From contig NZ_JADMKU010000001.1 of NCBI RefSeq assembly GCF_018219815.1, positions 186,001 through 250,000 on the forward strand: DNA of 64,000 nucleotides, in the 5' to 3' direction. Positions 1-64,000 of the stretch are shown in pieces. The notes under the pieces are model-generated. The model had not been told where the DNA came from. It saw only the letters and a list, made by a program, of their open reading frames with translations, and made no database searches. Each line of letters starts with the position of its first letter. Position 1 is the first letter of the stretch. Made by a program: the position numbers and the translations under genes. The DNA comes from Thalassovita aquimarina (GTDB lineage: Bacteria > Pseudomonadota > Alphaproteobacteria > Rhodobacterales > Rhodobacteraceae).

Positions 1-67
1 AGCTCAGCGGTAGAGCAGTTGACTGTTAATCAATTGGTCGTAGGTTCGATCCCTACCGCCGGAGCCA
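1..67 (+). tRNA. tRNA-Asn (GTT), 5' end cut off by window
   Basis: The first bases match a tRNA from position 9 onward: D-arm AGCTCAGCGGTAGAGC, anticodon loop CTGTTAA with anticodon GTT at 25-27, T-arm GGTTCGATCCC and a 3' acceptor ending CGCCGGA-G-CCA. About eight 5' bases (acceptor strand and T8) lie outside the window. The encoded CCA is present. GTT reads Asn codons. Confidence 0.95.
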
Positions 68-70
68 TAA

Positions 71-106
71 AAAGCCCTTAAGCTCAAAAGCTTGAGGGCT
101 TTTTTG
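71..106 (+). terminator. Intrinsic terminator after tRNA-Asn
   Basis: Left arm AAGCCCTTAAGCT and right arm AGCTTGAGGGCTT pair over 13 positions with one wobble pair, the loop is only a few A residues, and the stem is followed directly by a run of six T. It lies four bases past the CCA end and has the form of a classic rho-independent terminator. Confidence 0.85.
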
Positions 107-433
107 TTGCCTGCAACAGATCAAGAATTGTCTCGTGCCAGCATTGTGCAGGCAGTTGCGTGTAGTGAGATGATACTCGTCGCCGCTGCCGTGCAATCAT
201 GGGCTCAGTCAGGCGGTGCTGCGTGGCTTTTCGTCGGTTCGGCGCTGCGGTTCCTTGTGGTCGCTTCCTGGGTGGGAGTGTGTTGCGACTCATTGAAACC
301 ATAAGGTCTGTTCGGTCAGAAAACGGAATATTCCATACTGCTGTGGTCTTGACCAAAGCGAAGCGTGACCGAACGGGAAGGCGGTTCATCTCATTGGGGG
401 CTCAGGAATGCCAGACCATAGAGGTTGTCGTGA
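107..433. other. Intergenic stretch, no gene recognised
   Basis: Short open frames exist on both strands, but none has a convincing ribosome binding site, a recognisable motif or the codon pattern of the neighbouring genes. I see no RNA gene or repeat here. Confidence 0.5.
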
Positions 434-456
434 AATCGCCGCGTTAAGCGGCGATT
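434..456 (-). terminator. Possible terminator of the RTX gene
   Basis: Perfect 9-bp stem AATCGCCGC / GCGGCGATT around a 5-base loop, downstream of the minus-strand RTX gene. Read on the minus strand it is followed by only TTTC, so the U-tract is weak. A second GC-rich hairpin (about 473-498) lies between it and the stop codon. Confidence 0.4.
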
Positions 457-510
457 CCCAGTGCCGTCTGATGGCGCCCTCCGCCTCGGGCGGGCGCCGT
501 TCGGTTCCAT

Positions 511-2445
511 TCAGATCAGTAGGAGATCGCTGTCGAGCCCGTCAGTGGAGCCGAGTCCGGACAGCAGAATCGACTGACCGGCGTCGAAATCGAACAGCAC
601 GCCGTCGGCCGTGACGGACGCGTAGGTAGAGACAACCTGCGCTGCGGTAAGCCCGCCATTCCAGAGGCCCTGTTCCAGTTGCAGCACATCTGTGCCCGTT
701 TCGAAATCCGTGATCGTATCGGATGACATCACATCAAGGAAGACGAAGACGTCCGCCCCGGTCCCGCCGGTGATCGTATCGCGGCCGAGATTGCCTGTCT
801 GGGCGGTATCCACATAAACATCATCGCCCGCGCCCAGGCGGATAGTGTCCTGGCCATTGCCGCCATAGACCAAGTCGTTGCCTTCGCCCGCATCGATGAA
901 ATCGAAGTTGTTGCCGCCATAGACGCTGTCATTGCCCAACCGGGCATAGATCACGTCGTTGCCGGTGTCGCCAGTAAACAGGTCGTCGCCGGCACCGCCC
1001 TGGATGGTGTCATCACCTGTTCCGGCAAAGACGGTGTCGCGGCCCAGATCGCCGCCCTGGCCGTTGTCCTGATACAGGTCGTCGCCCTCTTTGAGGAAGA
1101 CCCGGTCGCGGCCGTTGCCGCCATTGACAGTGTCATTTCCGGTGCCGCTATGGATGGTGTCGAACCCGTCGTCACCCCGGATCAGGTCGTTGCCCTTGCG
1201 GCCGAAGATCAGGTCATTGCCCCCCTGGCCGCGGAATTCGTCATCGCCGTTGCCACCCTGGATCGTGTCGTCGCCATAGCCGCCGAACACCGTATCGCGG
1301 CCCAGATCGCCGCCCTGACCGTTATCCTGGTAAAGGTCATTGCCCTGGTTCAGGAAAACCTGGTCACGGCCGTGGCCGCCATCGACCGTGTCGTTGCCGT
1401 TGCCACCATAAATGGTGTCGAAACCGTCGCCGCCGACAAGGATGTCGTCGCCGTCGACGCCGATGAGCCGGTCGTGCCCCGCTTCGCCGAGCAGGCTGTC
1501 ATGGCCGGACTGCCCGTTGAGCGTATCGTTGCCATCGCCGCCAAGAATCGTGTCGCTGCCGTCCTGACCGTCGATGCTGTCGGCACCGCTGGTGCCCGTC
1601 AGGGAATCGCCGCTGTTCTCCGCAATCCAGTCGGTGCGCGCATTGTTCCAGTAATCGCGGGCCGCCTGTCCCTGAAGAATCGTGAAGCCGGCCGGCGGCA
1701 ACGGATAGTCGTCCGGCAAGGGGTCGTCCGAAAGATTCAGGAAGTAATTGCCCGAGGACGAAACGACGCTGTCCCATGCCACCGCGAGCCGCCCCTGTCC
1801 GTGATGGTTGACGTCTTCGATGGCCAGAACGCAGTCCTTTATGCTGAGCGCGGGGCTGATTCCGTCGACGACCTTGAAGATGGATTGATGGGTCAATTCG
1901 CCCTTGTATTGGAACGACTCCATCCGGATCAGCACGTTGTCGAGCGTTACGACGTTGTCGGTCTGGTCGGGCGTGCTGCCGTCGGCGAGGCTGACCCCGA
2001 CGAAAACCCCGTCGAAGAGAGAGTTGCTGATGGTGCCGCTGAGGCCATCGTCGTTTTCCACGGCATCGTCGCGCACGTCGCTGATCCAGACATGGTCGAT
2101 CGCGAAGCTGTCATCATTGACGCTCCTGACCCGGATCGCATCCCAAGTCTGGGAAATCGTCCAGTCGCTGATCACCACATTGGCGACGTTGCGGACATAG
2201 ACCGCCGCCGAGTTGACATAGGCGTCTTCCCAATCGAGATCGAGCGGGACCGTGCCGTCGATCGTTCCGCCGATTATCGTGACATCGTAGCTGTCACGTA
2301 CCGAAAACGGATATCGGTTCAGGTCGTCGCCGATGTTCGCGACGATCCAACTCGCATCGGTCGCATCGATCACGGTCGATGAGATCTCTGAAATCTTGTA
2401 GGGGTCATATCCATAGTCGCCCATCAGCGTGATGAGATTGGTCAT
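511..2445 (-). CDS. Secreted RTX calcium-binding protein with N-terminal beta-helix
   Basis: 644 residues. Residues 1 to about 280 have the strand-rich, N/D/V/I pattern of right-handed parallel beta-helix (pectin-lyase fold) proteins (VVISDWTISQTWDAIRVRS). From about residue 285 to 570 there are many RTX nonapeptides of the type GGxGxDxxx (GGDGNDTLNG, GGNGNDTVDG), which bind calcium in the family. There is no N-terminal signal peptide. The C-terminal end (DTITDFETGTDVLQL ... hydrophobic tail LLLI) looks like a type I secretion signal, so export by an ABC/MFP/TolC system is inferred; no transporter genes are adjacent. Within the RTX part an 86-residue module recurs three times, marked by a DLYQDNGQGGDLGRDT-like segment. 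GGAG precedes the ATG at a good distance. Enzymatic activity of the helix domain is unknown; polysaccharide binding or cleavage is possible. Confidence 0.85.
   Translation of the reverse strand: MTNLITLMGDYGYDPYKISEISSTVIDATDASWIVANIGDDLNRYPFSVRDSYDVTIIGGTIDGTVPLDLDWEDAYVNSAAVYVRNVANVVISDWTISQTWDAIRVRSVNDDSFAIDHVWISDVRDDAVENDDGLSGTISNSLFDGVFVGVSLADGSTPDQTDNVVTLDNVLIRMESFQYKGELTHQSIFKVVDGISPALSIKDCVLAIEDVNHHGQGRLAVAWDSVVSSSGNYFLNLSDDPLPDDYPLPPAGFTILQGQAARDYWNNARTDWIAENSGDSLTGTSGADSIDGQDGSDTILGGDGNDTLNGQSGHDSLLGEAGHDRLIGVDGDDILVGGDGFDTIYGGNGNDTVDGGHGRDQVFLNQGNDLYQDNGQGGDLGRDTVFGGYGDDTIQGGNGDDEFRGQGGNDLIFGRKGNDLIRGDDGFDTIHSGTGNDTVNGGNGRDRVFLKEGDDLYQDNGQGGDLGRDTVFAGTGDDTIQGGAGDDLFTGDTGNDVIYARLGNDSVYGGNNFDFIDAGEGNDLVYGGNGQDTIRLGAGDDVYVDTAQTGNLGRDTITGGTGADVFVFLDVMSSDTITDFETGTDVLQLEQGLWNGGLTAAQVVSTYASVTADGVLFDFDAGQSILLSGLGSTDGLDSDLLLI
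783..1310 (-). repeat. Three 258-bp tandem modules inside the RTX gene
   Basis: The segment encoding GxLGRDT recurs with its plus-strand landmark starting at 783, 1041 and 1299, exactly 258 bp (86 codons) apart each time. The two upstream copies are nearly identical in DNA around this landmark (GGCCCAGATCGCCGCCCTG); the copy nearest the C terminus has diverged. This is a higher-order unit above the 9-residue RTX repeat and suggests recent segmental duplication. Confidence 0.8.
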
Positions 2446-3040
2446 CTTTCGAATCTCCGATCATTCGCCGGCGCGATTTTGCTGTTTTCACAGGCGAACG
2501 CCGTTTGAACTTCGTTGTAGGGGTGTGAGCTCGATGCCTCTTTTTTTGACGGTTCTATGACACCGCCCCGTCGGGGCGCCCCACCTTTTTTCATGCGTCC
2601 ACAAAATTGGCGGCTTACCGCCTTTTGCTCAGCCATGGGGCGCGAATTCTTGCTCAGTGGCTGGGTTTCGCCTGCTGTAGCGGTCTGCCGCCATGTTCAG
2701 GAAACTATGGGTAAGGACGGGCGAATGCGGCTTCGGTGTGCTGACCGAACGGGGTCGCCTGGGGGCGCCGCATTACCCGATCGCGCGCGACCGCTGCGGA
2801 CCTGGTGACGTTCCCTGCGACATGATGGTGGGCGGGGGCCTGACGGGGCGATCACGGCCAACCTACCGAAGCGGCGCGGAACGCTGGCATTCCGGTGTGA
2901 TCCGGGGTCGACCCGGACGCCGCTCTTGCTATGCGCCCGCGACATAGGGCGAAGGATAAGTTTGCCTAGCACCGGATTTGTCCGACAGAGCTGGTCGCCT
3001 CGTGCGTTCCGCAGATTCTAGACCGGATCGCATGGCGCGG
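2446..3040. other. Intergenic, upstream of RTX gene and downstream of CoA ligase
   Basis: Contains the ribosome binding site and presumably the promoter of the RTX gene at its left end (about 2450-2560, locally richer in A/T). The rest shows no convincing gene: the open frames at about 2557-2972 overlap one another on both strands and lack motifs. Confidence 0.4.
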
Positions 3041-4660
3041 TTATGCACCTTCACGCAACTGGAACCGCTGGATCTTCCCGGAAGCCGTTTTGGGCAGGCT
3101 GGGGCAGAATTTCACCGAGCGCGGGTATTTGTAGGGCGCGATCGTCGACTTGACGTGATCCTGAAGGACCTTGCGCATCTCGTCCGATCCGGAAAACCCC
3201 TCCGCCAGGACGATATGCGCCTCGACGACGTGCCCACGTGCTTCGTCCGGCGCTCCGATGACCGCGCATTCTGCCACGGCTTCGTGCGCCAAAAGCGCGG
3301 CTTCCACCTCGGGCCCCGCGATGTTGTAACCGGCAGAAACGATCATGTCGTCATTCCGTGCGGTGAAGTGGAAATACCCTTCTGTGTCGCGCCAAAAGCT
3401 GTCGCCGGTCAGGTTCCATCCCTCGCGGACATAGGCTTTCTGCCGGTCGTCGGACAAATACCGGCATCCCGTCGGTCCCCGGACGGCAAGCCGCCCAACT
3501 TCTCCGTCTGGCAGTTCCTTCATGTTGTCATCGACGATCCGGGCCTCGTAACCGGTCACCGGGCGGCCGGTGCATGCCGGGCGTGAATCGTCGAACCTGT
3601 TAGAGATGAAGATGTGCAGCATCTCGGTCGCGCCGATCCCGTCAAGCATTGGCTTCCCGGTCTTGGCTTTCCACTCTTCATAGACCGGTGCGGGCAGCGT
3701 TTCCCCGGCCGACACGGCGACCCGAAGGCTGGAAAGGTCGGCGCCTTCTTCCATGGCCAGAAGCATCGCGCGATAGGCGGTCGGGGCCGTGAAACAGATC
3801 GTCGCTTTGTACTTCTCGATGATGTCGATCATGTTGGTCGGCGAGGCATTTTCCAGCAGCGTCGCGGTCGCCCCGAAGCGCAGCGGGAAAATCGCCAACC
3901 CACCAAGACCGAACGTGAATGCCAGCGGAGGCGACCCGACGAAGACATCTTCGGGCGTCACGCCCAAAATTTCCTTGGCGTAACCGTCGGCGATGATCAT
4001 CAAATCTTGGTGGAAATGCATCGTCGCTTTCGGGGAACCCGTCGTGCCGGACGTGAAGCCAAGCAGGGCAACGTCATCCCGACCGGTTTGAACCGCATCG
4101 AAGCGCACCGGTTTTTCCAATGCCATCCGATCCAGTTCGCTATCGTGATTTTGCGTGCCGTCGAACGCATGGACGATCCGAAGATAGTCACTGGTCTCGG
4201 CGCAATTCGTCATCTCCTCCATGAGGCGGCTGTCGCAGAGCGCATGGCTGATTTCGGCCTTGTCCACGATGGCGGACAATTCGGACGCCCTGAGCATCGG
4301 CATCGTGTTGACGACGACGGCGCCCGCTTTCATCGCGGCGAGCCAGCACGCGACCATCGCGGGATTGTTGGCGGACCGGATCAGCACCCGGTTGCCGGGC
4401 TGCACGCCCAGATCCTCGACCAGGACACGCGCGAGGCGGTTGGTCCAGTCTGTCAGTTCCTTGTAGGTGCGCTTGCGGCCATTCCCGATCAGAGCGACAT
4501 GATCCCCGAAGCCCTTCGCGACCATGGCGTCGGTCAGTTCGACGCCGGCATTGAGAAAGTCCGGGTAATCGTTGTTCCCAAGCGGCATTTCCGGCCAGAG
4601 ATCTACGGGCGGCAATTCGTTCCGCGTAAAAGTATCCACATGCCCAGTTGGACCCAGCAT
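3041..4660 (-). CDS. Acyl-CoA synthetase, 2-aminobenzoate/benzoate-CoA ligase type
   Basis: 539 residues, the usual length for this adenylate-forming family. The AMP-binding P-loop TSGTTGSPK is at 203-211, followed by the A5-type GIGATEM, the hinge region (GYFHFTARNDDMIVSAGYN) and the C-terminal lysine motif PKTASGKIQRF that catalyses adenylation. These enzymes activate a carboxylic acid with ATP and CoA. Overall wording (YPDFLNAGVELTDAMV, AFTFGLGGLAIFPLRFGA) resembles the benzoate and 2-aminobenzoate-CoA ligases, so an aromatic acid is the likely substrate; that is family-level inference. A strong site GGGAGGATGAA precedes the ATG. It stands alone, without the monooxygenase/reductase partner of anthranilate breakdown next to it, and an AT-rich inverted-repeat region upstream may be its control region. 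Confidence 0.8.
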   Translation of the reverse strand: MLGPTGHVDTFTRNELPPVDLWPEMPLGNNDYPDFLNAGVELTDAMVAKGFGDHVALIGNGRKRTYKELTDWTNRLARVLVEDLGVQPGNRVLIRSANNPAMVACWLAAMKAGAVVVNTMPMLRASELSAIVDKAEISHALCDSRLMEEMTNCAETSDYLRIVHAFDGTQNHDSELDRMALEKPVRFDAVQTGRDDVALLGFTSGTTGSPKATMHFHQDLMIIADGYAKEILGVTPEDVFVGSPPLAFTFGLGGLAIFPLRFGATATLLENASPTNMIDIIEKYKATICFTAPTAYRAMLLAMEEGADLSSLRVAVSAGETLPAPVYEEWKAKTGKPMLDGIGATEMLHIFISNRFDDSRPACTGRPVTGYEARIVDDNMKELPDGEVGRLAVRGPTGCRYLSDDRQKAYVREGWNLTGDSFWRDTEGYFHFTARNDDMIVSAGYNIAGPEVEAALLAHEAVAECAVIGAPDEARGHVVEAHIVLAEGFSGSDEMRKVLQDHVKSTIAPYKYPRSVKFCPSLPKTASGKIQRFQLREGA

Positions 4661-4779
4661 TTCATCCTCCCAAAAAACGGCACGTCGCCCGAGAACACCG
4701 ACCTGCTGGTCCGAAAACGGACATTGCGGCTCCTCTCCGATGGTCTCGGCGGCGGCTATTCATGTTTAGAACCGTTTCA

Positions 4780-4825
4780 CTCCCAAAGCCAAATAAAATT
4801 TAAGTATAAAGTTTTATGTTGGGAG
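4780..4825. promoter_or_regulatory. AT-rich nested inverted repeat upstream of CoA ligase
   Basis: Outer arms CTCCCAA (4780-4786) and TTGGGAG (4819-4825) pair perfectly; inner arms ATAAAATTT (4793-4801) and AAGTTTTAT (4809-4817) pair at 8 of 9. The stretch is strikingly A/T-rich for this genome and lies 120-165 bases before the ligase start. It may be an operator and promoter for a MarR- or TetR-type regulator, but no regulator gene is adjacent. Confidence 0.4.
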
Positions 4826-5240
4826 CATTATGTGGCCTGAAGCAGGGGGTGCCGGCCGAGCCTGCGTGATGGGCCCGGATAGGCCGTTGTCATATGGCAG
4901 TGTCCTTGGGGTCAGGGATGCGCGGTGCCAGAATGGTAAGTTGGATCAGGCATGCGGGTGCCACGGTATGCTTGTCGTTGCGACGGGCATGCAGTGTTTC
5001 GATATTGAAGTAATTTACGCTTCGTTCCACGAAGGGGCCGGCGTCGCGGATCAACGGGCCGTGTTCGGCTACGGCGCGCATCCCCGCCGTCTTGCGAAAG
5101 CCGGGCGCAATCGCGAATGCGCGGCACGGATTTCCCCCGACTGTGCTGCTTCAGATCATCCCGATCCAATGGGCTTCCATCGGCCGACTTTCCGGGAAGG
5201 GCCCGGCAGATGGCTCGGCTTCGTCGCATGCGGTTTCGAC
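4826..5240. other. Intergenic, no supported gene
   Basis: Several overlapping frames exist. A minus-strand peptide of about 63 codons (4890-5081) has a plausible amino-acid composition, but there is no recognisable domain and no clear ribosome binding site, so it is not called as a gene. Confidence 0.35.
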
Positions 5241-5269
5241 AAAACAAAAGGCGGCCCCGAAGGGCCGCC
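5241..5269 (-). terminator. Intrinsic terminator of the chemoreceptor gene
   Basis: On the minus strand GGCGGCCC-TTCG-GGGCCGCC is followed by TTTTGTTTTG. The 8-bp GC stem is closed by the extra-stable TTCG tetraloop and followed by a T-rich tail, 28 bases beyond the stop codon. Confidence 0.9.
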
Positions 5270-5296
5270 CATGGATGGATTTGCCGCCGCGATCCT

Positions 5297-7021
5297 CTAC
5301 TCGGCCGCGACCTTGTTCGCAGCCGGTGCCTTGGCCAGATAGGCTTGGAACTGTTTAAGAACCTCTGGCGTCAGCTTGTTCAGGTCGGGCATGCCGGACG
5401 GGGCGGTGCCCTGCGCGCGCAGCTTGAACCGCGCCAACTGGCTGAGCATGTGGTTGGCGCTCGACGACAATTCCTCGGCACCCGCGGCGAGCGAGGTGGA
5501 TTCGTTGTCCGCCGTCCCGGCGCTGGACGAGATTTCCGACACCGCGATGTTGATATGCGCGATGGCTGAACTCTGTTCCTCGGTCGCCTTGCTGATTTCG
5601 CTGACCAGCGACTGAACTTCCTCGAAGGATTCCGATAGCGCCTGCAGCGACGCGTCCATCGTGTCGGTGATGGCGACGCCTTCGGCGATGGCCTGGGTCG
5701 ACTGATCGATCAGGTCGGTGGTTTCCTTCGCCGCCTTGGCCGAACGCTGCGCCAGGGTGCGCACTTCCTGCGCCACCACGGCGAAACCGCGCCCATGCGC
5801 GCCCGCGCGGGCCGCTTCCACCGCGGCGTTCAGCGCCAGCAGGTTGGTCTGGAAGGCGATTTCGTCGATCACCTTGTTGATCGAACTGATTGAGCGGGCC
5901 GAGGTGTCGATGCCTTCCATCGCCCGTTTCATGCTGCCCATGGTGTCGCGGCTTTCCGATGCGGTCTGGTTTGCGGCAACCGCCACGGTCTTGGCCTTGG
6001 ACGCGGCCGACGAGGTGGCGCGCACCTGGCTTTCGGTTTCATCGAAGCTCGACGATATCTGGTCGATCGCGCTCGAACTTTGCTGCGCCCCGACCGACAG
6101 GGTGGAGGAGGTCTGTGATACAGCCTCGGCGGATTTGGTGATCTCGTTGATCTGGGTTTTCAGGTTGCCTACCAGATCACTCAACCCACCGAAGGTCTGG
6201 TCGAAGGACGCCATGACATCGCGGTATTCGCCGTCGAAGGCATCGACGTCGATGGCCATCGACAGGTCGCCGTTCTGGATCGCCTGCGACGCGCGCAGGA
6301 TTTCCTGGTTCATCTTGCGGAACACCGCGCGCACCTGGTCGACGCTGTCGTTCACATAGGCCTTTTCGCCGGGGAAGCGCTCGAGTTCGTAGTCGAAATC
6401 GCCCTTGGCAAAGGCCTGCACCGCCGCGATCGAACGCTGCTGCAGATGGATATGGCCCTGCACCATGTCATTGACCGCCTTGGCGACTTCCTGCAATTCG
6501 CTGGGAAACCGGCTCGCGTCGACGAAGGTGCTGATCGCACCTGCCTCGTGCGCATCGCCCATCGCCTTGGTTTCGCTCAGGAACCGTTCAAGATCGTGTT
6601 TGGCCTGCAACTCGCTGGTGCGGTCCTGCCATTCGACGACGATCGCGTCCAGGCTGCCGTCGTCCGCGAAATTCGCCGAGGCATAAAAAACCAGATGGGT
6701 GTTGCCGATCTTGAACCTGCCGATGTGGGAAGATGTCATCCGGCCGATGATGTCACGCTGATAGGCAGGGTTCTTGTGAAACACGTCAATGGTTTGCCCG
6801 ATGATGTTGCGGGCTTCGAAATGTGGCAGGTCCGACTGAATATCCTGTTCCAGCCGTTCGAACATGTCATAGCCCACGGAATTGACGAAACGGATCACCA
6901 GATCCTTGTCGCATACCATGATCGGACAGCTGAGATGTTCGTAGGCGGCATAGGCAGTTTGCTTGGACAATTCGCTCGTGTCCTGAACACGAGCTGAGGG
7001 GATTGAATCGTCAAAGGACAT
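5297..7021 (-). CDS. Soluble methyl-accepting chemotaxis protein with PAS domain
   Basis: 574 residues. The N-terminal part (about 25-140) reads as a PAS sensor ([20 protein letters not shown] ... [10 protein letters not shown]). A HAMP-like/helical linker follows, then the MCP signalling domain with the conserved hairpin tip [20 protein letters not shown] and [12 protein letters not shown], where CheA and CheW bind in the family. There is no hydrophobic segment long enough for a membrane span, so it should be cytoplasmic and sense an internal ligand or redox state. No che genes are nearby, so it is an orphan receptor. The weak site AGAAAGCG precedes the ATG. Confidence 0.9.
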
Positions 7022-7506
7022 CGCTTTTCGCTTTCTTATTGTATTACTTGAGACGGCTTTTCAGTTCGCGCTGTGGATAGAACAACGGCACCCAAAAGGA
7101 GAGTTTTACATCGGATTGATCAATTGCAGGGGGTGGGCTGATTTGTCTCGCAACCTGGCTTTGGTGCTTGGTTTTCAAGGAAAAATTCGAATTTACGCTT
7201 GCAAGTTTATGAAGGTATCAATTTATCGCATGTTTTGTGGGCGTTGCTGAGAATTCGTGTGAACCGCGGCCCGGAAATCAGGCGCCTCGGCACGCCATTC
7301 TTCCGATCCATGACCGCGTGGGTTGACTGAAAAAATGTCGTAAAAAAATGGGGACTGGCCCGTTTTCGGCTGGTGTCGTGATCCGGCGCAGGTTTGAGAC
7401 GTCCAAGTGAAGAAAAACGCGGTCAATCGGCACCTGAAACGGTAGGGGCGTGGACTTAATCCGGCTGATAGTCTATCGGGGGCGCAAATTCACCGGGGAT
7501 AGTCTT
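7022..7506. other. Divergent intergenic region between chemoreceptor and purM
   Basis: 485 bases that must carry the promoters of both genes. It is locally A/T-rich (7140-7220 and 7320-7360), but I cannot place a convincing -35/-10 pair. No riboswitch-like aptamer, tRNA or coding frame was recognised. A GTG at 7450 would extend the purM frame by 19 codons but does not resemble the start of the family. Confidence 0.4.
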
Positions 7507-8556
7507 ATGAGCCAAGGTAAGAACGGCCTGACCTATGCGGATGCGGGCGTTGACATCGATGCAGGAAACGAACTGGTCGAGCGGATCAAACCCGCCGCCA
7601 AGCGCACCGCGCGCTCGGGCGTCATGGCGGGTCTGGGCGGCTTCGGCGCGCTGTTCGATCTGAAAGATGCAGGTTACAGCGATCCGATCCTTGTAGGCGC
7701 CACCGACGGGGTCGGCACCAAGCTGCGGATTGCCATCGACACCGGAAATGTCGACACGATCGGCATCGATCTGGTCGCCATGTGCGTCAACGATCTGGTC
7801 TGTCAGGGGGCGGAGCCGCTGTTCTTCCTCGACTATTTCGCGACCGGCAAGCTGGAACTCGACAGCGCCGCCCGAATCATCGAGGGCATTGCCGAAGGCT
7901 GCGCCCAATCGGGTTGCGCGCTGATCGGCGGTGAAACCGCAGAAATGCCCGGCATGTATTCTAAGGGCGACTTCGACCTGGCCGGTTTCGCCGTCGGCGC
8001 GATGGAACGCGGCGCGGACCTGCCCAAGGGCGTCAAGCAAGGCGACGTCCTGCTGGGCCTGGGATCGAACGGGGTGCATTCGAACGGCTATTCGCTGGTG
8101 CGCAAGCTGGTCGAGGTGTCCGGGCTGGGCTGGGATGCGACCTGCCCGTGGAATGCCGACATCACGCTGGGCGAAGCGCTGCTGGCGCCGACCCGGCTTT
8201 ACGTCACGCAGGTGCTGGAAGCGATCCGGTCGGGCGGCGTTCACGCGCTGGCCCATATCACCGGCGGCGGACTGACCGAAAACCTGCCGCGGGTCCTGCA
8301 CGAAGGCACTGGCGCGACAATCGACCTGGATGCCTGGGACCTGCCGCCCGTGTTCAAATGGCTGGCCGAAACCGGTGGCATGGAACAGGCGGAGCTGCTG
8401 AAGACCTTCAACTGCGGCATCGGCATGATCGTCGTTTGCGACGCCGCCGAAGCCGACGCGGTGGCCAAGCTGCTGACCGCGGCGGGCGAAACCGTGTCCC
8501 GTCTGGGCGAGATCGAGGCGGGCGAGGGCGTCCGTTACACCGGGGCGCTGCTGTGA
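7507..8556 (+). CDS. purM: Phosphoribosylformylglycinamidine cyclo-ligase (AIR synthetase)
   Basis: 349 residues, normal length. Makes aminoimidazole ribonucleotide from FGAM and ATP, step five of purine synthesis, in the cytoplasm. The N-terminal [15 protein letters not shown] is the usual family start, which is why the ATG at 7507 was chosen over an upstream in-frame GTG. Other family signatures are [41 protein letters not shown] and [13 protein letters not shown]. The stop codon overlaps the start of purN by four bases, so the two are translationally coupled. Confidence 0.97.
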
Positions 8557-9146
8557 CCAAGAAGGTCGCGATCCTGATCTCGGGCGGCGGCTCGAACATG
8601 GTGAAACTGGTCGAAAGCATGGTGGGCGACCACCCGGCGCGTCCCGTTCTGGTCGGGTCGAACGATCCACAGGCCGGCGGGCTGCAAAAGGCCGCCGAAA
8701 TGGGGGTGCCCACCTTCGCCGTCGACCACCGCCCGTTCAAGGGCGACCGTGAAGGATTCGAAGCCGAACTGAACGCCAAGCTGGCCGAGGCCGAGCCCGA
8801 TATCATCTGTCTTGCCGGTTTCATGCGGGTCCTGACCGAAGGCTTCGTGCGTCGTTGGGAAGGTCGGATGCTGAACATCCATCCCTCGCTGCTGCCCAAG
8901 TACAAGGGGCTGCATACCCATCAGCGCGCGCTGGAGGCGGGCGACAAGGAGGCCGGGTGCACCGTTCACTTGGTGACGCCCGCGCTCGACGACGGGCCGA
9001 TCCTGGGGCAGGCGCGGGTCCCGGTGCTGCCCGACGATACGCCGGACAGCCTTGCGGCAAGGGTTCTGGTGCAGGAACACAGGCTTTATCCGGCCGTATT
9101 GGAACGCTTCGCGCGGGGCGAAACCGACCCGATCACCCTCGATTGA
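8553..9146 (+). CDS. purN: Phosphoribosylglycinamide formyltransferase
   Basis: 197 residues. Transfers a formyl group from 10-formyl-THF to GAR, step three of purine synthesis. It starts with GTG inside the purM stop (GTGA overlap); no closer ATG fits the family start [14 protein letters not shown], the phosphate-binding region. The catalytic segment [10 protein letters not shown] ... [17 protein letters not shown] and the [13 protein letters not shown] motif hold the conserved Asn, His and Asp. Complete. Confidence 0.97.
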
Positions 9147-9255
9147 CGGGACGGCAAGCCGGTGATGCTTTGCATCCCCGGCGCAATCGCGTATGTCTGG
9201 GCGTCAGACCGCCCTCCAAGCCACACCGAAACAAGACCACGAAACCAAGGCGCCG

Positions 9256-10413
9256 ATGAAGACACTCACAACGACCGAAGAGCTCGCCCGTTTCTGCGAA
9301 GAAGCACGCAAACACGATTACGTCACGGTCGATACCGAGTTCCTGCGCGAACGGACCTACTATTCCAAGCTCTGCCTGGTGCAGCTGGCGATGCCGGGAG
9401 ACAACGACGACACCGCCGTTCTGGTCGATCCGCTGGCCGAGGGCATGTCGCTGACCCCGTTGATGGACCTGTTCCGCGATACCTCGGTGGTCAAGGTGTT
9501 TCACGCGGCAAGGCAGGACCTGGAGATTTTCTTCGTCGAACATCAGGTGTTCCCCGAACCTCTGTTCGACACGCAGGCGGCGGCGATGGTCTGCGGTTTC
9601 GGCGAACAGGTGGGCTATGAAACGCTGGTCCGAAAGGTCGCCAAGCAGAGCCTCGACAAGACCTCGCGCTTCACCGACTGGTCGCGCCGTCCGCTGACCG
9701 AGGCGCAGAAGAAATACGCTCTGGCCGACGTCACCCATCTGCGGGTGATCTACGAATACCTGGCCGCGCAGCTGGAAAAGACCGGTCGTGCCAAGTGGGT
9801 ACAGGAAGAACTGCGCATCCTGACCAATCCCGACACCTATATCATTCAGCCCTCCGAGGCCTGGAAACGGGTCAAGACCCGCACCAACAGCGGCAAGTTC
9901 CTTGCCGTGGTGCGCGAACTGGCACGGTTCCGCGAAGGTTACGCGCAATCGCGCAACGTGCCGCGCAGCCGCGTGTTCAAGGACGACGCGCTGGTCGAGC
10001 TGGCCTCGACCAAGCCGACGTCGATGAACGATCTGGGCCGGTCGCGGCTGCTGTTGCGCGAAGCCCGCCGGGGCGAGATCGCCGATGGTATCCTGGCGGC
10101 GGTGAAGGTCGGGATCGAATGCCCGCCCGAGGATTACCCGAAACCCGACACCAGCCGCGACAAGCTGCAGGTGAACCCGGCGCTGGCCGATCTTCTGCGG
10201 GTGTTGCTGAAGGCAAAGACCGAAAGCGCCGGCGTGGCATCGAAGCTGATCGCGCCTGCGGCCGATCTGGACGCGATCTCGGCGGGTCTGCGCGACGTGC
10301 CGGCTTTGACCGGTTGGCGCCGCGAAGTGTTCGGCGATGACGCGCTGCGCCTGTGCAACGGCGAAATCGCGCTGGCCGCGAAGGGCAAGTCGGTCAAAAT
10401 CGTCGAACTTTGA
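9256..10413 (+). CDS. rnd: Ribonuclease D
   Basis: 385 residues. A DEDD-family 3'-5' exoribonuclease that trims tRNA and other structured RNA 3' ends. The three Exo motifs are visible: VTVDTEFLRERTYY (DxE), HAARQDLEIF and YALADVTHLRVIYEYL, all within the first 180 residues, followed by an HRDC-type helical region (about 210-290). The start MKTLTTTEELARF fits the family, so a longer frame from 9193 is not used. It follows purN by 109 bases and may be cotranscribed. Confidence 0.93.
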   Translation: MKTLTTTEELARFCEEARKHDYVTVDTEFLRERTYYSKLCLVQLAMPGDNDDTAVLVDPLAEGMSLTPLMDLFRDTSVVKVFHAARQDLEIFFVEHQVFPEPLFDTQAAAMVCGFGEQVGYETLVRKVAKQSLDKTSRFTDWSRRPLTEAQKKYALADVTHLRVIYEYLAAQLEKTGRAKWVQEELRILTNPDTYIIQPSEAWKRVKTRTNSGKFLAVVRELARFREGYAQSRNVPRSRVFKDDALVELASTKPTSMNDLGRSRLLLREARRGEIADGILAAVKVGIECPPEDYPKPDTSRDKLQVNPALADLLRVLLKAKTESAGVASKLIAPAADLDAISAGLRDVPALTGWRREVFGDDALRLCNGEIALAAKGKSVKIVEL

Positions 10414-10422
10414 TCGGTCCGA

Positions 10423-10917
10423 TCAGCGGCGGCTGGAGCGGGCGTTGCGTGCGCCCAGTACCTTGATTTCGCGCACACCAGCGAGTTCCTGATCGGTCAG
10501 GAAGACCGCAGCGGTCAGCAGGCGGCTGGCTTCCGGCCCGACCGGATTGCGCGGCGAACCGAGCGCGCGCAGCTCGAAACTCAGTACGCCGCCCACCGGC
10601 TGGCCGTCATTCATCGGCATCAACCTGACCTCGTAAGGCCCCTGTCGGTCCGCCAGGCCGGTCACCCGGGCCATCGCGCCGCCGGGGACGCGTTCGATGG
10701 TCAGATCGCGAATCTCGCCGACCAGTTGGCCCTGATAACTGGTGTCGCGGGCCAGCAGCCTGCTGCGGCGAGCCGGAATCAGCGGGTTCACGTCCGCGGC
10801 ATTGGCGACCGGTGCGGGCTGACTGCGCCCAAACCAGTTTTTGGGATTGAGACGGGAATTGCCGCAGCCGCTCAGAACGACCGCCGAGATCAAAAGAACC
10901 GAAAGGGATTTCTGCAT
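10423..10917 (-). CDS. Predicted lipoprotein of unknown function
   Basis: 164 residues. A short N-terminal hydrophobic segment ends in the lipobox LSGC (SVLLISAVVLSGCG), so it should be exported by Sec, lipid-modified on the cysteine and held in a membrane facing the periplasm. The rest has a proline-rich linker and a beta-rich domain (TSYQGQLVGEIRDLTIERV, ASRLLTAAVFLTD) that I do not recognise. Its stop lies nine bases from the rnd stop (convergent genes), and it is divergent from the SufE gene. Confidence 0.75.
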   Translation of the reverse strand: MQKSLSVLLISAVVLSGCGNSRLNPKNWFGRSQPAPVANAADVNPLIPARRSRLLARDTSYQGQLVGEIRDLTIERVPGGAMARVTGLADRQGPYEVRLMPMNDGQPVGGVLSFELRALGSPRNPVGPEASRLLTAAVFLTDQELAGVREIKVLGARNARSSRR

Positions 10918-11042
10918 CTTGTCGCCTCATTCGCTTTGTCATCGGGTTACCTCATCCGGGCGGGCTTGAAAAGACGCTTGCGGGGCTGGACCTTTACGAG
11001 GACTGCGCCTAACTGGTGGAAACGCAACGAAAGGACCGCGAA

Positions 11043-11459
11043 ATGGCCCGTGACGCCTTTGAAGAGATTGTCGAGGATTTCGAATTCCTGGAAGACTGGG
11101 AAGACCGGTATCGCCACGTGATCGAACTGGGCAAGGCAATGGACCCGTTGGAGGATGCGCTGAAGGTGCCCGCCACCAAGGTCGAAGGCTGCGCCAGCCA
11201 GGTCTGGCTGCACCCGCGCATCGAGGGCGGGATTTTCGAATTCGACGGTGACAGCGACGCGATGATCGTGCGCGGCCTGATCGCCGTCTTGCGGGGGCTG
11301 TACAACGGAACCCCGGTGGCCGAGGTCGCGGCGATCGACGCGCACGGGGAATTGGCGCGGTTGGGGCTGCACGATCATCTGTCGGCGCAGCGGTCGAACG
11401 GCGTGCGGGCGATGATCGAGCGAATCCGACTGGTTGCCGCGGAGGCCGCGGCGGCGTGA
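11043..11459 (+). CDS. sufE: SufE family cysteine desulfuration protein
   Basis: 138 residues. SufE accepts sulfur from the desulfurase SufS onto a conserved cysteine and passes it on for Fe-S cluster assembly. The acceptor site is in KVEGCASQVWL, followed by the family's LIAVLRGLYNG. The ATG at 11043 is chosen because AAAGGA lies upstream and the family begins with a helix like AFEEIVEDFEFL. No suf operon is adjacent, which is common for stand-alone SufE. Confidence 0.92.
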   Translation: MARDAFEEIVEDFEFLEDWEDRYRHVIELGKAMDPLEDALKVPATKVEGCASQVWLHPRIEGGIFEFDGDSDAMIVRGLIAVLRGLYNGTPVAEVAAIDAHGELARLGLHDHLSAQRSNGVRAMIERIRLVAAEAAAA

Positions 11460-11602
11460 TCTGCCGAAGTGGATTGCCGACGTGATCCGATTGTGTGGCT
11501 GCGCCACGCAGGATGAGCTTCGCCTCGCGGCGAAGCGGGCAGGGGACGCTGCCCCCGTCGCACGATGCGCTCCCCCCGGGATATTTCCGAACAGAAGAAG
11601 GA

Positions 11603-12244
11603 TCAGCCGAGCTCGGCCAGCACCGTGACGAGATCACCGTAGCCGGTGAAGCGGCGTTCATAGGCAAGGCCGAGCCGGGCGGCGCAGGATTCGGCCTTGG
11701 CCGTGAGCGCAGGGTCGTCGGTCTGGGCGAGGTAGACCAGCTTGGTGTAGTGGCCGAAATAGGCTTCGCGCAGGTCCGGGTGGCGGTCGAGGCCGAGCGG
11801 GTGCCAGACGAAGGCATCGAATTGACGGGTCAGGAAGTCTGTGAGGTAGAAGGCGGTGATTTCGTCTTTTGCCGCTGCCGCGAAGGCGGCGTTGCCGGTG
11901 AAAAAGCTGTAGCAATGGGGACCGGGGATCATGCCGACACCCGTCTCGGCGCAAAGACGTTCCAGCGCGCCGCCAGTGCCGCAATCGGCGTAGACGAGGA
12001 ACAGCCGGTCGTAATCGGCGCGGTGCTTTTCGATGACGGCGCGGGCCGCACCGGCGATTTTTTCCGGATGATTGTGCAGGATCGCCGGCAGGCAGGTCAG
12101 GTCCATGTGATCCCAGCCGTTGAGCGCCTTCAGTGCGAGGATTTCACGCGCAAGCGCGCCGCAGGCGATCAGCAGAACGCGGCCTCGTCCCTGTGGGGCG
12201 AGGCCTTGTTCGGTGAGCGTCGTGTCGTCGGGCTGTTTCATCAT
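11603..12244 (-). CDS. DUF1638 protein, candidate B12-methyltransferase accessory factor
   Basis: 213 residues. Reads as DUF1638: a RVLLIACGALAREI start, Cys-containing loop LFLVYADCGTGG, GPHCYSFFTGN and a C-terminal DPALTAKAESCAARLGL. The biochemical role is not established. It follows the corrinoid-protein gene with an 18-base gap, so the two are almost certainly one transcript, which supports a role in cobalamin-dependent methyl transfer or reactivation. I recall such genes being linked to the split methionine synthase of roseobacters, but cannot check that here. Two tandem ATG codons are possible starts. Confidence 0.85.
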   Translation of the reverse strand: MMKQPDDTTLTEQGLAPQGRGRVLLIACGALAREILALKALNGWDHMDLTCLPAILHNHPEKIAGAARAVIEKHRADYDRLFLVYADCGTGGALERLCAETGVGMIPGPHCYSFFTGNAAFAAAAKDEITAFYLTDFLTRQFDAFVWHPLGLDRHPDLREAYFGHYTKLVYLAQTDDPALTAKAESCAARLGLAYERRFTGYGDLVTVLAELG

Positions 12245-12262
12245 GAGGCCCGGTAGCCCGGA

Positions 12263-12961
<699 letters not shown>

Positions 12962-13132
12962 GGCGCATTTCCTTGGGCTGGGTCGATCTCGGATCGCGGG
13001 ATCGATACTGTCATTCCATCGTCAGCTTTGGAAAATTCCATCCGGCCAGACTTGGCGGATTGCGACACGCGGTGACTTGCAACCGACCTGCGGGGTGAAT
13101 TCGGCGTGAGAATCCGCATGATCTTGCACGGT

Positions 13133-13147
13133 GTTCCCTGTATGTTC
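13133..13147 (+). promoter_or_regulatory. LexA (SOS) box upstream of radical SAM gene
   Basis: GTTCCCTGTATGTTC exactly fits the alphaproteobacterial LexA operator GTTC-N7-GTTC. It ends 11 bases before the ATG of the radical SAM gene, a position where bound LexA would block transcription start or early elongation. Confidence 0.75.
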
Positions 13148-13158
13148 TAAAGTGAGCC

Positions 13159-14250
13159 ATGGTTATGCCCGCCCAGATCCCGATCGATCCCGACCGCCGC
13201 CCCGGACGTGGTGCGGGGAGCAACGATGTAGGGCGGTTCGAACGGTTTCAGCGCGAACCCATCGCCGATAGCTGGGACGGCGACGAATCTCTGCCGGTGG
13301 TCAGAACCGAAGTGAGGGAGGAGCGACCGCGCAGCGTCATCACCTACAACCGGTCGCCCGATCTGCCGTTCGACCGGTCGATCAATCCCTATCGCGGCTG
13401 CGAGCACGGCTGCATCTACTGTTTTGCCCGGCCCAGTCATGCCTATCTGGGCCTGTCGCCGGGGCTGGATTTCGAAACCCGGCTGGTGGCACGGCCCGGC
13501 GCGGCCGAGGTTCTGGCGAGTGAATTGCGGCGGCCATCCTACAAGGTGGCGCCGATCGCGATCGGGACAAATACCGATCCCTATCAGCCGGTCGAACGGG
13601 ATATGGAAGTCACCCGGTCTTGCTTGCAGGTATTGCGGGAATTCCGCCACCCGGTGGCCGTGGTGACCAAGGGCACGCTCATCGAGCGCGATATCGATAT
13701 CCTGTCCGACATGGCGCGGGACGGTTTGGTTCGGGTCGGAATTTCGGTGACGACGCTCGACTCGGTGCTGTCTCGGCGGATGGAGCCCAGGGTGCCGTCG
13801 CCGAAACGGCGGCTGGCGGTGATCCGGCGGCTGGCGGATGCGGGTGTGCCGGTACGGATCATGACTTCACCCATCGTGCCCGGGCTTTCCGACACGGAGA
13901 TCGAGGCGCTGCTGCGGGCGGGCAGGGATGCAGGGGCCAGTGCGGCGAGCTGGATCATGTTGCGACTGCCGCGCGAGGTGTCGCCGCTGTTCCAGCGCTG
14001 GTTGGCCGAACATTATCCCGACCGGGCCGGCCGGGTGATGGCGCGGCTGCGTGAAATGCATGGCGGCAAGGAATACGATGCCCGGTGGGGGCGCCGGATG
14101 CGCGGCGAGGGGGTGTATGCCGAGATGATCGCGAACCGCTTCGCTTTGGCGGCGAAGCGACTGGGGCTGGACAAGCCGCAGCCCGCGCTGCGGTGCGATC
14201 TGTTTCGGGTGCCCAAACGGGCAGGGGACCAGTTGGACCTGTTCGGGTGA
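13159..14250 (+). CDS. PA0069-family radical SAM protein (SplB-like)
   Basis: 363 residues. The radical SAM cluster motif is C81-EHG-C85-IY-C88, preceded by INPYRG and followed by FARPSHAYLGLSPGLDF, the pattern of the PA0069/Rv2578c family, distantly related to spore photoproduct lyase. A 4Fe-4S cluster and SAM are expected; the substrate is unknown. Conserved later segments are IGTNTDPYQPVE, VTKGTLIERDIDIL and SPIVPGLSD. The LexA box just upstream argues for a role in DNA damage response. The gene is divergent from the corrinoid gene and convergent with the homocysteine methyltransferase. A second ATG two codons in is possible. Confidence 0.9.
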   Translation: MVMPAQIPIDPDRRPGRGAGSNDVGRFERFQREPIADSWDGDESLPVVRTEVREERPRSVITYNRSPDLPFDRSINPYRGCEHGCIYCFARPSHAYLGLSPGLDFETRLVARPGAAEVLASELRRPSYKVAPIAIGTNTDPYQPVERDMEVTRSCLQVLREFRHPVAVVTKGTLIERDIDILSDMARDGLVRVGISVTTLDSVLSRRMEPRVPSPKRRLAVIRRLADAGVPVRIMTSPIVPGLSDTEIEALLRAGRDAGASAASWIMLRLPREVSPLFQRWLAEHYPDRAGRVMARLREMHGGKEYDARWGRRMRGEGVYAEMIANRFALAAKRLGLDKPQPALRCDLFRVPKRAGDQLDLFG

Positions 14251-14353
14251 GAGTACCGGCGCGAGATCGCGCAACCCGCCGGGACAAAGCCCGGCAGGCG
14301 CGTTGTTTGCGAATGCGATGCCCGCGGGGCGAGCATCGAGGCAATGGCCGGTT

Positions 14354-15367
14354 TCAGCCGCGACGACGACGGCCGCGGCGGGCCGGGGCAGCAGCGGCTT
14401 CGCCGGTACCGTCATTGGCCGATGAAAACGCGCCAAGCGTTTCGGTGATCTGTTCCAGCGTCGGGCGCGGGCCGCGCGGGCGTGTGCTCAGCGCTTCGTG
14501 CATCGCGCTCAGGTGCTCGGGCATGGTGCCGCAGCAGCCGCCGATGATCGTCGCGCCCGCGTCGCGCGCCAGAACGGCGTATTCGGCCATCAGTTCGGGC
14601 GTGCCGTCGTAGTGGATATGCCCTTCGTGATATTTCGGGATGCCGGCATTGCCCTTGGCGATGATCGGCCGTTCGGTGCCCTGCGCCGCGAAACCCAGCA
14701 CCGTGCGCAGCAGGTCCGACGCGCCGACGCCGCAATTGGCGCCGAAGGCGATCGGCGGATTGGGCAGCTTTTCGACCATGTCGACCATCTGGGCCGAGGT
14801 CACGCCCATCATGGTGCGCCCGGCGGTGTCGAAGCTCATCGTGCCGCACCAGGGCATGTCGGCCAAGGCGAAGGCTTCGGCGGCGGCCTTGTATTCCTCG
14901 GGCGCGGAAATGGTTTCAAGCCACAGAACGTCGGCGCCGCCTTCCTTCAGGCCCTCGGCCTGTTCATGGAAAATCTCGACCGCGGTTTCATGGGTCAGCG
15001 GGCCCATCGGGGCGAAGATTTCGCCGGTCGGCCCGACTGATCCGGCCACCACGACTGGCCGGCCCGCCGCATCGGCGACCTCGCGGCCCAGTTCGGCGCT
15101 GACCCGCGACAATTCGCGCGCCCGCGATTCCGCCCCGTGCAGCTTCAGGCGCGAAGCATTGCCCCCGAAGGAATTGGTCAGGAAGATGTCGCTGCCCGCG
15201 TCCACCGCGAATTGATACAGTTTCTTGATCCGGTCGGGATGATCGACATTCCAGAATTCCGGCGCATCGCCGGATTCCAGCCCCATGTTGAACAGGTTGG
15301 TGCCGGTCGCGCCGTCGGCCATCAGCCAGTCGCGGGTTTCCAGAAGGCGGGAAAGGGCATTGGTCAT
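14354..15367 (-). CDS. bmt: Homocysteine S-methyltransferase (betaine-homocysteine type)
   Basis: 337 residues from the family-like start MTNALSRLLETRDWLMADGATGTNLF; an in-frame upstream extension of 28 codons has no family likeness. The zinc-binding thiols of homocysteine methyltransferases are present: C212 in GANCGVGASD and C278-C279 in GGCCGTMPEH. It moves a methyl group to homocysteine to form methionine. The donor may be betaine/DMSP-type compounds directly, or methylcobalamin on the corrinoid protein encoded nearby, which would make it the Hcy module of a split MetH. The C-terminal tail is basic (RRGRRRRG). Confidence 0.9.
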   Translation of the reverse strand: MTNALSRLLETRDWLMADGATGTNLFNMGLESGDAPEFWNVDHPDRIKKLYQFAVDAGSDIFLTNSFGGNASRLKLHGAESRARELSRVSAELGREVADAAGRPVVVAGSVGPTGEIFAPMGPLTHETAVEIFHEQAEGLKEGGADVLWLETISAPEEYKAAAEAFALADMPWCGTMSFDTAGRTMMGVTSAQMVDMVEKLPNPPIAFGANCGVGASDLLRTVLGFAAQGTERPIIAKGNAGIPKYHEGHIHYDGTPELMAEYAVLARDAGATIIGGCCGTMPEHLSAMHEALSTRPRGPRPTLEQITETLGAFSSANDGTGEAAAAPARRGRRRRG

Positions 15368-15474
15368 TGCTCGTGTCCAATCGAAAGGCATTTTGGGCAG
15401 GCGGCCCGTCAAAATCGCGGACGGGACGGCTTTAATAAGGGCCGCTTCCAAAAAACGGCAGGCCAGAAACGACG

Positions 15475-15500
15475 AAACGCGGCGCTAAGGCGCCGCGTTT
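15475..15500 (-). terminator. Hairpin terminator between DUF1476 and methyltransferase genes
   Basis: Perfect 11-bp inverted repeat AAACGCGGCGC / GCGCCGCGTTT with a 4-base loop, 42 bases past the DUF1476 stop. The stem itself ends in TTT on the minus strand but is followed by CGTCG, so termination may be imperfect and allow some readthrough to the methyltransferase gene. Confidence 0.6.
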
Positions 15501-15541
15501 GCCTTGTTTTTCAGGCTTTGCGGCCCATCTTCGCAGGCGTC

Positions 15542-15859
15542 TTAGTCGACTTCCTTGATCAACTCGCCCTTGGCGACCGCCAGAAGCTCGGCGCGCTTGG
15601 CGCGGATCGCGTCGGCGTCGACCTTGCCGTCGAGGTCTGCGGCGACCTTGCGGATGACGTCTTCGTGGCCGGCTTCTTCGAAATCGGCCTTGATGACGGT
15701 CAGAGCATAGGCTTCGGCGTCGTCGCCCGAAATGCCCTGCTGTTCCGCAGACCACAGGCCCAACATCTTGTTGGCGCGGGCTTCGGCTTTGAAGATCATT
15801 TCTTCATCATGGGCAAATTTGGCTTCGAATGCGGATTCGCGATCGTCAAAGGTGGTCAT
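15542..15859 (-). CDS. DUF1476 protein, zeta-type inhibitor of F1-ATPase
   Basis: 105 residues from [20 protein letters not shown], the characteristic start of alphaproteobacterial DUF1476. GAGGATCTAGA gives a good ribosome binding site, so the longer frame upstream is rejected. The family includes the zeta subunit of Paracoccus, which blocks ATP hydrolysis by the F1 motor through its N terminus. Continuing motifs [19 protein letters not shown]-like and [14 protein letters not shown] are present. It acts in the cytoplasm on the ATP synthase; no atp genes are nearby. Confidence 0.92.
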
Positions 15860-16109
15860 TCTAGATCCTCGGGTGACGTTGGTGTTGGTCCCCATATGCC
15901 CTTACTGGGCCCGTCGTGCAAGGGTTCAGGTCCGATCAATCGGTCCCGGTCGGCCCGCCGCCGCCCATTATGGTCTGCGCGCCTTTGCACGGGGATGCGC
16001 GTGGCGAACGGCCTGGTCGCGAAATTGGGCCCTATTGCGGCATTGCCGCCATTGCACTAAGAGGTCGCCAGTGCCGGGGACTCATCCCCGGTTGATCGAC
16101 GGAGTGGTC

Positions 16110-16871
16110 ATGGCACGGCGCAAGAAAATTTACGAAGGCAAGGCGAAGACACTGTATGAAGGCCCCGAACCGGGCACCATCGTGCAGTATTTCAAGGACG
16201 ACGCCACCGCTTTCAACGCCGAGAAGAAAGATGTGATCGAAGGCAAGGGGGTTCTGAACAACCTCTTGTCCGAATATTTCATGCTCGGTCTGACCAATAT
16301 CGGCGTGCCGAACCATTTCCTGAAGCGGCTGAACATGCGCGAACAGCTGGTGCGGTCGTGCGAAATCATCCCGCTGGAAGTGATCGTGCGCAACTATGCC
16401 GCCGGGTCGATGTCGAAACGGCTCGGCATCGAGGAAGGCACGCAACTGCCGCGCCCGATCGTCGAATATTGTTACAAGGACGACAAGCTGGGCGACCCGC
16501 TTGTCACCGAAGAACATATCGCCGCCTTCGGCTGGGCCAGCCAGCAGGACATGGATGACATCCTGAGCCTGGCGCTGCGCGTCAACGATTTCCTGTCCGG
16601 GGTGATGTATGGCGTCGGCATCCGGCTGGTCGATTTCAAGATCGAGGTCGGGCGGGTCTTCGAAGGCGATTATCAGCGTCTTGTGGTGGCCGACGAAATC
16701 AGCCCCGACAGCTGCCGCCTGTGGGATATCGAAACCGGACAGAAGCTCGACAAGGACGTGTTCCGCCGCGACCTGGGCAGTCTGACCGATGCCTATACCG
16801 AGGTGGCCAAGCGGCTGGGCGTGATGCCGAAGACATCGACACCCGCGTCCAAGCCGACCCTGATCAACTGA
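16110..16871 (+). CDS. purC: SAICAR synthase
   Basis: 253 residues, the normal length. Joins CAIR and aspartate with ATP, step eight (bacterial numbering) of purine synthesis. Signatures are [13 protein letters not shown] at the N terminus, [13 protein letters not shown], the [11 protein letters not shown] loop and [10 protein letters not shown] / [16 protein letters not shown]. The ATG at 16110 follows GGAG within a short distance. The gene is followed by purS in 83 bases. Confidence 0.97.
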
Positions 16872-16954
16872 AAGGCGGGTCCGCGGCGCGGGCCTTTCGC
16901 CATCGAATAACCATTTCGCCGCCCGACCGGCGGCAACAGACCGGAGAAGCGCAA

Positions 16955-17185
16955 ATGAAAGCTCGCGTTCACGTCATGCTGAAAAACGGTGTTCTTGACC
17001 CGCAGGGTGAGGCCGTGCGCCACGCACTTGGATCGCTGGGCTTCGACGGCGTCGAGGGCGTGCGCCAGGGCAAGGTGATCGAACTGGACCTGGCCGAAGG
17101 CACGACGGAAGAGACGGTGAAGGAAATGTGCGAGAAGCTGCTCGCCAACACCGTGATCGAAAGCTACACGATCGACATGGGCTGA
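16955..17185 (+). CDS. purS: FGAM synthase subunit PurS
   Basis: 76 residues. The small structural subunit that holds PurL and PurQ together in the three-part FGAM synthase of most non-enteric bacteria. Signatures are ARVHVMLKNGVLDPQG, VRQGKVIELDL and the C-terminal LLANTVIESYTI. GGAGAAGC precedes the ATG. purQ lies 0.7 kb downstream, separated by a DUF1203 gene; purL is not in the window. Confidence 0.96.
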   Translation: MKARVHVMLKNGVLDPQGEAVRHALGSLGFDGVEGVRQGKVIELDLAEGTTEETVKEMCEKLLANTVIESYTIDMG

Positions 17186-17302
17186 AACGCGGGGGCGTCG
17201 TGATACGCCTTCATCCGTAACGCCTTATGCGCAGGAAACGGATCGCCGGGGGCGGTCCGTTTTGCGTATTCCCGTTCCATCGCCAAACGTGAAAGGACGG
17301 GA

Positions 17303-17764
17303 ATGATTTTTCAAGGATTGAACAATGACGTGGCGCGGGGCTTGCGGGCCGGCGGGCCGGATGCCAACGGGATGGCGCCCGAACGGGGGCAGGGCTACGG
17401 CACGGGAAGCCCATGCCGCCATTGCCTGGACCATGTGGGCGAGGGAGCCGGGATGCTGATCTGCGCTCATCGGCCGTTCAGCGTACTGCAGCCCTATGCC
17501 GAACTGGGCCCGATTTTCCTCTGCGCTGAGGACTGCGCCCCCTATCGGGGTTGCGATTTGCCGCCGGTTTTGACCACGTCGCACGATTATCTGGTCAAGG
17601 GCTATAGCGCCGATGAACGCATTGTTTACGGTACCGGGCAGGTCACGCCGCGGGCCGAACTCGAAGCCTATGTTGCGCAACTGCTGGCGCGCGCCGACAT
17701 CGCCTTTGTCGATATCCGCTCGGCGCGCAACAATTGCTGGATTGTCCGGGCGACGCGGGACTGA
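17303..17764 (+). CDS. DUF1203 domain protein
   Basis: 153 residues. Matches the DUF1203 pattern: CRHCL near residue 38, a MLICAHRPFSVLQPYAELGP segment, IFLCAEDCAPY and a C-terminal FVDIRSARNNCWIVR. Several cysteines and a histidine are regularly placed, but metal binding is only a guess and no function is established. GAAAGGACGG lies before the ATG. It sits between purS and purQ on the same strand, where some relatives have no gene, so it may be an insertion in the purine group rather than a member of the pathway. Confidence 0.8.
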   Translation: MIFQGLNNDVARGLRAGGPDANGMAPERGQGYGTGSPCRHCLDHVGEGAGMLICAHRPFSVLQPYAELGPIFLCAEDCAPYRGCDLPPVLTTSHDYLVKGYSADERIVYGTGQVTPRAELEAYVAQLLARADIAFVDIRSARNNCWIVRATRD

Positions 17765-17899
17765 GTGCCGCGCCGGTTTCTGCGGGCTTGATAACGAGGG
17801 CGCACCATCGTATCAGGCGGGCGAACCGCTGCGGAGTGCGCATCTGCGCCCGCAGCCCGGGCCCCGACAGCCCGGACCCTGAGCCAAGGAGTGCGCCCG

Positions 17900-18568
17900 A
17901 TGAAAGCCGCCATCATCGTTTTCCCCGGATCCAATTGCGACCGTGATCTTGCCGTTGCCTTCGAAAAGGCAGGCGCCGACGTCACCATGGTCTGGCACAA
18001 GGATACCGAATTGCCCGCAGGCGTCGACATCGTCGGCATTCCCGGTGGCTTTTCCTTCGGCGATTACCTGCGCTGCGGCGCGATCGCGGCGAATTCGCCG
18101 ATCTGCCGGTCCGTCGTGGCCCATGCCGAAAAGGGTGGCTATGCCCTGGGCATCTGCAACGGATTCCAGGTTCTGACCGAAACCGGGCTGCTGCCCGGCG
18201 CGCTGCGCCGCAACGCCAACCTGAAATATATCTGCAAGCCGGTCGGGTTGCGTGTGGAAACGACCGACACGATTTATACCGGCGGCTATGACAAGGGGCA
18301 GGAAATCCTGATCCCGATCGCCCATCACGACGGCAACTACTATGTCGACGACGCCAAACTGGCCGAACTGAAGGGCGAGGAACGCATCGCCTTCACCTAT
18401 CTCGAAAACCCGAACGGGTCGGTCGCCGACATTGCCGGCGTGGTCAGCCGCAACCGCCGTGTTCTTGGCATGATGCCGCACCCCGAACGGATGGCCGAAC
18501 CCGAACATGGCGGTACCGACGGATCGGCAATGTTCCGCAACATGGTGGATCAACTCGTCACGGCGTGA
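17900..18568 (+). CDS. purQ: FGAM synthase glutaminase subunit PurQ
   Basis: 222 residues. Class I glutamine amidotransferase that supplies ammonia to PurL. The catalytic cysteine is in ALGICNGFQVL and the His-Glu pair in MMPHPERM; the oxyanion region is GIPGGFSFGDYLR. AAGGAG precedes the ATG. Complete. Confidence 0.97.
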   Translation: MKAAIIVFPGSNCDRDLAVAFEKAGADVTMVWHKDTELPAGVDIVGIPGGFSFGDYLRCGAIAANSPICRSVVAHAEKGGYALGICNGFQVLTETGLLPGALRRNANLKYICKPVGLRVETTDTIYTGGYDKGQEILIPIAHHDGNYYVDDAKLAELKGEERIAFTYLENPNGSVADIAGVVSRNRRVLGMMPHPERMAEPEHGGTDGSAMFRNMVDQLVTA

Positions 18569-18604
18569 CTTGCCCCCGCCGGTGCCTGTGACATATCTTG
18601 AGGC

Positions 18605-20374
18605 ATGAACCGGCTGCCCAGATCCCTGTTATCCATGAAAGGCCCCCGCACGATATCGTGGCGGGTGCGCCTTGCGCTGGTGGCGCTGTTGCTGCTGGCG
18701 GTGGGGACCGTGGTGACCACCAACACGCTTCTGACCGCCCGGTTTACCGAAAACACCCGCAACCGGGCCGAGCTCAGGCTGGCGCTTTACAGCGGCAACC
18801 TTCTGTCGGAATTACGCCGCAACGCCATCGTGCCGCAGCTTCTGTCGCGCGACCCGACCTTGATCGGGGCGCTGAATTCGTCGGATTACTCCAATTCGAC
18901 CCAGCGGCTTATTTCCTTCGTCGAGGAAATAGGTGCCGCGTCGCTGATGCTGCTGGATGGTGACGGGCGGGCGGTGGCGGCGACCGATCGCAACCGGCTG
19001 GGCAGCCAGCACCGGAACGAGCCCTATTTCATCAACGCGATCCGGGCCAGCGAAACGTTGTTCACCGTGCTGCGGCGCGATACCGGCAATTACCTGTTCG
19101 CCTATACCAGGCGGATCGAGGATCAGGGCAAGACGCTGGGCGTGATCCTGGTCGAGGTCGATCTGCACAAGTTCGAACGCGCCTGGGCGGGGATTTCCGA
19201 CGCGGTTCTGGTCAGCGACAGCGAAGGCACCATCATCCTGGCCACCGAACCGCGCTGGCGCGGCCAGACCGAGCTGGAGGCGCTGGCTGTCGCGCCGCCG
19301 CAAACGGCGATCCAGCGCGCGATCAAGGCTACCGCGGATTGGACCATGGACCCTGCCGATGCCTATGTGGGTGGCCAGGCGGTGATCCGGATGGAAAGCC
19401 GTATCCCGTTCCGCGGCTGGCATATCGCCAGCTTCACCACCTATGAAAGCGTGCGCGAGAAGGTGAACGGGTTCCTGGCGCTGGAAATCATGGGATTCGC
19501 CATGCTGCTGGCGCTGGCCTTCTACGCGCTGAGCCGGAAAACGGCGCTGCGGATGATGCTGTTCCAACGTGAATCGGCGGAACTTCGCGAACTGAATGCG
19601 CGGCTGCAGCGGGAAATCGCCGAACGCGAACGGGTGCAGAAATCGCTCGACGTGGCCGAACAGACGCTGGCGCAAAGTTCGAAACTGGCCGCTCTTGGCG
19701 AAATGTCGGCCGCCGTCAGCCACGAATTGAACCAGCCGCTGGCGGCGATGAAAACCTACCTGGCCGGGGCGCGGCTTCTGCTGCGCCGCAACCGGGGCGA
19801 GGAAGCGCTGTCGAGTTTCCAGCGCATCGACGACCTGATTGAGCGGATGGGCGCGATCACCCGGCAGCTGAAAAGCTATGCCCGCAAGGGCGGTGACGCG
19901 TTTTCGCCGGTTGATCTGGGCGACGCGCTGGCCTCGGCGCTGTCGATGATGGAGCCGCAACTGAAAAGCCGTCACGTGCGCATAACGAGGGCGATGCCAT
20001 CCGAACCAGTACGGGTGATGGGGGACCGTGTGCGCATTGAACAGGTGATGGTGAACCTGCTGCGCAACGCGCTGGACGCGACCCAGTCGGTCGATGAACC
20101 CGAGATAGAGATCATCCTGGCGGGCGGCGAAACCGCCACCTTGACAGTGCGTGACAACGGACATGGGATCGAAGATCTCGATGAACTGTTCGAACCCTTC
20201 TATACCACCAAGAAACCCGGCGAGGGCGTCGGGCTTGGACTGGCCATTTCATCCGGTATCGTCAGCGACCTAGGTGGGCGGCTTCTTGCCCGTAACGCCG
20301 AGGGCGGGGGGGCTGTATTTGAGATGCAGCTTCCTATCTTAACTGGTGAGAGCGATATCGCAGCAGCGGAATAA
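18605..20374 (+). CDS. dctB: Sensor histidine kinase, DctB type
   Basis: 589 residues. Membrane spans at about 22-40 and 289-309 bracket a periplasmic double-PAS (DctB-like) sensor of about 245 residues. A coiled coil (about 318-355) leads to the H-box AAVSHELNQPLAAMK with phospho-acceptor His373, then the N box (NLLRNALDAT), G1 (DNGHGIED) and G2 (GVGLGLAIS). DctB proteins sense C4-dicarboxylates and phosphorylate DctD. The regulator gene begins five bases after the stop. No dicarboxylate transporter is in the window, so the ligand is not proven. Confidence 0.85.
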   Translation: MNRLPRSLLSMKGPRTISWRVRLALVALLLLAVGTVVTTNTLLTARFTENTRNRAELRLALYSGNLLSELRRNAIVPQLLSRDPTLIGALNSSDYSNSTQRLISFVEEIGAASLMLLDGDGRAVAATDRNRLGSQHRNEPYFINAIRASETLFTVLRRDTGNYLFAYTRRIEDQGKTLGVILVEVDLHKFERAWAGISDAVLVSDSEGTIILATEPRWRGQTELEALAVAPPQTAIQRAIKATADWTMDPADAYVGGQAVIRMESRIPFRGWHIASFTTYESVREKVNGFLALEIMGFAMLLALAFYALSRKTALRMMLFQRESAELRELNARLQREIAERERVQKSLDVAEQTLAQSSKLAALGEMSAAVSHELNQPLAAMKTYLAGARLLLRRNRGEEALSSFQRIDDLIERMGAITRQLKSYARKGGDAFSPVDLGDALASALSMMEPQLKSRHVRITRAMPSEPVRVMGDRVRIEQVMVNLLRNALDATQSVDEPEIEIILAGGETATLTVRDNGHGIEDLDELFEPFYTTKKPGEGVGLGLAISSGIVSDLGGRLLARNAEGGGAVFEMQLPILTGESDIAAAE

Positions 20375-20379
20375 AAGTT

Positions 20380-21714
20380 ATGTCGAAAGCAATGAAAATC
20401 GCCATCGTCGACGATGAGCAGGATATGCGGCAGTCGATCAGCCAGTGGCTGGCCCTGTCGGGGTACGACACCGAAACCTTCGCCAGCGCCGAGGATGCGC
20501 TGAAGGGGATCGGGCCCGATTACCCCGGTATCGTGATCACCGATATCAAGATGCCGGGTATGGACGGGATGCGCTTCCTGAAGAAACTGATGGGATCGGA
20601 CAGCGCTTTGCCGGTGATCATGATCACCGGTCATGGCGACGTGCCGATGGCGGTCGAGGCGATGCGCGTCGGGGCCTTCGATTTCCTTGAAAAGCCGTTC
20701 AACCCCGACCGGATGACCGAACTGGCGAAGAAGGCGACCAACAGCCGCCGGCTGACGCTGGACAACCGCGCCCTGCGTCGTGAACTCAGCGACGGCACCC
20801 AGATCATGAAGAAACTGATCGGCACCTCACCGGTGATGGAACGGCTGCGCGAAGATATCCTCGATCTTGGCCAAGCCGACGGTCACGTGCTGATCGACGG
20901 CGAAACCGGCACCGGCAAGACTCTGGTGGCGCATGCGCTGCACGCGGTGGGTGCGCGGGCGGGCAAGAAATTCGTGCTGCTGTCCTGCGCCGCTTGGGAC
21001 GAGGATGCGCTGGCCAAGCGGCTGTTCGGCCCGATGCAGCCCGAGGATACCCAGTTGCCCGCGGTCGAGGAAGCCCGCGGCGGAACCTTGGTGCTGGAAG
21101 ATATCGAGGCGCTTTCGGACAGCCTTCAGGCGCGTCTCTTGAGTTTCATAAACGATCAGGGCACGCCGGCGGAAACCCGGATCGTGGCGATCTGCAACAT
21201 GCAGGAACAGAACCGGACCTGCGAAGATGCCATGCGCTCCGACCTGTTCTATCGCCTCGCCTCGCTGCGGATCACCCTGCCGCCGCTGCGTCAGCGTGGT
21301 GAGGACATCCTGACGCTGTTTTCACATCTCGTCGAACAGTTCGCCGAGGAATATGGCTGCGACGCGCCGCAGGTTTCGGCGCAGGAAGCCGCCCAGTTGC
21401 TGCAGGCGCCCTGGCCGGGCAATGTGCGTCAGTTGATCAACCTTGCCGAGCGGGCGGTGCTGCAATCGCGCCGGGGCAGCGGCACCATCGCGTCGCTCCT
21501 GATGTCGGATCACGAGGACATGCAGCCGGTGATGACCACCGAAGGCAAACCGTTGAAGGAATATGTCGAAGCGTTTGAACGCATGCTGATCGACAACACG
21601 ATGCGCCGTCACAAGGGATCGATCGTCAACGTGATGGAGGAACTTTGCCTGCCGCGCCGGACGCTGAACGAAAAGATGGCGAAATACGGATTGCAGCGGG
21701 CCGATTACCTCTGA
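20380..21714 (+). CDS. dctD: DctD-type response regulator lacking the GAFTGA loop
   Basis: 444 residues. Receiver domain with acidic pocket D11-D12, phospho-acceptor D55 (ITDIKMPG) and K105. AAA+ domain with Walker A GETGTGKT (174-181), R-finger region RSDLFYRL, PPLRQRGEDIL and the WPGNVRQL motif, then a Fis-type helix-turn-helix (GSIVNVMEELCLPRRTLNEK). The sigma54-contact GAFTGA motif is missing: only 16 residues separate LFG (215-217) from GGTL (234), and Walker B reads LVLEDI instead of LFLDEI. The protein may therefore not activate sigma54 and could act on sigma70 promoters, as reported for NtrC of Rhodobacter capsulatus. Confidence 0.85.
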   Translation: MSKAMKIAIVDDEQDMRQSISQWLALSGYDTETFASAEDALKGIGPDYPGIVITDIKMPGMDGMRFLKKLMGSDSALPVIMITGHGDVPMAVEAMRVGAFDFLEKPFNPDRMTELAKKATNSRRLTLDNRALRRELSDGTQIMKKLIGTSPVMERLREDILDLGQADGHVLIDGETGTGKTLVAHALHAVGARAGKKFVLLSCAAWDEDALAKRLFGPMQPEDTQLPAVEEARGGTLVLEDIEALSDSLQARLLSFINDQGTPAETRIVAICNMQEQNRTCEDAMRSDLFYRLASLRITLPPLRQRGEDILTLFSHLVEQFAEEYGCDAPQVSAQEAAQLLQAPWPGNVRQLINLAERAVLQSRRGSGTIASLLMSDHEDMQPVMTTEGKPLKEYVEAFERMLIDNTMRRHKGSIVNVMEELCLPRRTLNEKMAKYGLQRADYL

Positions 21715-22379
21715 CCCCGCCTGCCTGCGGGGCGATCGGTTCCGCAGGGCGGGGCGCGCTGCCGCGCGCGGGTGAAATTTAGCATTTCTGAAAAATGCTA
21801 ATGAAACGCTCCTGTCCCGCCGGGAGGTCTAAGGGCAGGGGCCGAGGCCCCGGTTTTCTTCCAGCAAACACGCGGTTTCCGAGCGTTGAATTCGCGGCGG
21901 CGCAAGCGTGCGCAGTCACCCGGCTTCGGCGGCGCCAAGGCAACCTGTGCTCGACTTGTGGATAAAGTTGCATTTTCCTTATTGTAATTTCGCCCTTGCA
22001 GGCTTTATGTTCATAAAACGGCGACAGGCGTAGACCGCCCGCCGCATGAGTTTCGCTGATCCAGTACCACGAGGATTTGGATCCCGCCGTCCTGGACAGA
22101 CCGATTGAGCCCTGATCGATAAGAAAGACAGGGTTGTTGAGACCGCCGACCGGTCGCCGAAAGGCGCTGGCGGCCATGAACGGGCGCTCTGAGACCGGCC
22201 ACAAGCCGTCAGATGCGTCGGAGAAGAAACGCGATGAGGCGCGCAAGACCTATGAGTTGTAGTGCAGGGGCTGATGACAGTCGCACCTGCCGCGCGTCCG
22301 CATTCGCCCCTAACAGACATCTGCCGCAACGCCCCCGCCCACCGGGTCAGGGGGCTTTGCCGCGATGCAGACGGACACA
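21715..22379 (+). promoter_or_regulatory. Long leader/promoter region of rne
   Basis: 665 bases without a family-recognised gene. It contains a 7-bp hairpin AGCATTT / AAATGCT at 21781-21799 just past the regulator gene, a GC hairpin GCCCCC / GGGGGC at 22331-22355 ending 24 bases before the rne start, and a short open frame (22176-22262). RNase E genes are often autoregulated through structured leaders in other bacteria; whether this is the case here is inference. Minus-strand open frames in the region look like noise. Confidence 0.45.
22176..22262 (+). CDS. Possible leader peptide of 28 residues upstream of rne
   Basis: ATG to TAG frame encoding MNGRSETGHKPSDASEKK and ten more residues, rich in charged residues like bacterial coding sequence rather than random GC-rich frames. 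No strong Shine-Dalgarno is seen (GGCGGCC precedes the ATG). It lies 118 bases before rne on the same strand. It could be a small protein, a regulatory uORF or chance. Confidence 0.25.
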   Translation: MNGRSETGHKPSDASEKKRDEARKTYEL

Positions 22380-25259
22380 ATGGCAAAGAAAATGCTCATC
22401 GACGCCACCCACGCGGAAGAGACCCGCGTCGTGGTGGTTGACGGAAACAAGGTCGAAGAATTCGATTTTGAATCCGAGAACAAGCGCCAGCTCGCTGGCA
22501 ATATCTATCTCGCAAAGGTAACACGGGTCGAACCGTCGCTTCAGGCGGCCTTCGTCGATTATGGCGGCAACCGCCACGGCTTCCTTGCGTTCTCGGAAAT
22601 CCATCCCGACTACTATCAGATTCCGGTCGCCGACCGCGAAGCCCTGATGGCGGAAGAACGCGCCTATGCCGAAGCCCAGAAGGCCGAGGAAGAGGAAGAG
22701 GAAAAGAAACCGCGGCGCCGGTCGCGATCCCGGTCCAAGGCTGAGGCCACCAAGTCGAAAGACGCCACCGCGGTGAAAGAGGTCGAGAAGACCGAGGCCG
22801 ACAAGGCTGAAATCGCCGGGATGGAAACTATCGACCTTGACGACGATCAGGTGCCCGAAGGATCCTCTCCGATGGAAACCGTGGCCGAAACGCCGGTTGA
22901 AGAACCGGTGGATGACGCGCAGGACACACCTGCTGCGGCGGGCGAAGGGGCCGAGGCGGAAACCGCCGAAGCGCTGGTAGCAGTCGCCGAACCGGCAACC
23001 CCGGCCGATGAAAGCCCTGCAGAGGAAGCTGAAAAGGCTTCCGCTGGCGGGGAAGATAAAGGCGACGAAGAAGCTGCGGTCGAGGACAAAGAAGACGATA
23101 ACGGCACCGAGGACGAATCCGAGGAAGAAACCGCGCTCGACGCGGCGGCCAAGGATGAAACCATCGAATCCGTTGCCGAGGAAGACGACAGCGAAGACAT
23201 CCGTCCGCGCCGCAAACCGCGTCCGCGCCGCTACAAGATCCAGGAAGTCATCAAGGTCCGTCAAATCCTGCTGGTGCAGGTCGTCAAGGAAGAACGCGGC
23301 AACAAGGGTGCCGCGCTGACCACCTACCTGTCGCTGGCGGGCCGGTACTGCGTGCTGATGCCCAACACCGCCCGTGGCGGTGGCATCAGCCGCAAGATCA
23401 CCAATGCCGCCGACCGTAAGAAGCTGAAGGATATCGCAACCGGTCTGGACGTGCCGCAGGGCGCGGGGTTGATCGTGCGTACTGCCGGGGCCAAGCGGAC
23501 CAAATCGGAAATCAAGCGTGACTACGAATACCTGCAGCGGCTGTGGGAACAGATCCGCGAACTGACGCTGAAATCCATCGCGCCGGCCAAGATCTATGAA
23601 GAAGGCGACCTGATCAAACGCTCGATCCGCGATCTTTACAGCCGCGATATCGACGAGGTTCTGGTCGAAGGCGAACGCGGTTACCGCATCGCCAAGGACT
23701 TCATGAAAATGATCATGCCGTCCCACGCCAAGAACGTGAAGCAGTACGCCGATCCGATGCCGCTTTTTGCGCGGTTCCAGGTGGAAAGCTATCTCAGTTC
23801 GATGTTCAACCCGACGGTTCAGTTGCGTTCGGGCGGCTACATCGTCATCGGTGTGACCGAAGCTCTGGTCGCCATCGACGTCAACTCGGGACGGGCCACC
23901 AAGGAAGGCTCGATCGAGGAGACCGCTCTCAAGACCAATCTCGAGGCGGCCGAGGAAGTCGCCCGCCAACTGCGCCTGCGCGACCTTGCCGGCCTGATCG
24001 TGATCGACTTCATCGACATGGATGAACGCCGCAACAACAACGCGGTCGAAAAGCGGATGAAGGATGCTCTGAAATCCGACCGTGCCCGCATCCAGGTGGG
24101 CCGGATTTCGGGCTTCGGCCTGATGGAGATGAGCCGTCAGCGTCTGCGCCCCGGCATGATCGAGGCGACGACACAGCCCTGTCCGTCCTGTCACGGCACC
24201 GGCCTGATCCGGTCCGACGACAACCTGGCGCTGTCGATCCTGCGCCAGATCGAGGAAGAGGGCGTGCGGCGCCGGTCGCGCGAAGTGCTGGTGAAATGCC
24301 CGATCAGCGTGGCCAATTTCATCATGAACCAGAAGCGTGAACACGTCGCGCAGATCGAGGCCCGCTATGGCCTGTCGGTGCGGGTTGAAGGCGACGTTCA
24401 CCTGATCAGCCCCGATTTCACGCTCGAGAAGTTCAAGACCGCGACCCGTGTCGTGGCCGAGCCTGAAACCCCGGTGGTGTCGGTTGACACCTCGTTGATG
24501 GACAATATCGACGAGGAAGCCGAGGCAGAAGCAGCGTCCGAGGCGGCTGCCGCGCAGCCCGAGACCGGGGAAGAGGAGGCGAAGCCCAAGAAGCGTCGTC
24601 GTCGGCGCCGTCGCCGGAAGTCGAATGGCGACCAGAACGGCGAACAGCAGGAACAGGAAGCGGTGTCGGAAGACCATGGCGCCCAAGCTGAGCCGCAAGC
24701 TGAAAGCGCAGGCGAAGCCGAAGCGCAAGCTGAACCCGAAGGCGAAGCCGAAGCCAAGCCCGATGTCACCGAGGGCGCGGAAGGGGCGGAAGAACAGAAA
24801 CCCAAGCGCCGCCGGTCGCGGTCGCGCCGCAAGAAGAAGACCGACGAGGCCGAAACCGGGGCGGAAGCTGCCGAACAGGAAGAGGCCGCAAAGCCGGAGG
24901 CCGCCGAAGCTGTACCGGTGACCAAGACCGAAGCCAAAGCCCCGACGGAGGCACCGGCCGCCGAACCGGCGCCGGAAGAGGCCACCGAAGAAATGGCACC
25001 GGAAGAGGCTGCCGAAGAATCGGTCGCGGAAGAAAAAACCGCGGAACCCGTCGAAGCGGAAGCCGTTGCGGAAGAACCTGCCGTGCCCGAAGCGCAGGCA
25101 GAGGCCGAAGCGGAGGAAAGCGCCGAGCCGGAGACTGTGCCAGAATCCGCGACCGAGCCCGCAAAACAGCCTGAACCGGTTGGTGCGGAAGAACCCGCGC
25201 CGAAGGCCGAAGACAAACCCGCCAAGCCGAAGAAACGGGGTTGGTGGTCGCTGGGCTAA
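22380..25259 (+). CDS. rne: Ribonuclease E
   Basis: 959 residues from MAKKMLIDATHAEETR, the usual alphaproteobacterial start; an ATG five codons upstream is the alternative. RNase E is the essential endonuclease of mRNA decay and rRNA/tRNA maturation and scaffold of the degradosome. An S1 domain is split by an acidic insert (about residues 100-275), as in relatives. The DNase I-like catalytic region carries VAIDVNSGRAT and FIDMDERRNN (about 498-550), and the zinc-link cysteines C601-PS-C604 are followed by HGTG. The C-terminal 250 residues alternate acidic and arginine-rich blocks (RRRRRRRR), likely disordered and RNA/partner binding, and end in GWWSLG. A strong terminator follows. Confidence 0.97.
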   Translation: MAKKMLIDATHAEETRVVVVDGNKVEEFDFESENKRQLAGNIYLAKVTRVEPSLQAAFVDYGGNRHGFLAFSEIHPDYYQIPVADREALMAEERAYAEAQKAEEEEEEKKPRRRSRSRSKAEATKSKDATAVKEVEKTEADKAEIAGMETIDLDDDQVPEGSSPMETVAETPVEEPVDDAQDTPAAAGEGAEAETAEALVAVAEPATPADESPAEEAEKASAGGEDKGDEEAAVEDKEDDNGTEDESEEETALDAAAKDETIESVAEEDDSEDIRPRRKPRPRRYKIQEVIKVRQILLVQVVKEERGNKGAALTTYLSLAGRYCVLMPNTARGGGISRKITNAADRKKLKDIATGLDVPQGAGLIVRTAGAKRTKSEIKRDYEYLQRLWEQIRELTLKSIAPAKIYEEGDLIKRSIRDLYSRDIDEVLVEGERGYRIAKDFMKMIMPSHAKNVKQYADPMPLFARFQVESYLSSMFNPTVQLRSGGYIVIGVTEALVAIDVNSGRATKEGSIEETALKTNLEAAEEVARQLRLRDLAGLIVIDFIDMDERRNNNAVEKRMKDALKSDRARIQVGRISGFGLMEMSRQRLRPGMIEATTQPCPSCHGTGLIRSDDNLALSILRQIEEEGVRRRSREVLVKCPISVANFIMNQKREHVAQIEARYGLSVRVEGDVHLISPDFTLEKFKTATRVVAEPETPVVSVDTSLMDNIDEEAEAEAASEAAAAQPETGEEEAKPKKRRRRRRRRKSNGDQNGEQQEQEAVSEDHGAQAEPQAESAGEAEAQAEPEGEAEAKPDVTEGAEGAEEQKPKRRRSRSRRKKKTDEAETGAEAAEQEEAAKPEAAEAVPVTKTEAKAPTEAPAAEPAPEEATEEMAPEEAAEESVAEEKTAEPVEAEAVAEEPAVPEAQAEAEAEESAEPETVPESATEPAKQPEPVGAEEPAPKAEDKPAKPKKRGWWSLG

Positions 25260-25283
25260 ACGCCGGGACATTCGAAAAAACAG

Positions 25284-25314
25284 AACGCCGCGCGGATTTC
25301 GCGCGGCGTTTTTC
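25284..25314 (+). terminator. Intrinsic terminator of rne
   Basis: Perfect 11-bp stem AACGCCGCGCG / CGCGCGGCGTT around loop GATTT, followed by TTTC. It starts 24 bases after the stop codon. Confidence 0.9.
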
Positions 25315-25415
25315 ATTGCCTTTCCAGACCGTCCCTTCGATTGTTTCCGCCCAACCACAAGTTTGTGACAAACCGTCAAGTGACGCCGTCTTTCCAATCG
25401 CTTATGTCTGGTCTC

Positions 25416-26168
25416 ATGTTCGGAATCGAAATCATAGACGCGGGATTGCTGCCCGCACTGTTCGTGGCGCTGACGGCGGGAATCATTTCCTTTCTCAGCC
25501 CCTGTGTGTTGCCAATCGTGCCACCGTACCTGGCCTATATGAGCGGCGTGTCCCTTGGCGAATTGTCCGAGGGCAATGCCAGCCGGAACAAGGCGCTGGT
25601 GCCGGCGATCAGCTTCGTGCTGGGTCTGTCGACGGTGTTCCTGTTCCTCGGATTCACCGCCTCTGCGATTGGGACGCTGTTTCTCAGCTACCAGGACTGG
25701 TTCAACACCATCGCCGGTATCCTCGTCATGATTTTCGGCGCGCATTTCATCGGTGTCTACCGGATCGGGTTCCTCAATCGCGAAGCGCGGATCGATGCGG
25801 GTGATCGCGGCGGGTCGTCCTTCGGCGCGTATGTGCTGGGACTGGCCTTCGCTTTCGGCTGGACCCCTTGTATCGGGCCGCAGCTGGGCGCGATCCTGTC
25901 GCTTGCCGCCTCCGAGGCTTCGGTGGCGCGCGGAACGCTTCTGCTGGCGGTTTATGCCGTCGGTCTGGGTGTGCCCTTCATTCTGGTCGCGGCCTTCCTG
26001 CCGCGCCTGACCGGGGTGATGGGGTGGATGAAACGCCACATGGAACAGATCGAACGGATCATGGGCCTGCTGTTGTGGACCATCGGGTTGCTGATGCTGA
26101 CGGGCGGTTTTTCGGCCTTTTCCTATTGGCTGCTGGAAACCTTCCCCTCGCTGGCCCTGCTTGGATAA
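25416..26168 (+). CDS. ccdA: CcdA-family thiol-disulfide transport protein
   Basis: 250 residues, about six membrane spans. The paired redox cysteines are in FLSPCVLPIVPPYLAY and FGWTPCIGPQLG, both in the CcdA/DsbD pattern; they pass electrons from cytoplasmic thioredoxin to the periplasm for cytochrome c assembly. The start MFGIEIIDAGLLPA resembles family members; ATG 25404, four codons earlier, is equally possible because neither has a clear ribosome binding site. No other cytochrome c biogenesis gene is nearby. Confidence 0.9.
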   Translation: MFGIEIIDAGLLPALFVALTAGIISFLSPCVLPIVPPYLAYMSGVSLGELSEGNASRNKALVPAISFVLGLSTVFLFLGFTASAIGTLFLSYQDWFNTIAGILVMIFGAHFIGVYRIGFLNREARIDAGDRGGSSFGAYVLGLAFAFGWTPCIGPQLGAILSLAASEASVARGTLLLAVYAVGLGVPFILVAAFLPRLTGVMGWMKRHMEQIERIMGLLLWTIGLLMLTGGFSAFSYWLLETFPSLALLG

Positions 26169-26210
26169 AACCCTGTTCCTGCCTCAAATCTGCGCTAATC
26201 TGCGTCGTAG

Positions 26211-27428
26211 ATGACGGGCATGAGCAGCAGAGCAGCGACATATGTGAAACGGCGCCGGGTGTTTTACATCCCCGGCTACGACCCGATTCATCCGCGCCGC
26301 TACCGCGAACTTTACCGCAAGGAATCCGCCCGCCAGGCCGAAATTTCCGGCTACGATATCGGGTTGAAGCCCAAGGCCACAAAGGGTCCCTATGGATGGC
26401 ACGTCGCGGCGTCGATAAACGGGCAGGCGGTCGAGACCGATGTCGAGGTGCTCTACTGGGCCGATATCGTCCGCGACAGCATGGATCAGGGGATCGTGTC
26501 GACCTACCTGCAGCTTGTCCGCACCGCCTGGGGCTATATCGGGTCCGGCGCGTTGTGGCGACTGATGCGGCTGCGCAAGGGGCCGGTGATTGCTGCGCTT
26601 TATCCGGTCGTCTTCTTGTTGGTGCAATTGGGGCTGGCGCTGTGTGTCGCCTGGGCGATCGGGCGCGCTTTGGCGCTGATCCATCCATGGGCGGCCTGGG
26701 CGGGGCTGGCAGCGGTGCCGTTTGTCCTGAACTGGTTTCGCAAGCAGGATAACAAGTTCTTCGCCTACTACCTGATGCACGATTACGCCTATTCGGCCCG
26801 GTCCAAGGGCGCCAACCCGCCGGAACTCGAGGCGCGGATGGCCGAATTCACCGATATCATCGCCGAGGCGCTGAACATCGACGCCGACGAGGTTCTGGTC
26901 GTCGGTCATTCGTCGGGCGCCCATCTGGCGGTGTCGATCCTGTCGGACCTGATCCGGCAGGGCCGGGTGCCCGCCGATGGCCCGGCGCTGAACTTCATCA
27001 GCCTCGGGCAGGTGGTTCCGATGGTGTCCTTCCTGCCCAAAGCGGAGCGGCTGCGCGACGACCTTCGCTTTCTGTCGGAACGCGACGAACTGTTCTGGCT
27101 CGACGTGACCGCGCCGGGCGACGGCTGCGCCTTCGCGCTGTGCGATCCAGTGCATGTATCGGGCGTGGCGACGGAAAATTCGCGCTGGCCTTTGGTCATT
27201 TCGGCGGCCTTCACCCAGACGCTCAGCCCGGCGCGCTGGAAGGAACTGCGCTGGCGCTTCTTCCGGCTGCATTTCCAGTATCTCTGCGCCTTCGACCGGC
27301 CCAATGATTACGATTATTTCCAGATCACCGCCGGGCCGTTGACCCTGTCGGACCGCTTCGCTGGGCGGCAGCCATCGAAGTCGAGGATCGAAGCGCCGGT
27401 CAACAAGTTCACCTCGGTGTCGCCATGA
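26211..27428 (+). CDS. Membrane-associated alpha/beta hydrolase-like protein
   Basis: 405 residues. Begins VFYIPGYDPIHPRRYRELYR, a beta-strand with an oxyanion-type loop as in alpha/beta hydrolases. Two membrane-spanning helices lie at about 122-147 and 150-172. The nucleophile elbow V-V-GHSSG-AH puts Ser234 in a GxSxG motif; acid and histidine partners are less clear (CDPVHVSG is a candidate). Function is unknown: a lipase or esterase is the plain reading. The stop overlaps the start of the cytochrome P450 gene by four bases, so the two are coupled and may act on the same lipid-like substrate. Confidence 0.7.
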   Translation: MTGMSSRAATYVKRRRVFYIPGYDPIHPRRYRELYRKESARQAEISGYDIGLKPKATKGPYGWHVAASINGQAVETDVEVLYWADIVRDSMDQGIVSTYLQLVRTAWGYIGSGALWRLMRLRKGPVIAALYPVVFLLVQLGLALCVAWAIGRALALIHPWAAWAGLAAVPFVLNWFRKQDNKFFAYYLMHDYAYSARSKGANPPELEARMAEFTDIIAEALNIDADEVLVVGHSSGAHLAVSILSDLIRQGRVPADGPALNFISLGQVVPMVSFLPKAERLRDDLRFLSERDELFWLDVTAPGDGCAFALCDPVHVSGVATENSRWPLVISAAFTQTLSPARWKELRWRFFRLHFQYLCAFDRPNDYDYFQITAGPLTLSDRFAGRQPSKSRIEAPVNKFTSVSP

Positions 27429-28786
27429 CGCCGCCGAAGCCGCCCTCCCGCCCGGACCGGGTGTCGCTTTGGCGCTACCTGCGCCTGTTCCGGCAGGACA
27501 TCCTGTCGGCGCAACCGGAGCGGCTCTACCGCGCCTGGATGGCCGAGTTCCGCACGCCGTTCTTCCGCTCCTACATGTGCAACGATCCCGCGCTGGTCGA
27601 ACTTGTGCTGAAGGACAGGCCGGACGATTTCCCCAAATCCGACCGGATCGGCGAAGGGCTGCGGCCGCTTCTGGGTAATTCGGTTTTCGTCACCAATTGC
27701 GAAACCTGGAAACGGCAGCGGCGGATCATCGATCCCGCTTTCGAAGGCGGGCGGTTGCGCGATACCTTCCCGGCGATGTGGGAGGCTGCGGTGGCAGCCG
27801 TGGACAGGTTGGCGCCGCTTGCCAACGGGGAGGCCGTGGAAATCGAGGCCCAGACCAGCCACGCGGCAGCGGACGTAATTTTCCGCACCCTGTTTTCGAT
27901 CCCGATCGAACACGAGGTCGCGGGCCGGGTCTTCCATGAATTTCGCGAACATCAACGGACCCAACCGGTGTTGAACCTCGGCGCCTTCCTGCCGCTGCCG
28001 CGCTGGATGCCGCGTTTCCATCGGCGGCGGACGAAACAGACCGCCAAGGTGATCCGCCGGCTGATCACCCAGTTGACCGCCGACCGGATGCGAGCGATCG
28101 CGGCGGGGACCGCGCCCGACGATCTGGCCACTAAGATCATGACGACGGCCGATCCGGTGACCGGCGACCGCTTCGACACCGGGGAAATGGTCGATCAGGT
28201 CGCGATCTTTTTCCTCGCGGGTCATGAAACCAGCGCCTCGGCCTTGGCTTGGGCGCTCTACCTGCTTGCCACGCATCCCGACTGGCAGGACCGCGTCGCA
28301 GAGGAGGCGGCTGCGGTGATCGACCCGGACAGGCCCGACTTCGCGACCCTGTCGAAGCTGAGGATCACGCGCGATGTATTTCGTGAGGCACTGCGGCTTT
28401 ACCCGCCGGTGCCGATGATGGTGCGCGAAGCCGCTTGCCCGGAACATTTCCGCGACCGCGACGTGCCCAAGGGCAGCCAGATCGTGCTGAGCCCCTGGCA
28501 CCTGCACCGGCACGAACGGCTTTGGGATAGGCCGGATGATTTCGACCCGGGCCGCTTTGCGACCGAGAACGGCAAGGCCTGCCTGCGCAACGCCTACATG
28601 CCGTTTTCCGCGGGTCAGAGGGTCTGCACCGGGGCCGGATTTGCTATGGCCGAGGGGCCGATCATCCTGGCAATGCTGCTGCGCGCCTACCGGTTCGAAG
28701 CAGTGACGGACCGCACACCGATGCCGGTTGCGCATCTGACGGTGCGCGGGCGCGATGGGATTTGGTTGCAGCTGAAGCCGCGATAA
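27425..28786 (+). CDS. Cytochrome P450
   Basis: 453 residues, a full-length soluble P450. I-helix oxygen motif AGHETSA (A265-T269), K-helix E321-ALR-R324 in EALRLYPPVP, and the heme-binding loop PFSAGQRVCTGAG with proximal Cys401. It needs an electron donor; no ferredoxin or reductase gene is adjacent, so it borrows one from elsewhere. The substrate is unknown. The pattern (YPPVPMMVREA, HRHERLWDRPDDFDPGRF) is that of the E-class, fatty-acid/terpene-like bacterial P450s. Coupled by overlap to the hydrolase gene upstream. Confidence 0.95.
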   Translation: MTPPKPPSRPDRVSLWRYLRLFRQDILSAQPERLYRAWMAEFRTPFFRSYMCNDPALVELVLKDRPDDFPKSDRIGEGLRPLLGNSVFVTNCETWKRQRRIIDPAFEGGRLRDTFPAMWEAAVAAVDRLAPLANGEAVEIEAQTSHAAADVIFRTLFSIPIEHEVAGRVFHEFREHQRTQPVLNLGAFLPLPRWMPRFHRRRTKQTAKVIRRLITQLTADRMRAIAAGTAPDDLATKIMTTADPVTGDRFDTGEMVDQVAIFFLAGHETSASALAWALYLLATHPDWQDRVAEEAAAVIDPDRPDFATLSKLRITRDVFREALRLYPPVPMMVREAACPEHFRDRDVPKGSQIVLSPWHLHRHERLWDRPDDFDPGRFATENGKACLRNAYMPFSAGQRVCTGAGFAMAEGPIILAMLLRAYRFEAVTDRTPMPVAHLTVRGRDGIWLQLKPR

Positions 28787-28793
28787 GCGTCGT

Positions 28794-29009
28794 CTAGCTG
28801 CCGCGGTAATGCCTCAGGACGAACAGCCTGATTTCCGACGCCAATCCGCTGTCGAGGTCTCGCGCGGCGTCGATTTCGGCGGCCAAGGCATTGATTGGCT
28901 TCCCTTGTTGTGCAGCTATTTCGCGGAAGGCCTGCCAGAACTCATCTTCCAACGACACGCTGGTGCGGTGGCCGCGCAGGGTCAGCGAACGTTTGACCGG
29001 GGCGCTCAT
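28794..29009 (-). CDS. Ribbon-helix-helix domain protein
   Basis: 71 residues. KRSLTLRGHRTSVSLEDEFW followed by QAFREIAAQQGKPINALAAEID is the pattern of the RHH_4 family (a beta strand then two helices), small DNA-binding proteins common in alphaproteobacteria. The target is unknown. Its ATG overlaps the stop of the DUF4169 gene upstream by four bases (ATGA), and it ends seven bases from the P450 stop (convergent). Confidence 0.85.
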   Translation of the reverse strand: MSAPVKRSLTLRGHRTSVSLEDEFWQAFREIAAQQGKPINALAAEIDAARDLDSGLASEIRLFVLRHYRGS

Positions 29010-29185
29010 TCGCGTTTCTTGCCTTCCAGATCGCGGGCGGCTTTTTCGGCACGGGCCTTGTCGAGTTCTCTTTGGGGTCGTGTGACACCGGCCTTCGCCT
29101 TGGTTTCCTGTGCGACGCGATCTTCTCGCTCGGTCCTGGCTTTCTGTTTGCGAACGGTTCTGAGGTTGATGACTTTGGCTGCCAT
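29006..29185 (-). CDS. DUF4169 small protein
   Basis: 59 residues, MAAKVINLRTVRKQKARTER at the start and KAARDLEGKKRE at the end: a charged helical protein matching DUF4169, which regularly precedes an RHH_4 gene in Rhodobacteraceae. Function unknown. Coupled to the RHH gene by a 4-base overlap. The short length explains why it is easily missed. Confidence 0.8.
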   Translation of the reverse strand: MAAKVINLRTVRKQKARTEREDRVAQETKAKAGVTRPQRELDKARAEKAARDLEGKKRE

Positions 29186-29325
29186 GCTGATGGTCCGATC
29201 GTACCCGTTGGGGCTGTTTGGCGGTTTCCCGCGGTTCAGCTATACTTGGCCGCATAAGCGGTTCCATTACTCTCAAGGCAGCCTATCGGCGCAGCTGAAC
29301 ATATTCAATCTTGGGAGATGGACAG

Positions 29326-29640
29326 ATGATGATAGCTCGCTGGCATATACACGCGAAATTCGGGCACAAATCCGAAGTGATTGAACTCATGAAAGAATGG
29401 GACCGGGAAGTCGGGGCGCAGACCAATATCGATTCCTCCAAGATGCGCTACTATTCCGGCAATGTCGGCGTCCGCGAGGCCGAGATTCAGACTGAGTTCG
29501 AAATCGAAGGGCTTGGCGATCTGGATGACTTCTTTCAGAAAATTTCCAAGGTCGAGATTCATGCCGACTGGGGCAAGAAGATGAGCGAATACGTCGTGTC
29601 AGGGTCTTCCTACTGGGAAGTTCTGCACGTCATCGAATAG
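29326..29640 (+). CDS. Small conserved protein, possible dimeric alpha/beta barrel
   Basis: 104 residues from MMIARWHIHAKFGHKSEVIE, preceded by GGGAGATGG at good distance. The alternating strand-helix pattern (IARWHIHAKFG-helix-YYSGNVG ... TEFEIEGLGDLDDFF ... YVVSGSSYWEVLHVIE) looks like the ferredoxin-like fold of NIPSNAP/ABM-type proteins. I do not recognise a named family, and no catalytic residues can be assigned. It is followed by a bidirectional terminator shared with fumC. Confidence 0.7.
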   Translation: MMIARWHIHAKFGHKSEVIELMKEWDREVGAQTNIDSSKMRYYSGNVGVREAEIQTEFEIEGLGDLDDFFQKISKVEIHADWGKKMSEYVVSGSSYWEVLHVIE

Positions 29641-29646
29641 CGCATG

Positions 29647-29677
29647 AAAAAACGGCCCGGACTTACCGGGCCGTTTT
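29647..29677. terminator. Bidirectional intrinsic terminator
   Basis: AAAACGGCCCGG and CCGGGCCGTTTT pair perfectly around the 5-base loop ACTTA. A-runs on the left and T-runs on the right make it work in both directions, serving the small plus-strand gene and minus-strand fumC. Confidence 0.9.
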
Positions 29678-29695
29678 CTACAATCGTTACAGGGA

Positions 29696-31090
29696 TCAGT
29701 CCTTCGGACCGATCATGTCTTCCGGGCGCACGATGCGGTCGAAGGTTTCTTCGTCGACGAAGCCCAGAGCGATCGCCTCTTCCTTCAGCGTGGTGCCGTT
29801 CTTGTGCGCGGTCTTGGCGACCTTTGTGGCGTTGTCGTACCCGATGGTCGGGGCCAGCGCCGTCACTAGCATCAGCGATTCCTTCATCAGCTTTTCGATC
29901 CGCGCCTCGTTGGCCTTGGTGCCCACCACCATGTTGTCGGTGAAGGCCGAGGCCGAGTCGCCCAAGAGCTGCATCGATTGCAGCACGTTGTAGGACATCA
30001 TCGGGTTGTAGACGTTCAGTTCGAAATGCCCCTGGCTACCGGCGAAACCCACCGCCGCGTCGTTGCCCATCACGTGGGCGCAGACCATGGTCAGCGCCTC
30101 GGCCTGGGTCGGGTTCACCTTGCCCGGCATGATCGACGACCCGGGTTCGTTTTCCGGCAGGATCAGCTCGCCCAGGCCCGAGCGCGGGCCCGATCCCAGC
30201 AGGCGCATGTCGTTGGCGATCTTGAACAGCGACGCCGCCACGGTCTTCAAAGCGCCCGAGAACATCACCATCGCGTCATGCGCGGCCAGTGCTTCGAACT
30301 TGTTCGGGGCGGTGACGAAGGGCAGGCCGGTGATGTCGGCCATGTTCGCCGCGACCATTTCGGCCCAGCCCTTTTTGGTGTTCAGACCGGTGCCCACGGC
30401 GGTGCCGCCCTGCGCCAGCTCATAGATCGCGGGCAGACACATCACGACGCGGCTGATGCCCATGCGGACCTGATGCGCGTAGCCGGAAAATTCCTGGCCC
30501 AGCGTCAGCGGCGTCGCGTCTTGGGTATGGGTGCGGCCGATCTTGATGATGTCCTTGAATTCTTCCGACTTGGCTTCCAGCGCCGTGGCCAGCTTGTTCA
30601 GCCCGGGCAGCAGCACGTCGCGCGCCTGCATCGCGATGCCGACATGCATCGCGGTGGGGAAGGTGTCGTTGGACGACTGCCCCATGTTGCAGTGATCGTT
30701 GGGGTGAACAGGCGTCTTCGATCCCATTTCGCCGCCCAGCATTTCGATGGCGCGGTTGGAAATCACCTCGTTGGCGTTCATGTTCGATTGGGTGCCCGAC
30801 CCGGTCTGCCAGACGACCAGCGGGAAGTTGTCGTCGAACTTGCCCTCGATCACTTCGCCGGCGGCGGCGATGATCGCGTCGGCGATTTCCGGCTTCAGGT
30901 TGCCCAGTTCCAGGTTGGCCTGGGCGCAGGCTTTTTTCACCACGCCAAGGGCGCGGATGATCGGCACCGGCTGACGTTCCCAGCCGATCGGGAAATTCAT
31001 TATAGACCGCTGGGTCTGGGCGCCCCAATACTTGTCTGCGGGGACCTCCAGCGGGCCAAAGCTGTCGGTTTCGGTGCGGGTGTGAGCCAT
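29696..31090 (-). CDS. fumC: Class II fumarate hydratase
   Basis: 464 residues, the standard length. Interconverts fumarate and malate in the TCA cycle without an Fe-S cluster. Signatures are [37 protein letters not shown], the [17 protein letters not shown] catalytic region and the superfamily loop [10 protein letters not shown], which contains the active-site serine. Complete and apparently monocistronic. Confidence 0.98.
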
Positions 31091-31338
31091 CGTGACCTCT
31101 CCGGTAAATCAAGTCAGGAGTTGTCATAACGCATGGCGCGCAAACTGCAACACTGCATACCGTTGGATACCGCTAACGGCGACGCTGCACCGCATTTCGA
31201 TGGTGGCGCATCCGCTTCCGGCGGGCACATTCGCGCCAAGACGAAAAAATGTCATCGCCTTTGCTTTTTCTTGGCCTAATACCCCGGGGGTTTGGGGGCT
31301 GGCCCCCAATTCCAGGATTCAGTTTGATCCCGCCGGGC

Positions 31339-31896
31339 CTAATGCCCGGACCGGTAGAAGGAAAACACCCGCGCCGGCGGCAGGTTGGCCCAGACGGTGG
31401 CGCGTTTTTCGGCCCGCAACCCCAGTTCGGCCTGCATGTCAGGCGAAATCGGCGCGCTGGAACTGTAGGTGATCTGGGTGAAGAAGCCGTCCTTGGTCAT
31501 CACCCGTAAGGCCCGGCCGACAACGTCGCGCTGGATCTGCGGCCGCGCCAGCACCGGCACGCCGGAAATGACCGCGCCGATATCGCGCAGCCCGATCTTT
31601 TCGATTTCCTGCGCCGGGCGGTTCAGAACCGTCACTCCGGGGAATTTTTCCCGCAGGGTTTCGCAAAAGCGCGGGTTCATTTCCATCAGGGTCAGACGTT
31701 CCGGCGCGACGCCGCGCTCCAGGATCGCCTTGGTGAAGCTGCCGGTGCCCGGACCGATTTCCACGATCGGGCCCTCGACCTGTTCGACCCCGTCGGTCAT
31801 CCGGCGCGCAACGGCGGCCGAAGAGGGCGCAATCGCGACCACCTCGGTCGGTCGGCGCATCATTTCCCCGATGAAAATGGCGAAGTCGCTTGCCAT
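31339..31896 (-). CDS. Phospholipid N-methyltransferase-like protein (PmtA type)
   Basis: 185 residues. SAM-binding motif I reads VEIGPGTGSFTKAIL, followed by LTLMEMNPRFCETLR; the N-terminal FIGEMMRRPTEVVAIAPSSAAVARRM and C-terminal ARVFSFYR fit the PmtA family that methylates phosphatidylethanolamine on the way to phosphatidylcholine. An rRNA-adenine methyltransferase relative is the alternative, but the length and the SGVPVLARP segment favour PmtA. A GC hairpin (GGGG-CTGG-CCCC, about 31293-31306) lies downstream. Confidence 0.75.
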   Translation of the reverse strand: MASDFAIFIGEMMRRPTEVVAIAPSSAAVARRMTDGVEQVEGPIVEIGPGTGSFTKAILERGVAPERLTLMEMNPRFCETLREKFPGVTVLNRPAQEIEKIGLRDIGAVISGVPVLARPQIQRDVVGRALRVMTKDGFFTQITYSSSAPISPDMQAELGLRAEKRATVWANLPPARVFSFYRSGH

Positions 31897-32003
31897 GACC
31901 CTGTCCCCTTTGTCGTCCGTATGGTCGCGGGGAAACTGGCAGCGTCATGTAACCGTTGGATTACGGTTTCATGTCATCCAGAAGATTTCATGGCGCAATT
32001 GCG

Positions 32004-32465
32004 TTACTTGCGGAAACTGTCCAGGCTGACGACTTCGGCGTCGTGGGTTTCTTCGACCTGATCGGTGCCGTCATCCTCGGGCGGATGGGGTTCGTCATCG
32101 CCGTCTTCTTCTTCGGCGCTCTCAAAACGCAGGCCGAATTCGACGGATGGGTCGACGAAGGTCTTGATCGCGTCGAAGGGAACGTAAAGCGGTTCGGGCT
32201 GATCGCCGAAATTCAGCGTGACATGGAACCCGTCGTCTTCGACGCTGAGGTTGTCATACCAATGCTGCATCACCACGGTCATTTCATGCGGATAGCGTTC
32301 ACGCAGCCAATCGGCCAGTTCGGCCGCCGGGTGGGTGGTGTCGAAGGTGATGAAAAAATGATGCGCCCCGGGCAGGCCGTTATCGGCGACATCCTGAAGA
32401 ACCTGTTGTATCAGACCCCGCATGGCCTGATGCATGAGATTGCCGTAATCGATACTGCGCGACAT
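32004..32465 (-). CDS. sspB: SspB-family ClpXP adaptor
   Basis: 153 residues from MSRSIDYGNLMHQAMRGLI, with GAAGGG before the ATG. Matches the alphaproteobacterial SspB form: HFFITFDTTHPAAELADWLRERYP, the beta-sandwich that binds ssrA-tagged peptides, and VPFDAIKTFVDPSVEFGL, followed by a long acidic linker and a C-terminal VVSLDSFRK tail that docks on ClpX in the family. It delivers tmRNA-tagged proteins to ClpXP; the tmRNA gene lies just upstream on the same strand. Confidence 0.93.
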   Translation of the reverse strand: MSRSIDYGNLMHQAMRGLIQQVLQDVADNGLPGAHHFFITFDTTHPAAELADWLRERYPHEMTVVMQHWYDNLSVEDDGFHVTLNFGDQPEPLYVPFDAIKTFVDPSVEFGLRFESAEEEDGDDEPHPPEDDGTDQVEETHDAEVVSLDSFRK

Positions 32466-32699
32466 GATTAAACCCTTCGTGTTCTCGTTCCGAGCATAGG
32501 CAATTCGGGACAAAACAAAAGAGCCTGAGGAAAAAATCTGTCGTCTTCGCCGTCTCTGGTTTTTCGGCCGGTCATTTTTTCAAGCAGCTCGGATCGGTAG
32601 GCCAGTGCCCGTCCTGATATGGTGCCGTTCGGTCGATGCCACGGAGACCGGCGATCTGCCGTCAACAGATCCCGTCTCGGATATCGCGGAGATGCGTGG
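32466..32699. other. Spacer between sspB and tmRNA
   Basis: 234 bases with A/T-rich runs near 32511-32580 (read on the minus strand TTTTTTCC and CTCTTTTG), which may include the tmRNA terminator and sspB promoter. No gene is supported; a minus-strand frame of 65 codons has no recognisable content. Confidence 0.35.
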
Positions 32700-33012
32700 A
32701 AGTGCAGGTTTCTGTTGCCAGGTACCTGCGAACCCCGCCTTACGCGGCTAGGCGTAAGGGCTTAGATTTCGGTAACTCCGACTGCTTACGCAGCCATTGC
32801 GACCGGAGCACGATTGTCATTTGCAATTGTACTGTTTTCGCCGGTAACGGTGGCAGACAGCCGAGACAAAGCTAACCCCTTTAGACGTTCGTCGATCCTG
32901 TTTCGGCCCCATGATCCCCAAATGAAGGATTATTGGTGGAGCCGCCGGGTACCGCCCCCGGGTCCGATCCGCTTATTACGAGCGCGTTTATGTCCATAGT
33001 CCCCGAGGGGAC
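32700..33012 (-). ncRNA. ssrA: Transfer-messenger RNA, circularly permuted two-piece form
   Basis: Read on the minus strand, an acceptor piece ends GGCGGCTCC-A-CCA with its last base at 32934. A spacer of about 23 bases follows (excised in the family), and then the coding piece starts at 32910 with GGGGCCGAAACAGGATCGAC. The two ends form a 7-bp acceptor stem with the G3-U70 wobble that alanyl-tRNA synthetase requires. The tag frame, resume codon GCA at 32824-32822 through TAA at 32788-32786, encodes ANDNRAPVAMAA. A hairpin CTTACGC/GCGTAAG follows the tag. A TATATA box at 33024-33019 fits a -10 element. Outer ends are approximate. Confidence 0.93.
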
Positions 33013-33018
33013 AGAACG

Positions 33019-33024
33019 TATATA
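33019..33024 (-). promoter_or_regulatory. Probable -10 box of the tmRNA gene
   Basis: TATATA on the minus strand, about 7-10 bases before the presumed start of the acceptor piece, with TTTCAG 16 bases further upstream as a poor -35. Confidence 0.45.
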
Positions 33025-33058
33025 GGAGCGATGAACCGGTCTGAAAAGGGGGTAGCGG

Positions 33059-33079
33059 CGAAATCTGTTGCAGATTTCG
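33059..33079 (-). terminator. Hairpin downstream of GntR gene
   Basis: Perfect 9-bp stem CGAAATCTG / CAGATTTCG around a 3-base loop, 31 bases past the GntR gene stop. No T-run follows on the minus strand, so termination is only a possibility. Confidence 0.4.
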
Positions 33080-33109
33080 GGGCGTTTGCTGCGCCGGTAA
33101 ACGCTGGCC

Positions 33110-33844
33110 TCAGCCTTGCCGCGCCGTGCGGGCGACGATCACCTGTTGGCCAAGCTGCAGCGTATAGTGTTCCAGCGCGCTCAGCGCCTCGATGACGGCA
33201 CCTGAGTCTCGTCGTTCCAGCGCCTCGGCGATTTCGCCGTGAAGCCGCAGGATGTTTTCGCGCGACCGGGCCGTGAAGGTGATCATGTTCATCAGCGGCA
33301 GCATGCCCTCGACCGCGCCGGCCAATTGGTAGGACAGCACCGGGTTGCCCGCCGCGTCGACCAGCGCCCGGTGGAAGGCCACGTCGGAGGCGCAGAACGC
33401 TTCATCCGACAGGTCGGGTTGCTGCTGGCGCTCGATCTCGGCGCGCATCCGGGCCAGGTGTTCGGGCCCGCGTCGTTCGGCGGCCAGCGGCGCGCAGGCG
33501 CGTTCCATCGTGAAACGCGCTTCGCAGGCGACATCGAAGCTCACTTCGTTCATCGACAAAAGCAGGGTCGAGGTGGTGATCTGCTGTCCATAGGCGTCTT
33601 CGAACCGCAGCCGGTTCACGAAGGCGCCGCCGGTCGCGCCCCGCTGGGTGCGGATCAGCGATTGCGCCGCCAGCCGTTTCAGCGCCTCGCGCACGGTCGG
33701 ACGGGAGACGTCGAACTGGCTGGCCAACTCGGCCTCGGACGGCAACCGTTCATCCACGATCAGCCGCCCCGAAACGATAGCATCGCGAATTTCCCCGGCA
33801 ATCCGCGCGGACAGGTCGGCCGGGTTTTCGGTTGATTTTTTCAT
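33110..33844 (-). CDS. FadR-subfamily GntR transcriptional regulator
   Basis: 244 residues. N-terminal winged helix with the GntR signature ERLPSEAELASQFDVSRPTVREALKRLAAQSLIRTQRG (here 25-62), and a C-terminal all-helical FCD ligand domain with the metal-site histidines in DVAFHRALVDAAGNP and RLHGEIAEAL / ALEHYTLQL. FadR-type regulators answer to organic acids or acyl-CoAs. Its own start codon lies inside one of two copies of a TTGTCAGACA palindrome, so tight autoregulation is likely. The ligand is unknown; acuI and the transporter downstream on the other strand are possible targets. There is no clear ribosome binding site before the ATG. Confidence 0.9.
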   Translation of the reverse strand: MKKSTENPADLSARIAGEIRDAIVSGRLIVDERLPSEAELASQFDVSRPTVREALKRLAAQSLIRTQRGATGGAFVNRLRFEDAYGQQITTSTLLLSMNEVSFDVACEARFTMERACAPLAAERRGPEHLARMRAEIERQQQPDLSDEAFCASDVAFHRALVDAAGNPVLSYQLAGAVEGMLPLMNMITFTARSRENILRLHGEIAEALERRDSGAVIEALSALEHYTLQLGQQVIVARTARQG

Positions 33845-33893
33845 TTGTCAGACATTTGCGCTTGTCGGGAGAGATTTCATTTGTCAGACATTT
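33841..33893. promoter_or_regulatory. Duplicated GntR-type operator at gntR start
   Basis: TCATTTGTCAGACATTT occurs twice, at 33841-33857 and 33877-33893, 36 bp apart. Each holds the palindrome TGTC-A-GACA and fits the FadR-family consensus TNGTNNNACNA at all but the last base. The first copy includes the start codon of the regulator; on the minus strand each copy also spells ATG TCT GAC AAA TGA. Confidence 0.65.
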
Positions 33894-34005
33894 AGCAGCA
33901 CCGGCCGGAATCTGGCAAGATGCGAGATGGAATTGTTGCGTGATGCAGGCGCGAAACCTGTGCTAGCGTGATCGCAAAAGAGAGGTTGGAACGAGGGCCT
34001 GATTG

Positions 34006-34521
34006 ATGATCGAACCCGGCTATTGCCTGACCATGGCGCGCTATAACGCCTGGCAGAACGGATTGATGAAAACGGCATTGCAGAAATTGGACGAGGCGGA
34101 CCTGCGCGCCGAGCGCGGTGCGTTTTTCGGATCGATCCTGAATACCGCGAACCATATCCTGTGGGGCGATACACTGTGGATGTCGCGGTTTGACAAGGGG
34201 CAGGGGCCCGACGTCGGCGCGGATGAAAGCGTTGCGATGACACCGAGCTTCGCCGCCTGGAGCGCCGAACGGTTCCGCATGGACGGGCGCATTCTGCGGT
34301 GGGCGGAAAAGCTGGGCACCCTGGACCTGAAGGGCGACCTTGAATGGGTTGCGATCGCGTCGGGGACGGCGTTCAAGAAGCCTCTGGGATTTTGCGTGAT
34401 GCATATGCTCAACCATCAGGCCCACCACCGCGGCCAGATCCACGCGATGGTCACCGCCGCGGGCGGCGAGGGGTGGGTGACCGATCTGCCCTTCCTGCCC
34501 GAGGAGGGGCCCTGGCTCTAG
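34006..34521 (+). CDS. DinB/YfiT-family protein
   Basis: 171 residues. Four-helix bundle of the DinB family, with candidate metal-binding histidines in NTANHILWGD and the HMLNHQAHHRGQI motif near the C terminus. Relatives include thiol-dependent metalloenzymes such as bacillithiol or mycothiol transferases, but many have no known function. GAGGG precedes the ATG by eight bases. It is divergent from the GntR gene and followed by acuI in 103 bases. Confidence 0.88.
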   Translation: MIEPGYCLTMARYNAWQNGLMKTALQKLDEADLRAERGAFFGSILNTANHILWGDTLWMSRFDKGQGPDVGADESVAMTPSFAAWSAERFRMDGRILRWAEKLGTLDLKGDLEWVAIASGTAFKKPLGFCVMHMLNHQAHHRGQIHAMVTAAGGEGWVTDLPFLPEEGPWL

Positions 34522-34624
34522 CCGACGGGCCCGACCGGGCGGAGTGGCACATCGGATGAGGGCGTCAGGCCCGTAGAAGATAACAGGCGGGGGGATCCGT
34601 CTGCGGAAGTGAAGGAGAGAGACC

Positions 34625-35617
34625 ATGTTTAATGCACTGATCGTCGATAAGGACGAAGACGGAAAAACCCATGCCGCGGTCAAGCAGATCGGACTTGACG
34701 ATCTGCCCCATGCCGAGGTGACGGTCGCCATCGATTATTCCACGCTGAACTACAAGGACGGGCTGTGCATCGGCCCCGGCGGCGGGCTGGTGCGGCATTA
34801 TCCGCATGTGCCCGGCATCGATTTCGCCGGCACCGTCGAGGCGTCCGAGGACGACCGTTACAAGCCCGGCGACAAGGTGGTTCTGACCGGTTGGCGCGTG
34901 GGCGAGGCGCATTGGGGCGGCTATGCCCAGAAGGCGCGGGTCAAGGCCGAATGGCTGGTGCCGCTGCCCGAAGGGCTGAGTTCCCGGCAGGCGATGGCGG
35001 TGGGCACCGCGGGCCTTACCGCGATGCTGGCGGTCATGGCGCTGGAAGATCAAGGGATGGAAAAGGATCACGGTCCGGTCCTGGTCACCGGGGCGGCCGG
35101 TGGCGTGGGCAGCGTGGCGACCGCGATCCTGGCCCGCCTCGGGTATGAGGTCGCGGCGGTGACGGGGCGGCCGGAACAGGCGGATTACCTCAAGGGGCTG
35201 GGGGCCAGCACGATCGTCCCGCGCGAGGATTTCGCGGAGGTCACCCGCAAGCCGCTGGAAAGCGAACAATGGGCCGGGTGCGTCGACGCGGTGGGCGGCG
35301 TCATGCTGGGCCGGGTTCTGAAGCAGATGAAATACGGCACCTCGGTCGCTGCCATCGGTCTGGCGGGCGGCGCGGCGATCGAAGGCGCGTTGATCACCCC
35401 CTTCATCCTGCGCGGGGTGAACCTGCTGGGGATCGATTCCGTCATGCAACCCTATGAAAACCGGGTCCGGGCATGGAACCGTATCGTCACCGACCTGCCG
35501 ATGGACAAGCTGGAGGCGATGGTGCAGCCCGCGATCCTTTCCGACCTGCCGAAGCTGGGGTCGGATATCCTCAAGGGGCAGGTCAAGGGACGCGTCGTTG
35601 TCGATGTGAACGGCTGA
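34625..35617 (+). CDS. acuI: Acrylyl-CoA reductase (NADPH)
   Basis: 330 residues. MDR-superfamily oxidoreductase of the AcuI/YhdH type: FNALIVDKDEDG start, YSTLNYKDGLCI, PGIDFAGTVEAS, the NADPH-binding VTGAAGGVGSVATAIL and VDAVGGVMLGRVL. It reduces acryloyl-CoA to propionyl-CoA, a step in DMSP and acrylate breakdown and in detoxifying acrylate. GAAGGAGAGAGACC before the ATG is a strong ribosome binding site. No dddL/P/D or acuR/K homologue lies in the window. Confidence 0.93.
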   Translation: MFNALIVDKDEDGKTHAAVKQIGLDDLPHAEVTVAIDYSTLNYKDGLCIGPGGGLVRHYPHVPGIDFAGTVEASEDDRYKPGDKVVLTGWRVGEAHWGGYAQKARVKAEWLVPLPEGLSSRQAMAVGTAGLTAMLAVMALEDQGMEKDHGPVLVTGAAGGVGSVATAILARLGYEVAAVTGRPEQADYLKGLGASTIVPREDFAEVTRKPLESEQWAGCVDAVGGVMLGRVLKQMKYGTSVAAIGLAGGAAIEGALITPFILRGVNLLGIDSVMQPYENRVRAWNRIVTDLPMDKLEAMVQPAILSDLPKLGSDILKGQVKGRVVVDVNG

Positions 35618-35839
35618 CACTGCGCCAGGAACCCCCTGCAAAATCTCTGAAAATGTCGGAAGCCGCGGCCAAAGGGTCGCGGTTTCGTTGCGTCGTGGCT
35701 GCTTGGCCGATACGGTGGGGCTCACGCGGATGCGACAATTTGTCATCCGCGTCAGCGAAAACCAGGCAGGACGGCGGGTTGGAGCGAGTGTCTTCTGATT
35801 TGTCCGGCCTGCACCAAGTAGCAGGAAGGGGACCAATCC

Positions 35840-36256
35840 GTGTTTTCCAAAATCATGACCCCGGTCGACCTGGCCCATGCAGGGCGGTTACAGCGCGCGC
35901 TGGATTGCGCGGCCGATCTGGCCGGGCATTACGGGGCCGAACTAGTCTATGTCGGGGTGACGGCCGAAACGCCCGGACCTTTGGGCCATAACCCCGAGGA
36001 ATATGCCGAACGGCTGAATGCCTTTGTCGCCGAACAGGCCAAGGCGCACGGCATCAAGGCGTCCGCCCATGCGATGGCGGCCCACGATCCCACCACCGAC
36101 CTGGACGACAACCTGTTCAAGGCGATCGACGAAACCGGCGCCGATCTGGTGGTGATGCAAAGCCATATCCCGAACTTCACCGATTACATCTGGCCGTCGA
36201 ACGGCGGCAAGCTGGCCTCGCATGCCAAGGTGTCGGTGATGGTCGTGCGCGGCTGA
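35840..36256 (+). CDS. Universal stress protein (UspA family)
   Basis: 138 residues. KIMTPVDLAHAGRLQRALDCA start, DLVVMQSHIPNFTDYIWPSN and SVMVVRG end fit the Usp fold. The ATP-binding G-2x-G-9x-G motif is not typical here, so it may not bind ATP. GTG start with AGGAAGGGGACC eight bases upstream. It precedes the BCCT transporter by 40 bases and may modulate it, as Usp proteins do for some osmolyte transporters; the linkage is suggestive only. Confidence 0.88.
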   Translation: MFSKIMTPVDLAHAGRLQRALDCAADLAGHYGAELVYVGVTAETPGPLGHNPEEYAERLNAFVAEQAKAHGIKASAHAMAAHDPTTDLDDNLFKAIDETGADLVVMQSHIPNFTDYIWPSNGGKLASHAKVSVMVVRG

Positions 36257-36296
36257 TCGGCGAAAAGCGAAGATTTAAATTACGGGAGGTCTATTG

Positions 36297-37937
36297 ATGG
36301 CCGACGAAACAACAAATCAGGGTATCCCGGAACCGGAAGGCCACGCGGATATCATCGACACCGATTACGAAATCGGGCAGGACAATATCGAAACCCAGAT
36401 CGGCCCGTTCGGGATGGACATTCACAACCCGGTGTTCCTGATCTCGGGGCTGTCGATCATCGCCTTCGTGTTCTACACGCTGGCCCTGCCGGAACAGGCC
36501 GGCAGCGCCTTCAGCTGGCTGTTTTCGACGGTGACCAAGGGGTTCGACTGGTTCTTCCTGGGCGCCGCCAACATCTTTGTCATCTTCTGCCTGCTGCTGA
36601 TCGTTACCCCGGCGGGAAAGGTCCGGCTGGGCGGGGCCGAGGCGACGCCCGATTACAGCTATGCCGGATGGTTCGCGATGCTGTTCGCCGCCGGGATGGG
36701 GATCGGGCTGATGTTTTACGGCGTGTCCGAACCAATGAGCCATTTTTCGTCCTCCTTCGGAGGCACCGCGATCGGCGAAGACGGCGTGCGGACCGACTGG
36801 GCGCCGCTTGGCGCGGCCGCCGGAGATGAACAGGCAGCGGTGCGGCTGGCCTTTGCCGCGACGATTTTCCACTGGGGGCTGCATCCCTGGGCGATCTACG
36901 CGGTTGTGGCGCTGGCGCTGGCGCTGTTTTCCTTCAACAAGGGGCTGCCGCTGACCATCCGGTCGGCCTTCTACCCGATTCTGGGCGAACGCGTCTGGGG
37001 CTGGTGGGGCCATGTCATCGACGTGATGGCGGTGTTCGCCACGTTGTTCGGGCTGGCGACGTCGCTGGGCTTCGGGGCGACACAGGCCAATGCCGGGCTG
37101 AACGAATTGTTCGGAATCCCGGTGGGCGAAACCACCGAGGTGATCCTGATTTCGGCGATCACGGCGGTGGCGCTGATTTCGGTTCTGCGAGGCCTCGACG
37201 GTGGGGTGAAAGTGCTTTCGGAAATCAACATGGGACTGGCCTTCGCGTTGCTGCTTTTCGTGCTGCTGGCAGGGCCGACCGTTGCGATCCTGACCGGTTT
37301 CGCCGATTACCTTCTGGCCTATCTGCAATACCTGCCGGCGCTGTCCAACCCGATCGGGCGCGAGGACGTGAACTTCAGCCAGGGCTGGACTTCGTTCTAC
37401 TGGGCATGGTGGATTTCCTGGTCGCCCTTCGTCGGCATGTTCATCGCCCGTGTCAGCCGCGGCCGCACTGTGCGCGAATTCATCATCTGCGTGCTGTTGA
37501 TCCCGAGCCTTGTCTGCGTGCTGTGGATGAGCGTTTTCGGCGGCGTTGCGATCCATCAGGTTCTGGCCGACGGCTATACCGTGGCCCAGGATGCGGCGCT
37601 GGAACTGAAGCTGTTCAAGATGCTCGACGTGATGCCGCTGACCGGGATCACCTCCCTCATCGGGATCGTCCTGGTGGTCGTGTTTTTCGTCACCTCGTCG
37701 GATTCCGGGTCGCTGGTGATCGATACGATCACGGCGGGCGGCAAGGTCGATGCGCCGGTGCCGCAGCGGGTGTTCTGGTGCATCTTCGAAGGCGCCGTGG
37801 CGATCGTGCTTCTGCTGTCGGCCGGGGGGTTGTCATCGCTGCAATCGATGGTGATTTCGACCGGGCTGCCCTTCACCGTCGTGCTGTTGCTGATGTGCTG
37901 GGCGATCTGGCGCGGGTTGGCGGCCGAAAAACGCTGA
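36297..37937 (+). CDS. BCCT-family betaine/carnitine/choline-type transporter
   Basis: 546 residues, about 12 membrane helices after a polar N-terminal 55 residues. Family signatures are AAGMGIGLMFYGVSEP (glycine-rich unwound helix, sodium-coupled type) and the WAWWISWSPFVGMFIARVSR aromatic-box region. Likely substrates are glycine betaine, DMSP or related quaternary/sulfonium compounds; closeness to acuI points to DMSP, but sequence alone does not decide. ATG 36297 is chosen with GGGAGGT at ideal spacing; a TTG three bases upstream is in frame. Confidence 0.92.
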   Translation: MADETTNQGIPEPEGHADIIDTDYEIGQDNIETQIGPFGMDIHNPVFLISGLSIIAFVFYTLALPEQAGSAFSWLFSTVTKGFDWFFLGAANIFVIFCLLLIVTPAGKVRLGGAEATPDYSYAGWFAMLFAAGMGIGLMFYGVSEPMSHFSSSFGGTAIGEDGVRTDWAPLGAAAGDEQAAVRLAFAATIFHWGLHPWAIYAVVALALALFSFNKGLPLTIRSAFYPILGERVWGWWGHVIDVMAVFATLFGLATSLGFGATQANAGLNELFGIPVGETTEVILISAITAVALISVLRGLDGGVKVLSEINMGLAFALLLFVLLAGPTVAILTGFADYLLAYLQYLPALSNPIGREDVNFSQGWTSFYWAWWISWSPFVGMFIARVSRGRTVREFIICVLLIPSLVCVLWMSVFGGVAIHQVLADGYTVAQDAALELKLFKMLDVMPLTGITSLIGIVLVVVFFVTSSDSGSLVIDTITAGGKVDAPVPQRVFWCIFEGAVAIVLLLSAGGLSSLQSMVISTGLPFTVVLLLMCWAIWRGLAAEKR

Positions 37938-37959
37938 TCCCGACGTATCGCTGGGATCG

Positions 37960-37991
37960 GGCCCCAGGGTGGTTGCACCCCGGGGCCTTTT
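37960..37991 (+). terminator. Intrinsic terminator of BCCT gene
   Basis: GGCCCCAGGGTG and CACCCCGGGGCC pair over 12 positions with one mismatch, the loop is GTTG, and TTTT follows. Confidence 0.75.
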
Positions 37992-38045
37992 GCATTTCAG
38001 TGCGGAAAGCGCGGGCGCATCCATGCCCGATACAGGAGGAGCGGA

Positions 38046-39266
38046 ATGGAGCTGGATATCGATTTCGTGCGGGCGCAGTTTCCCGCGTTTGCCGAACCCG
38101 CGTTGCAGGGACAGGCGTTTTTCGAAAATGCCGGCGGGTCCTATACCTGCGCGCCGGTCATCGACCGGCTGACCCGGTTCTACCGGCAACGCAAGGTGCA
38201 GCCTTACGGCGCCTTCGAAGCCAGCCGCCTGGGCGGGGCGGAGATGGACGAGGCGCGCTCGCGCCTTGCCGCGATCATGGGGGTGGACACGGACGAGGTC
38301 AGCTTCGGCCCTTCGACAACCCAAAACACCTATGTTCTGGCGCAGGCGTTCCGGCAATGGATGCAGCCGGGCGAGGCGATCATCGTTACCAACCAGGACC
38401 ACGAGGCCAATACCGGTCCGTGGCGCCGCCTGGCCGAGGACGGGATCGAGATCCGCGAATGGCAGATCGATCCGGCAAGCGGGCATCTTGATCCGGCCGA
38501 TCTGGAGAACCTGCTCGATGAAAAGGTGCGGCTGGTCTGCTTCCCGCATTGTTCCAACGTGGTGGGCGAAATCAATCCGGTGGTGGAAATCACCGCCATG
38601 GCCCATGCCGCGGGCGCATTCGTCTGTGTTGACGGGGTCAGCTACGCGCCGCACGGGATTCCCGATATCGGGCTGCTGGGGCCGGACATCTACCTGTTTT
38701 CCAGCTACAAAACCTACGGGCCGCATCAGGGGATCATGGTGATTCGCCGCGCCCTGGGCGAGGCGCTGCCGAACCAGGGGCACTATTTCAACGGTGATGT
38801 CCTGTACAAACGTTTCACCCCCGCCGGTCCGGATCATGCGCAAATCGCCGCCTGCGCCGGGATGGCGGACTACCTGGGCCTGCTGGCCGACCATCACGGC
38901 ATCGCGGGTGACGCGCCGGACAAGGGCAGGGCGGTGCACGACCTGATGCGCGGCCATGAAACCACGCTGCTGCAGCCGCTGCTGGATTACCTCAAGAAAC
39001 GCAATGACTTGCGGCTTCTGGGGCCGGAAGACGCCGCGACGCGCGCCCCGACGGTGGCGATCGACCTGGGCCGGGCGGCAAAGCCGGTGGCCGACGCTTT
39101 GGCGCCACACGGAATCATGGCCGGCGGCGACAATTTCTATGCGGTACGCGCGCTGCAGGCGATGGGTGTCGACCCGGATCAGGGGGTGCTGCGGCTGAGT
39201 TTCGTCCATTACACGACACGCGAGGAGGTCGAAAAACTGATCGCGGCACTGGACCGGGTGCTTTAG
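38046..39266 (+). CDS. Class V aminotransferase (cysteine desulfurase-like)
   Basis: 406 residues. PLP enzyme of fold type I; the Schiff-base lysine is in YLFSSYKTYGPHQG, with the PLP-aspartate in FVCVDGVSYAPH and the N-terminal FFENAGGSYTC substrate loop. The family name 'cysteine desulfurase-like' covers enzymes with varied chemistry; there is no cysteine in a flexible active-site loop of the IscS type, so lyase or transaminase activity is more likely. AGGAGG lies before the ATG. A separate transcript from the BCCT gene because of the terminator between them. Confidence 0.85.
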   Translation: MELDIDFVRAQFPAFAEPALQGQAFFENAGGSYTCAPVIDRLTRFYRQRKVQPYGAFEASRLGGAEMDEARSRLAAIMGVDTDEVSFGPSTTQNTYVLAQAFRQWMQPGEAIIVTNQDHEANTGPWRRLAEDGIEIREWQIDPASGHLDPADLENLLDEKVRLVCFPHCSNVVGEINPVVEITAMAHAAGAFVCVDGVSYAPHGIPDIGLLGPDIYLFSSYKTYGPHQGIMVIRRALGEALPNQGHYFNGDVLYKRFTPAGPDHAQIAACAGMADYLGLLADHHGIAGDAPDKGRAVHDLMRGHETTLLQPLLDYLKKRNDLRLLGPEDAATRAPTVAIDLGRAAKPVADALAPHGIMAGGDNFYAVRALQAMGVDPDQGVLRLSFVHYTTREEVEKLIAALDRVL

Positions 39267-39285
39267 CCGTCTAGATACCTGAGGC

Positions 39286-40722
39286 ATGGCACAGGACGAC
39301 GCGACTGCAATGGCCCCCGTCATCGTTTGGATCCGCCGCGATTTCCGCTTGGCGGACAATCCGGCGCTGTTTGAGGCCGCCCGGACCGGACGGGCGGTGA
39401 TCCCGGTGTACATCGCCGATGAAACGCTCGATGGGCTGGGGGCTGCGCCTGAATGGCGGTTGAAACGGGGGCTGAAGCTTTTCTCCGAGACGCTGCAGCG
39501 GGCCGGAAGCCGGTTGCTGTTCCGGCAGGGGGATGCCTTGCCGGTGCTGCGAGCGCTGGCGGCGCAAACCGGGGCGACGGCGGTGTATTGGAACCGCGCT
39601 TACCGGCCCGATGAAATCGCCCGCGACACGAAGGTGAAGAGCGATCTTAAAGAGATTGGAATTGCAGCGAAAAGTTTTTCCGCAAACCTGATGTTCGAGC
39701 CCTGGCGGGTGGAAACGGGCAGTGGCGGTTTCTATCGGGTATTCACGCCGTTCTGGAAAAAGGTGCGGCAATTGCCGGTGCCCGCTCCGCTGCCGGCGCC
39801 GGACAGGGTGCCGCAACCGGAAACATGGCCCGAATCCGACGATTTGCAGGGCTGGCTGTCGCGACACCGGATGAACCGCGGCGCGGCGGTCGTCGCGCCT
39901 TATCTGATGATCGGGGAACAGGCGGCACAGGACCGTTTGCATTTGTTTTGCGAAGAAAGGGTGCGGGATTATGCACGCGATCGGGATTTCCCGGCCAAGC
40001 CCGCGACGTCCGGGCTGAGCGAACCGCTGAGCTGTGGCGAAATCAGCCCGCGGCAGATCTGGCACCGGGCATGGGGGCTGTGGGATCAGGGCGCGGCGGG
40101 GGCTGAAACCTTTCTGAAGGAACTGGTCTGGCGCGAATTCGCCTATCACCTGATGTATCACACGCCCCATATCCTGACCCGCAACTGGCGCGAGGAATGG
40201 GACGCATTCCCTTGGAATACAGATGAAAATCACCCTCATGTGATCGCGTGGAAGCAGGGGCGCACAGGCATTCCCTTCGTCGATGCGGCGATGCGGGAAC
40301 TCTACGTGACGGGCAGGATGCACAACCGGGCGCGGATGATCGTGGCGTCCTACCTGACCAAGCACCTGCTGACCGACTGGCGGATCGGGCGGGATTGGTT
40401 CGGGGATTGCCTGACCGATTGGGATCCGGCCTCGAACGCGTTGGGGTGGCAATGGTCGGCGGGATCAGGACCGGACGCGACCCCCTATTTCCGGGTGTTC
40501 AATCCCGATACCCAGTTGCAGAAATTCGATCCCCGCGGGGAATATCGCCATGCCTGGATCGCGGAGGATGATCCAAGCCCGAGCGAAACCGCGATTTCCT
40601 ACTTTAAGGCGATTCCAGAAAACTGGAACATGCGGGCCGGGAATCCCTATCCCGCCGCCGTCACAACGGCGAAAGAAGGGCGCGAAAGGGCGCTTCAGGC
40701 CTATGAAACGCGGTCATTCTAG
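39286..40722 (+). CDS. phrB: Deoxyribodipyrimidine photolyase (class I CPD)
   Basis: 478 residues. N-terminal antenna domain (VIVWIRRDFRLADNPAL) and C-terminal FAD-binding domain with FLKELVWREFAYHLMYH, FVDAAMRELYVTGRMHNRARM and DPASNALGWQWSAGSGPDAT, ending in a PYFRVFNP motif. It uses blue light to split cyclobutane pyrimidine dimers. The start at 39286 follows GAGG; an ATG eight codons later is possible. It is 19 bases after the aminotransferase gene and 77 before cfa. Confidence 0.96.
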   Translation: MAQDDATAMAPVIVWIRRDFRLADNPALFEAARTGRAVIPVYIADETLDGLGAAPEWRLKRGLKLFSETLQRAGSRLLFRQGDALPVLRALAAQTGATAVYWNRAYRPDEIARDTKVKSDLKEIGIAAKSFSANLMFEPWRVETGSGGFYRVFTPFWKKVRQLPVPAPLPAPDRVPQPETWPESDDLQGWLSRHRMNRGAAVVAPYLMIGEQAAQDRLHLFCEERVRDYARDRDFPAKPATSGLSEPLSCGEISPRQIWHRAWGLWDQGAAGAETFLKELVWREFAYHLMYHTPHILTRNWREEWDAFPWNTDENHPHVIAWKQGRTGIPFVDAAMRELYVTGRMHNRARMIVASYLTKHLLTDWRIGRDWFGDCLTDWDPASNALGWQWSAGSGPDATPYFRVFNPDTQLQKFDPRGEYRHAWIAEDDPSPSETAISYFKAIPENWNMRAGNPYPAAVTTAKEGRERALQAYETRSF

Positions 40723-40799
40723 CGAAATGTAACGAAATTCTTGCCCGAAAAGGATTTTCTTGCCAGCCTGTATCCGGAGTGCTGAGGGGGAACTGCCGA

Positions 40800-42014
40800 A
40801 TGATCCTGACGACGACCGAGAACCAAAGGGATTTGCCACGCTACTTTGCGAAAGTATTCGAGATCACGTCCCGTATGGCGCGGGGACGATTGGATTTCGT
40901 GATGCCCGACGGGCGCGTTTTCCGCGCCGAGGGAAAAGAACCCGGGTATGTGGCCGAATTGCAGATCAAGAACGAAGACACTTTCGCGCGGCTAATCCGC
41001 GAAGGCGATCTTGGATTTTGCGACGCCTATCTCGAAGGCTGGTGGGACACGCCCGATCTACAGGCCTTTCTGGACCTGATGCATGCGGGCAATGACGAGG
41101 TGTACGAAGGCTTTCCGGGAATGTTCCTGGTGCGTGCCTATGAACGGATGCGCCACTGGATGAATTCCAACACCCGCAAGCAGGCGAAGAAGAATATCAG
41201 TTACCACTACGATCTGGGCAACGATTTCTATTCCCTGTGGCTGGATGACACGATGACCTACTCCAGTGCCCTTTTCGAAACCGGGCAGGAAAGCCTGGAG
41301 GCGGCACAGACGGCGAAATACGCTTCGCTGGTGGATCGCATGGGGGCGCAGCCCGGCGATCACGTGCTGGAAATCGGTTGCGGTTGGGGCGGGTTCGCGG
41401 AATACGCCGCCAAGGAACGCGGCTTGAGGGTGACCGGCCTGACCATTTCCGAAGAGCAGTTGAAATATGCCAGGGAACGCATTGAAAAGGCTGGACTATC
41501 TGATCAGGTTGAATTCCGCCTTCAGGATTACCGCGACGAGAAAGGTCAATATGACGGCATCGCCAGCATCGAGATGTTCGAGGCGGTCGGCGAAAAGTAC
41601 TGGCCGGTTTATTTCGACAAGGTGCGCGCCTGCCTGAAGCCGGGCAAGAATGCCGCGCTGCAGATCATCACGCTGCAGGAAAAACGCTTCGAAGCATACC
41701 GTAAGGGCGTGGACTTCATTCAGAAGTACATCTTCCCGGGCGGCATGCTCCCGAGCCCGTCGGCGCTGCGCCGCGAAATTTCCCGGGCGAATCTGACCGA
41801 GGTCGCGTCGTTCGAATTCGGCGAAAGCTACAGCCAGACCCTGCGGCGTTGGCACGAACGGTTCAATTCCCGCTGGGACGAAGTGGCCGCGCTTGGTTTC
41901 GACGACCGGTTCCGCCGCATGTGGAATTTCTACCTGACCTCTTGTGCCGGGGCGTTCCACGGTGGCAATTGCGACGTGACACAGATCACAATTCAGAGGC
42001 CCGAAAACCGATGA
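40800..42014 (+). CDS. cfa: Cyclopropane-fatty-acyl-phospholipid synthase
   Basis: 404 residues. Adds a methylene from SAM to unsaturated acyl chains in the membrane. SAM-binding motif VLEIGCGWGGFAEYA, NISYHYDLGNDFY and the FQKYIFPGGMLPS-type motif (FIQKYIFPGG) identify the family; catalytic residues GCDVTQ-like region in FHGGNCDVTQI. GAGGGGG precedes the ATG. The stop overlaps the trgA start by four bases (ATGA), making this the head of a run of coupled genes. Confidence 0.95.
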   Translation: MILTTTENQRDLPRYFAKVFEITSRMARGRLDFVMPDGRVFRAEGKEPGYVAELQIKNEDTFARLIREGDLGFCDAYLEGWWDTPDLQAFLDLMHAGNDEVYEGFPGMFLVRAYERMRHWMNSNTRKQAKKNISYHYDLGNDFYSLWLDDTMTYSSALFETGQESLEAAQTAKYASLVDRMGAQPGDHVLEIGCGWGGFAEYAAKERGLRVTGLTISEEQLKYARERIEKAGLSDQVEFRLQDYRDEKGQYDGIASIEMFEAVGEKYWPVYFDKVRACLKPGKNAALQIITLQEKRFEAYRKGVDFIQKYIFPGGMLPSPSALRREISRANLTEVASFEFGESYSQTLRRWHERFNSRWDEVAALGFDDRFRRMWNFYLTSCAGAFHGGNCDVTQITIQRPENR

Positions 42015-42463
42015 TGCGGTTTATGCCCACCGCTGCCAAGATGGCTGCCGCGCTTTTGTTGGCTGCCTTGGCATGGTTGGCGTCCGACCTGATCCGCCCC
42101 CTGATGCCTGATTCAACCCAGTTCGGCTGGTTCAACCATGTCAACGCCGCCCTTGGCTTTGTCGTCGGCTGGCGCAGCATCGGCGCGAAGGCGGGCGAGG
42201 GGCTGTTCATGGCGATCAGCAACGGCATCACGGGGGTCGCGGTTCTGATCTTTTTCGGGCTGTTTTTTCATTCGTTGTACGAAATGCTGCACCTGTCGAT
42301 GCGTCGGATGTATGACCATCCGCTTGCCGGGATCGAAGACATGTTCCGCATCGGCGCCGAATTCGGTGCGGTGCTGCTCGATCCTCTGGTCGCGGGGACG
42401 CTGATCGCGGGCGGAATCGCGGTTGCCATCATTGCCGAACTGGTCAATAGCATCTGGCGATAG
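42011..42463 (+). CDS. trgA: TrgA-family membrane protein (tellurite resistance)
   Basis: 150 residues with about four membrane helices (AALLLAALAWLASDLI, GFVVGWRSIG, AVLIFFGLFFHSLYEML, LIAGGIAVAIIAELV). The family is named for the trgAB locus of Rhodobacter sphaeroides, which raises tellurite resistance. Order trgA-trgB-cysK here is the same as I recall from that locus. Mechanism unknown. Coupled to cfa by overlap. Confidence 0.85.
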   Translation: MMRFMPTAAKMAAALLLAALAWLASDLIRPLMPDSTQFGWFNHVNAALGFVVGWRSIGAKAGEGLFMAISNGITGVAVLIFFGLFFHSLYEMLHLSMRRMYDHPLAGIEDMFRIGAEFGAVLLDPLVAGTLIAGGIAVAIIAELVNSIWR

Positions 42464-42491
42464 AACCGTCTGTTTCCGGAACCCGAACGTC

Positions 42492-43619
42492 ATGACCGCC
42501 GTCTTCGTCTATGGCACCTTGCGCCATCTGCCCCTGTTTGAAACCGTGCTGGGCCATGCCGCCCCGACGCTGCGCCGTTCGACGGCGAAACTGCAAGGGT
42601 ACCGCGTCCGGCTGGTCCGCGGACAGGCCTTTCCGATGATTTTCCCGGCGCCGGACGAGGCGGCCGAAGGCCAATTGCTGCAAGGGTTGAGCGAAAGCGA
42701 TATCGCGCGACTGGACTACTATGAACAGGTTTTCGGATACGCCCTGCGGCCGGTCGAAGTCGAAACCGACAGCGGCATGGTCGAGGCGCTGTTCTGGTGG
42801 CCGCCGGAGGAAACCTATGATCCGGGCGACGCCTTCGACCTGTCCCAATGGGCGGGCAAGTGGGGCCGGATCAACTGCCGCGCGGCGGATGAAGTCATGG
42901 GCTATCTTGGCCAGAAACTGCCCGAGGAGGTCGGGCGGATCTATGGCATGATCCACGCCCGCGCCGCCAGCTGGATTTATGCCCGTGACGAGACGGTGAG
43001 CGAAACGCCCAGCGGGTTCGGCGAAGCCGACGTGGTGCGCCATGGCACGGCTCGGCCCTATGCCAACTATTTCGCAATCGAGGAACAGCAACTGCAATTC
43101 CGCAAGTTCGGCGGCGGGATGAGCGCGGAAGTGCAGCGCGCGTCCTTCGTGGCGACCGATGCGGCGCTGGTTCTTCCCTATGATCCGCAACGCGATCGGG
43201 TGCTGCTTCTGGAGCAGTTCCGCATGGGGCCGTGGGCGCGTGGCGACCGCAGCCCGTGGCAGCTGGAACCGATCGCAGGCCGGGTTGATCCCGGTGAGAC
43301 GCCTGATGACTGCGCCCGCCGTGAAGCGCTGGAAGAGGCGGGGCTGGAATTGCAGTCGCTGGAACTGATCCATCGTGGTTATCCCTCGCCGGGCTGTTCG
43401 TCGGAATTCTTCCACGTCTTCCTGGCCCTGACCGATCTGCCGGACCATGCGCAAGGCACCGGCGGGGTGGATGGCGAACACGAAGATATCCGCAGCCATA
43501 TCATGTCTTTCGAGGCCGTGATGGCCCTGCTGGACAAGGGCCAGTTGCGGGTGATGCCGCTGGCCATGGCTCTTTTTTGGCTGGCACGGAACCGTGATCG
43601 ATTGCGCGCTGGTGCTTGA
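42492..43619 (+). CDS. trgB: TrgB: gamma-glutamylcyclotransferase-like plus Nudix fusion
   Basis: 375 residues with two domains. Residues 1 to about 150 have the GGCT/AIG2 fold (VFVYGTLRHLPLFETVLG with the YGTLR binding loop and LDYYEQVFGY). Residues about 200-360 are a Nudix hydrolase: the Nudix box fits G-x5-E-x7-REALEEAG (GETPDD then REALEEAGLEL), preceded by PWQLEPIAGRV. Relatives of the second half hydrolyse ADP-ribose. The fusion suggests handling of glutathione-derived and nucleotide-sugar metabolites under oxidant or metalloid stress. Follows trgA by 28 bases. Confidence 0.88.
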   Translation: MTAVFVYGTLRHLPLFETVLGHAAPTLRRSTAKLQGYRVRLVRGQAFPMIFPAPDEAAEGQLLQGLSESDIARLDYYEQVFGYALRPVEVETDSGMVEALFWWPPEETYDPGDAFDLSQWAGKWGRINCRAADEVMGYLGQKLPEEVGRIYGMIHARAASWIYARDETVSETPSGFGEADVVRHGTARPYANYFAIEEQQLQFRKFGGGMSAEVQRASFVATDAALVLPYDPQRDRVLLLEQFRMGPWARGDRSPWQLEPIAGRVDPGETPDDCARREALEEAGLELQSLELIHRGYPSPGCSSEFFHVFLALTDLPDHAQGTGGVDGEHEDIRSHIMSFEAVMALLDKGQLRVMPLAMALFWLARNRDRLRAGA

Positions 43620-43673
43620 GGTCTGGGCCAAGCGGGCCTAAACCATGTCATGAACGACAAGGGAATTGATGAA

Positions 43674-44708
43674 ATGCGCATTGCACATGACCTGGCCGAA
43701 GCCGTCGGCAACACGCCTCTGATCCGCCTGAAACGGGCGAGCGAGGAAACCGGCTGCGAAATCTATGGCAAGGCCGAATTCCTCAATCCCGGCCAGTCGG
43801 TCAAGGATCGTGCGGCGCTGTTCATCATCCGCGACGCCATCGCCAAGGGACAGCTGAAACCGGGCGGCACCATCGTTGAAGGCACCGCCGGCAATACCGG
43901 TATCGGGCTGGCGCTGGTCGGCGCGTCGATGGGCTTCAAGACCGTCATCGTGATTCCCGAAACCCAGAGCCAGGAAAAGAAGGACATGATCCGCCTGGCG
44001 GGCGCGCAACTGGTCGAAGTGCCGGCGGCACCGTACAAGAATCCCAACAACTACGTGCGCTATTCCGAACGGCTGGCCAATGAACTGGCCAAGACCGAAC
44101 CGAACGGCGTGATCTGGGCCAACCAGTTCGACAACGTCGCCAACCGCCAGGCCCACATCGAAACGACCGGACCGGAAATCTGGGAACAGACCGGCGGCAA
44201 GGTCGACGGATTCATCTGCGCGGTCGGGTCGGGCGGCACGCTGGCCGGCGTCGGCATGGCGCTGCAGCCCAAGGGCGTGAAAATCGGTCTGGCCGACCCG
44301 ATGGGCGCAGCGCTTTACAGCTATTACAAGACCGGCGAGTTCAAATCCGAAGGCAGCTCGATCACCGAAGGGATCGGGCAGGGACGGATCACCGCCAACC
44401 TCGAAGGGTTCACCCCCGATTTCGCCTACCAGATTCCCGACGAAGAGGCCCTGCCGATCGTCTTCAAGCTGCTGGAAGAAGAAGGCCTGTGCATGGGCGG
44501 ATCCTCCGCCATCAATATCGCCGGTGCGATGCGGATGGCCAAGGACATGGGACCGGGCCACACCATCGTGACGGTTCTGTGCGATTTCGGCAGCCGCTAT
44601 CAGTCCAAGCTTTTCAATCCGCAGTTCCTTGCCGAAAAGGGGCTGCCGCAGCCCGACTGGCTGGTCCGCGACATGCCGACCCCGCCGTCGGTCTTCGAGA
44701 CGCCCTAA
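43674..44708 (+). CDS. cysK: Cysteine synthase A
   Basis: 344 residues from MRIAHDLAEAVGNTPLIRLK, the common start in relatives; an ATG eight codons upstream is in frame. O-acetylserine sulfhydrylase, PLP-dependent; the PLP lysine is K44 in PGQSVKDRA, and the substrate loop EGTAGNTGIG has Ala where many have Ser. GSGGTLAGVG binds the PLP phosphate. The C-terminal end differs from E. coli CysK in lacking the usual CysE-binding cleft context that I can recognise. Makes cysteine; likely supports thiol supply in the tellurite-resistance unit. Confidence 0.93.
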   Translation: MRIAHDLAEAVGNTPLIRLKRASEETGCEIYGKAEFLNPGQSVKDRAALFIIRDAIAKGQLKPGGTIVEGTAGNTGIGLALVGASMGFKTVIVIPETQSQEKKDMIRLAGAQLVEVPAAPYKNPNNYVRYSERLANELAKTEPNGVIWANQFDNVANRQAHIETTGPEIWEQTGGKVDGFICAVGSGGTLAGVGMALQPKGVKIGLADPMGAALYSYYKTGEFKSEGSSITEGIGQGRITANLEGFTPDFAYQIPDEEALPIVFKLLEEEGLCMGGSSAINIAGAMRMAKDMGPGHTIVTVLCDFGSRYQSKLFNPQFLAEKGLPQPDWLVRDMPTPPSVFETP

Positions 44709-44732
44709 GTCATGATGCGCGGTGGGGGGCTG

Positions 44733-47078
44733 ATGCGATGGGTCTGGGCGCTGTGGCTGGCGATCGGGCTGGCCTTGTCCGCCGCCGCCGTCACGGCGCA
44801 GCAGGCGACGCCTGCGGTATCTGCCGAAGCGTTGGATTTCGACGCCTGGGAAAGTACCGCGCAGCGCGCCGAAGCGGCTGTTGAGGCCGGCAAGGCCTCG
44901 AACAAGGCGCTGGAAGGGCTTCGCGCCGAAATCGTGACTTGGCGCGAACGGTTCTTGGAAGCGCAGGATACCCACGGGCGCCGTATCGCCACCGTACAAA
45001 GCCAGCTGGACGTGTTGGGGCCGCCCCCAGAAGAGGGGAACGAAAGCGCCGAGATCGCCGCGCGGCGGGCCGATCTGGACGCCGAGCTGGCGCGGTTGCA
45101 GGCCCCGGTCTTGGCCGCGGCCGAGGCCTATTCCCGCGCCAACGGCGTGGTTAGCGAAATCGACGAAATCATCCGAAGCCGCCAGGCCGAGGCGCTGGTG
45201 TCGCTGGGACCGTCGCCGCTCAATCCGCTGCTTTGGAACAAGGCTCTGGCGGACACGCTTGATGGGCTGATGCTGATGGGAGCCGAGCTTCGCAGCAATT
45301 GGGACAACGAACTGCGCCGGTTCCAATTCCGCCAGCAGTTGTTGCTGATCGTGCCGTTGACGCTGATCGGGCTGGTGCTGTTGCTGCGCGGGCGGAACTG
45401 GACCGCGCGCGGCCTGCGGCACCTGCAAAGCCGCGACCTGCCGAAAACGGACGTCTGGGGGTTCATTGTGTCGCTTGGCCAAGTGGCGCTGCCGCTGGCC
45501 GGGCTGAGCCTGCTGGTGATGGCGGCGCTGCAGACCGGCTTTGCCGGGCTCAGGATGGAACGCGTGCTGGGCGCGGTGCCGTTCTTTGGCGCGGTGCTGC
45601 TGATCGTGTGGTGGATGAGCGACCGCTTGTTCCCTAACCTGCCGCAACAGAGCGCCCCGCTTGAGGTGGACGAGGAGCTCAAACCGGCCGCAAGACGCCA
45701 TTGCATGCTGCTAACGCTGTTCCTGGCTCTGGCGCTGGTGGTCCGGTTGTTCGAGGATGTTTCCGGCCTCAGCGAAGAAACTGCGGCGGTGCTGGCCTTT
45801 CCGGTTACCGTGCTGACAGGTCTCGAGTTGCTGCGGATAGCGCAATTCCTGCTTCGGCGTCTTGCGCCGACGCCGGCCGAAGGAAGCGAAGCTGGACGTT
45901 ATCGCGTGCGGGCGGTGCGGATGCTGGCACAGGCCGCCCGCGTGATCGCCGTGGTCGGGCCGGTTCTGGCCGCGATCGGGTATCGCGGCGCTGCCGAGGG
46001 ATTGCTTTACCCCACCGTGATGACCATCGGGGTGCTGGCATTGGTGTTGGTGCTGCAGCATTTCGTCGAGGACCTTTACGCGCTTCTCAGCCGCAGCGAA
46101 GGCGAACGCGGCGAAGCTCTGGTGCCGGTGCTGATCGGGTTCCTTTTGGTGATCGCGGCGCTGCCGGTGCTGGCGCTGGTCTGGGGCGCGCGGGTGGCCA
46201 ACCTGACCGAACTCTGGAGCCAGTTCCTCGAAGGGGTGCAATTGGGCGGCACGCGGATTTCGCCCGCTGATTTCCTGACCTTCGCGCTGATTTTCGTCAT
46301 CGGTTACCTGATGACCCGGATCCTGCAGGGGGCGCTGCGGTCCACCGTACTGCCCAAGACCCGGATCGATCCGGGCGGGCAGAATGCGATCGTGGCGGGG
46401 ACCGGTTATGTCGGCGTGACCATCGCAGCGCTGATCGCGATCACCACCGCGGGGATCGACCTGAGTTCTATCGCCATCGTTGCCGGTGCGCTGTCGGTCG
46501 GTATCGGTTTCGGATTGCAGAACATCGTGTCGAATTTCGTTTCCGGCATCATCCTGCTGATCGAACGGCCGGTTTCCGAAGGCGACTGGATCGAGGTTGG
46601 CGGCCAGATGGGCTATGTTCGTGACATCTCGGTCCGCTCGACCCGGATCGAAACCTTCGACCGCACCGACGTGATCATCCCCAATTCCGATCTGGTCAGC
46701 GGCACGGTGACCAATTACACCCGCGGCAACACGGTGGGCCGGATCATCGTCCCGGTAGGCGTGGCCTATGGCACCGACACCAAGCGGACCGAGGCGATCC
46801 TGCGCGAAGTGGCCGAGGCGCATCCGATGATCTTGGCCAATCCCGAACCGTCGGTCCTGTTCAAGGGCTTTGGTGCGGATTCGCTCGATTTCGAAATACG
46901 CGCGATTCTGCGCGACGTGAACTGGAGCCTGTCGGTCAAATCCGACCTGAACCACGAAATCGCCCGCCGCTTCACCGAGGAAGGGATCGAGATTCCCTTC
47001 GCGCAGCGTGATGTCTGGCTGCGCAATCCCGAGGCGCTGCGCGCGCGCCCCGAAGACGAAGACAAAGGAGATACCTGA
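44733..47078 (+). CDS. DUF3772 / MscS-family mechanosensitive channel
   Basis: 781 residues. Signal peptide (MRWVWALWLAIGLALSAAAV), a periplasmic coiled-coil-rich DUF3772 part (about 30-180), around eleven membrane spans, then the MscS core with pore helix and VSNFVSGIILLIERPVSEGDW, EVGGQMGYVRDISVRSTRIE and NSDLVSGTVTNYT. Opens on membrane tension to release solutes. The ATG at 44733 has GGTGGGGGG just upstream; ATG 44712 is the longer alternative. Overlaps the alaX start by one base. Confidence 0.9.
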   Translation: MRWVWALWLAIGLALSAAAVTAQQATPAVSAEALDFDAWESTAQRAEAAVEAGKASNKALEGLRAEIVTWRERFLEAQDTHGRRIATVQSQLDVLGPPPEEGNESAEIAARRADLDAELARLQAPVLAAAEAYSRANGVVSEIDEIIRSRQAEALVSLGPSPLNPLLWNKALADTLDGLMLMGAELRSNWDNELRRFQFRQQLLLIVPLTLIGLVLLLRGRNWTARGLRHLQSRDLPKTDVWGFIVSLGQVALPLAGLSLLVMAALQTGFAGLRMERVLGAVPFFGAVLLIVWWMSDRLFPNLPQQSAPLEVDEELKPAARRHCMLLTLFLALALVVRLFEDVSGLSEETAAVLAFPVTVLTGLELLRIAQFLLRRLAPTPAEGSEAGRYRVRAVRMLAQAARVIAVVGPVLAAIGYRGAAEGLLYPTVMTIGVLALVLVLQHFVEDLYALLSRSEGERGEALVPVLIGFLLVIAALPVLALVWGARVANLTELWSQFLEGVQLGGTRISPADFLTFALIFVIGYLMTRILQGALRSTVLPKTRIDPGGQNAIVAGTGYVGVTIAALIAITTAGIDLSSIAIVAGALSVGIGFGLQNIVSNFVSGIILLIERPVSEGDWIEVGGQMGYVRDISVRSTRIETFDRTDVIIPNSDLVSGTVTNYTRGNTVGRIIVPVGVAYGTDTKRTEAILREVAEAHPMILANPEPSVLFKGFGADSLDFEIRAILRDVNWSLSVKSDLNHEIARRFTEEGIEIPFAQRDVWLRNPEALRARPEDEDKGDT

Positions 47079-47797
47079 TGACCCGCCCGTTGTTCCGCGA
47101 AGATGCCTACATGCGTTCGGCCAAGGGGGTGGTGACCGGCCATACACCGGAAGGCGGTATCGTTTTGGACCAGTCGATCTTCTATGCAAAGGGGGGTGGC
47201 CAACCGGGGGACAGCGGCAAGATCAGCTGGCCGGGGGGCGAAATGACCATCGCCACGACGGTGAAGGGCGACGGCGACGACATCGTTCTGGTGCCGGCCG
47301 AACCGGGGGCGATGCCCGCGCCGGGCACGGAGGTCGAACAGCAGCTCGACTGGGACCGCCGCCATCGTCATATGCGGGTTCATACCGCGCTGCATCTGCT
47401 GTCCGTGGTGCTGCCTTTCCCGGTGTCGGGCGGCAGCATCGGCGCCGAAAAAGGGCGGCTTGATTTCGACATGCCGGAAGCGCCGGAAGACCGCGATTTG
47501 ATCGCGGCGGCGTTGAACGAGATGGTCGATCGCGATCTGCCGGTGACCGAGGATTGGATCAGCGATGAGGAGCTGCAGGCGAATCCGGGCCTGGTCAAGA
47601 CCATGTCGGTGATGCCGCCGATGGGGCAGGGCAAGGTCCGGCTGGTGCGGATCGGGCAGGGGGCGGATCAGGTCGATCTGCAGCCCTGCGGCGGCACCCA
47701 TGTGGCGCGCACCGGTGAAATCGGCCGCTTGGTCCTCGGCAAGATCGAAAAGAAGGGCAAGCAGAACCGCCGGGTGTCGATCCTGCTCGACGATTGA
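47078..47797 (+). CDS. alaX: Alanyl-tRNA editing protein AlaX
   Basis: 239 residues. Free-standing homologue of the AlaRS editing domain that removes Ser or Gly from tRNA-Ala. The zinc-site motifs are HTALH (about 108-112) and CGGTH (about 206-210); GGGQPGDSG near residue 40 marks the AlaX-M type. Shares the TGATG stop-start with the channel gene. Confidence 0.93.
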   Translation: MTRPLFREDAYMRSAKGVVTGHTPEGGIVLDQSIFYAKGGGQPGDSGKISWPGGEMTIATTVKGDGDDIVLVPAEPGAMPAPGTEVEQQLDWDRRHRHMRVHTALHLLSVVLPFPVSGGSIGAEKGRLDFDMPEAPEDRDLIAAALNEMVDRDLPVTEDWISDEELQANPGLVKTMSVMPPMGQGKVRLVRIGQGADQVDLQPCGGTHVARTGEIGRLVLGKIEKKGKQNRRVSILLDD

Positions 47798-47820
47798 GCA
47801 GGGCCGAGCCCTCTGGGTGA

Positions 47821-48969
47821 TCAGGCGTCGTCGTCCGAAGACGCCTGTGCGGGCCGCATCGCGCCTTCTTCCGGCAGGCCCTGGCGCGACAGCAGGATCG
47901 CGATCGGGCGCAATTCGGGCACCTGGCTGCAGATGATCAGCATCGCCACCATGATCGGCACCGACAGGAACATGCCCGGCACGCCCCAGACCGCGCCCCA
48001 GAAGGCCAGATTGATGATGATGCCGAAGGAACTCAGCCGCAGCGCGCGGCCCATCAGCATTGGATCGATGATACTGCCGTTGACGAACTGGATCGCGCCG
48101 ACGGCGATGAAAATCGCCGCTGTCGGCGCCGGTTGACCGATCTGCACATAGGCGACCAGCGCAACCAGGACCGTGGCCACGATCGACCCGATATTGGGGA
48201 TGTAGTTCAGCACAAAGGTCAGGATGCCGAGCGCCGCGGCCAGTTCAAGATTGAACACCTGCGCCACCAAATAGACCATGCCGCCGGTCACCGCGCTGAC
48301 CAGCGTCTTGACCAGAAGGTAGTAGTTCACGCGGTGAATGATCGTGCTCATCACCTGGCTGACGCGTTCGGCCTGATCCTCGTCGCCGAAGAAGTTCACC
48401 AGCTTGGTGGAAAACCAGATTCGTTCGGCGAACAGGAAACCGACGAAGAGAATGATCAGAACCGTGGCCGACATCAGGTTGCCGGCCTGGCTGGCGCCGC
48501 TGCGCAGGTAGGACGACACGTCGATCGAACCAACCGAATTGAACACCGCCTGCTCGACGTCCTCACCAAGCCAGGCGAACATCGCCGCCACCGCTTTCGG
48601 CGCGCTTTCGGCATAGGATAGCGTGGTGGTCAGAACCGTGTTGATCTGGCTGAGGATGATCGAGGTCGTGGTCAGCAGAGCGGCCGAAATCAACACCAGC
48701 GCGGTCAGCGATGCGACCAGGTTGGGCACGCGGATCGGCCCGATTTTCTGTCGGGCGATGAAATTGATTGCGTCGCTGGTCAGTGAAAAAAGCACGATGG
48801 CGGTGGCCAGCGAAATCAGCAGGAAGCGCGCCTGCACCAGAAGGAACAGCACCACTGCGAAGGCTATGATCACCAGCGCCCCGGTCTGCACCCGGTCAAG
48901 CTGCGTTCGGCTCTGGACCGGAACCCGCGTTTGGCGCGGGCGCGTGGTTCGGCGGCGTGTTGGTGTCAT
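47821..48969 (-). CDS. AI-2E (PerM/YdiK) family transporter
   Basis: 382 residues from the ATG at 48969, which has CGAGGT at good distance; ATG 49002 is possible but has no binding site, and the same open frame continues far upstream through the tRNA-Ser gene, which cannot be coding. About eight membrane spans; conserved GILTFVLNYIPNIGSIVATV, FVNGSIIDPMLMGRALRLS and PVWGAVWGVPGMFLSVPI-like end. Family members export small molecules such as AI-2 or act in ion antiport. The N and C termini are basic and acidic tails. Confidence 0.88.
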   Translation of the reverse strand: MTPTRRRTTRPRQTRVPVQSRTQLDRVQTGALVIIAFAVVLFLLVQARFLLISLATAIVLFSLTSDAINFIARQKIGPIRVPNLVASLTALVLISAALLTTTSIILSQINTVLTTTLSYAESAPKAVAAMFAWLGEDVEQAVFNSVGSIDVSSYLRSGASQAGNLMSATVLIILFVGFLFAERIWFSTKLVNFFGDEDQAERVSQVMSTIIHRVNYYLLVKTLVSAVTGGMVYLVAQVFNLELAAALGILTFVLNYIPNIGSIVATVLVALVAYVQIGQPAPTAAIFIAVGAIQFVNGSIIDPMLMGRALRLSSFGIIINLAFWGAVWGVPGMFLSVPIMVAMLIICSQVPELRPIAILLSRQGLPEEGAMRPAQASSDDDA

Positions 48970-49101
48970 TTCAGCGGACCTCGGTGACGGGCTTTCTGTC
49001 ATGGTTGAATATGTGTCATGAAGAAACCGGATACAACGGTTAGAAAGCGGGTACTTACGGGCTTGCAATCCCCCCGTTTGTGACGGTATAGCAGCGCCTA
49101 C

Positions 49102-49191
49102 GGAGAGGTGGCCGAGTGGTCGAAGGCGCACGCCTGGAAAGTGTGTAGGCGGGAAACCGTCTCCAGGGTTCGAATCCCTGTCTCTCCGCCA
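49102..49191 (+). tRNA. tRNA-Ser (GGA)
   Basis: 90-base class II tRNA: acceptor GGAGAGG pairing with TCTCTCC (one wobble), anticodon loop CTGGAAA with anticodon GGA at 49136-49138, long variable arm, T-arm GGGTTCGAATCCC, discriminator G and encoded CCA. Reads UCC and UCU. It borders the accessory region to its right. Confidence 0.97.
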
Positions 49192-49977
49192 CTTGCCCTC
49201 GCCAAAGTGTTCGATAGGCTTCAGCAAAGCCGGATTCCTTCCATTGCTTTGAGGGGTATGCGAGTGGAGCTGAGCGCTGGCGCCGGCTCCGGTAGGCTCG
49301 GAAGCGTTCTCTCCGTGCCGATATCCTCCAGGCCTGATGACTGCGCGAATATGGTGAACTGAACTTAAGTCGATGAGTTGAAAGGCATTTCTGGGGTAAC
49401 AGCCAGAGCGATTCGATCCCGGTGGCGTCCGTCGGAAAGGAACGTGAAGCGAACGTTCGCCAAATGCTTGAAAACCTTTGTGTTGCCAATCCGGTGTTGG
49501 GTTGGTCCGCCGGCAGAAAACCCGGCTTGTCGGGACTTTCGGTCGCTGAAACTCCGCGTTCACCAAGTTCGAGGATGGCAGCCCCAGTAACCAACCGGGC
49601 AGCGCACCGTTCGGCGGCAGCTTTGACTTGTTCCGGCTTTTGCAATTCGTATTCTCGGATGGTCGCTACGCGCCATCCTTCTTGCAGAAGCGTCCCCCGA
49701 CAGGCCCGCCGGCGCATGTAATATCCATGAAAAAGCGAACGTCGGAGCGGAAAACGTCGCGATCCGGAACCGGAGCGGCGGATTGTCTTTCATGCCGTCG
49801 TCACTCGCGTCCTCCAGTTCTTCCCAAGCTGATCAGGATCAAGGTATTGCTCCGAGTAATCGGCAAGTTGTCTCAATAGAAAACGCTCCATTGGACGATT
49901 CCAATTCTAAAGGCGACGTAGCAACCGATGCTTGTCGCGGCGCATGTCCATGGAGTGATCGAGCGAATGAGTGAGAC
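49192..49977. other. Non-coding or decayed stretch 3' of tRNA-Ser
   Basis: 786 bases with no intact gene. Apart from the endonuclease-like remnant listed separately, open frames are short and overlapping on both strands. The stretch is where a genomic island would insert, but I found no integrase and no convincing second copy of the tRNA 3' end downstream. Confidence 0.45.
49540..49720 (-). pseudogene. Possible remnant of a Vsr/DUF559-like endonuclease
   Basis: A minus-strand segment reads GTLLQEGWRVATIREYELQK followed by a helix-like stretch. It recalls the C-terminal strand of Vsr/DUF559 endonucleases, where xxGWRVxxxWEcEL is typical. The N-terminal catalytic part is not recognisable upstream and the downstream frame runs on without a domain. 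A decayed fragment is the best reading; chance resemblance is possible. Confidence 0.3.
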
Positions 49978-50823
49978 ATGCGTATGGGGTTGATCCTTCT
50001 GCTGGTTGTCGTCGTCGCCATCGTTGCGGGCCTCTGTGGCTGGCGGCAATTCGACCGGCGCGCGGACCGTGCCGAGATAGAACGGCTGATTGCTTCGCAA
50101 GCGTCCGAACCGGCTGGGTTCACGGCTGACATGATCGCCGACCTGCCGGAACCCGCGCGTCGTTTCTTCACCTTCGCGATCGCCGAAGGCACACCGCTTT
50201 ACACCGTCGCCCGGCTCGAGATGGAGGGGCTTTTCGGCATGGGAGACAAGGCAAACCCCAACTATCTGCCGATGCGGGCGACACAGGTGCTGGCGGCGCC
50301 CGAGGGCTTCATCTGGGCGATGTCGGGCGGGTCGGGCGCGATGCGCATGTCGGGTTCCGACAGCGGAACCTGGACGCGCTTCTGGCTCTTCGGCCTGGTC
50401 CCCGTCGCGCGTTTCGGCGGCAATCCTGACCACACCCGTTCGGCTTTCGGGCGCTACGCGTCCGAGGCGGTTTTCTGGACGCCGGCGGCCATTCTACCCG
50501 GGCCGAACGTCACGTGGGAGCCTGTCTCGGAGAACGTCGCACGCATGACGATGCGGCATGGCGATCTGGAGCAGACCGTCGACGTGACCGTCGCCGAGGA
50601 CGGTCGCCCGCTTCATGTCTCGTTCCTGCGCTGGAGTGACGCCAATCCCGAGAAGATGCACCGGCTGCAGCCCTTTGGCGGCTATCTTTCCGAGTTCCGC
50701 GACTTTTCCGGCTTTCGCATCCCGACCCATGTTGAGGCGGGAAACATGTTCGGGACAGAAGACTATTTCCCGTTTTTCATCGCCGATGTGACGGAAGTCA
50801 GCTTTCCTCAGCCGGTTCCATGA
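49978..50823 (+). CDS. DUF6544 family protein, membrane-anchored
   Basis: 281 residues. One N-terminal membrane helix (MGLILLLVVVVAIVAGLCGW), then LPEPARRFFTFAIAEGTPLY, YLPMRATQVLAAPEGFIWAM and a C-terminal FSGFRIPTHVEAGNMFGTE, which match the DUF6544/DUF6920 pattern. The fold looks beta-rich and would face the periplasm. Function unknown. Its stop overlaps the start of the M23 peptidase gene by four bases, so the two proteins probably act together. Confidence 0.8.
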   Translation: MRMGLILLLVVVVAIVAGLCGWRQFDRRADRAEIERLIASQASEPAGFTADMIADLPEPARRFFTFAIAEGTPLYTVARLEMEGLFGMGDKANPNYLPMRATQVLAAPEGFIWAMSGGSGAMRMSGSDSGTWTRFWLFGLVPVARFGGNPDHTRSAFGRYASEAVFWTPAAILPGPNVTWEPVSENVARMTMRHGDLEQTVDVTVAEDGRPLHVSFLRWSDANPEKMHRLQPFGGYLSEFRDFSGFRIPTHVEAGNMFGTEDYFPFFIADVTEVSFPQPVP

Positions 50824-51785
50824 TCGCCGTCGTCCTGCTGTTTCAGGTTGCGATCCCGCTCGCGATCCTCGCCTGGCTCTGGCTGTACCCTGCGAACAGC
50901 ATGGCCGGCCTGGCGATTCAGGCCGCAGGGACGGGCGCGTTTCTTTTTGCGCTCGCCCGCGTGGCGCAATGGGCGTTGCCGGTCTGGTGGCTGCCATGGG
51001 TCTACGGGGCGGTCTGGCTGGCGGGCGTTGTGTTCACGCTGACGATCCGGCCGGGCTTTGGCGGATTTGCGCCGTGGCCCTCGGGTGGTTGGGCATGGGC
51101 GTCGGCCGCGATATCGGCCGTTCTGCTCGGCCTCGGCGGCTGGTTTGGCGCTCAGGCCCTCGCAGGACGCACGCCGCCGCCTGTTCCGGTCGTCGAGATC
51201 GCGAACCCGTTCGGAGCGGGGCACTTCCTGGTCGCCAGCGGCGGCTCCCACCAGTTGGTCAACGCCCATATGCGGACCCTCGACGAAAGCGTCGAACGGT
51301 TCCGCCCGTGGCGCGGGCAATCCTACGCCGTTGATTTCTTTGGCCTAGGGCCGTGGGGATTCCGGGCGCGGGGGTGGCGACCGGCGGCCACCGCGGCCTA
51401 CGCGATCTTCGGCGCGCCGCTCGTGGCGCCCTGCGCCGGGACGGTCGTCGCGGCCGAGAACGACAGGCCCGACTTCGAGGTTCCACGGGAAGACCCGGTG
51501 AACCGCCTTGGCAACCACGTGATCCTGCGTTGCGGCGACGCCGAGATCGTGCTCGCCCACATGCGCCAGGGCAGCGTGAAGGTGCGGCCGGGCGATAAGG
51601 TTGCCAATGGTGATCCCCTCGGTGAAGTCGGAAATTCCGGCGCGTCGACGGAGCCTCATCTGCACATCCACGCGCAACGCCCCGCCGCCGAGGGCGCACC
51701 GCCTATCTCGGGCGATCCGCTGGCCTTGGCGATAGACGGGCGCTTCCTGGTGCGGGGTGACCACCTTTGGGGTCGGGCGGAATGA
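50820..51785 (+). CDS. M23-family (LytM) metallopeptidase with membrane domain
   Basis: 321 residues. Four membrane helices in the first 130 residues, then an M23 domain: PLVAPCAGTVVAAEND, GNHVILRCGDAEIVLAHM and the zinc motif STEPHLHIHAQ. The first zinc ligand His in the usual HxxxD position appears as SYAVDFFGLG, so the site may be incomplete; cell-wall endopeptidase activity or a degenerate regulator are both possible. No signal peptide apart from the membrane part. Confidence 0.85.
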   Translation: MIAVVLLFQVAIPLAILAWLWLYPANSMAGLAIQAAGTGAFLFALARVAQWALPVWWLPWVYGAVWLAGVVFTLTIRPGFGGFAPWPSGGWAWASAAISAVLLGLGGWFGAQALAGRTPPPVPVVEIANPFGAGHFLVASGGSHQLVNAHMRTLDESVERFRPWRGQSYAVDFFGLGPWGFRARGWRPAATAAYAIFGAPLVAPCAGTVVAAENDRPDFEVPREDPVNRLGNHVILRCGDAEIVLAHMRQGSVKVRPGDKVANGDPLGEVGNSGASTEPHLHIHAQRPAAEGAPPISGDPLALAIDGRFLVRGDHLWGRAE

Positions 51786-52283
51786 CGCGCGCGGCCTATT
51801 GGCCGTTCCGTTTTCTCGCCGCGATGCTCCCTTGCACATGGGCCTTCAGGCTCGCTCTCGCCCTCTCCTGTTTTGAGGCTTGGCGCGATCCCCGGCGGTG
51901 GCCCGTTTACCTAGATGGAAGAGATCGGCTGGCGCGGCGATGGTCTCGGTGTCTCCGAACCCGACGAAGGCGGTGAACGCCAGAGCCGAGGCCGCCGCGA
52001 TCCCGGTCCAATGCGCCGCTGTCAGCGGCGGGATCGTTTCTGCCGGGGAAAGCCCGGAGGGGCCCGCGATGAACGTGGCCATTCGGACAAGCTCCGAAAT
52101 CCGGGCTCGCGGAAAGAATTCGGCGTTGCCGATCCGCTTCCTCTTGGTAGCCATCCATCCGCGGCCAGAGATTGTAGCCAACGGCACCAAGTGCGGCAAC
52201 TGAAAGATCCGAATCTATGAACGTTCAGCGTGTCGCAAGCCCCGTCGTATTGCTCCCCTGCGGTGGATTGCGTTGGTTTTTGG
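51786..52283. other. Stretch with decayed sequence, possible permease fragment
   Basis: About 500 bases between convergent genes. A minus-strand frame (51846-52199) includes HWTGIAAASALAFTAFVGFG followed by DTETIA, which resembles one helix and loop of APC-type amino-acid permeases, but the rest does not continue the family. Treated as a remnant at most; nothing else is recognisable. Confidence 0.25.
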
Positions 52284-53471
52284 TCATCTGGTCTCGAGCC
52301 CACGCAAAAATCCGACGGCGAGGTCGGCAAGCGCAGCTTCCAGTGCAGGCACCAGATCGGTGCTGTCGTCCACGATCCCGACATCGGTATTGATCTGAAA
52401 GGCCACCATGACGCCGGGATCGGCATAGTGGCGCAGGCTCGAGACATAGCCCGGGATCCAGCCGCCGTGGCCGTAGACGGGCCCGCGCGGCGTGTCGGCG
52501 TTGATCGCCACCCCCGTGCCGTAGAGGATGCCCGGGGCATCGGGCGCCACCGGGACCGCGTCGAGCAGGCGGTCGAGATAGGGTGCCTCCATCGCGTTTC
52601 CGGTGAAAAGCGCCTGGCCCCAAGCCGCGAGATCGCGCGAGGTCGAGGCGAACCCGCCTCCGGTCCACTCCATTGCCGGGTCCCAGACGAGCGCACCGCT
52701 ATCGTCCATCGTCCGGGGCGGCATTCCGAAGGGATTGTCCGGCACGGTGTAGCCGACGGCAAGGCCAGAAATTGTTCGATCATTCGACGGCAGCGTGTCA
52801 GTCAGGCCGAGCGGAACAAGGAAACGCTCGGTGACGGCGCCATAGTAGGTCTCGCCGAGGGCCTCTTCGAGCGCCAACCCAAGCAGCAGAAATCCGGTAT
52901 CGGTATAGGCCCAGCCATCCCCCGGCGCGAAGAGCGGTTCGGAATCAAGCACGAAGGCGATCGCGCCCTCCGGTGTCAATGCATCACTGGCGGAAGCTAG
53001 GCGCCGGGCCAACTCCGCGCCGAACGCCCCCATGTGCACATGATCCGGCAGGCCGGACGTGTGGTGCAGCAGATTGCCGACGGTGATCGTCGCGGCATTG
53101 GGAAGCCGGCCGAACCACACCCGGTCTCCAAGATGGTCTGCCAGCAGATCGTCCTCTTCCAGGATTCCCTCGGACGCAATCGAGAGCACGGTCGCGGCGA
53201 CGAAGGTCTTTCCGATACTCGCGGCCAGCATGCGCGTGTCCGGTGCCATCGGGATGCCCGCCTCGACATCCGCAAGGCCCGTGGCAGCGGTAACGATCTC
53301 GCCGTCCGGCAGCGCGATGGCCGTGGTCGCGCCGGGAAAACCGTATTGCGCTCGGAAATCCTCGAGCAGATCCCGCAGCGCGGCCGTTTCCGCTTGAGCC
53401 GCTACACTCGTCATGGAAGCGGAAAGAACCATGGCTCCGATAATGACGGCTTGAGCCAGGCGGCGGATCAT
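52284..53471 (-). CDS. Serine hydrolase of the beta-lactamase / PBP4* type
   Basis: 395 residues. Sec signal peptide (about 1-25, AVIIGAMVLSASMTSVAAQA). SxxK motif S85-IG-K88 in AASIGKTFV; the second motif reads YTDTG (Tyr general base, Asp in place of Asn), and the third is HGG in VYGHGGWIPG, in place of KTG. This is the class C/D-Ala-D-Ala peptidase and esterase family (EstB, LACTB); physiological substrate unknown. The start overlaps the CPBP protease stop (ATGA), so it is the second gene of that transcript. The reading frame stays open far upstream but the signal peptide fixes the start. Confidence 0.88.
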   Translation of the reverse strand: MIRRLAQAVIIGAMVLSASMTSVAAQAETAALRDLLEDFRAQYGFPGATTAIALPDGEIVTAATGLADVEAGIPMAPDTRMLAASIGKTFVAATVLSIASEGILEEDDLLADHLGDRVWFGRLPNAATITVGNLLHHTSGLPDHVHMGAFGAELARRLASASDALTPEGAIAFVLDSEPLFAPGDGWAYTDTGFLLLGLALEEALGETYYGAVTERFLVPLGLTDTLPSNDRTISGLAVGYTVPDNPFGMPPRTMDDSGALVWDPAMEWTGGGFASTSRDLAAWGQALFTGNAMEAPYLDRLLDAVPVAPDAPGILYGTGVAINADTPRGPVYGHGGWIPGYVSSLRHYADPGVMVAFQINTDVGIVDDSTDLVPALEAALADLAVGFLRGLETR

Positions 53472-54307
53472 GACCGTGCCCCCGCATGGCCGGGGATGAC
53501 TTCGGTCACCGCCCCCTCGCGCGTGAACATCATATCGCGGTTCCACCACACAACGATCGCGGCGACGAGAACGAGGATCCAGGTGTCCCATGGCTGCGCG
53601 TCCGGCCAGAACGGGTTGATCAGCTGCCAATGGAACAGCATCGATATTAGCAGACTGCCGCGCGTCGCATTGAAGATGGGCGTCACAAGGATCGCGAGCA
53701 CGATGTTGCCGATGAAAAAGGGCAGGAAGTTCCATTCGGCGAATACGACACCGGCGAGATAGAAGGCCGGCAGGTGCCAGATGCCCCAGACTGTACCGAT
53801 GATCACCCCGGCCCAGAACGAGGCGACATGTCGTTGCAGGATCGGCTGCGCGACGCCGCGCCAGCCGAATTCCTCGATCGGCCCCAGAAGCAGCATCATG
53901 AACATGAGCGCCACGACAGGGCCAATGCCGTCCGGCGGGAGGGGCGCCAGAAGCGGGCCGCCCTTGATCAGCGATCCCGCCATGAAGACGAGCGGGATCA
54001 CAATGAGGATGAAGGCCCACCAGGGCGCCGGGCACCGCCAGAATGCGAGCCGCGACAAGAACCCTCGCAGCGCGGAAAGCCCACCCCACAGAAGAACCAC
54101 GGCAAAGGCCGCTATGGCGGGCGCCCAGGTGGCGAGAAAGAAGAACGGATGCGATCCGTTGATTTCCCCGAACCGAGCGGCCATGCCGTCGGGGCATAGG
54201 ATATAGCTGCCGATCACACCCCAGCTGATCGCGAAGGTGATGACGAAGAACACGGCAAGACCACCAGCGCCTAACTTTTTATCTTGCGCCGTTGTTGAGT
54301 AGGACAT
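53468..54307 (-). CDS. CPBP-family intramembrane metalloprotease
   Basis: 279 residues, about seven or eight membrane helices. The CPBP (Rce1-like) motifs are present: EEFGWRG (motif 1, paired glutamates and Arg), WGIWHLP (motif 2 His) and a later NATRGSLLISMLFHWQLIN (motif 3 His). In bacteria such proteins serve in bacteriocin immunity, signalling or membrane protein cleavage. First gene of a two-gene transcript with the serine hydrolase. An FNR-type site lies 61 bases upstream. Confidence 0.9.
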   Translation of the reverse strand: MSYSTTAQDKKLGAGGLAVFFVITFAISWGVIGSYILCPDGMAARFGEINGSHPFFFLATWAPAIAAFAVVLLWGGLSALRGFLSRLAFWRCPAPWWAFILIVIPLVFMAGSLIKGGPLLAPLPPDGIGPVVALMFMMLLLGPIEEFGWRGVAQPILQRHVASFWAGVIIGTVWGIWHLPAFYLAGVVFAEWNFLPFFIGNIVLAILVTPIFNATRGSLLISMLFHWQLINPFWPDAQPWDTWILVLVAAIVVWWNRDMMFTREGAVTEVIPGHAGARS

Positions 54308-54367
54308 CGGAAACGCCTTGAAACGATGGAAATCAGTGTGTTTTTAACCGTTTCCGCGACCTTTTCG

Positions 54368-54381
54368 TTGATTGGGATCAA
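54368..54381 (-). promoter_or_regulatory. FNR/FnrL-type binding site upstream of CPBP gene
   Basis: TTGATTGGGATCAA is a perfect match to TTGAT-N4-ATCAA. A TTAAAA sequence (minus strand, about 54346-54341) could be the -10 element; the site centre would then be near -39, the position of a class II activator. It points to low-oxygen induction of the CPBP/serine hydrolase pair. Only that pair starts nearby; the gene to the right ends here. Confidence 0.6.
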
Positions 54382-54599
54382 GTCGCACCGGTCAAGGAAA
54401 CGTTGATCGATACTCTATCGCTGCCCGCAACAGCCGGAGAGCGTCTGGCCCAGATCCCGTTCCTTCCTACATCAACCGGACATGACAGATTTCCAGCAGA
54501 GAATCCCTTCCGGTGACGGGAATTCCCGCCTTGTTGTGCCGGCGCCGTCACCAAGGGGCAATTCGCGAAGAGAGTGGGGCATGGCTTGCCTGCCCATGA

Positions 54600-55028
54600 T
54601 TACATTTTCAGTTCGACATGCGGCACGTCGTCCGACGTCTTTTCCCTGGAATGCCCTTCCGGGCCGACCACGGCACGGATTCGGCGCCGCATATTCGTGA
54701 AGCTGTCGAAGCGAACGACATCGACCGGTTCGTCCAGTTCAAGCACGATCCGGAACCAGCCCGGTCGCAGCATTTGCGATGCCAGGACCGTCGCCGCGAA
54801 GGGGCGCCCGAGATAGCGCCCCTCGACCCGCCCGCCGGGCGTCCAGCCGTCGGGCGGACGGTTGCCGATGGCCGCATGAAACGCGTTCCAGTCCCGGAAA
54901 CCATGCTGATGCGACAGGATTTCCAGCGCTTGTGCATGGCTCACGTCCGATCCTTGCGCGCTCAGATCGTCGCGCAACCGCCTGGCCTGTTTCTTGGCTT
55001 CTGTGATCGTTGGAAGGCGCCGCGTCAT
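54600..55028 (-). CDS. Glyoxalase-superfamily protein
   Basis: 142 residues. TITEAKKQARRLRDDL then SHAQALEILSHQHGFRDWNAFHAAI is the conserved N-terminal helix pair of the small 'glyoxalase superfamily protein' group, and the remainder is strand-rich. No glyoxalase metal site can be assigned, so enzyme activity is unproven. The start overlaps the MATE stop by four bases. Confidence 0.7.
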   Translation of the reverse strand: MTRRLPTITEAKKQARRLRDDLSAQGSDVSHAQALEILSHQHGFRDWNAFHAAIGNRPPDGWTPGGRVEGRYLGRPFAATVLASQMLRPGWFRIVLELDEPVDVVRFDSFTNMRRRIRAVVGPEGHSREKTSDDVPHVELKM

Positions 55029-56416
55029 GACCGGCCCCCCGCGACCGTGTGAAACAACCCCAATCTTAGCGACTGGGTTCTAGCGCGTTGCATCAGAACG
55101 ATCCCCGTCAGTCCAAGCAGCATGAATTCCGCGACCGGACCGGCCAGCCAGATGCCGGTTTCGCCAAGCGCTGCAGCGAGCGCGAAGGTCAGCGGGATTG
55201 CGAAGAGGTAGGTTTTTGACAGACCGAGAATCGCAGCGCGCTTTGCGTCCCCGATCGCCTGGAAATGCATCGCAATCATCATCAGCGGACCCGCGACGAA
55301 GAAGACCGCCACGATGACCGGCAGGATTCTGGCCACCTCGGACATCACCGCCGAATCTTCGACGAACACGCCTCCTATGGCGTTGGCGAAAACGCTCAGG
55401 CCAAGCTGCATCGTAAGGCAGTAGACAAAGGCCGCGGTCACGGCGGTCTTCAGGCTGTTGCCCGCGCGCAGCCAATCCCCGGCCCCGTGGTTGTTGCCGG
55501 TGATCGTCTGCATCGCATGGCTCAGACCAAGGAGGGGAAGAAAGGCGAAGGTCATCACACGGGTCATGATACCATAGGCGGAAACCGTGGCTTCGTAATC
55601 AGGCGTCTGCACCCATTGCAGCGCGGCGATGACGGCGCCCGAGCCAAGCGCGAGCCCGACGAAGTTAAGGCTTTGCGGCGCGCCGAGCGCAAGGATTTGC
55701 CGCCATTCTGTCAGGACCGAGTGCTGAAAAAGAGCTTTCGGTCGCAGTGCCGTTTCCCCCAGAAGGCGGAAGGCAAGTATGATGCCCAAGGCCACGGCCT
55801 GCGCCATCGCCGTACCGTATGCCGATCCCGCGACCCCCATATCGAGCACGGCGATCAGAACGTAGTTGAACCCGATATTGGCAAGCGACACCAGAAGGCT
55901 CATCGCCGCCATGAAACTTACGAGCCCCTCATTGCGCAGGGCATCGGAGTTGACCGACAGAACGAAGAGCACCGGCGAGAAAAATACCGTCACTCGCAGA
56001 TAGACGAGCCCCATTTCAGCCATCGCTTCGGAGCCCCCTGCGGCGAGCAAGGCGACCGGGCGCCCCAGTACAACGAAAAGCGCAATCAGGACCAACCCGA
56101 TGACGAAGGCCAGGCCATGCGCTCCGGCGAAGACGGCGCGCGCATCATTAACGCGCCATGCCCCGAGGTGGCGCGCAAGAATGCTCGACATCCCGCTGGA
56201 AACCAGAGTCGAAAGCGCCACGATGAGCATGTAGATCGGAAACATCAGCGTAACGGCGCCAAGCGCTTCGGGCCCGACATAGCGACCCAGAAAAAGCGCG
56301 TCCGTGAGGGATAGCACTCCGTTCATGCCCATCACGAAGATGATCGGCAGCGCGGTCTTTGCATATATCGGGGCCATTGGCCCGGTCAGAAAAGTGTTGG
56401 ATTGGTCTGCGGACAT
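55025..56416 (-). CDS. MATE-family efflux transporter
   Basis: 463 residues, 12 membrane helices, the usual length. LPIIFVMGMNGVLSLTDALFLGRYVG at the start (residues 23-48) and the repeated PLMIVALSTLVSSGMSSILARHLG / LLGLSHAMQTITGNNHGAG regions mark the two MATE halves. Exports cationic drugs or metabolites using a sodium or proton gradient; substrate unknown. First gene of a pair with the glyoxalase-superfamily protein. Confidence 0.92.
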   Translation of the reverse strand: MSADQSNTFLTGPMAPIYAKTALPIIFVMGMNGVLSLTDALFLGRYVGPEALGAVTLMFPIYMLIVALSTLVSSGMSSILARHLGAWRVNDARAVFAGAHGLAFVIGLVLIALFVVLGRPVALLAAGGSEAMAEMGLVYLRVTVFFSPVLFVLSVNSDALRNEGLVSFMAAMSLLVSLANIGFNYVLIAVLDMGVAGSAYGTAMAQAVALGIILAFRLLGETALRPKALFQHSVLTEWRQILALGAPQSLNFVGLALGSGAVIAALQWVQTPDYEATVSAYGIMTRVMTFAFLPLLGLSHAMQTITGNNHGAGDWLRAGNSLKTAVTAAFVYCLTMQLGLSVFANAIGGVFVEDSAVMSEVARILPVIVAVFFVAGPLMMIAMHFQAIGDAKRAAILGLSKTYLFAIPLTFALAAALGETGIWLAGPVAEFMLLGLTGIVLMQRARTQSLRLGLFHTVAGGRS

Positions 56417-56800
56417 ATCCCCATATTCCTCTCGCTTTCGTCGCGCAGAAGATGGACGGGGCCCGCGTTACCATCCGCGCGACATGCGTCGAGGATGACG
56501 AAGATCAGTCTCAAGCAAAACTTCACCGGGACGGAATGTCAGCGAGCGGCGGGCGTTTGCGGCCCAGGGTTGTTTAGCCGCGCGCAATGGCGTCGTCAAC
56601 GTGCAGTTGCTAACCTTGTCCGGGAAATCCGATATGCCGATACGGGATATTTCAAAAAGGGGGCTTCGACAAGGTGACCACATGATCCTGTCGGAAGGGC
56701 CGATTCGAATGCGCCCGCGCCGCTTTCATCGGGCGGCGCGGGCGCGGTTCACTTCGCTTGCCTCGGGAAGATCCCGAAGTTTCGGTTCGATCCCGACGCG
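56417..56800. other. Intergenic; contains a perfect 13-bp hairpin
   Basis: No gene supported. It must hold the MATE promoter at its left end. At 56711-56723 and 56733-56745 the arms GCGCCCGCGCCGC and GCGGCGCGGGCGC form a perfect inverted repeat with a 9-base loop, 56 bases past the NIPSNAP stop; no T-run follows on either strand, so it is a barrier or mRNA end rather than a typical terminator. Confidence 0.5.
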
Positions 56801-57112
56801 TCAGTCCAGCGGGGAAAAGGCCGCTGGTTGCAGGAAAACGCTTTCCTGATAATCGAGATATGGCAGGATCTTGGGAACGAAGGCTTGCCAGTCGGCGTCG
56901 GCGCCCAGTTTGGCGCGCTGTTCGGTGCGGTGGCCGTAATCGTCATAGGCCCAGATGAACACCACGGAATTCAACGGCCCGCTATCGGTCACCCAGCAGC
57001 CGGTCAGCTTGGCGTATTTGGTGATGATATGAAGCCCCTCGGCCTCGTAGAGCTTCAGAAACTCCGGCGCTTTGCCGGCGGTGATGCGGTAGGTTCGCTT
57101 TTCATAGATCAT
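56801..57112 (-). CDS. NIPSNAP family protein
   Basis: 103 residues. MIYEKRTYRITAGKAPEFLK and FIWAYDDYGHRTEQRAKL are NIPSNAP hallmarks; ferredoxin-like dimer fold. Bacterial members often sit beside catabolic oxidoreductases, and their role is unsettled. GGAACC precedes the ATG. The divergent region shared with the TetR gene contains a palindromic operator and, on this strand, a TATAAT box (57233-57228) that ends 15 bases before the operator begins. Confidence 0.88.
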   Translation of the reverse strand: MIYEKRTYRITAGKAPEFLKLYEAEGLHIITKYAKLTGCWVTDSGPLNSVVFIWAYDDYGHRTEQRAKLGADADWQAFVPKILPYLDYQESVFLQPAAFSPLD

Positions 57113-57195
57113 GATGGTTCCGTAGATTGCGTTGCGCGCGGTGTTCGCGCTCTCGGGCGAAGGCTATTCGGGAACAGGCAGTTGATGCAACAGTT

Positions 57196-57215
57196 AAGTC
57201 GTCATTTGACGACAT
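57196..57215. promoter_or_regulatory. Palindromic operator 1 (TetR-type)
   Basis: AAGTCGTCATTTGACGACAT, arms GTCGTCA and TGACGAC with a 2-base centre. It lies between the divergent NIPSNAP and tetR genes and just downstream of a minus-strand TATAAT, where a repressor would block NIPSNAP transcription and may also act on tetR. Confidence 0.75.
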
Positions 57216-57312
57216 GATTGTTGACGGATTATACAGGGTTTATCGACATCGCGCCTTGGCTGGGCGGGAGTGATCGGCTAACGCAAGCCCAGACCACAAG
57301 AAGGGGAGCGGC

Positions 57313-58005
57313 GTGAAGGCAAAATCCGATGCGCTCAGGGAGCAGGTTCGAAAGACCAGCAGTGCGAAGAAGGAAGGCGGTTCCGGGCGTCTGCCGCATG
57401 CCGAACGCAGGGCGCAAATCCTTGAAACTGCTTCTGATTTCTTTGCCGAAAACGGCCTGACCGGGCAAACCCGCATGCTGGCCGACGCCTGCGGCGTGTC
57501 GCAACGTCTGCTCTACAGGTTCTTTCCGACCAAGCAGGAACTTGTTGCCGAAGTATACCGTGAAGAGATCCTGGGCGCGTTCAAGGCTGGCTGGTTTGTC
57601 GATCTTCAGAACCGGAATCTGTCGGCAGAAGAGCGATTCACCGCGTTTTACGTGGACTATCTTGAGACGACTCTGACGTGTAAATGGCTCCGCCTGTTCT
57701 TGTATGCCTCGTTGTCGGATGCGTCGATGGCGCCCGATTACATCACGAGCATCGTGACCCAGCTTCTAGAGGTTCTGATGCGCGAAGCCGCGCATGAAAT
57801 CGGTATCGACCTGCCTGATGATCGCGAGGCCGTGCACGAAATGGCCTGGACTCTGCATGGATCGATTTCCCACTATGCGATCCGGCGCCACATCTACAAG
57901 GCCAGCTGGAATGTTCCTGAGAAACAGGTGGTTAAGATGCATGTGCGCATGTTCTTGGCAGGGCTGGGCGCGATGGTCGAAGCCTATAACGCCGAGAATT
58001 CCTGA
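57313..58005 (+). CDS. TetR-family transcriptional regulator
   Basis: 230 residues. N-terminal helix-turn-helix: RRAQILETASDFFAENG then GQTRMLADACGVSQRLLYRF, the TetR signature around residues 33-72, with a basic serine-rich tail before it. The C-terminal ligand domain is unassigned. GTG start with AAGGGGAGCGGC upstream. Two copies of a 16-bp palindrome, one before this gene and one after it in front of the ABC transporter, are its probable operators. Ligand probably the transported substrate or its hydroxylated product. Confidence 0.92.
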   Translation: MKAKSDALREQVRKTSSAKKEGGSGRLPHAERRAQILETASDFFAENGLTGQTRMLADACGVSQRLLYRFFPTKQELVAEVYREEILGAFKAGWFVDLQNRNLSAEERFTAFYVDYLETTLTCKWLRLFLYASLSDASMAPDYITSIVTQLLEVLMREAAHEIGIDLPDDREAVHEMAWTLHGSISHYAIRRHIYKASWNVPEKQVVKMHVRMFLAGLGAMVEAYNAENS

Positions 58006-58109
58006 TCCTTCGCCCCCAGATTCTGAATCAGTTCTGACGACAATTTGAGTTTTGCCGCCAAAACCCGGGGGCTGGTTGCCGAGGATTGCGGCATTTTGTG
58101 CAGGCTCGT

Positions 58110-58129
58110 AAGTCGTCAATTGACGACAT
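58110..58129 (+). promoter_or_regulatory. Palindromic operator 2 (TetR-type)
   Basis: AAGTCGTCAATTGACGACAT, identical to operator 1 except for one base in the centre. Perfect 16-bp palindrome GTCGTCAATTGACGAC, 123 bases before the start of the ABC substrate-binding gene. A half-site TGACGAC occurs at 58035-58041. Confidence 0.75.
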
Positions 58130-58251
58130 AAGAATCTCAAACTAACGTGATTCCCCAAGGTCAACCGTCCTGTCAGTTGGGGTGGCTTGTCGAAACGTAT
58201 TGCCCCGTCTTCGTGATGCCGGGGCCGGATCGAACAACAGGGGAGTACAAA

Positions 58252-59583
58252 ATGGCACGACTTATCAAACCACAAATCGGCCGGCGCGAGTTTCTCAAGA
58301 GCTCGGCCGCGGCGGGCGCTATGGCGCTGGCAGGGCCGGCACGCTTCGCAGGCGCTCAGGCCGCGAACCCGGTCACCCTGCACACTTGGTCGGCTGCGGT
58401 CGACACGGTGCAGAGCCATCTCAACGCCTTCACCAAATCGACCGGCATTCCGGTGAACTACGGCAATTCGCCCTGGGCGCAGTATCGCGAGGGCATGGTC
58501 ACCAAATTCGTCGGCGGCGCGCCGCTCGACATGATGTGGGTTTCTGATGCCTGGCTGCCCGAATGGGCCGAGGCCGGCTGGATCGCACCGATCGACGAAT
58601 ACGATTTCCTGACCGCCTACAATTCCGAGGCCGAGGATTTCTGCACCGACTCGATGACCTATAACGGGCGTCAGTACGGGCTGACCTATTACACCGACTT
58701 CATGGCCTTCCTCTATGACGAGAGCAAGATCAAGGAAGCCGGTTTCGACGCGCCGCCCGCAACCTGGGACGAAGTTGTCGAACAGTCGCTGGTGATGAAG
58801 GAAAAGGGCATCGCGGAATTCCCGATGATGCTGGCCATGGCGCAGGAAAGCTGGCTGATCGAATTCATGTCGTCGCTGGTTTATTCGCATGGCGGTCGGT
58901 TCACCGACGATGCCGGCAAGGCGATCATGCAGCACGACAAGGACGGCGCGGTCGAGGCGCTGCAATGGGTGGTGGATGCCGTGAACAAGCACGGTATCGT
59001 GTCGCCCGCCTGTGTCGAAACCGGCGAACTGTCGGGGCTGAAGGCCTTTGCCTCGGGCAACCATGCCTTCGCGATGGTGGCGAAGTACCGTCTGCGCATG
59101 CTGAACGACCCGGCACAGTCGCAGATCGCCGGCAACGTCAAGCAGGCGATGATGCCCAAAGGCGCAAACGGCGATCACAACACGGTCGGCTGGATGCGCT
59201 TCCACGGCATGTCGGCACAGACCGCCAAGGACAAGCAGCAGGCTGAAAACACCGCCAAGCTGATCGAATGGTTCGGCGGGAAATCCGATGGCGCCTATAC
59301 GTTCCAGAAGCTGCTGTTCCTCGATATCGGCGCGGGTTTCGGCGTCAAGCCGCTGTTCGACGATCCAGAAATCCAGGCCTCGTACAATTCGTATGGCGAC
59401 GTCGAGATGATCAAGGCGCAGCAGGCGCTGGCCATGAAAAAGGACGTGGTCACGCCGTGGTTCGGCGAATGGAGCGAAACCAACGGGTCTGCCTGGCAAT
59501 CGGCGATCCTTGGCAACACCGACGTCAAGTCGGCGGTCACGAAATCCGCCGAGCTGTGGGATGAACTGAAAGACTCCTACTGA
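58252..59583 (+). CDS. ABC transporter substrate-binding protein (CUT1 type), Tat-exported
   Basis: 443 residues. Twin-arginine signal GRREFLKSSAAAGAMALAGP followed by a cleavage region (FAGAQA), so the folded protein is exported by Tat. Body is a solute-binding family 1/8 protein: VTLHTWSAAVDTVQSHL, DMMWVSDAWLPEWAEAG, YNGRQYGLTYYTDFMAFLY. Such proteins bind sugars or other polar organics; the ligand is not evident. GGGGAG precedes the ATG. First gene of the operon SBP, two permeases, ATPase, hydroxylase subunits. Confidence 0.93.
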   Translation: MARLIKPQIGRREFLKSSAAAGAMALAGPARFAGAQAANPVTLHTWSAAVDTVQSHLNAFTKSTGIPVNYGNSPWAQYREGMVTKFVGGAPLDMMWVSDAWLPEWAEAGWIAPIDEYDFLTAYNSEAEDFCTDSMTYNGRQYGLTYYTDFMAFLYDESKIKEAGFDAPPATWDEVVEQSLVMKEKGIAEFPMMLAMAQESWLIEFMSSLVYSHGGRFTDDAGKAIMQHDKDGAVEALQWVVDAVNKHGIVSPACVETGELSGLKAFASGNHAFAMVAKYRLRMLNDPAQSQIAGNVKQAMMPKGANGDHNTVGWMRFHGMSAQTAKDKQQAENTAKLIEWFGGKSDGAYTFQKLLFLDIGAGFGVKPLFDDPEIQASYNSYGDVEMIKAQQALAMKKDVVTPWFGEWSETNGSAWQSAILGNTDVKSAVTKSAELWDELKDSY

Positions 59584-59663
59584 CACGATCAACCGGTTCC
59601 GGCGCAGGCAGTTTCCTGCGCCGGTATCTTCCGAATACTATCATAATAAGGCGGGGCAACGGC

Positions 59664-60584
59664 GTGGCAGAAGTCGTGCATCAACAAGCGGGACGGGGCC
59701 GATTGCGCGCCATGTTCGGCTATGAAGAACGCAGTGCAATCGTGTTTCTGGCGCCGGTCATGGCGGTGCTCATGGGGGTGGCGGTCTTCCCGATCCTCTA
59801 TTCCTTCTACCTGAGCTTTTTCCGGATGAAGCTGACGCGTCCGAACCGGACGCCCTTCGTCTGGTTCGACAACTACACCGACCTGTTTACGAACGAACTG
59901 TTCTGGGTATCGGTGACGCGCACGGTGGTCTTCGCCGTCACGTCGGTGACGTCCATCGCCGTTGTCGCGCTGCTGGTGGCGCTGCTGCTGAACCAGAATT
60001 TCCGCGGCCGCAGGATTCTTTCGACCATCATCCTGATCCCTTGGGCGATCCCCTACGTGGCCAACGCCTTGATGTGGAAATGGATCTACGATTCCGGCTA
60101 TGGCGCGTTGAACGGCGTGTTGTACCAGTTGGATTTCATCGACAAATACATGGTGTGGCTCGGCGATCAGGACAAAACGATCTTCCTCATCGCAAACGCC
60201 TTCGTGTGGAAAGAGGTTCCGCTCGCGGCGATCCTGCTGCTGGTGTCGCTGAAATCGATTCCGTCGGACCTGTACCAGGCCGCGCGGGTTGACGGCGCCA
60301 CCGTCTGGCAACGCTTTTTCCATGTCACGCTGCCGGCGATGAAGCCCGGTTTCATGCTGGTGATGATCTATGAAACGATGATGGCGATCCGCCATTTCGA
60401 CCTGTTCTTCATCCTGACCGAAGGCGGACCGGGCGATGCCAGCCATGTGCTGTCCTGGCATATCTATGTGGAAACCTTCCGCAACCTGTCGTTCGGCAGC
60501 GGCGCAGCGATGTCCTATGTTCTGGCCCTGGTGACCTTCGCGCTGTCCTACACCTTCATTCGCACCCTTGGCCGGAAGGTTTGA
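59664..60584 (+). CDS. ABC transporter permease (MalF type)
   Basis: 306 residues, six membrane helices. The EAA loop that contacts the ATPase reads YQAARVDGATVWQRFFHVTLP. GTG start at 59664 preceded by GGGGCAACG; the N-terminal tail is polar. The stop is two bases before the next start. Confidence 0.93.
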   Translation: MAEVVHQQAGRGRLRAMFGYEERSAIVFLAPVMAVLMGVAVFPILYSFYLSFFRMKLTRPNRTPFVWFDNYTDLFTNELFWVSVTRTVVFAVTSVTSIAVVALLVALLLNQNFRGRRILSTIILIPWAIPYVANALMWKWIYDSGYGALNGVLYQLDFIDKYMVWLGDQDKTIFLIANAFVWKEVPLAAILLLVSLKSIPSDLYQAARVDGATVWQRFFHVTLPAMKPGFMLVMIYETMMAIRHFDLFFILTEGGPGDASHVLSWHIYVETFRNLSFGSGAAMSYVLALVTFALSYTFIRTLGRKV

Positions 60585-60586
60585 CC

Positions 60587-61549
60587 ATGACCGACGTTTC
60601 CCAAACCCGCACCGGCGGGATCGATTACCGCCGCCGCCAGCGCCTGTCGCGTATCGCGCATTCGCTGGTGATCCTGGCCGGGGCGATCGTGCTGACGATC
60701 TACGTGATCGCACCGGTGACATGGCTTGTCTCCTCGTCGTTCCAAACCGAGGCCGAAATCGTTTCGGTGCCGCCGCACTGGATTCCCGACGAACCGACGC
60801 TGCAGAATTTCGAAGCGATTTTCACCGCGCAGGAAGAGGAAGAAATCACCTATGAAACCCGCAGCGGGCAGGACCCGGCGGCGGGCGGTTTCATCCCTTC
60901 GACGGCCAAGAACCTGCTGCCCGCGATGTGGAACAGTTTCATCGTCGCGACGCTGGTGGTGATCCTGAACCTGCTGGTGGGCGTCCCGGCGGCCTATGCG
61001 CTGGCCAAGATCCGGTTCTGGGGGCGCGACGGGTCGGTCTATTTCATCCTGATCACCCGGGTCATCCCCGATATCGCGCTGGTGGTGCCGTTCTTCCTGG
61101 TGATCCGCAAACTGGGCATGCTGGACAGTATCTTTTCGCTGGTGCTGACCTATCTGGCGGTGACGGTGCCGTTCAGCGTCTTCATCCTGCTGCAGTATTT
61201 CGAAGGGCTGCCGGACGAATTGGACAAGGCCGCGCGCGTCGATGGCTGTTCGCGGTTTCAGGCGCTGGTGCGGGTGTTCCTGCCGCTGTCGCTGCCGTCG
61301 CTGGTCGCCGTGGTGCTGTTCACCTTCCTGACCAGCTGGAACGAATTCCTGCTGGCCCTGATGTTCACCCAGACCGAGGCGTCGCAGACGTTGCCGATCC
61401 TGCTGGCGGCCTTCACTTCGGATTTCACCATCAGTTTCTCGTTCATCAACGCGGCCGGGGTTCTGGCGATCGTCCCCCCCGTGATCGTCGCGGTGATTTT
61501 TGAACGCTACATCGTTTCCGGCCTGACCGCCGGTGCCGTCAAAGGCTAG
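60587..61549 (+). CDS. ABC transporter permease (MalG type)
   Basis: 320 residues, six membrane helices. EAA loop DELDKAARVDGCSRFQAL with FLPLSLPSLV following. A periplasmic insert (about residues 80-110, rich in E and including EEEEITYETRSGQD) is longer than in MalG and could be a substrate-specific feature. Start ATG 60587 with GGAAGG ahead of it. Confidence 0.93.
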   Translation: MTDVSQTRTGGIDYRRRQRLSRIAHSLVILAGAIVLTIYVIAPVTWLVSSSFQTEAEIVSVPPHWIPDEPTLQNFEAIFTAQEEEEITYETRSGQDPAAGGFIPSTAKNLLPAMWNSFIVATLVVILNLLVGVPAAYALAKIRFWGRDGSVYFILITRVIPDIALVVPFFLVIRKLGMLDSIFSLVLTYLAVTVPFSVFILLQYFEGLPDELDKAARVDGCSRFQALVRVFLPLSLPSLVAVVLFTFLTSWNEFLLALMFTQTEASQTLPILLAAFTSDFTISFSFINAAGVLAIVPPVIVAVIFERYIVSGLTAGAVKG

Positions 61550-61563
61550 GAAAGGAAAGACCC

Positions 61564-62664
61564 TTGGCTCGTATCCGTTTCGAGAACGTCGAGAAGAAAT
61601 ACGCAAACGGCTTTCACGCCGTGAAGGATCTCAACCTCGATATCCGCGACAAGGAATTCCTTGTCCTGCTTGGGCCTTCGGGCTGCGGAAAATCCACCAC
61701 GCTGAACATGATCGCCGGACTGGAAGAGGTCAGCGACGGCAACCTGCTGTTCGACGACGAACTGGTCAACTACACGCCGCCGCACAAGCGCGACGTGGCG
61801 ATGGTGTTCCAGAGCTACGCGCTCTATCCGCACAAGACGGTGTTCGACAACATCGCCTTCGGTCTGCAGATGCGCAAAGCGCCGCGCGCCGAAATCGAAA
61901 CCCGGGTACGCGACGCAGCGCGCAAGCTGGAAATCGAACACCTGCTGGATCGGCGCCCGTCGCAACTGTCCGGCGGTCAGCGTCAACGCGTGGCGCTTGG
62001 CCGGGCCATGGTGCGCGACCCCGCGGTGTTCCTGATGGACGAACCGCTGTCGAACCTCGACGCGGCGCTGCGCATTTCGATGCGCGCCGAGATCAAGGAA
62101 CTGCACCAGCAGATGCAGACCACCTTCGTCTATGTCACCCACGACCAGGCCGAGGCGCTGACGCTGGCCGATCGGATCGTGGTGATGCGCGATGGCGTGG
62201 TGCAGCAGATAGGCAGCCCCGACGATATCTATGAACGCCCCAAGAACACCTTCGTCGCCTCCTTTCTGGGCAGTCCGCCGATCAACTATATCGATGGCGT
62301 CATCGAGGACCGGAACGGCGACGGCGTGAAGTTCGTGCGCGGTGATCTGATGCTGACCCTGCCGGAAGAAATCGCCGCCAAGCTGAGACACAGCGACCGC
62401 CGCGAAGTGCGCCTTGGCATCCGCGCCGAAGACGTGGACGAAGCCGCGCAGGGCGGTGAAGGCACGATCATCCGCGGCAAGGTGAATTCGGTTCTGCCCG
62501 TCGGGTCGGACCAGTTCCTAGGCTTCGATTTCTACGGCGAGGAGCTGTTTTTCCGGGTCAGCAAGGATCTCAGCCACAAGGTCGGAGAAGACGTGGCGTT
62601 GTCGGTCGATCTGAACCGGCTGCACCTGTTCGACAAGGACAGCGGCCAGAGCCTGCTCTGGTAA
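61564..62664 (+). CDS. ABC transporter ATP-binding protein (UgpC/MalK type)
   Basis: 366 residues. Walker A GPSGCGKST, Q-loop QSYALYPH, signature LSGGQRQRVALGRAM, Walker B VFLMDEPLSNLD and switch HD (THDQAEALTL). The C-terminal TOBE/MOBE domain begins near FLGSPPINYIDG. TTG start with AGGAAAGA upstream. Drives the two permeases. Confidence 0.96.
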   Translation: MARIRFENVEKKYANGFHAVKDLNLDIRDKEFLVLLGPSGCGKSTTLNMIAGLEEVSDGNLLFDDELVNYTPPHKRDVAMVFQSYALYPHKTVFDNIAFGLQMRKAPRAEIETRVRDAARKLEIEHLLDRRPSQLSGGQRQRVALGRAMVRDPAVFLMDEPLSNLDAALRISMRAEIKELHQQMQTTFVYVTHDQAEALTLADRIVVMRDGVVQQIGSPDDIYERPKNTFVASFLGSPPINYIDGVIEDRNGDGVKFVRGDLMLTLPEEIAAKLRHSDRREVRLGIRAEDVDEAAQGGEGTIIRGKVNSVLPVGSDQFLGFDFYGEELFFRVSKDLSHKVGEDVALSVDLNRLHLFDKDSGQSLLW

Positions 62665-62676
62665 CCGGAGAAAACG

Positions 62677-63555
62677 ATGAAACCCGCCCCTTTCACCTAC
62701 CATCGGCCCGGCGATGTCGACGAGGCGCTGAACCTGATGGCGCGCTTCGGGTCCGATGCCAAACCATTGGGTGGCGGGCAGAGTCTTGGGCCGATGCTGA
62801 ACATGCGTCTGGCGCGGCCTGGCCATCTGGTCGATCTGAACGATTTGCTGGAACTGGACTATGTCCGCGATCTGGGTGACGTGATCGAAATCGGCGGCCT
62901 GACCCGTCATCACCGGCTTGCCACCGCACCCGAGGTCGCGCGCGACCTGCCGCTTCTGGCCAAGGCCGCGCGCACCATCGGCCATTACGCGATCCGCCAG
63001 CGCGGCACCATCGGCGGCAGCCTCGTGCATGCTGACCCGGCGGCGCAACTGCCGCTGATCGCCGTGACGCTGGGCGTCGATGTGGTGCTGCGCTCGGTTC
63101 GCGGGGAACGGGTGGTTCCCGCTGCCGATTTCCTGCAATCCATCATGACGGTCGATCTGGGCGAGGACGAGATTGTCACCGCCCTTCGTTTCCCGCGCCA
63201 AACGGCTGATGAATACAGTTCCTTCGACCTGTTCAGCCGCCGCCACGGCGATTTCGCCATCGTCGGCGTGGCGTTGACGCTGCGCTTCGACGCCGCCGCC
63301 GCCGCCGCCGTGGAAGAGATGCGGCTGGGACTGGGCGGCACCGGCCCGGTGCCGCAGCGGATGCACGCTATCGAGGCCGCAGCGGTCGGTAACCCAATCG
63401 ACGCCGAAACAGCCGCCAGACTGGCCGCCGAAACCGCCGCCGCCATCAACCCCGAGGAAAATGCCGAAGTGCCTGCCGCCTATCGTCGCGAACTGGTCGA
63501 AACCATGATCCGGCACGCCCTGCTGGACGCTGCCGGAAAGCGGGGCCAGAAATGA
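62677..63555 (+). CDS. FAD-binding subunit of molybdenum hydroxylase (CoxM-like)
   Basis: 292 residues. FAD-binding PCMH fold: KPLGGGQSLGPMLNMRLARP, and RQRGTIGGSLVHADP (the TxGGxxxxxxP loop). Medium subunit of the xanthine dehydrogenase/CO dehydrogenase family, passing electrons from the Fe-S subunit to an acceptor. Starts 12 bases after the ATPase stop and overlaps the CoxS gene by four bases, tying the hydroxylase to the transporter in one transcript. Confidence 0.93.
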   Translation: MKPAPFTYHRPGDVDEALNLMARFGSDAKPLGGGQSLGPMLNMRLARPGHLVDLNDLLELDYVRDLGDVIEIGGLTRHHRLATAPEVARDLPLLAKAARTIGHYAIRQRGTIGGSLVHADPAAQLPLIAVTLGVDVVLRSVRGERVVPAADFLQSIMTVDLGEDEIVTALRFPRQTADEYSSFDLFSRRHGDFAIVGVALTLRFDAAAAAAVEEMRLGLGGTGPVPQRMHAIEAAAVGNPIDAETAARLAAETAAAINPEENAEVPAAYRRELVETMIRHALLDAAGKRGQK

Positions 63556-64000
63556 CCGCCCCGGTGTCCATATCGCTTGTCGTGAACGGCGAAACGCATG
63601 ACCTGACCGTGCCGCCGCGCAAGCTGCTGTCCGACGTGTTGCGCGACGACCTGCACCTGACCGGCACCCATGTGGGATGCGAACACGGCGTCTGCGGCGC
63701 CTGCACGATCCTGATTGACGGTCAGCCTTCGCGGGCTTGCCTGACCTATGCGGTGCAGATGGAGGGCCACGAACTGACCACCATCGAATCCGTGGCCGAT
63801 GGCGAAACCCTCAGCCCGCTGCAGCAAGCGCTGCACGAAGAACACGGGCTGCAATGCGGCTTCTGCACCGCCGGTATCGTGATGACGTTTGAGGCCTACC
63901 TGCGCGACAATCCCGACCCGGACGAGGCCGAAATCCGCGATGTGCTGTCGGGCAACCTGTGCCGCTGCACCGGCTACCAGAATATCGTGACGGCCATCCT
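63552..64000 (+). CDS. 2Fe-2S subunit of molybdenum hydroxylase (CoxS-like), cut by window end
   Basis: 149 complete codons visible; the 3' end lies outside the window. Plant-type ferredoxin cluster CEHGVCGAC and the second cluster CGFC ... CRCTGY are present, as in CoxS/XdhA-type small subunits. The molybdenum subunit (CoxL) should follow beyond the window. The substrate is a hydroxylatable organic compound (heterocycle, purine, aldehyde or CO); CO is unlikely without accessory cox genes visible here, but this cannot be decided from the window. Confidence 0.93.

Follow-up and report, generated by a model that had tools for sequence, protein, structure and literature searches.

ABC importers of the CUT1 type and molybdenum hydroxylases of the CoxMSL type are usually found apart. 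The Mal, Ugp and Smo systems, which we take to be the CUT1 carbohydrate importers to which the importer described here can be likened, share with it an SBP_bac_1 binding protein, two BPD_transp_1 permeases and a MalK/UgpC-type ATPase. For the hydroxylase, the closest described systems are quinoline 2-oxidoreductase (1t3q), likewise a three-subunit molybdenum hydroxylase, and aerobic CO dehydrogenase, whose CoxMSL subunit families and CoxG are also present in our cluster. Form I CO dehydrogenases carry the loop AYxCSFR, with its cysteine, and form II CoxL proteins the loop AYRGAGR.

Here we describe a locus of Thalassovita aquimarina in which both kinds of system are encoded together beside a TetR-family regulator. 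The window, the whole stretch of DNA analysed, comprises 64,000 nucleotides (contig NZ_JADMKU010000001.1, positions 186,001 to 250,000), and the operon continues past its end. The parts are individually of known kinds; no description of the importer-hydroxylase combination was found in the titles and abstract starts of the open-access literature matches listed.

Importer and hydroxylase genes are coupled in distantly related bacteria

The gene order proposed in the first-pass annotation was confirmed, with genes for a TetR regulator, a Tat-type solute-binding protein, two permeases, an ATPase and the FAD and 2Fe-2S subunits of a hydroxylase following a NIPSNAP gene on the minus strand. A search for coxL beyond 64 kb had been proposed, and the molybdenum subunit does follow the 2Fe-2S gene (L007:7038-9497). 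Gaps of 2-12 bases had been claimed, and this was only partly right: from the binding protein on they are 80, 2, 14, 12 and -4 bp. The features are:

56801..57112, minus strand, NIPSNAP-family protein, 103 aa (PF07978, 87.8 bits), divergent from tetR
57198..57213, no strand, putative operator 1, GTCGTCATTTGACGAC, between NIPSNAP and tetR
57206..57234, plus strand, possible tetR promoter TTGACG-N17-TTATAC with its -35-like box inside operator 1 (consensus match, window only)
57313..58005, plus strand, TetR-family regulator, 230 aa, GTG start (TetR_N, PF00440, 41.3 bits, over cut-off)
58112..58127, no strand, putative operator 2, GTCGTCAATTGACGAC, preceding the importer operon
58120..58148, plus strand, putative importer-operon promoter TTGACG-N17-TAACGT, the right half of operator 2 containing its -35-like box
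58252..59583, plus strand, Tat-type solute-binding protein of the CUT1 kind, 443 aa (SBP_bac_1, 101 bits; TAT_signal, 23.5 bits, cut-off 22.7)
59664..60584, plus strand, permease 1, UgpA/MalF kind (PF00528; UgpA model 108.8 bits, below cut-off)
60587..61549, plus strand, permease 2, MalG/UgpE kind (PF00528; scores with the GlcU, MalG and UgpE models below cut-off)
61564..62664, plus strand, importer ATPase, MalK/UgpC kind, with OB domain and TTG start (UgpC, 453.5 bits, cut-off 432)
62677..63555, plus strand, hydroxylase FAD subunit, coxM kind (FAD_binding_5, CO_deh_flav_C)
63552..64000, plus strand, hydroxylase 2Fe-2S subunit, coxS kind (Fer2, Fer2_2; L007:6553-7041), cut by the window end and finishing at the equivalent of 64040
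L007:7038-12171, past the window end in the same operon, molybdenum subunit, reductase, coxG and M20 amidohydrolase

The reductase is of the 3-hydroxyisobutyrate-dehydrogenase type, a wider group to which it is assigned by PF03446 and PF14833; it falls below the equivalog cut-offs for tartronate semialdehyde reductase (250 of 341 bits) and 3-hydroxyisobutyrate dehydrogenase (190 of 292 bits). The M20 amidohydrolase matches TIGR01891 with 344.7 bits, over the curated cut-off of 153.75.

We collected 43 related loci from Alpha- and Betaproteobacteria, SAR324 and Rokubacteria, whose sources include marine genera, a lake, groundwater and soil. They came mainly from a contig scan seeded on two binding-protein peptide patterns, which is therefore blind to distant relatives and to hydroxylases that lack an importer; the latter were checked in 295 genomes of the same family. 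Locus counts include near-duplicates (five Thioclava), and the limits for sufficient room and the identity thresholds are our own choice. Importer and molybdenum subunit occurred together in every locus long enough to show both (35/35), and the identical 4 of the 295 family genomes carried both. A class-wide sample contained the cluster in 1 of 385 genomes, the window's own. Distances between binding proteins correlated with those between coxL proteins (r 0.86 for 34 loci, 0.89 for 29 loci), and 0 of 1000 permutations reached either value. The cluster is thus common to distantly related bacteria, with importer and hydroxylase constantly coupled as the first-pass annotation had suggested, and the contrary outcome that it named, relatives in which the two never occur together, was not seen.

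Among loci with room, NIPSNAP was present in 38/42 (window included), and the divergent NIPSNAP gene belongs to the cluster; the 25 others aligned are 59-93% identical to the protein of the window. TetR was encoded in 39/42 and M20 in 22/32; M20 was not found in 10/32, the reductase in 4/32 and coxG in 6/32.

Candidate operators and the extent of the regulon

Two near-identical 16-bp palindromes of the form GTCGTCA-N2-TGACGAC had been reported at either side of tetR, and both were found at their expected places, one centre base apart (ATTT or AATT) and with the flanks TAA...AT in common. The 4.33 Mb genome has no further exact copy of the sequence; these two lie 914 bp apart, for a chance expectation of 0.02 per genome. 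A single 7-2-7 palindrome of any sequence is no rarity, the window having 12 for 5.8 expected. An importer-side site with at most two mismatches was present in all 39 loci with tetR and in 0 of 9640 control windows, and a NIPSNAP/tetR-side site with at most three mismatches in all 36 divergent loci and in 91 of 8487 control windows. Most Comamonadaceae-type loci showed paired arm changes (ATCGTCA..TGACGAT). The palindromes look like operators of TetR, in agreement with the role first proposed for them, since two classes retain them in both positions and changes in one arm are matched in the other. The regulator is placed in its family by an N-terminal TetR helix-turn-helix, and its binding to the adjoining palindromic sites is a prediction.

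TTGACG lay inside the importer-side site in 37/39 loci, and was followed by TAnCGT at 17-18 bases in 18/39 and by AATAAT at 16-20 bases in 9/39. At the divergent site it was kept towards tetR in 14/36 loci and towards NIPSNAP in 16/36, and a promoter inside this operator was rejected, as the window's own match was not conserved among the 36 loci. Since TTGACG is poorly kept at the divergent site, the picture of promoter occlusion would hold for the importer side only.

We searched 20 other genomes or records for exact fits to the pattern RTCGTCANNTGACGAY. This gave 17 sites in 15 of the 20, all 17 inside the cluster by coordinates, and the reversed-pattern control across the same set gave 0; five had no exact fit. 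The source genome, with up to two mismatches allowed, contained 6 places in total versus 9 for the reversed control. Beyond the two operators these were four inexact places, one with one mismatch and three with two; the one-mismatch place (L003) was inspected, and no regulon member outside the cluster was found in the genome. With all 17 fitting sites inside the cluster, the regulon seems to be confined to it. The operator had been offered as a handle to the full regulon, which appears to extend no further than this cluster in the source genome either; nor was the palindrome seen to be widespread away from catabolic genes.

Relatives of the importer and the hydroxylase

Whereas the Mal, Ugp and Smo importers carry carbohydrates, the importer of the cluster is assigned to CUT1 from its genes (an SBP_bac_1 protein, two permeases and one MalK-like ATPase with an OB/TOBE domain), and its binding protein shares about 15-22% identity with sugar binders of solved structure. 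Foldseek aligned this protein to maltose-bound MalE3 with a TM score of 0.80. The profiling against family structures that had been recommended thus placed it nearest to sugar or polyol binders among folds with a named ligand, namely binders of maltose, trehalose, sorbitol and sulfoquinovose.

The hydroxylase has the MoCoBD_1/2 and Ald_Xan_dh_C domains of the xanthine oxidase family, together with FAD and 2Fe-2S subunits. The Gln of GGxFGQK and the Glu of KGMAEGG, which we take to be active-site residues of molybdenum hydroxylases, were invariant in 17 aligned sequences and are also conserved in quinoline 2-oxidoreductase, the enzyme of solved structure to which the large subunit is closest. 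A coxL profile matched this enzyme with 607 bits, the next best being a CoxL at 572, and the single coxL sequence gave 499 versus 468 bits. However, the active-site loop is PMRAPM in all 17 aligned sequences and AYRGVG in 1t3q, and the cluster enzyme, unlike 1t3q, is coupled to a CUT1 importer and, in most loci, to an M20 amidohydrolase. The likeness is one of sequence nearness, from which activity on quinoline-type heterocycles is at most predicted.

Proposed pathway and alternative readings

Several accessory genes give hints of an amide being cleaved and of a serine-like end product. An amide step is suggested by the M20 gene in 22/32 loci, by Amidohydro_3 proteins near the cluster in loci L044 and L062, both converging on it from outside the regulated transcripts, and by an amidase-like gene in L040, which is on the other strand, below model cut-off and also outside those transcripts. 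A serine-like product is suggested by genes that follow NIPSNAP. In L042 the very next gene encodes an L-serine ammonia-lyase (661 bits against a cut-off of 345), whose 456-aa relatives occupy the corresponding position in L046, L048 and L049; the enzyme is limited to these four related betaproteobacterial loci. In L055 a 2-hydroxyacid dehydrogenase follows NIPSNAP, and it has a relative in L062.

We give a probability of about 0.5 to a self-contained inducible uptake-and-catabolism cluster that comprises TetR, a CUT1 importer, a heterocycle hydroxylase and an amide hydrolase and leads to a serine-like product. The conserved sites and the constant coupling of the importer with the hydroxylase are observed; TetR binding and repression, the inducer, the sequence of steps, the class of substrate, the product and the role of NIPSNAP are what we infer. 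TetR would bind both palindromes and cover the -35 box of the importer operon until released by an inducer, either the substrate or an early product. A small polar compound would enter through the importer, much as the first-pass annotation had supposed for an unusual polar substrate, and the three-subunit hydroxylase would hydroxylate the carbon adjoining a ring nitrogen, a position suggested by the closeness of the coxL profile to quinoline 2-oxidoreductase. The resulting lactam would be handled by the reductase and by NIPSNAP, which may be an isomerase or may act on a cyclic intermediate. The amide hydrolase, M20 in most loci, would then cleave the intermediate, with a three-carbon, serine-like compound as the end point.

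Aldehyde oxidation is a less probable competitor. Here a sugar- or amino-sugar-like compound would be imported and its aldehyde oxidised to an acid, M20 would remove an N-acyl group and the reductase would take a tartronate-semialdehyde-like intermediate. The sugar and polyol binders nearest to the binding protein, together with coxM and coxS, whose nearest NCBIfam models are glyceraldehyde dehydrogenase subunits (235 and 203 bits, below cut-offs of 350 and 290), favour an aldehyde over a heterocycle and so count against our main reading, and the nearest NCBIfam model of the reductase, tartronate semialdehyde reductase, points the same way. However, the coxL profile gave only 357 bits with 4zoh, which we take to be the glyceraldehyde enzyme of Sulfolobus, a source that would by itself explain the distance, against 607 with quinoline 2-oxidoreductase, and no kinase, aldolase or glycosidase was recognised among scanned open frames shared by at least three loci.

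That importer and hydroxylase are mere neighbours on a transcript, with unrelated substrates and held together by one shared signal, is improbable; the usual separation of such systems would fit it, but both are kept in 35/35 loci of several classes and in the same 4/295 genomes, and their distances correlate. A CO-oxidising or form II CoxL-type enzyme, next to which the transporter lies by chance, is less probable by far. The description as CoxMSL-type holds for the subunit families, which with CoxG are as in CO dehydrogenase, and coxL does match a CO dehydrogenase model; but its 566 bits are far below the cut-off of 950, the form I loop with its cysteine is replaced by PMRAPM in 17/17, and the form II loop is absent from coxL as well. 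The same genome encodes a separate protein (paralogue L011) with a form I loop, SYRCSFR. Given the loop, which led us to reject this identity, and the nearness to quinoline 2-oxidoreductase, we consider it improbable that the hydroxylase is a CO dehydrogenase.

Homarine was considered as a substrate because the cluster occurs in marine Rhodobacteraceae. Its catabolic operon is reportedly common in Ruegeria and SAR11; the presence of our cluster in only 4/295 family genomes did not support this candidate, which was rejected. By its title, a report on the homarine operon (Nat Microbiol 2026) concerns a conserved N-heterocycle pathway in environmental bacteria.

Returning to the heterocycle reading, we tentatively suggest a more specific form of it, in which a sugar-decorated polar N-heterocycle would be imported by the CUT1 system, oxidised by a new PMRAPM subfamily of hydroxylases and then broken down to a serine-like compound; NIPSNAP would be a new catabolic enzyme in this undescribed pathway of several bacterial classes. 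The cluster is a sharply bounded, testable unit with a single regulator, operator, importer and hydroxylase. The ligand of the binding protein could reveal the substrate and give this molybdenum hydroxylase subfamily a function, and could also suggest that a bacterial NIPSNAP protein takes part in catabolism.

Composition and distribution of the gene cluster

Because the window lies at G000:C11:186001-250000 in the source genome, the operon could be traced beyond the window end (locus L007). There the 2Fe-2S gene is followed by coxL, a reductase gene of the beta-hydroxyacid dehydrogenase family (3-hydroxyisobutyrate/tartronate-semialdehyde group), coxG and an M20 amidohydrolase gene (L007:7038-12171). 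The first-pass annotation had proposed extending past 64 kb to find coxL, and it was indeed present directly after the 2Fe-2S gene, with the active-site loop PMRAPM. The next gene after the operon is LuxR-type and on the opposite strand. It belongs to a stretch (L007:12215-18139) that also contains an FAD monooxygenase, an arginase-family ureohydrolase, two short-chain dehydrogenases and an ABC ATPase assigned by eye to the NitT/TauT type. In Actibacterium, genes related to those for the ureohydrolase, dehydrogenases and ATPase are found at the opposite flank of the cluster (L024:5182-8461), and a monooxygenase relative adjoins the cluster in locus L028.

The binding protein was detected at E <= 1e-60 in 4 of 295 sampled same-family genomes (76-100% identity), and the large subunit at E <= 1e-200 in the same four (74-100% identity). 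The genome collection (84,980 species) yielded 41 related loci and the plasmid collection two; their record titles point to Rhodobacteraceae, Roseibium, Ciceribacter, Bradyrhizobium, Comamonadaceae and other Betaproteobacteria, Burkholderia, SAR324 and Rokubacteria.

Gene presence in the 43 related loci and the window; denominators are loci with enough room for the gene
Permeases: 43/43 and 41/41
ATPase: 38/38
coxM (FAD subunit): 36/36
coxS (2Fe-2S subunit): 36/36
coxL (molybdenum subunit): 35/35, window left out of count
TetR: 39/42
NIPSNAP: 38/42
Reductase: 28/32
coxG: 26/32
M20: 22/32

The proposed coupling of importer and hydroxylase was thus borne out, both by coxL at all 35 loci with room and by the shared four genomes. 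In a few loci (L050, L057) coxL was interrupted by a contig end or aligned only in part. Distances between the binding protein, permease, coxL, TetR and NIPSNAP were correlated, with r of 0.85-0.94 to which the hosts' shared ancestry contributes (computed over 34 or 29 of the 44 loci, where the genes were full length), and none of 1000 permutations reached these values. Overall, the genes behave as one unit.

Individual loci showed irregularities. M20 is absent from its expected place at L020:1986-2760 (a genome shared with L023), where transposase-like open frames were seen by eye. The Ciceribacter large subunit (L064:17882-20229) aligns as two overlapping pieces in different frames, reflecting a frameshift or sequencing error, and at L057:8158-9249 the 2Fe-2S gene and the aligned portion of the large subunit are separated by an additional open frame of 363 aa.

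Predicted operators and promoter overlap

Both palindromes reported by the first-pass annotation were found at 57198-57213 and 58112-58127, flanking tetR, and no further exact copy occurs in the 4.33 Mb genome; 0.02 such sites were expected from base composition. An importer-side site with at most two mismatches to RTCGTCANNTGACGAY was present in all 39 loci with tetR (28 exact), and in none of 9640 same-size windows elsewhere in the same loci. Where NIPSNAP and tetR are divergent, all 36 loci have a site with at most three mismatches in the gap between the two genes (10 exact); 91 of 8487 control windows have one. Most Comamonadaceae-type loci carry a paired change of both outer bases, to ATCGTCACTTGACGAT, which is what symmetric binding requires; in the same loci tetR and NIPSNAP are inverted with respect to the importer and both sites are still present. 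Exact fits to the pattern numbered 17, in 15 of 20 genomes or records, and all 17 lay at the cluster by coordinates; the remaining five had imperfect sites only, at the cluster, and the reversed pattern gave zero sites over the same 20. Loci without a tetR match (L040, L050, L057, L059, L061) showed no site with up to three mismatches in the scanned stretch, which is short upstream in L050 and L061; in L040, from SAR324, neither tetR nor operator was found at the locus.

The right half of the importer-side site contains TTGACG in 37 of 39 loci, followed by TAnCGT at 17-18 bases in 18 of 39 and AATAAT at 16-20 bases in 9 of 39. With a -35-like box inside the putative site and these motifs downstream, bound regulator would likely occlude RNA polymerase and so repress the importer side. 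This reading is confined to that side, since at the divergent site TTGACG is retained towards tetR in only 14 of 36 loci and towards NIPSNAP in 16 of 36.

The hydroxylase and the importer

A large-subunit profile built from 17 of 36 sequences matched quinoline 2-oxidoreductase best (607 bits), followed by CO dehydrogenases (572-518), 6-hydroxypseudooxynicotine dehydrogenase (446) and 4zoh (357). The loop PMRAPM was present in 17 of 17 aligned large subunits, 16 of which had GPMRAPM. The corresponding loop in CO dehydrogenase carries a copper-bound cysteine. Judged by this loop, the cluster enzyme belongs to neither form I nor form II. The CoxMSL-type designation of the first-pass annotation fits the subunit families; the loop differs from that of CO dehydrogenase. 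The source genome has eight molybdenum-subunit loci, of which seven were aligned and L015 was not; the other loops were QYRAVGH, AYRGAGR (twice), SYRCSFR, AYRAPSA and AFRGFGG. SYRCSFR, the form I CO dehydrogenase loop, belongs to a separate large subunit at L011 (G000:C55:78403-79143).

Comparison with family structures placed the binding protein among CUT1 sugar binders at 15-22% identity, both on sequence and on a predicted model (mean pLDDT 86.4), in agreement with the initial assignment. R11, R12 and F14 of the Tat motif occur in at least 90% of 35 binding-protein sequences. At the Burkholderia locus coxG and NIPSNAP are separated by a porin gene (L065:21665-22804), which would suit a hydrophilic substrate.

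Clues to the substrate

Three families of amide-hydrolase-like proteins were found in or near the cluster: M20, Amidohydro_3 (L044, L062), which from the sequence start may be D-aminoacylase-like, and an amidase-like protein (L040) scoring below its model's cut-off. The L044, L062 and L040 genes lie outside the regulated transcripts. L040 also encodes a tandem two-domain NIPSNAP (L040:8861-9496) and has an enolase-superfamily gene after the hydroxylase, with the amidase-like gene on the opposite strand; in Actibacterium the end of a hydantoinase B/oxoprolinase gene adjoins the cluster (L024:21000-21329).

A 456-aa gene directly follows NIPSNAP in L042, L046, L048 and L049. The L042 protein, the one scanned, is an L-serine ammonia-lyase well above cut-off, and since the importer operator lies after its gene, the lyase is probably co-transcribed with NIPSNAP. 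A 2-hydroxyacid dehydrogenase gene follows NIPSNAP in L055, with a relative in the same place in L062. The best solved match of the reductase is 3w6u, which we take to be L-serine 3-dehydrogenase; our literature search found no paper supporting this identity. An XdhC-family gene after M20 in L042 and, from the sequence start, in Thioclava (L026), and a MobA-like transferase gene adjoining NIPSNAP in L026, are in keeping with an active molybdenum enzyme.

Together, these clues are consistent with a hydroxylation next to nitrogen, cleavage of an amide and a product resembling serine, but any of the extra genes may adjoin the cluster by chance. Against this reading, the type of importer and the FAD and Fe-S subunits would also suit sugars and aldehydes, and no amidohydrolase or reductase was found in some loci (M20 was present in 22 of 32, the reductase in 28 of 32).

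PMC13390433 cites a 2026 homarine paper. Among the literature matches listed, none described this cluster or its combination of parts. The component parts are all of known kinds. Support is good both for the coupling of importer to hydroxylase and for the conserved operator.
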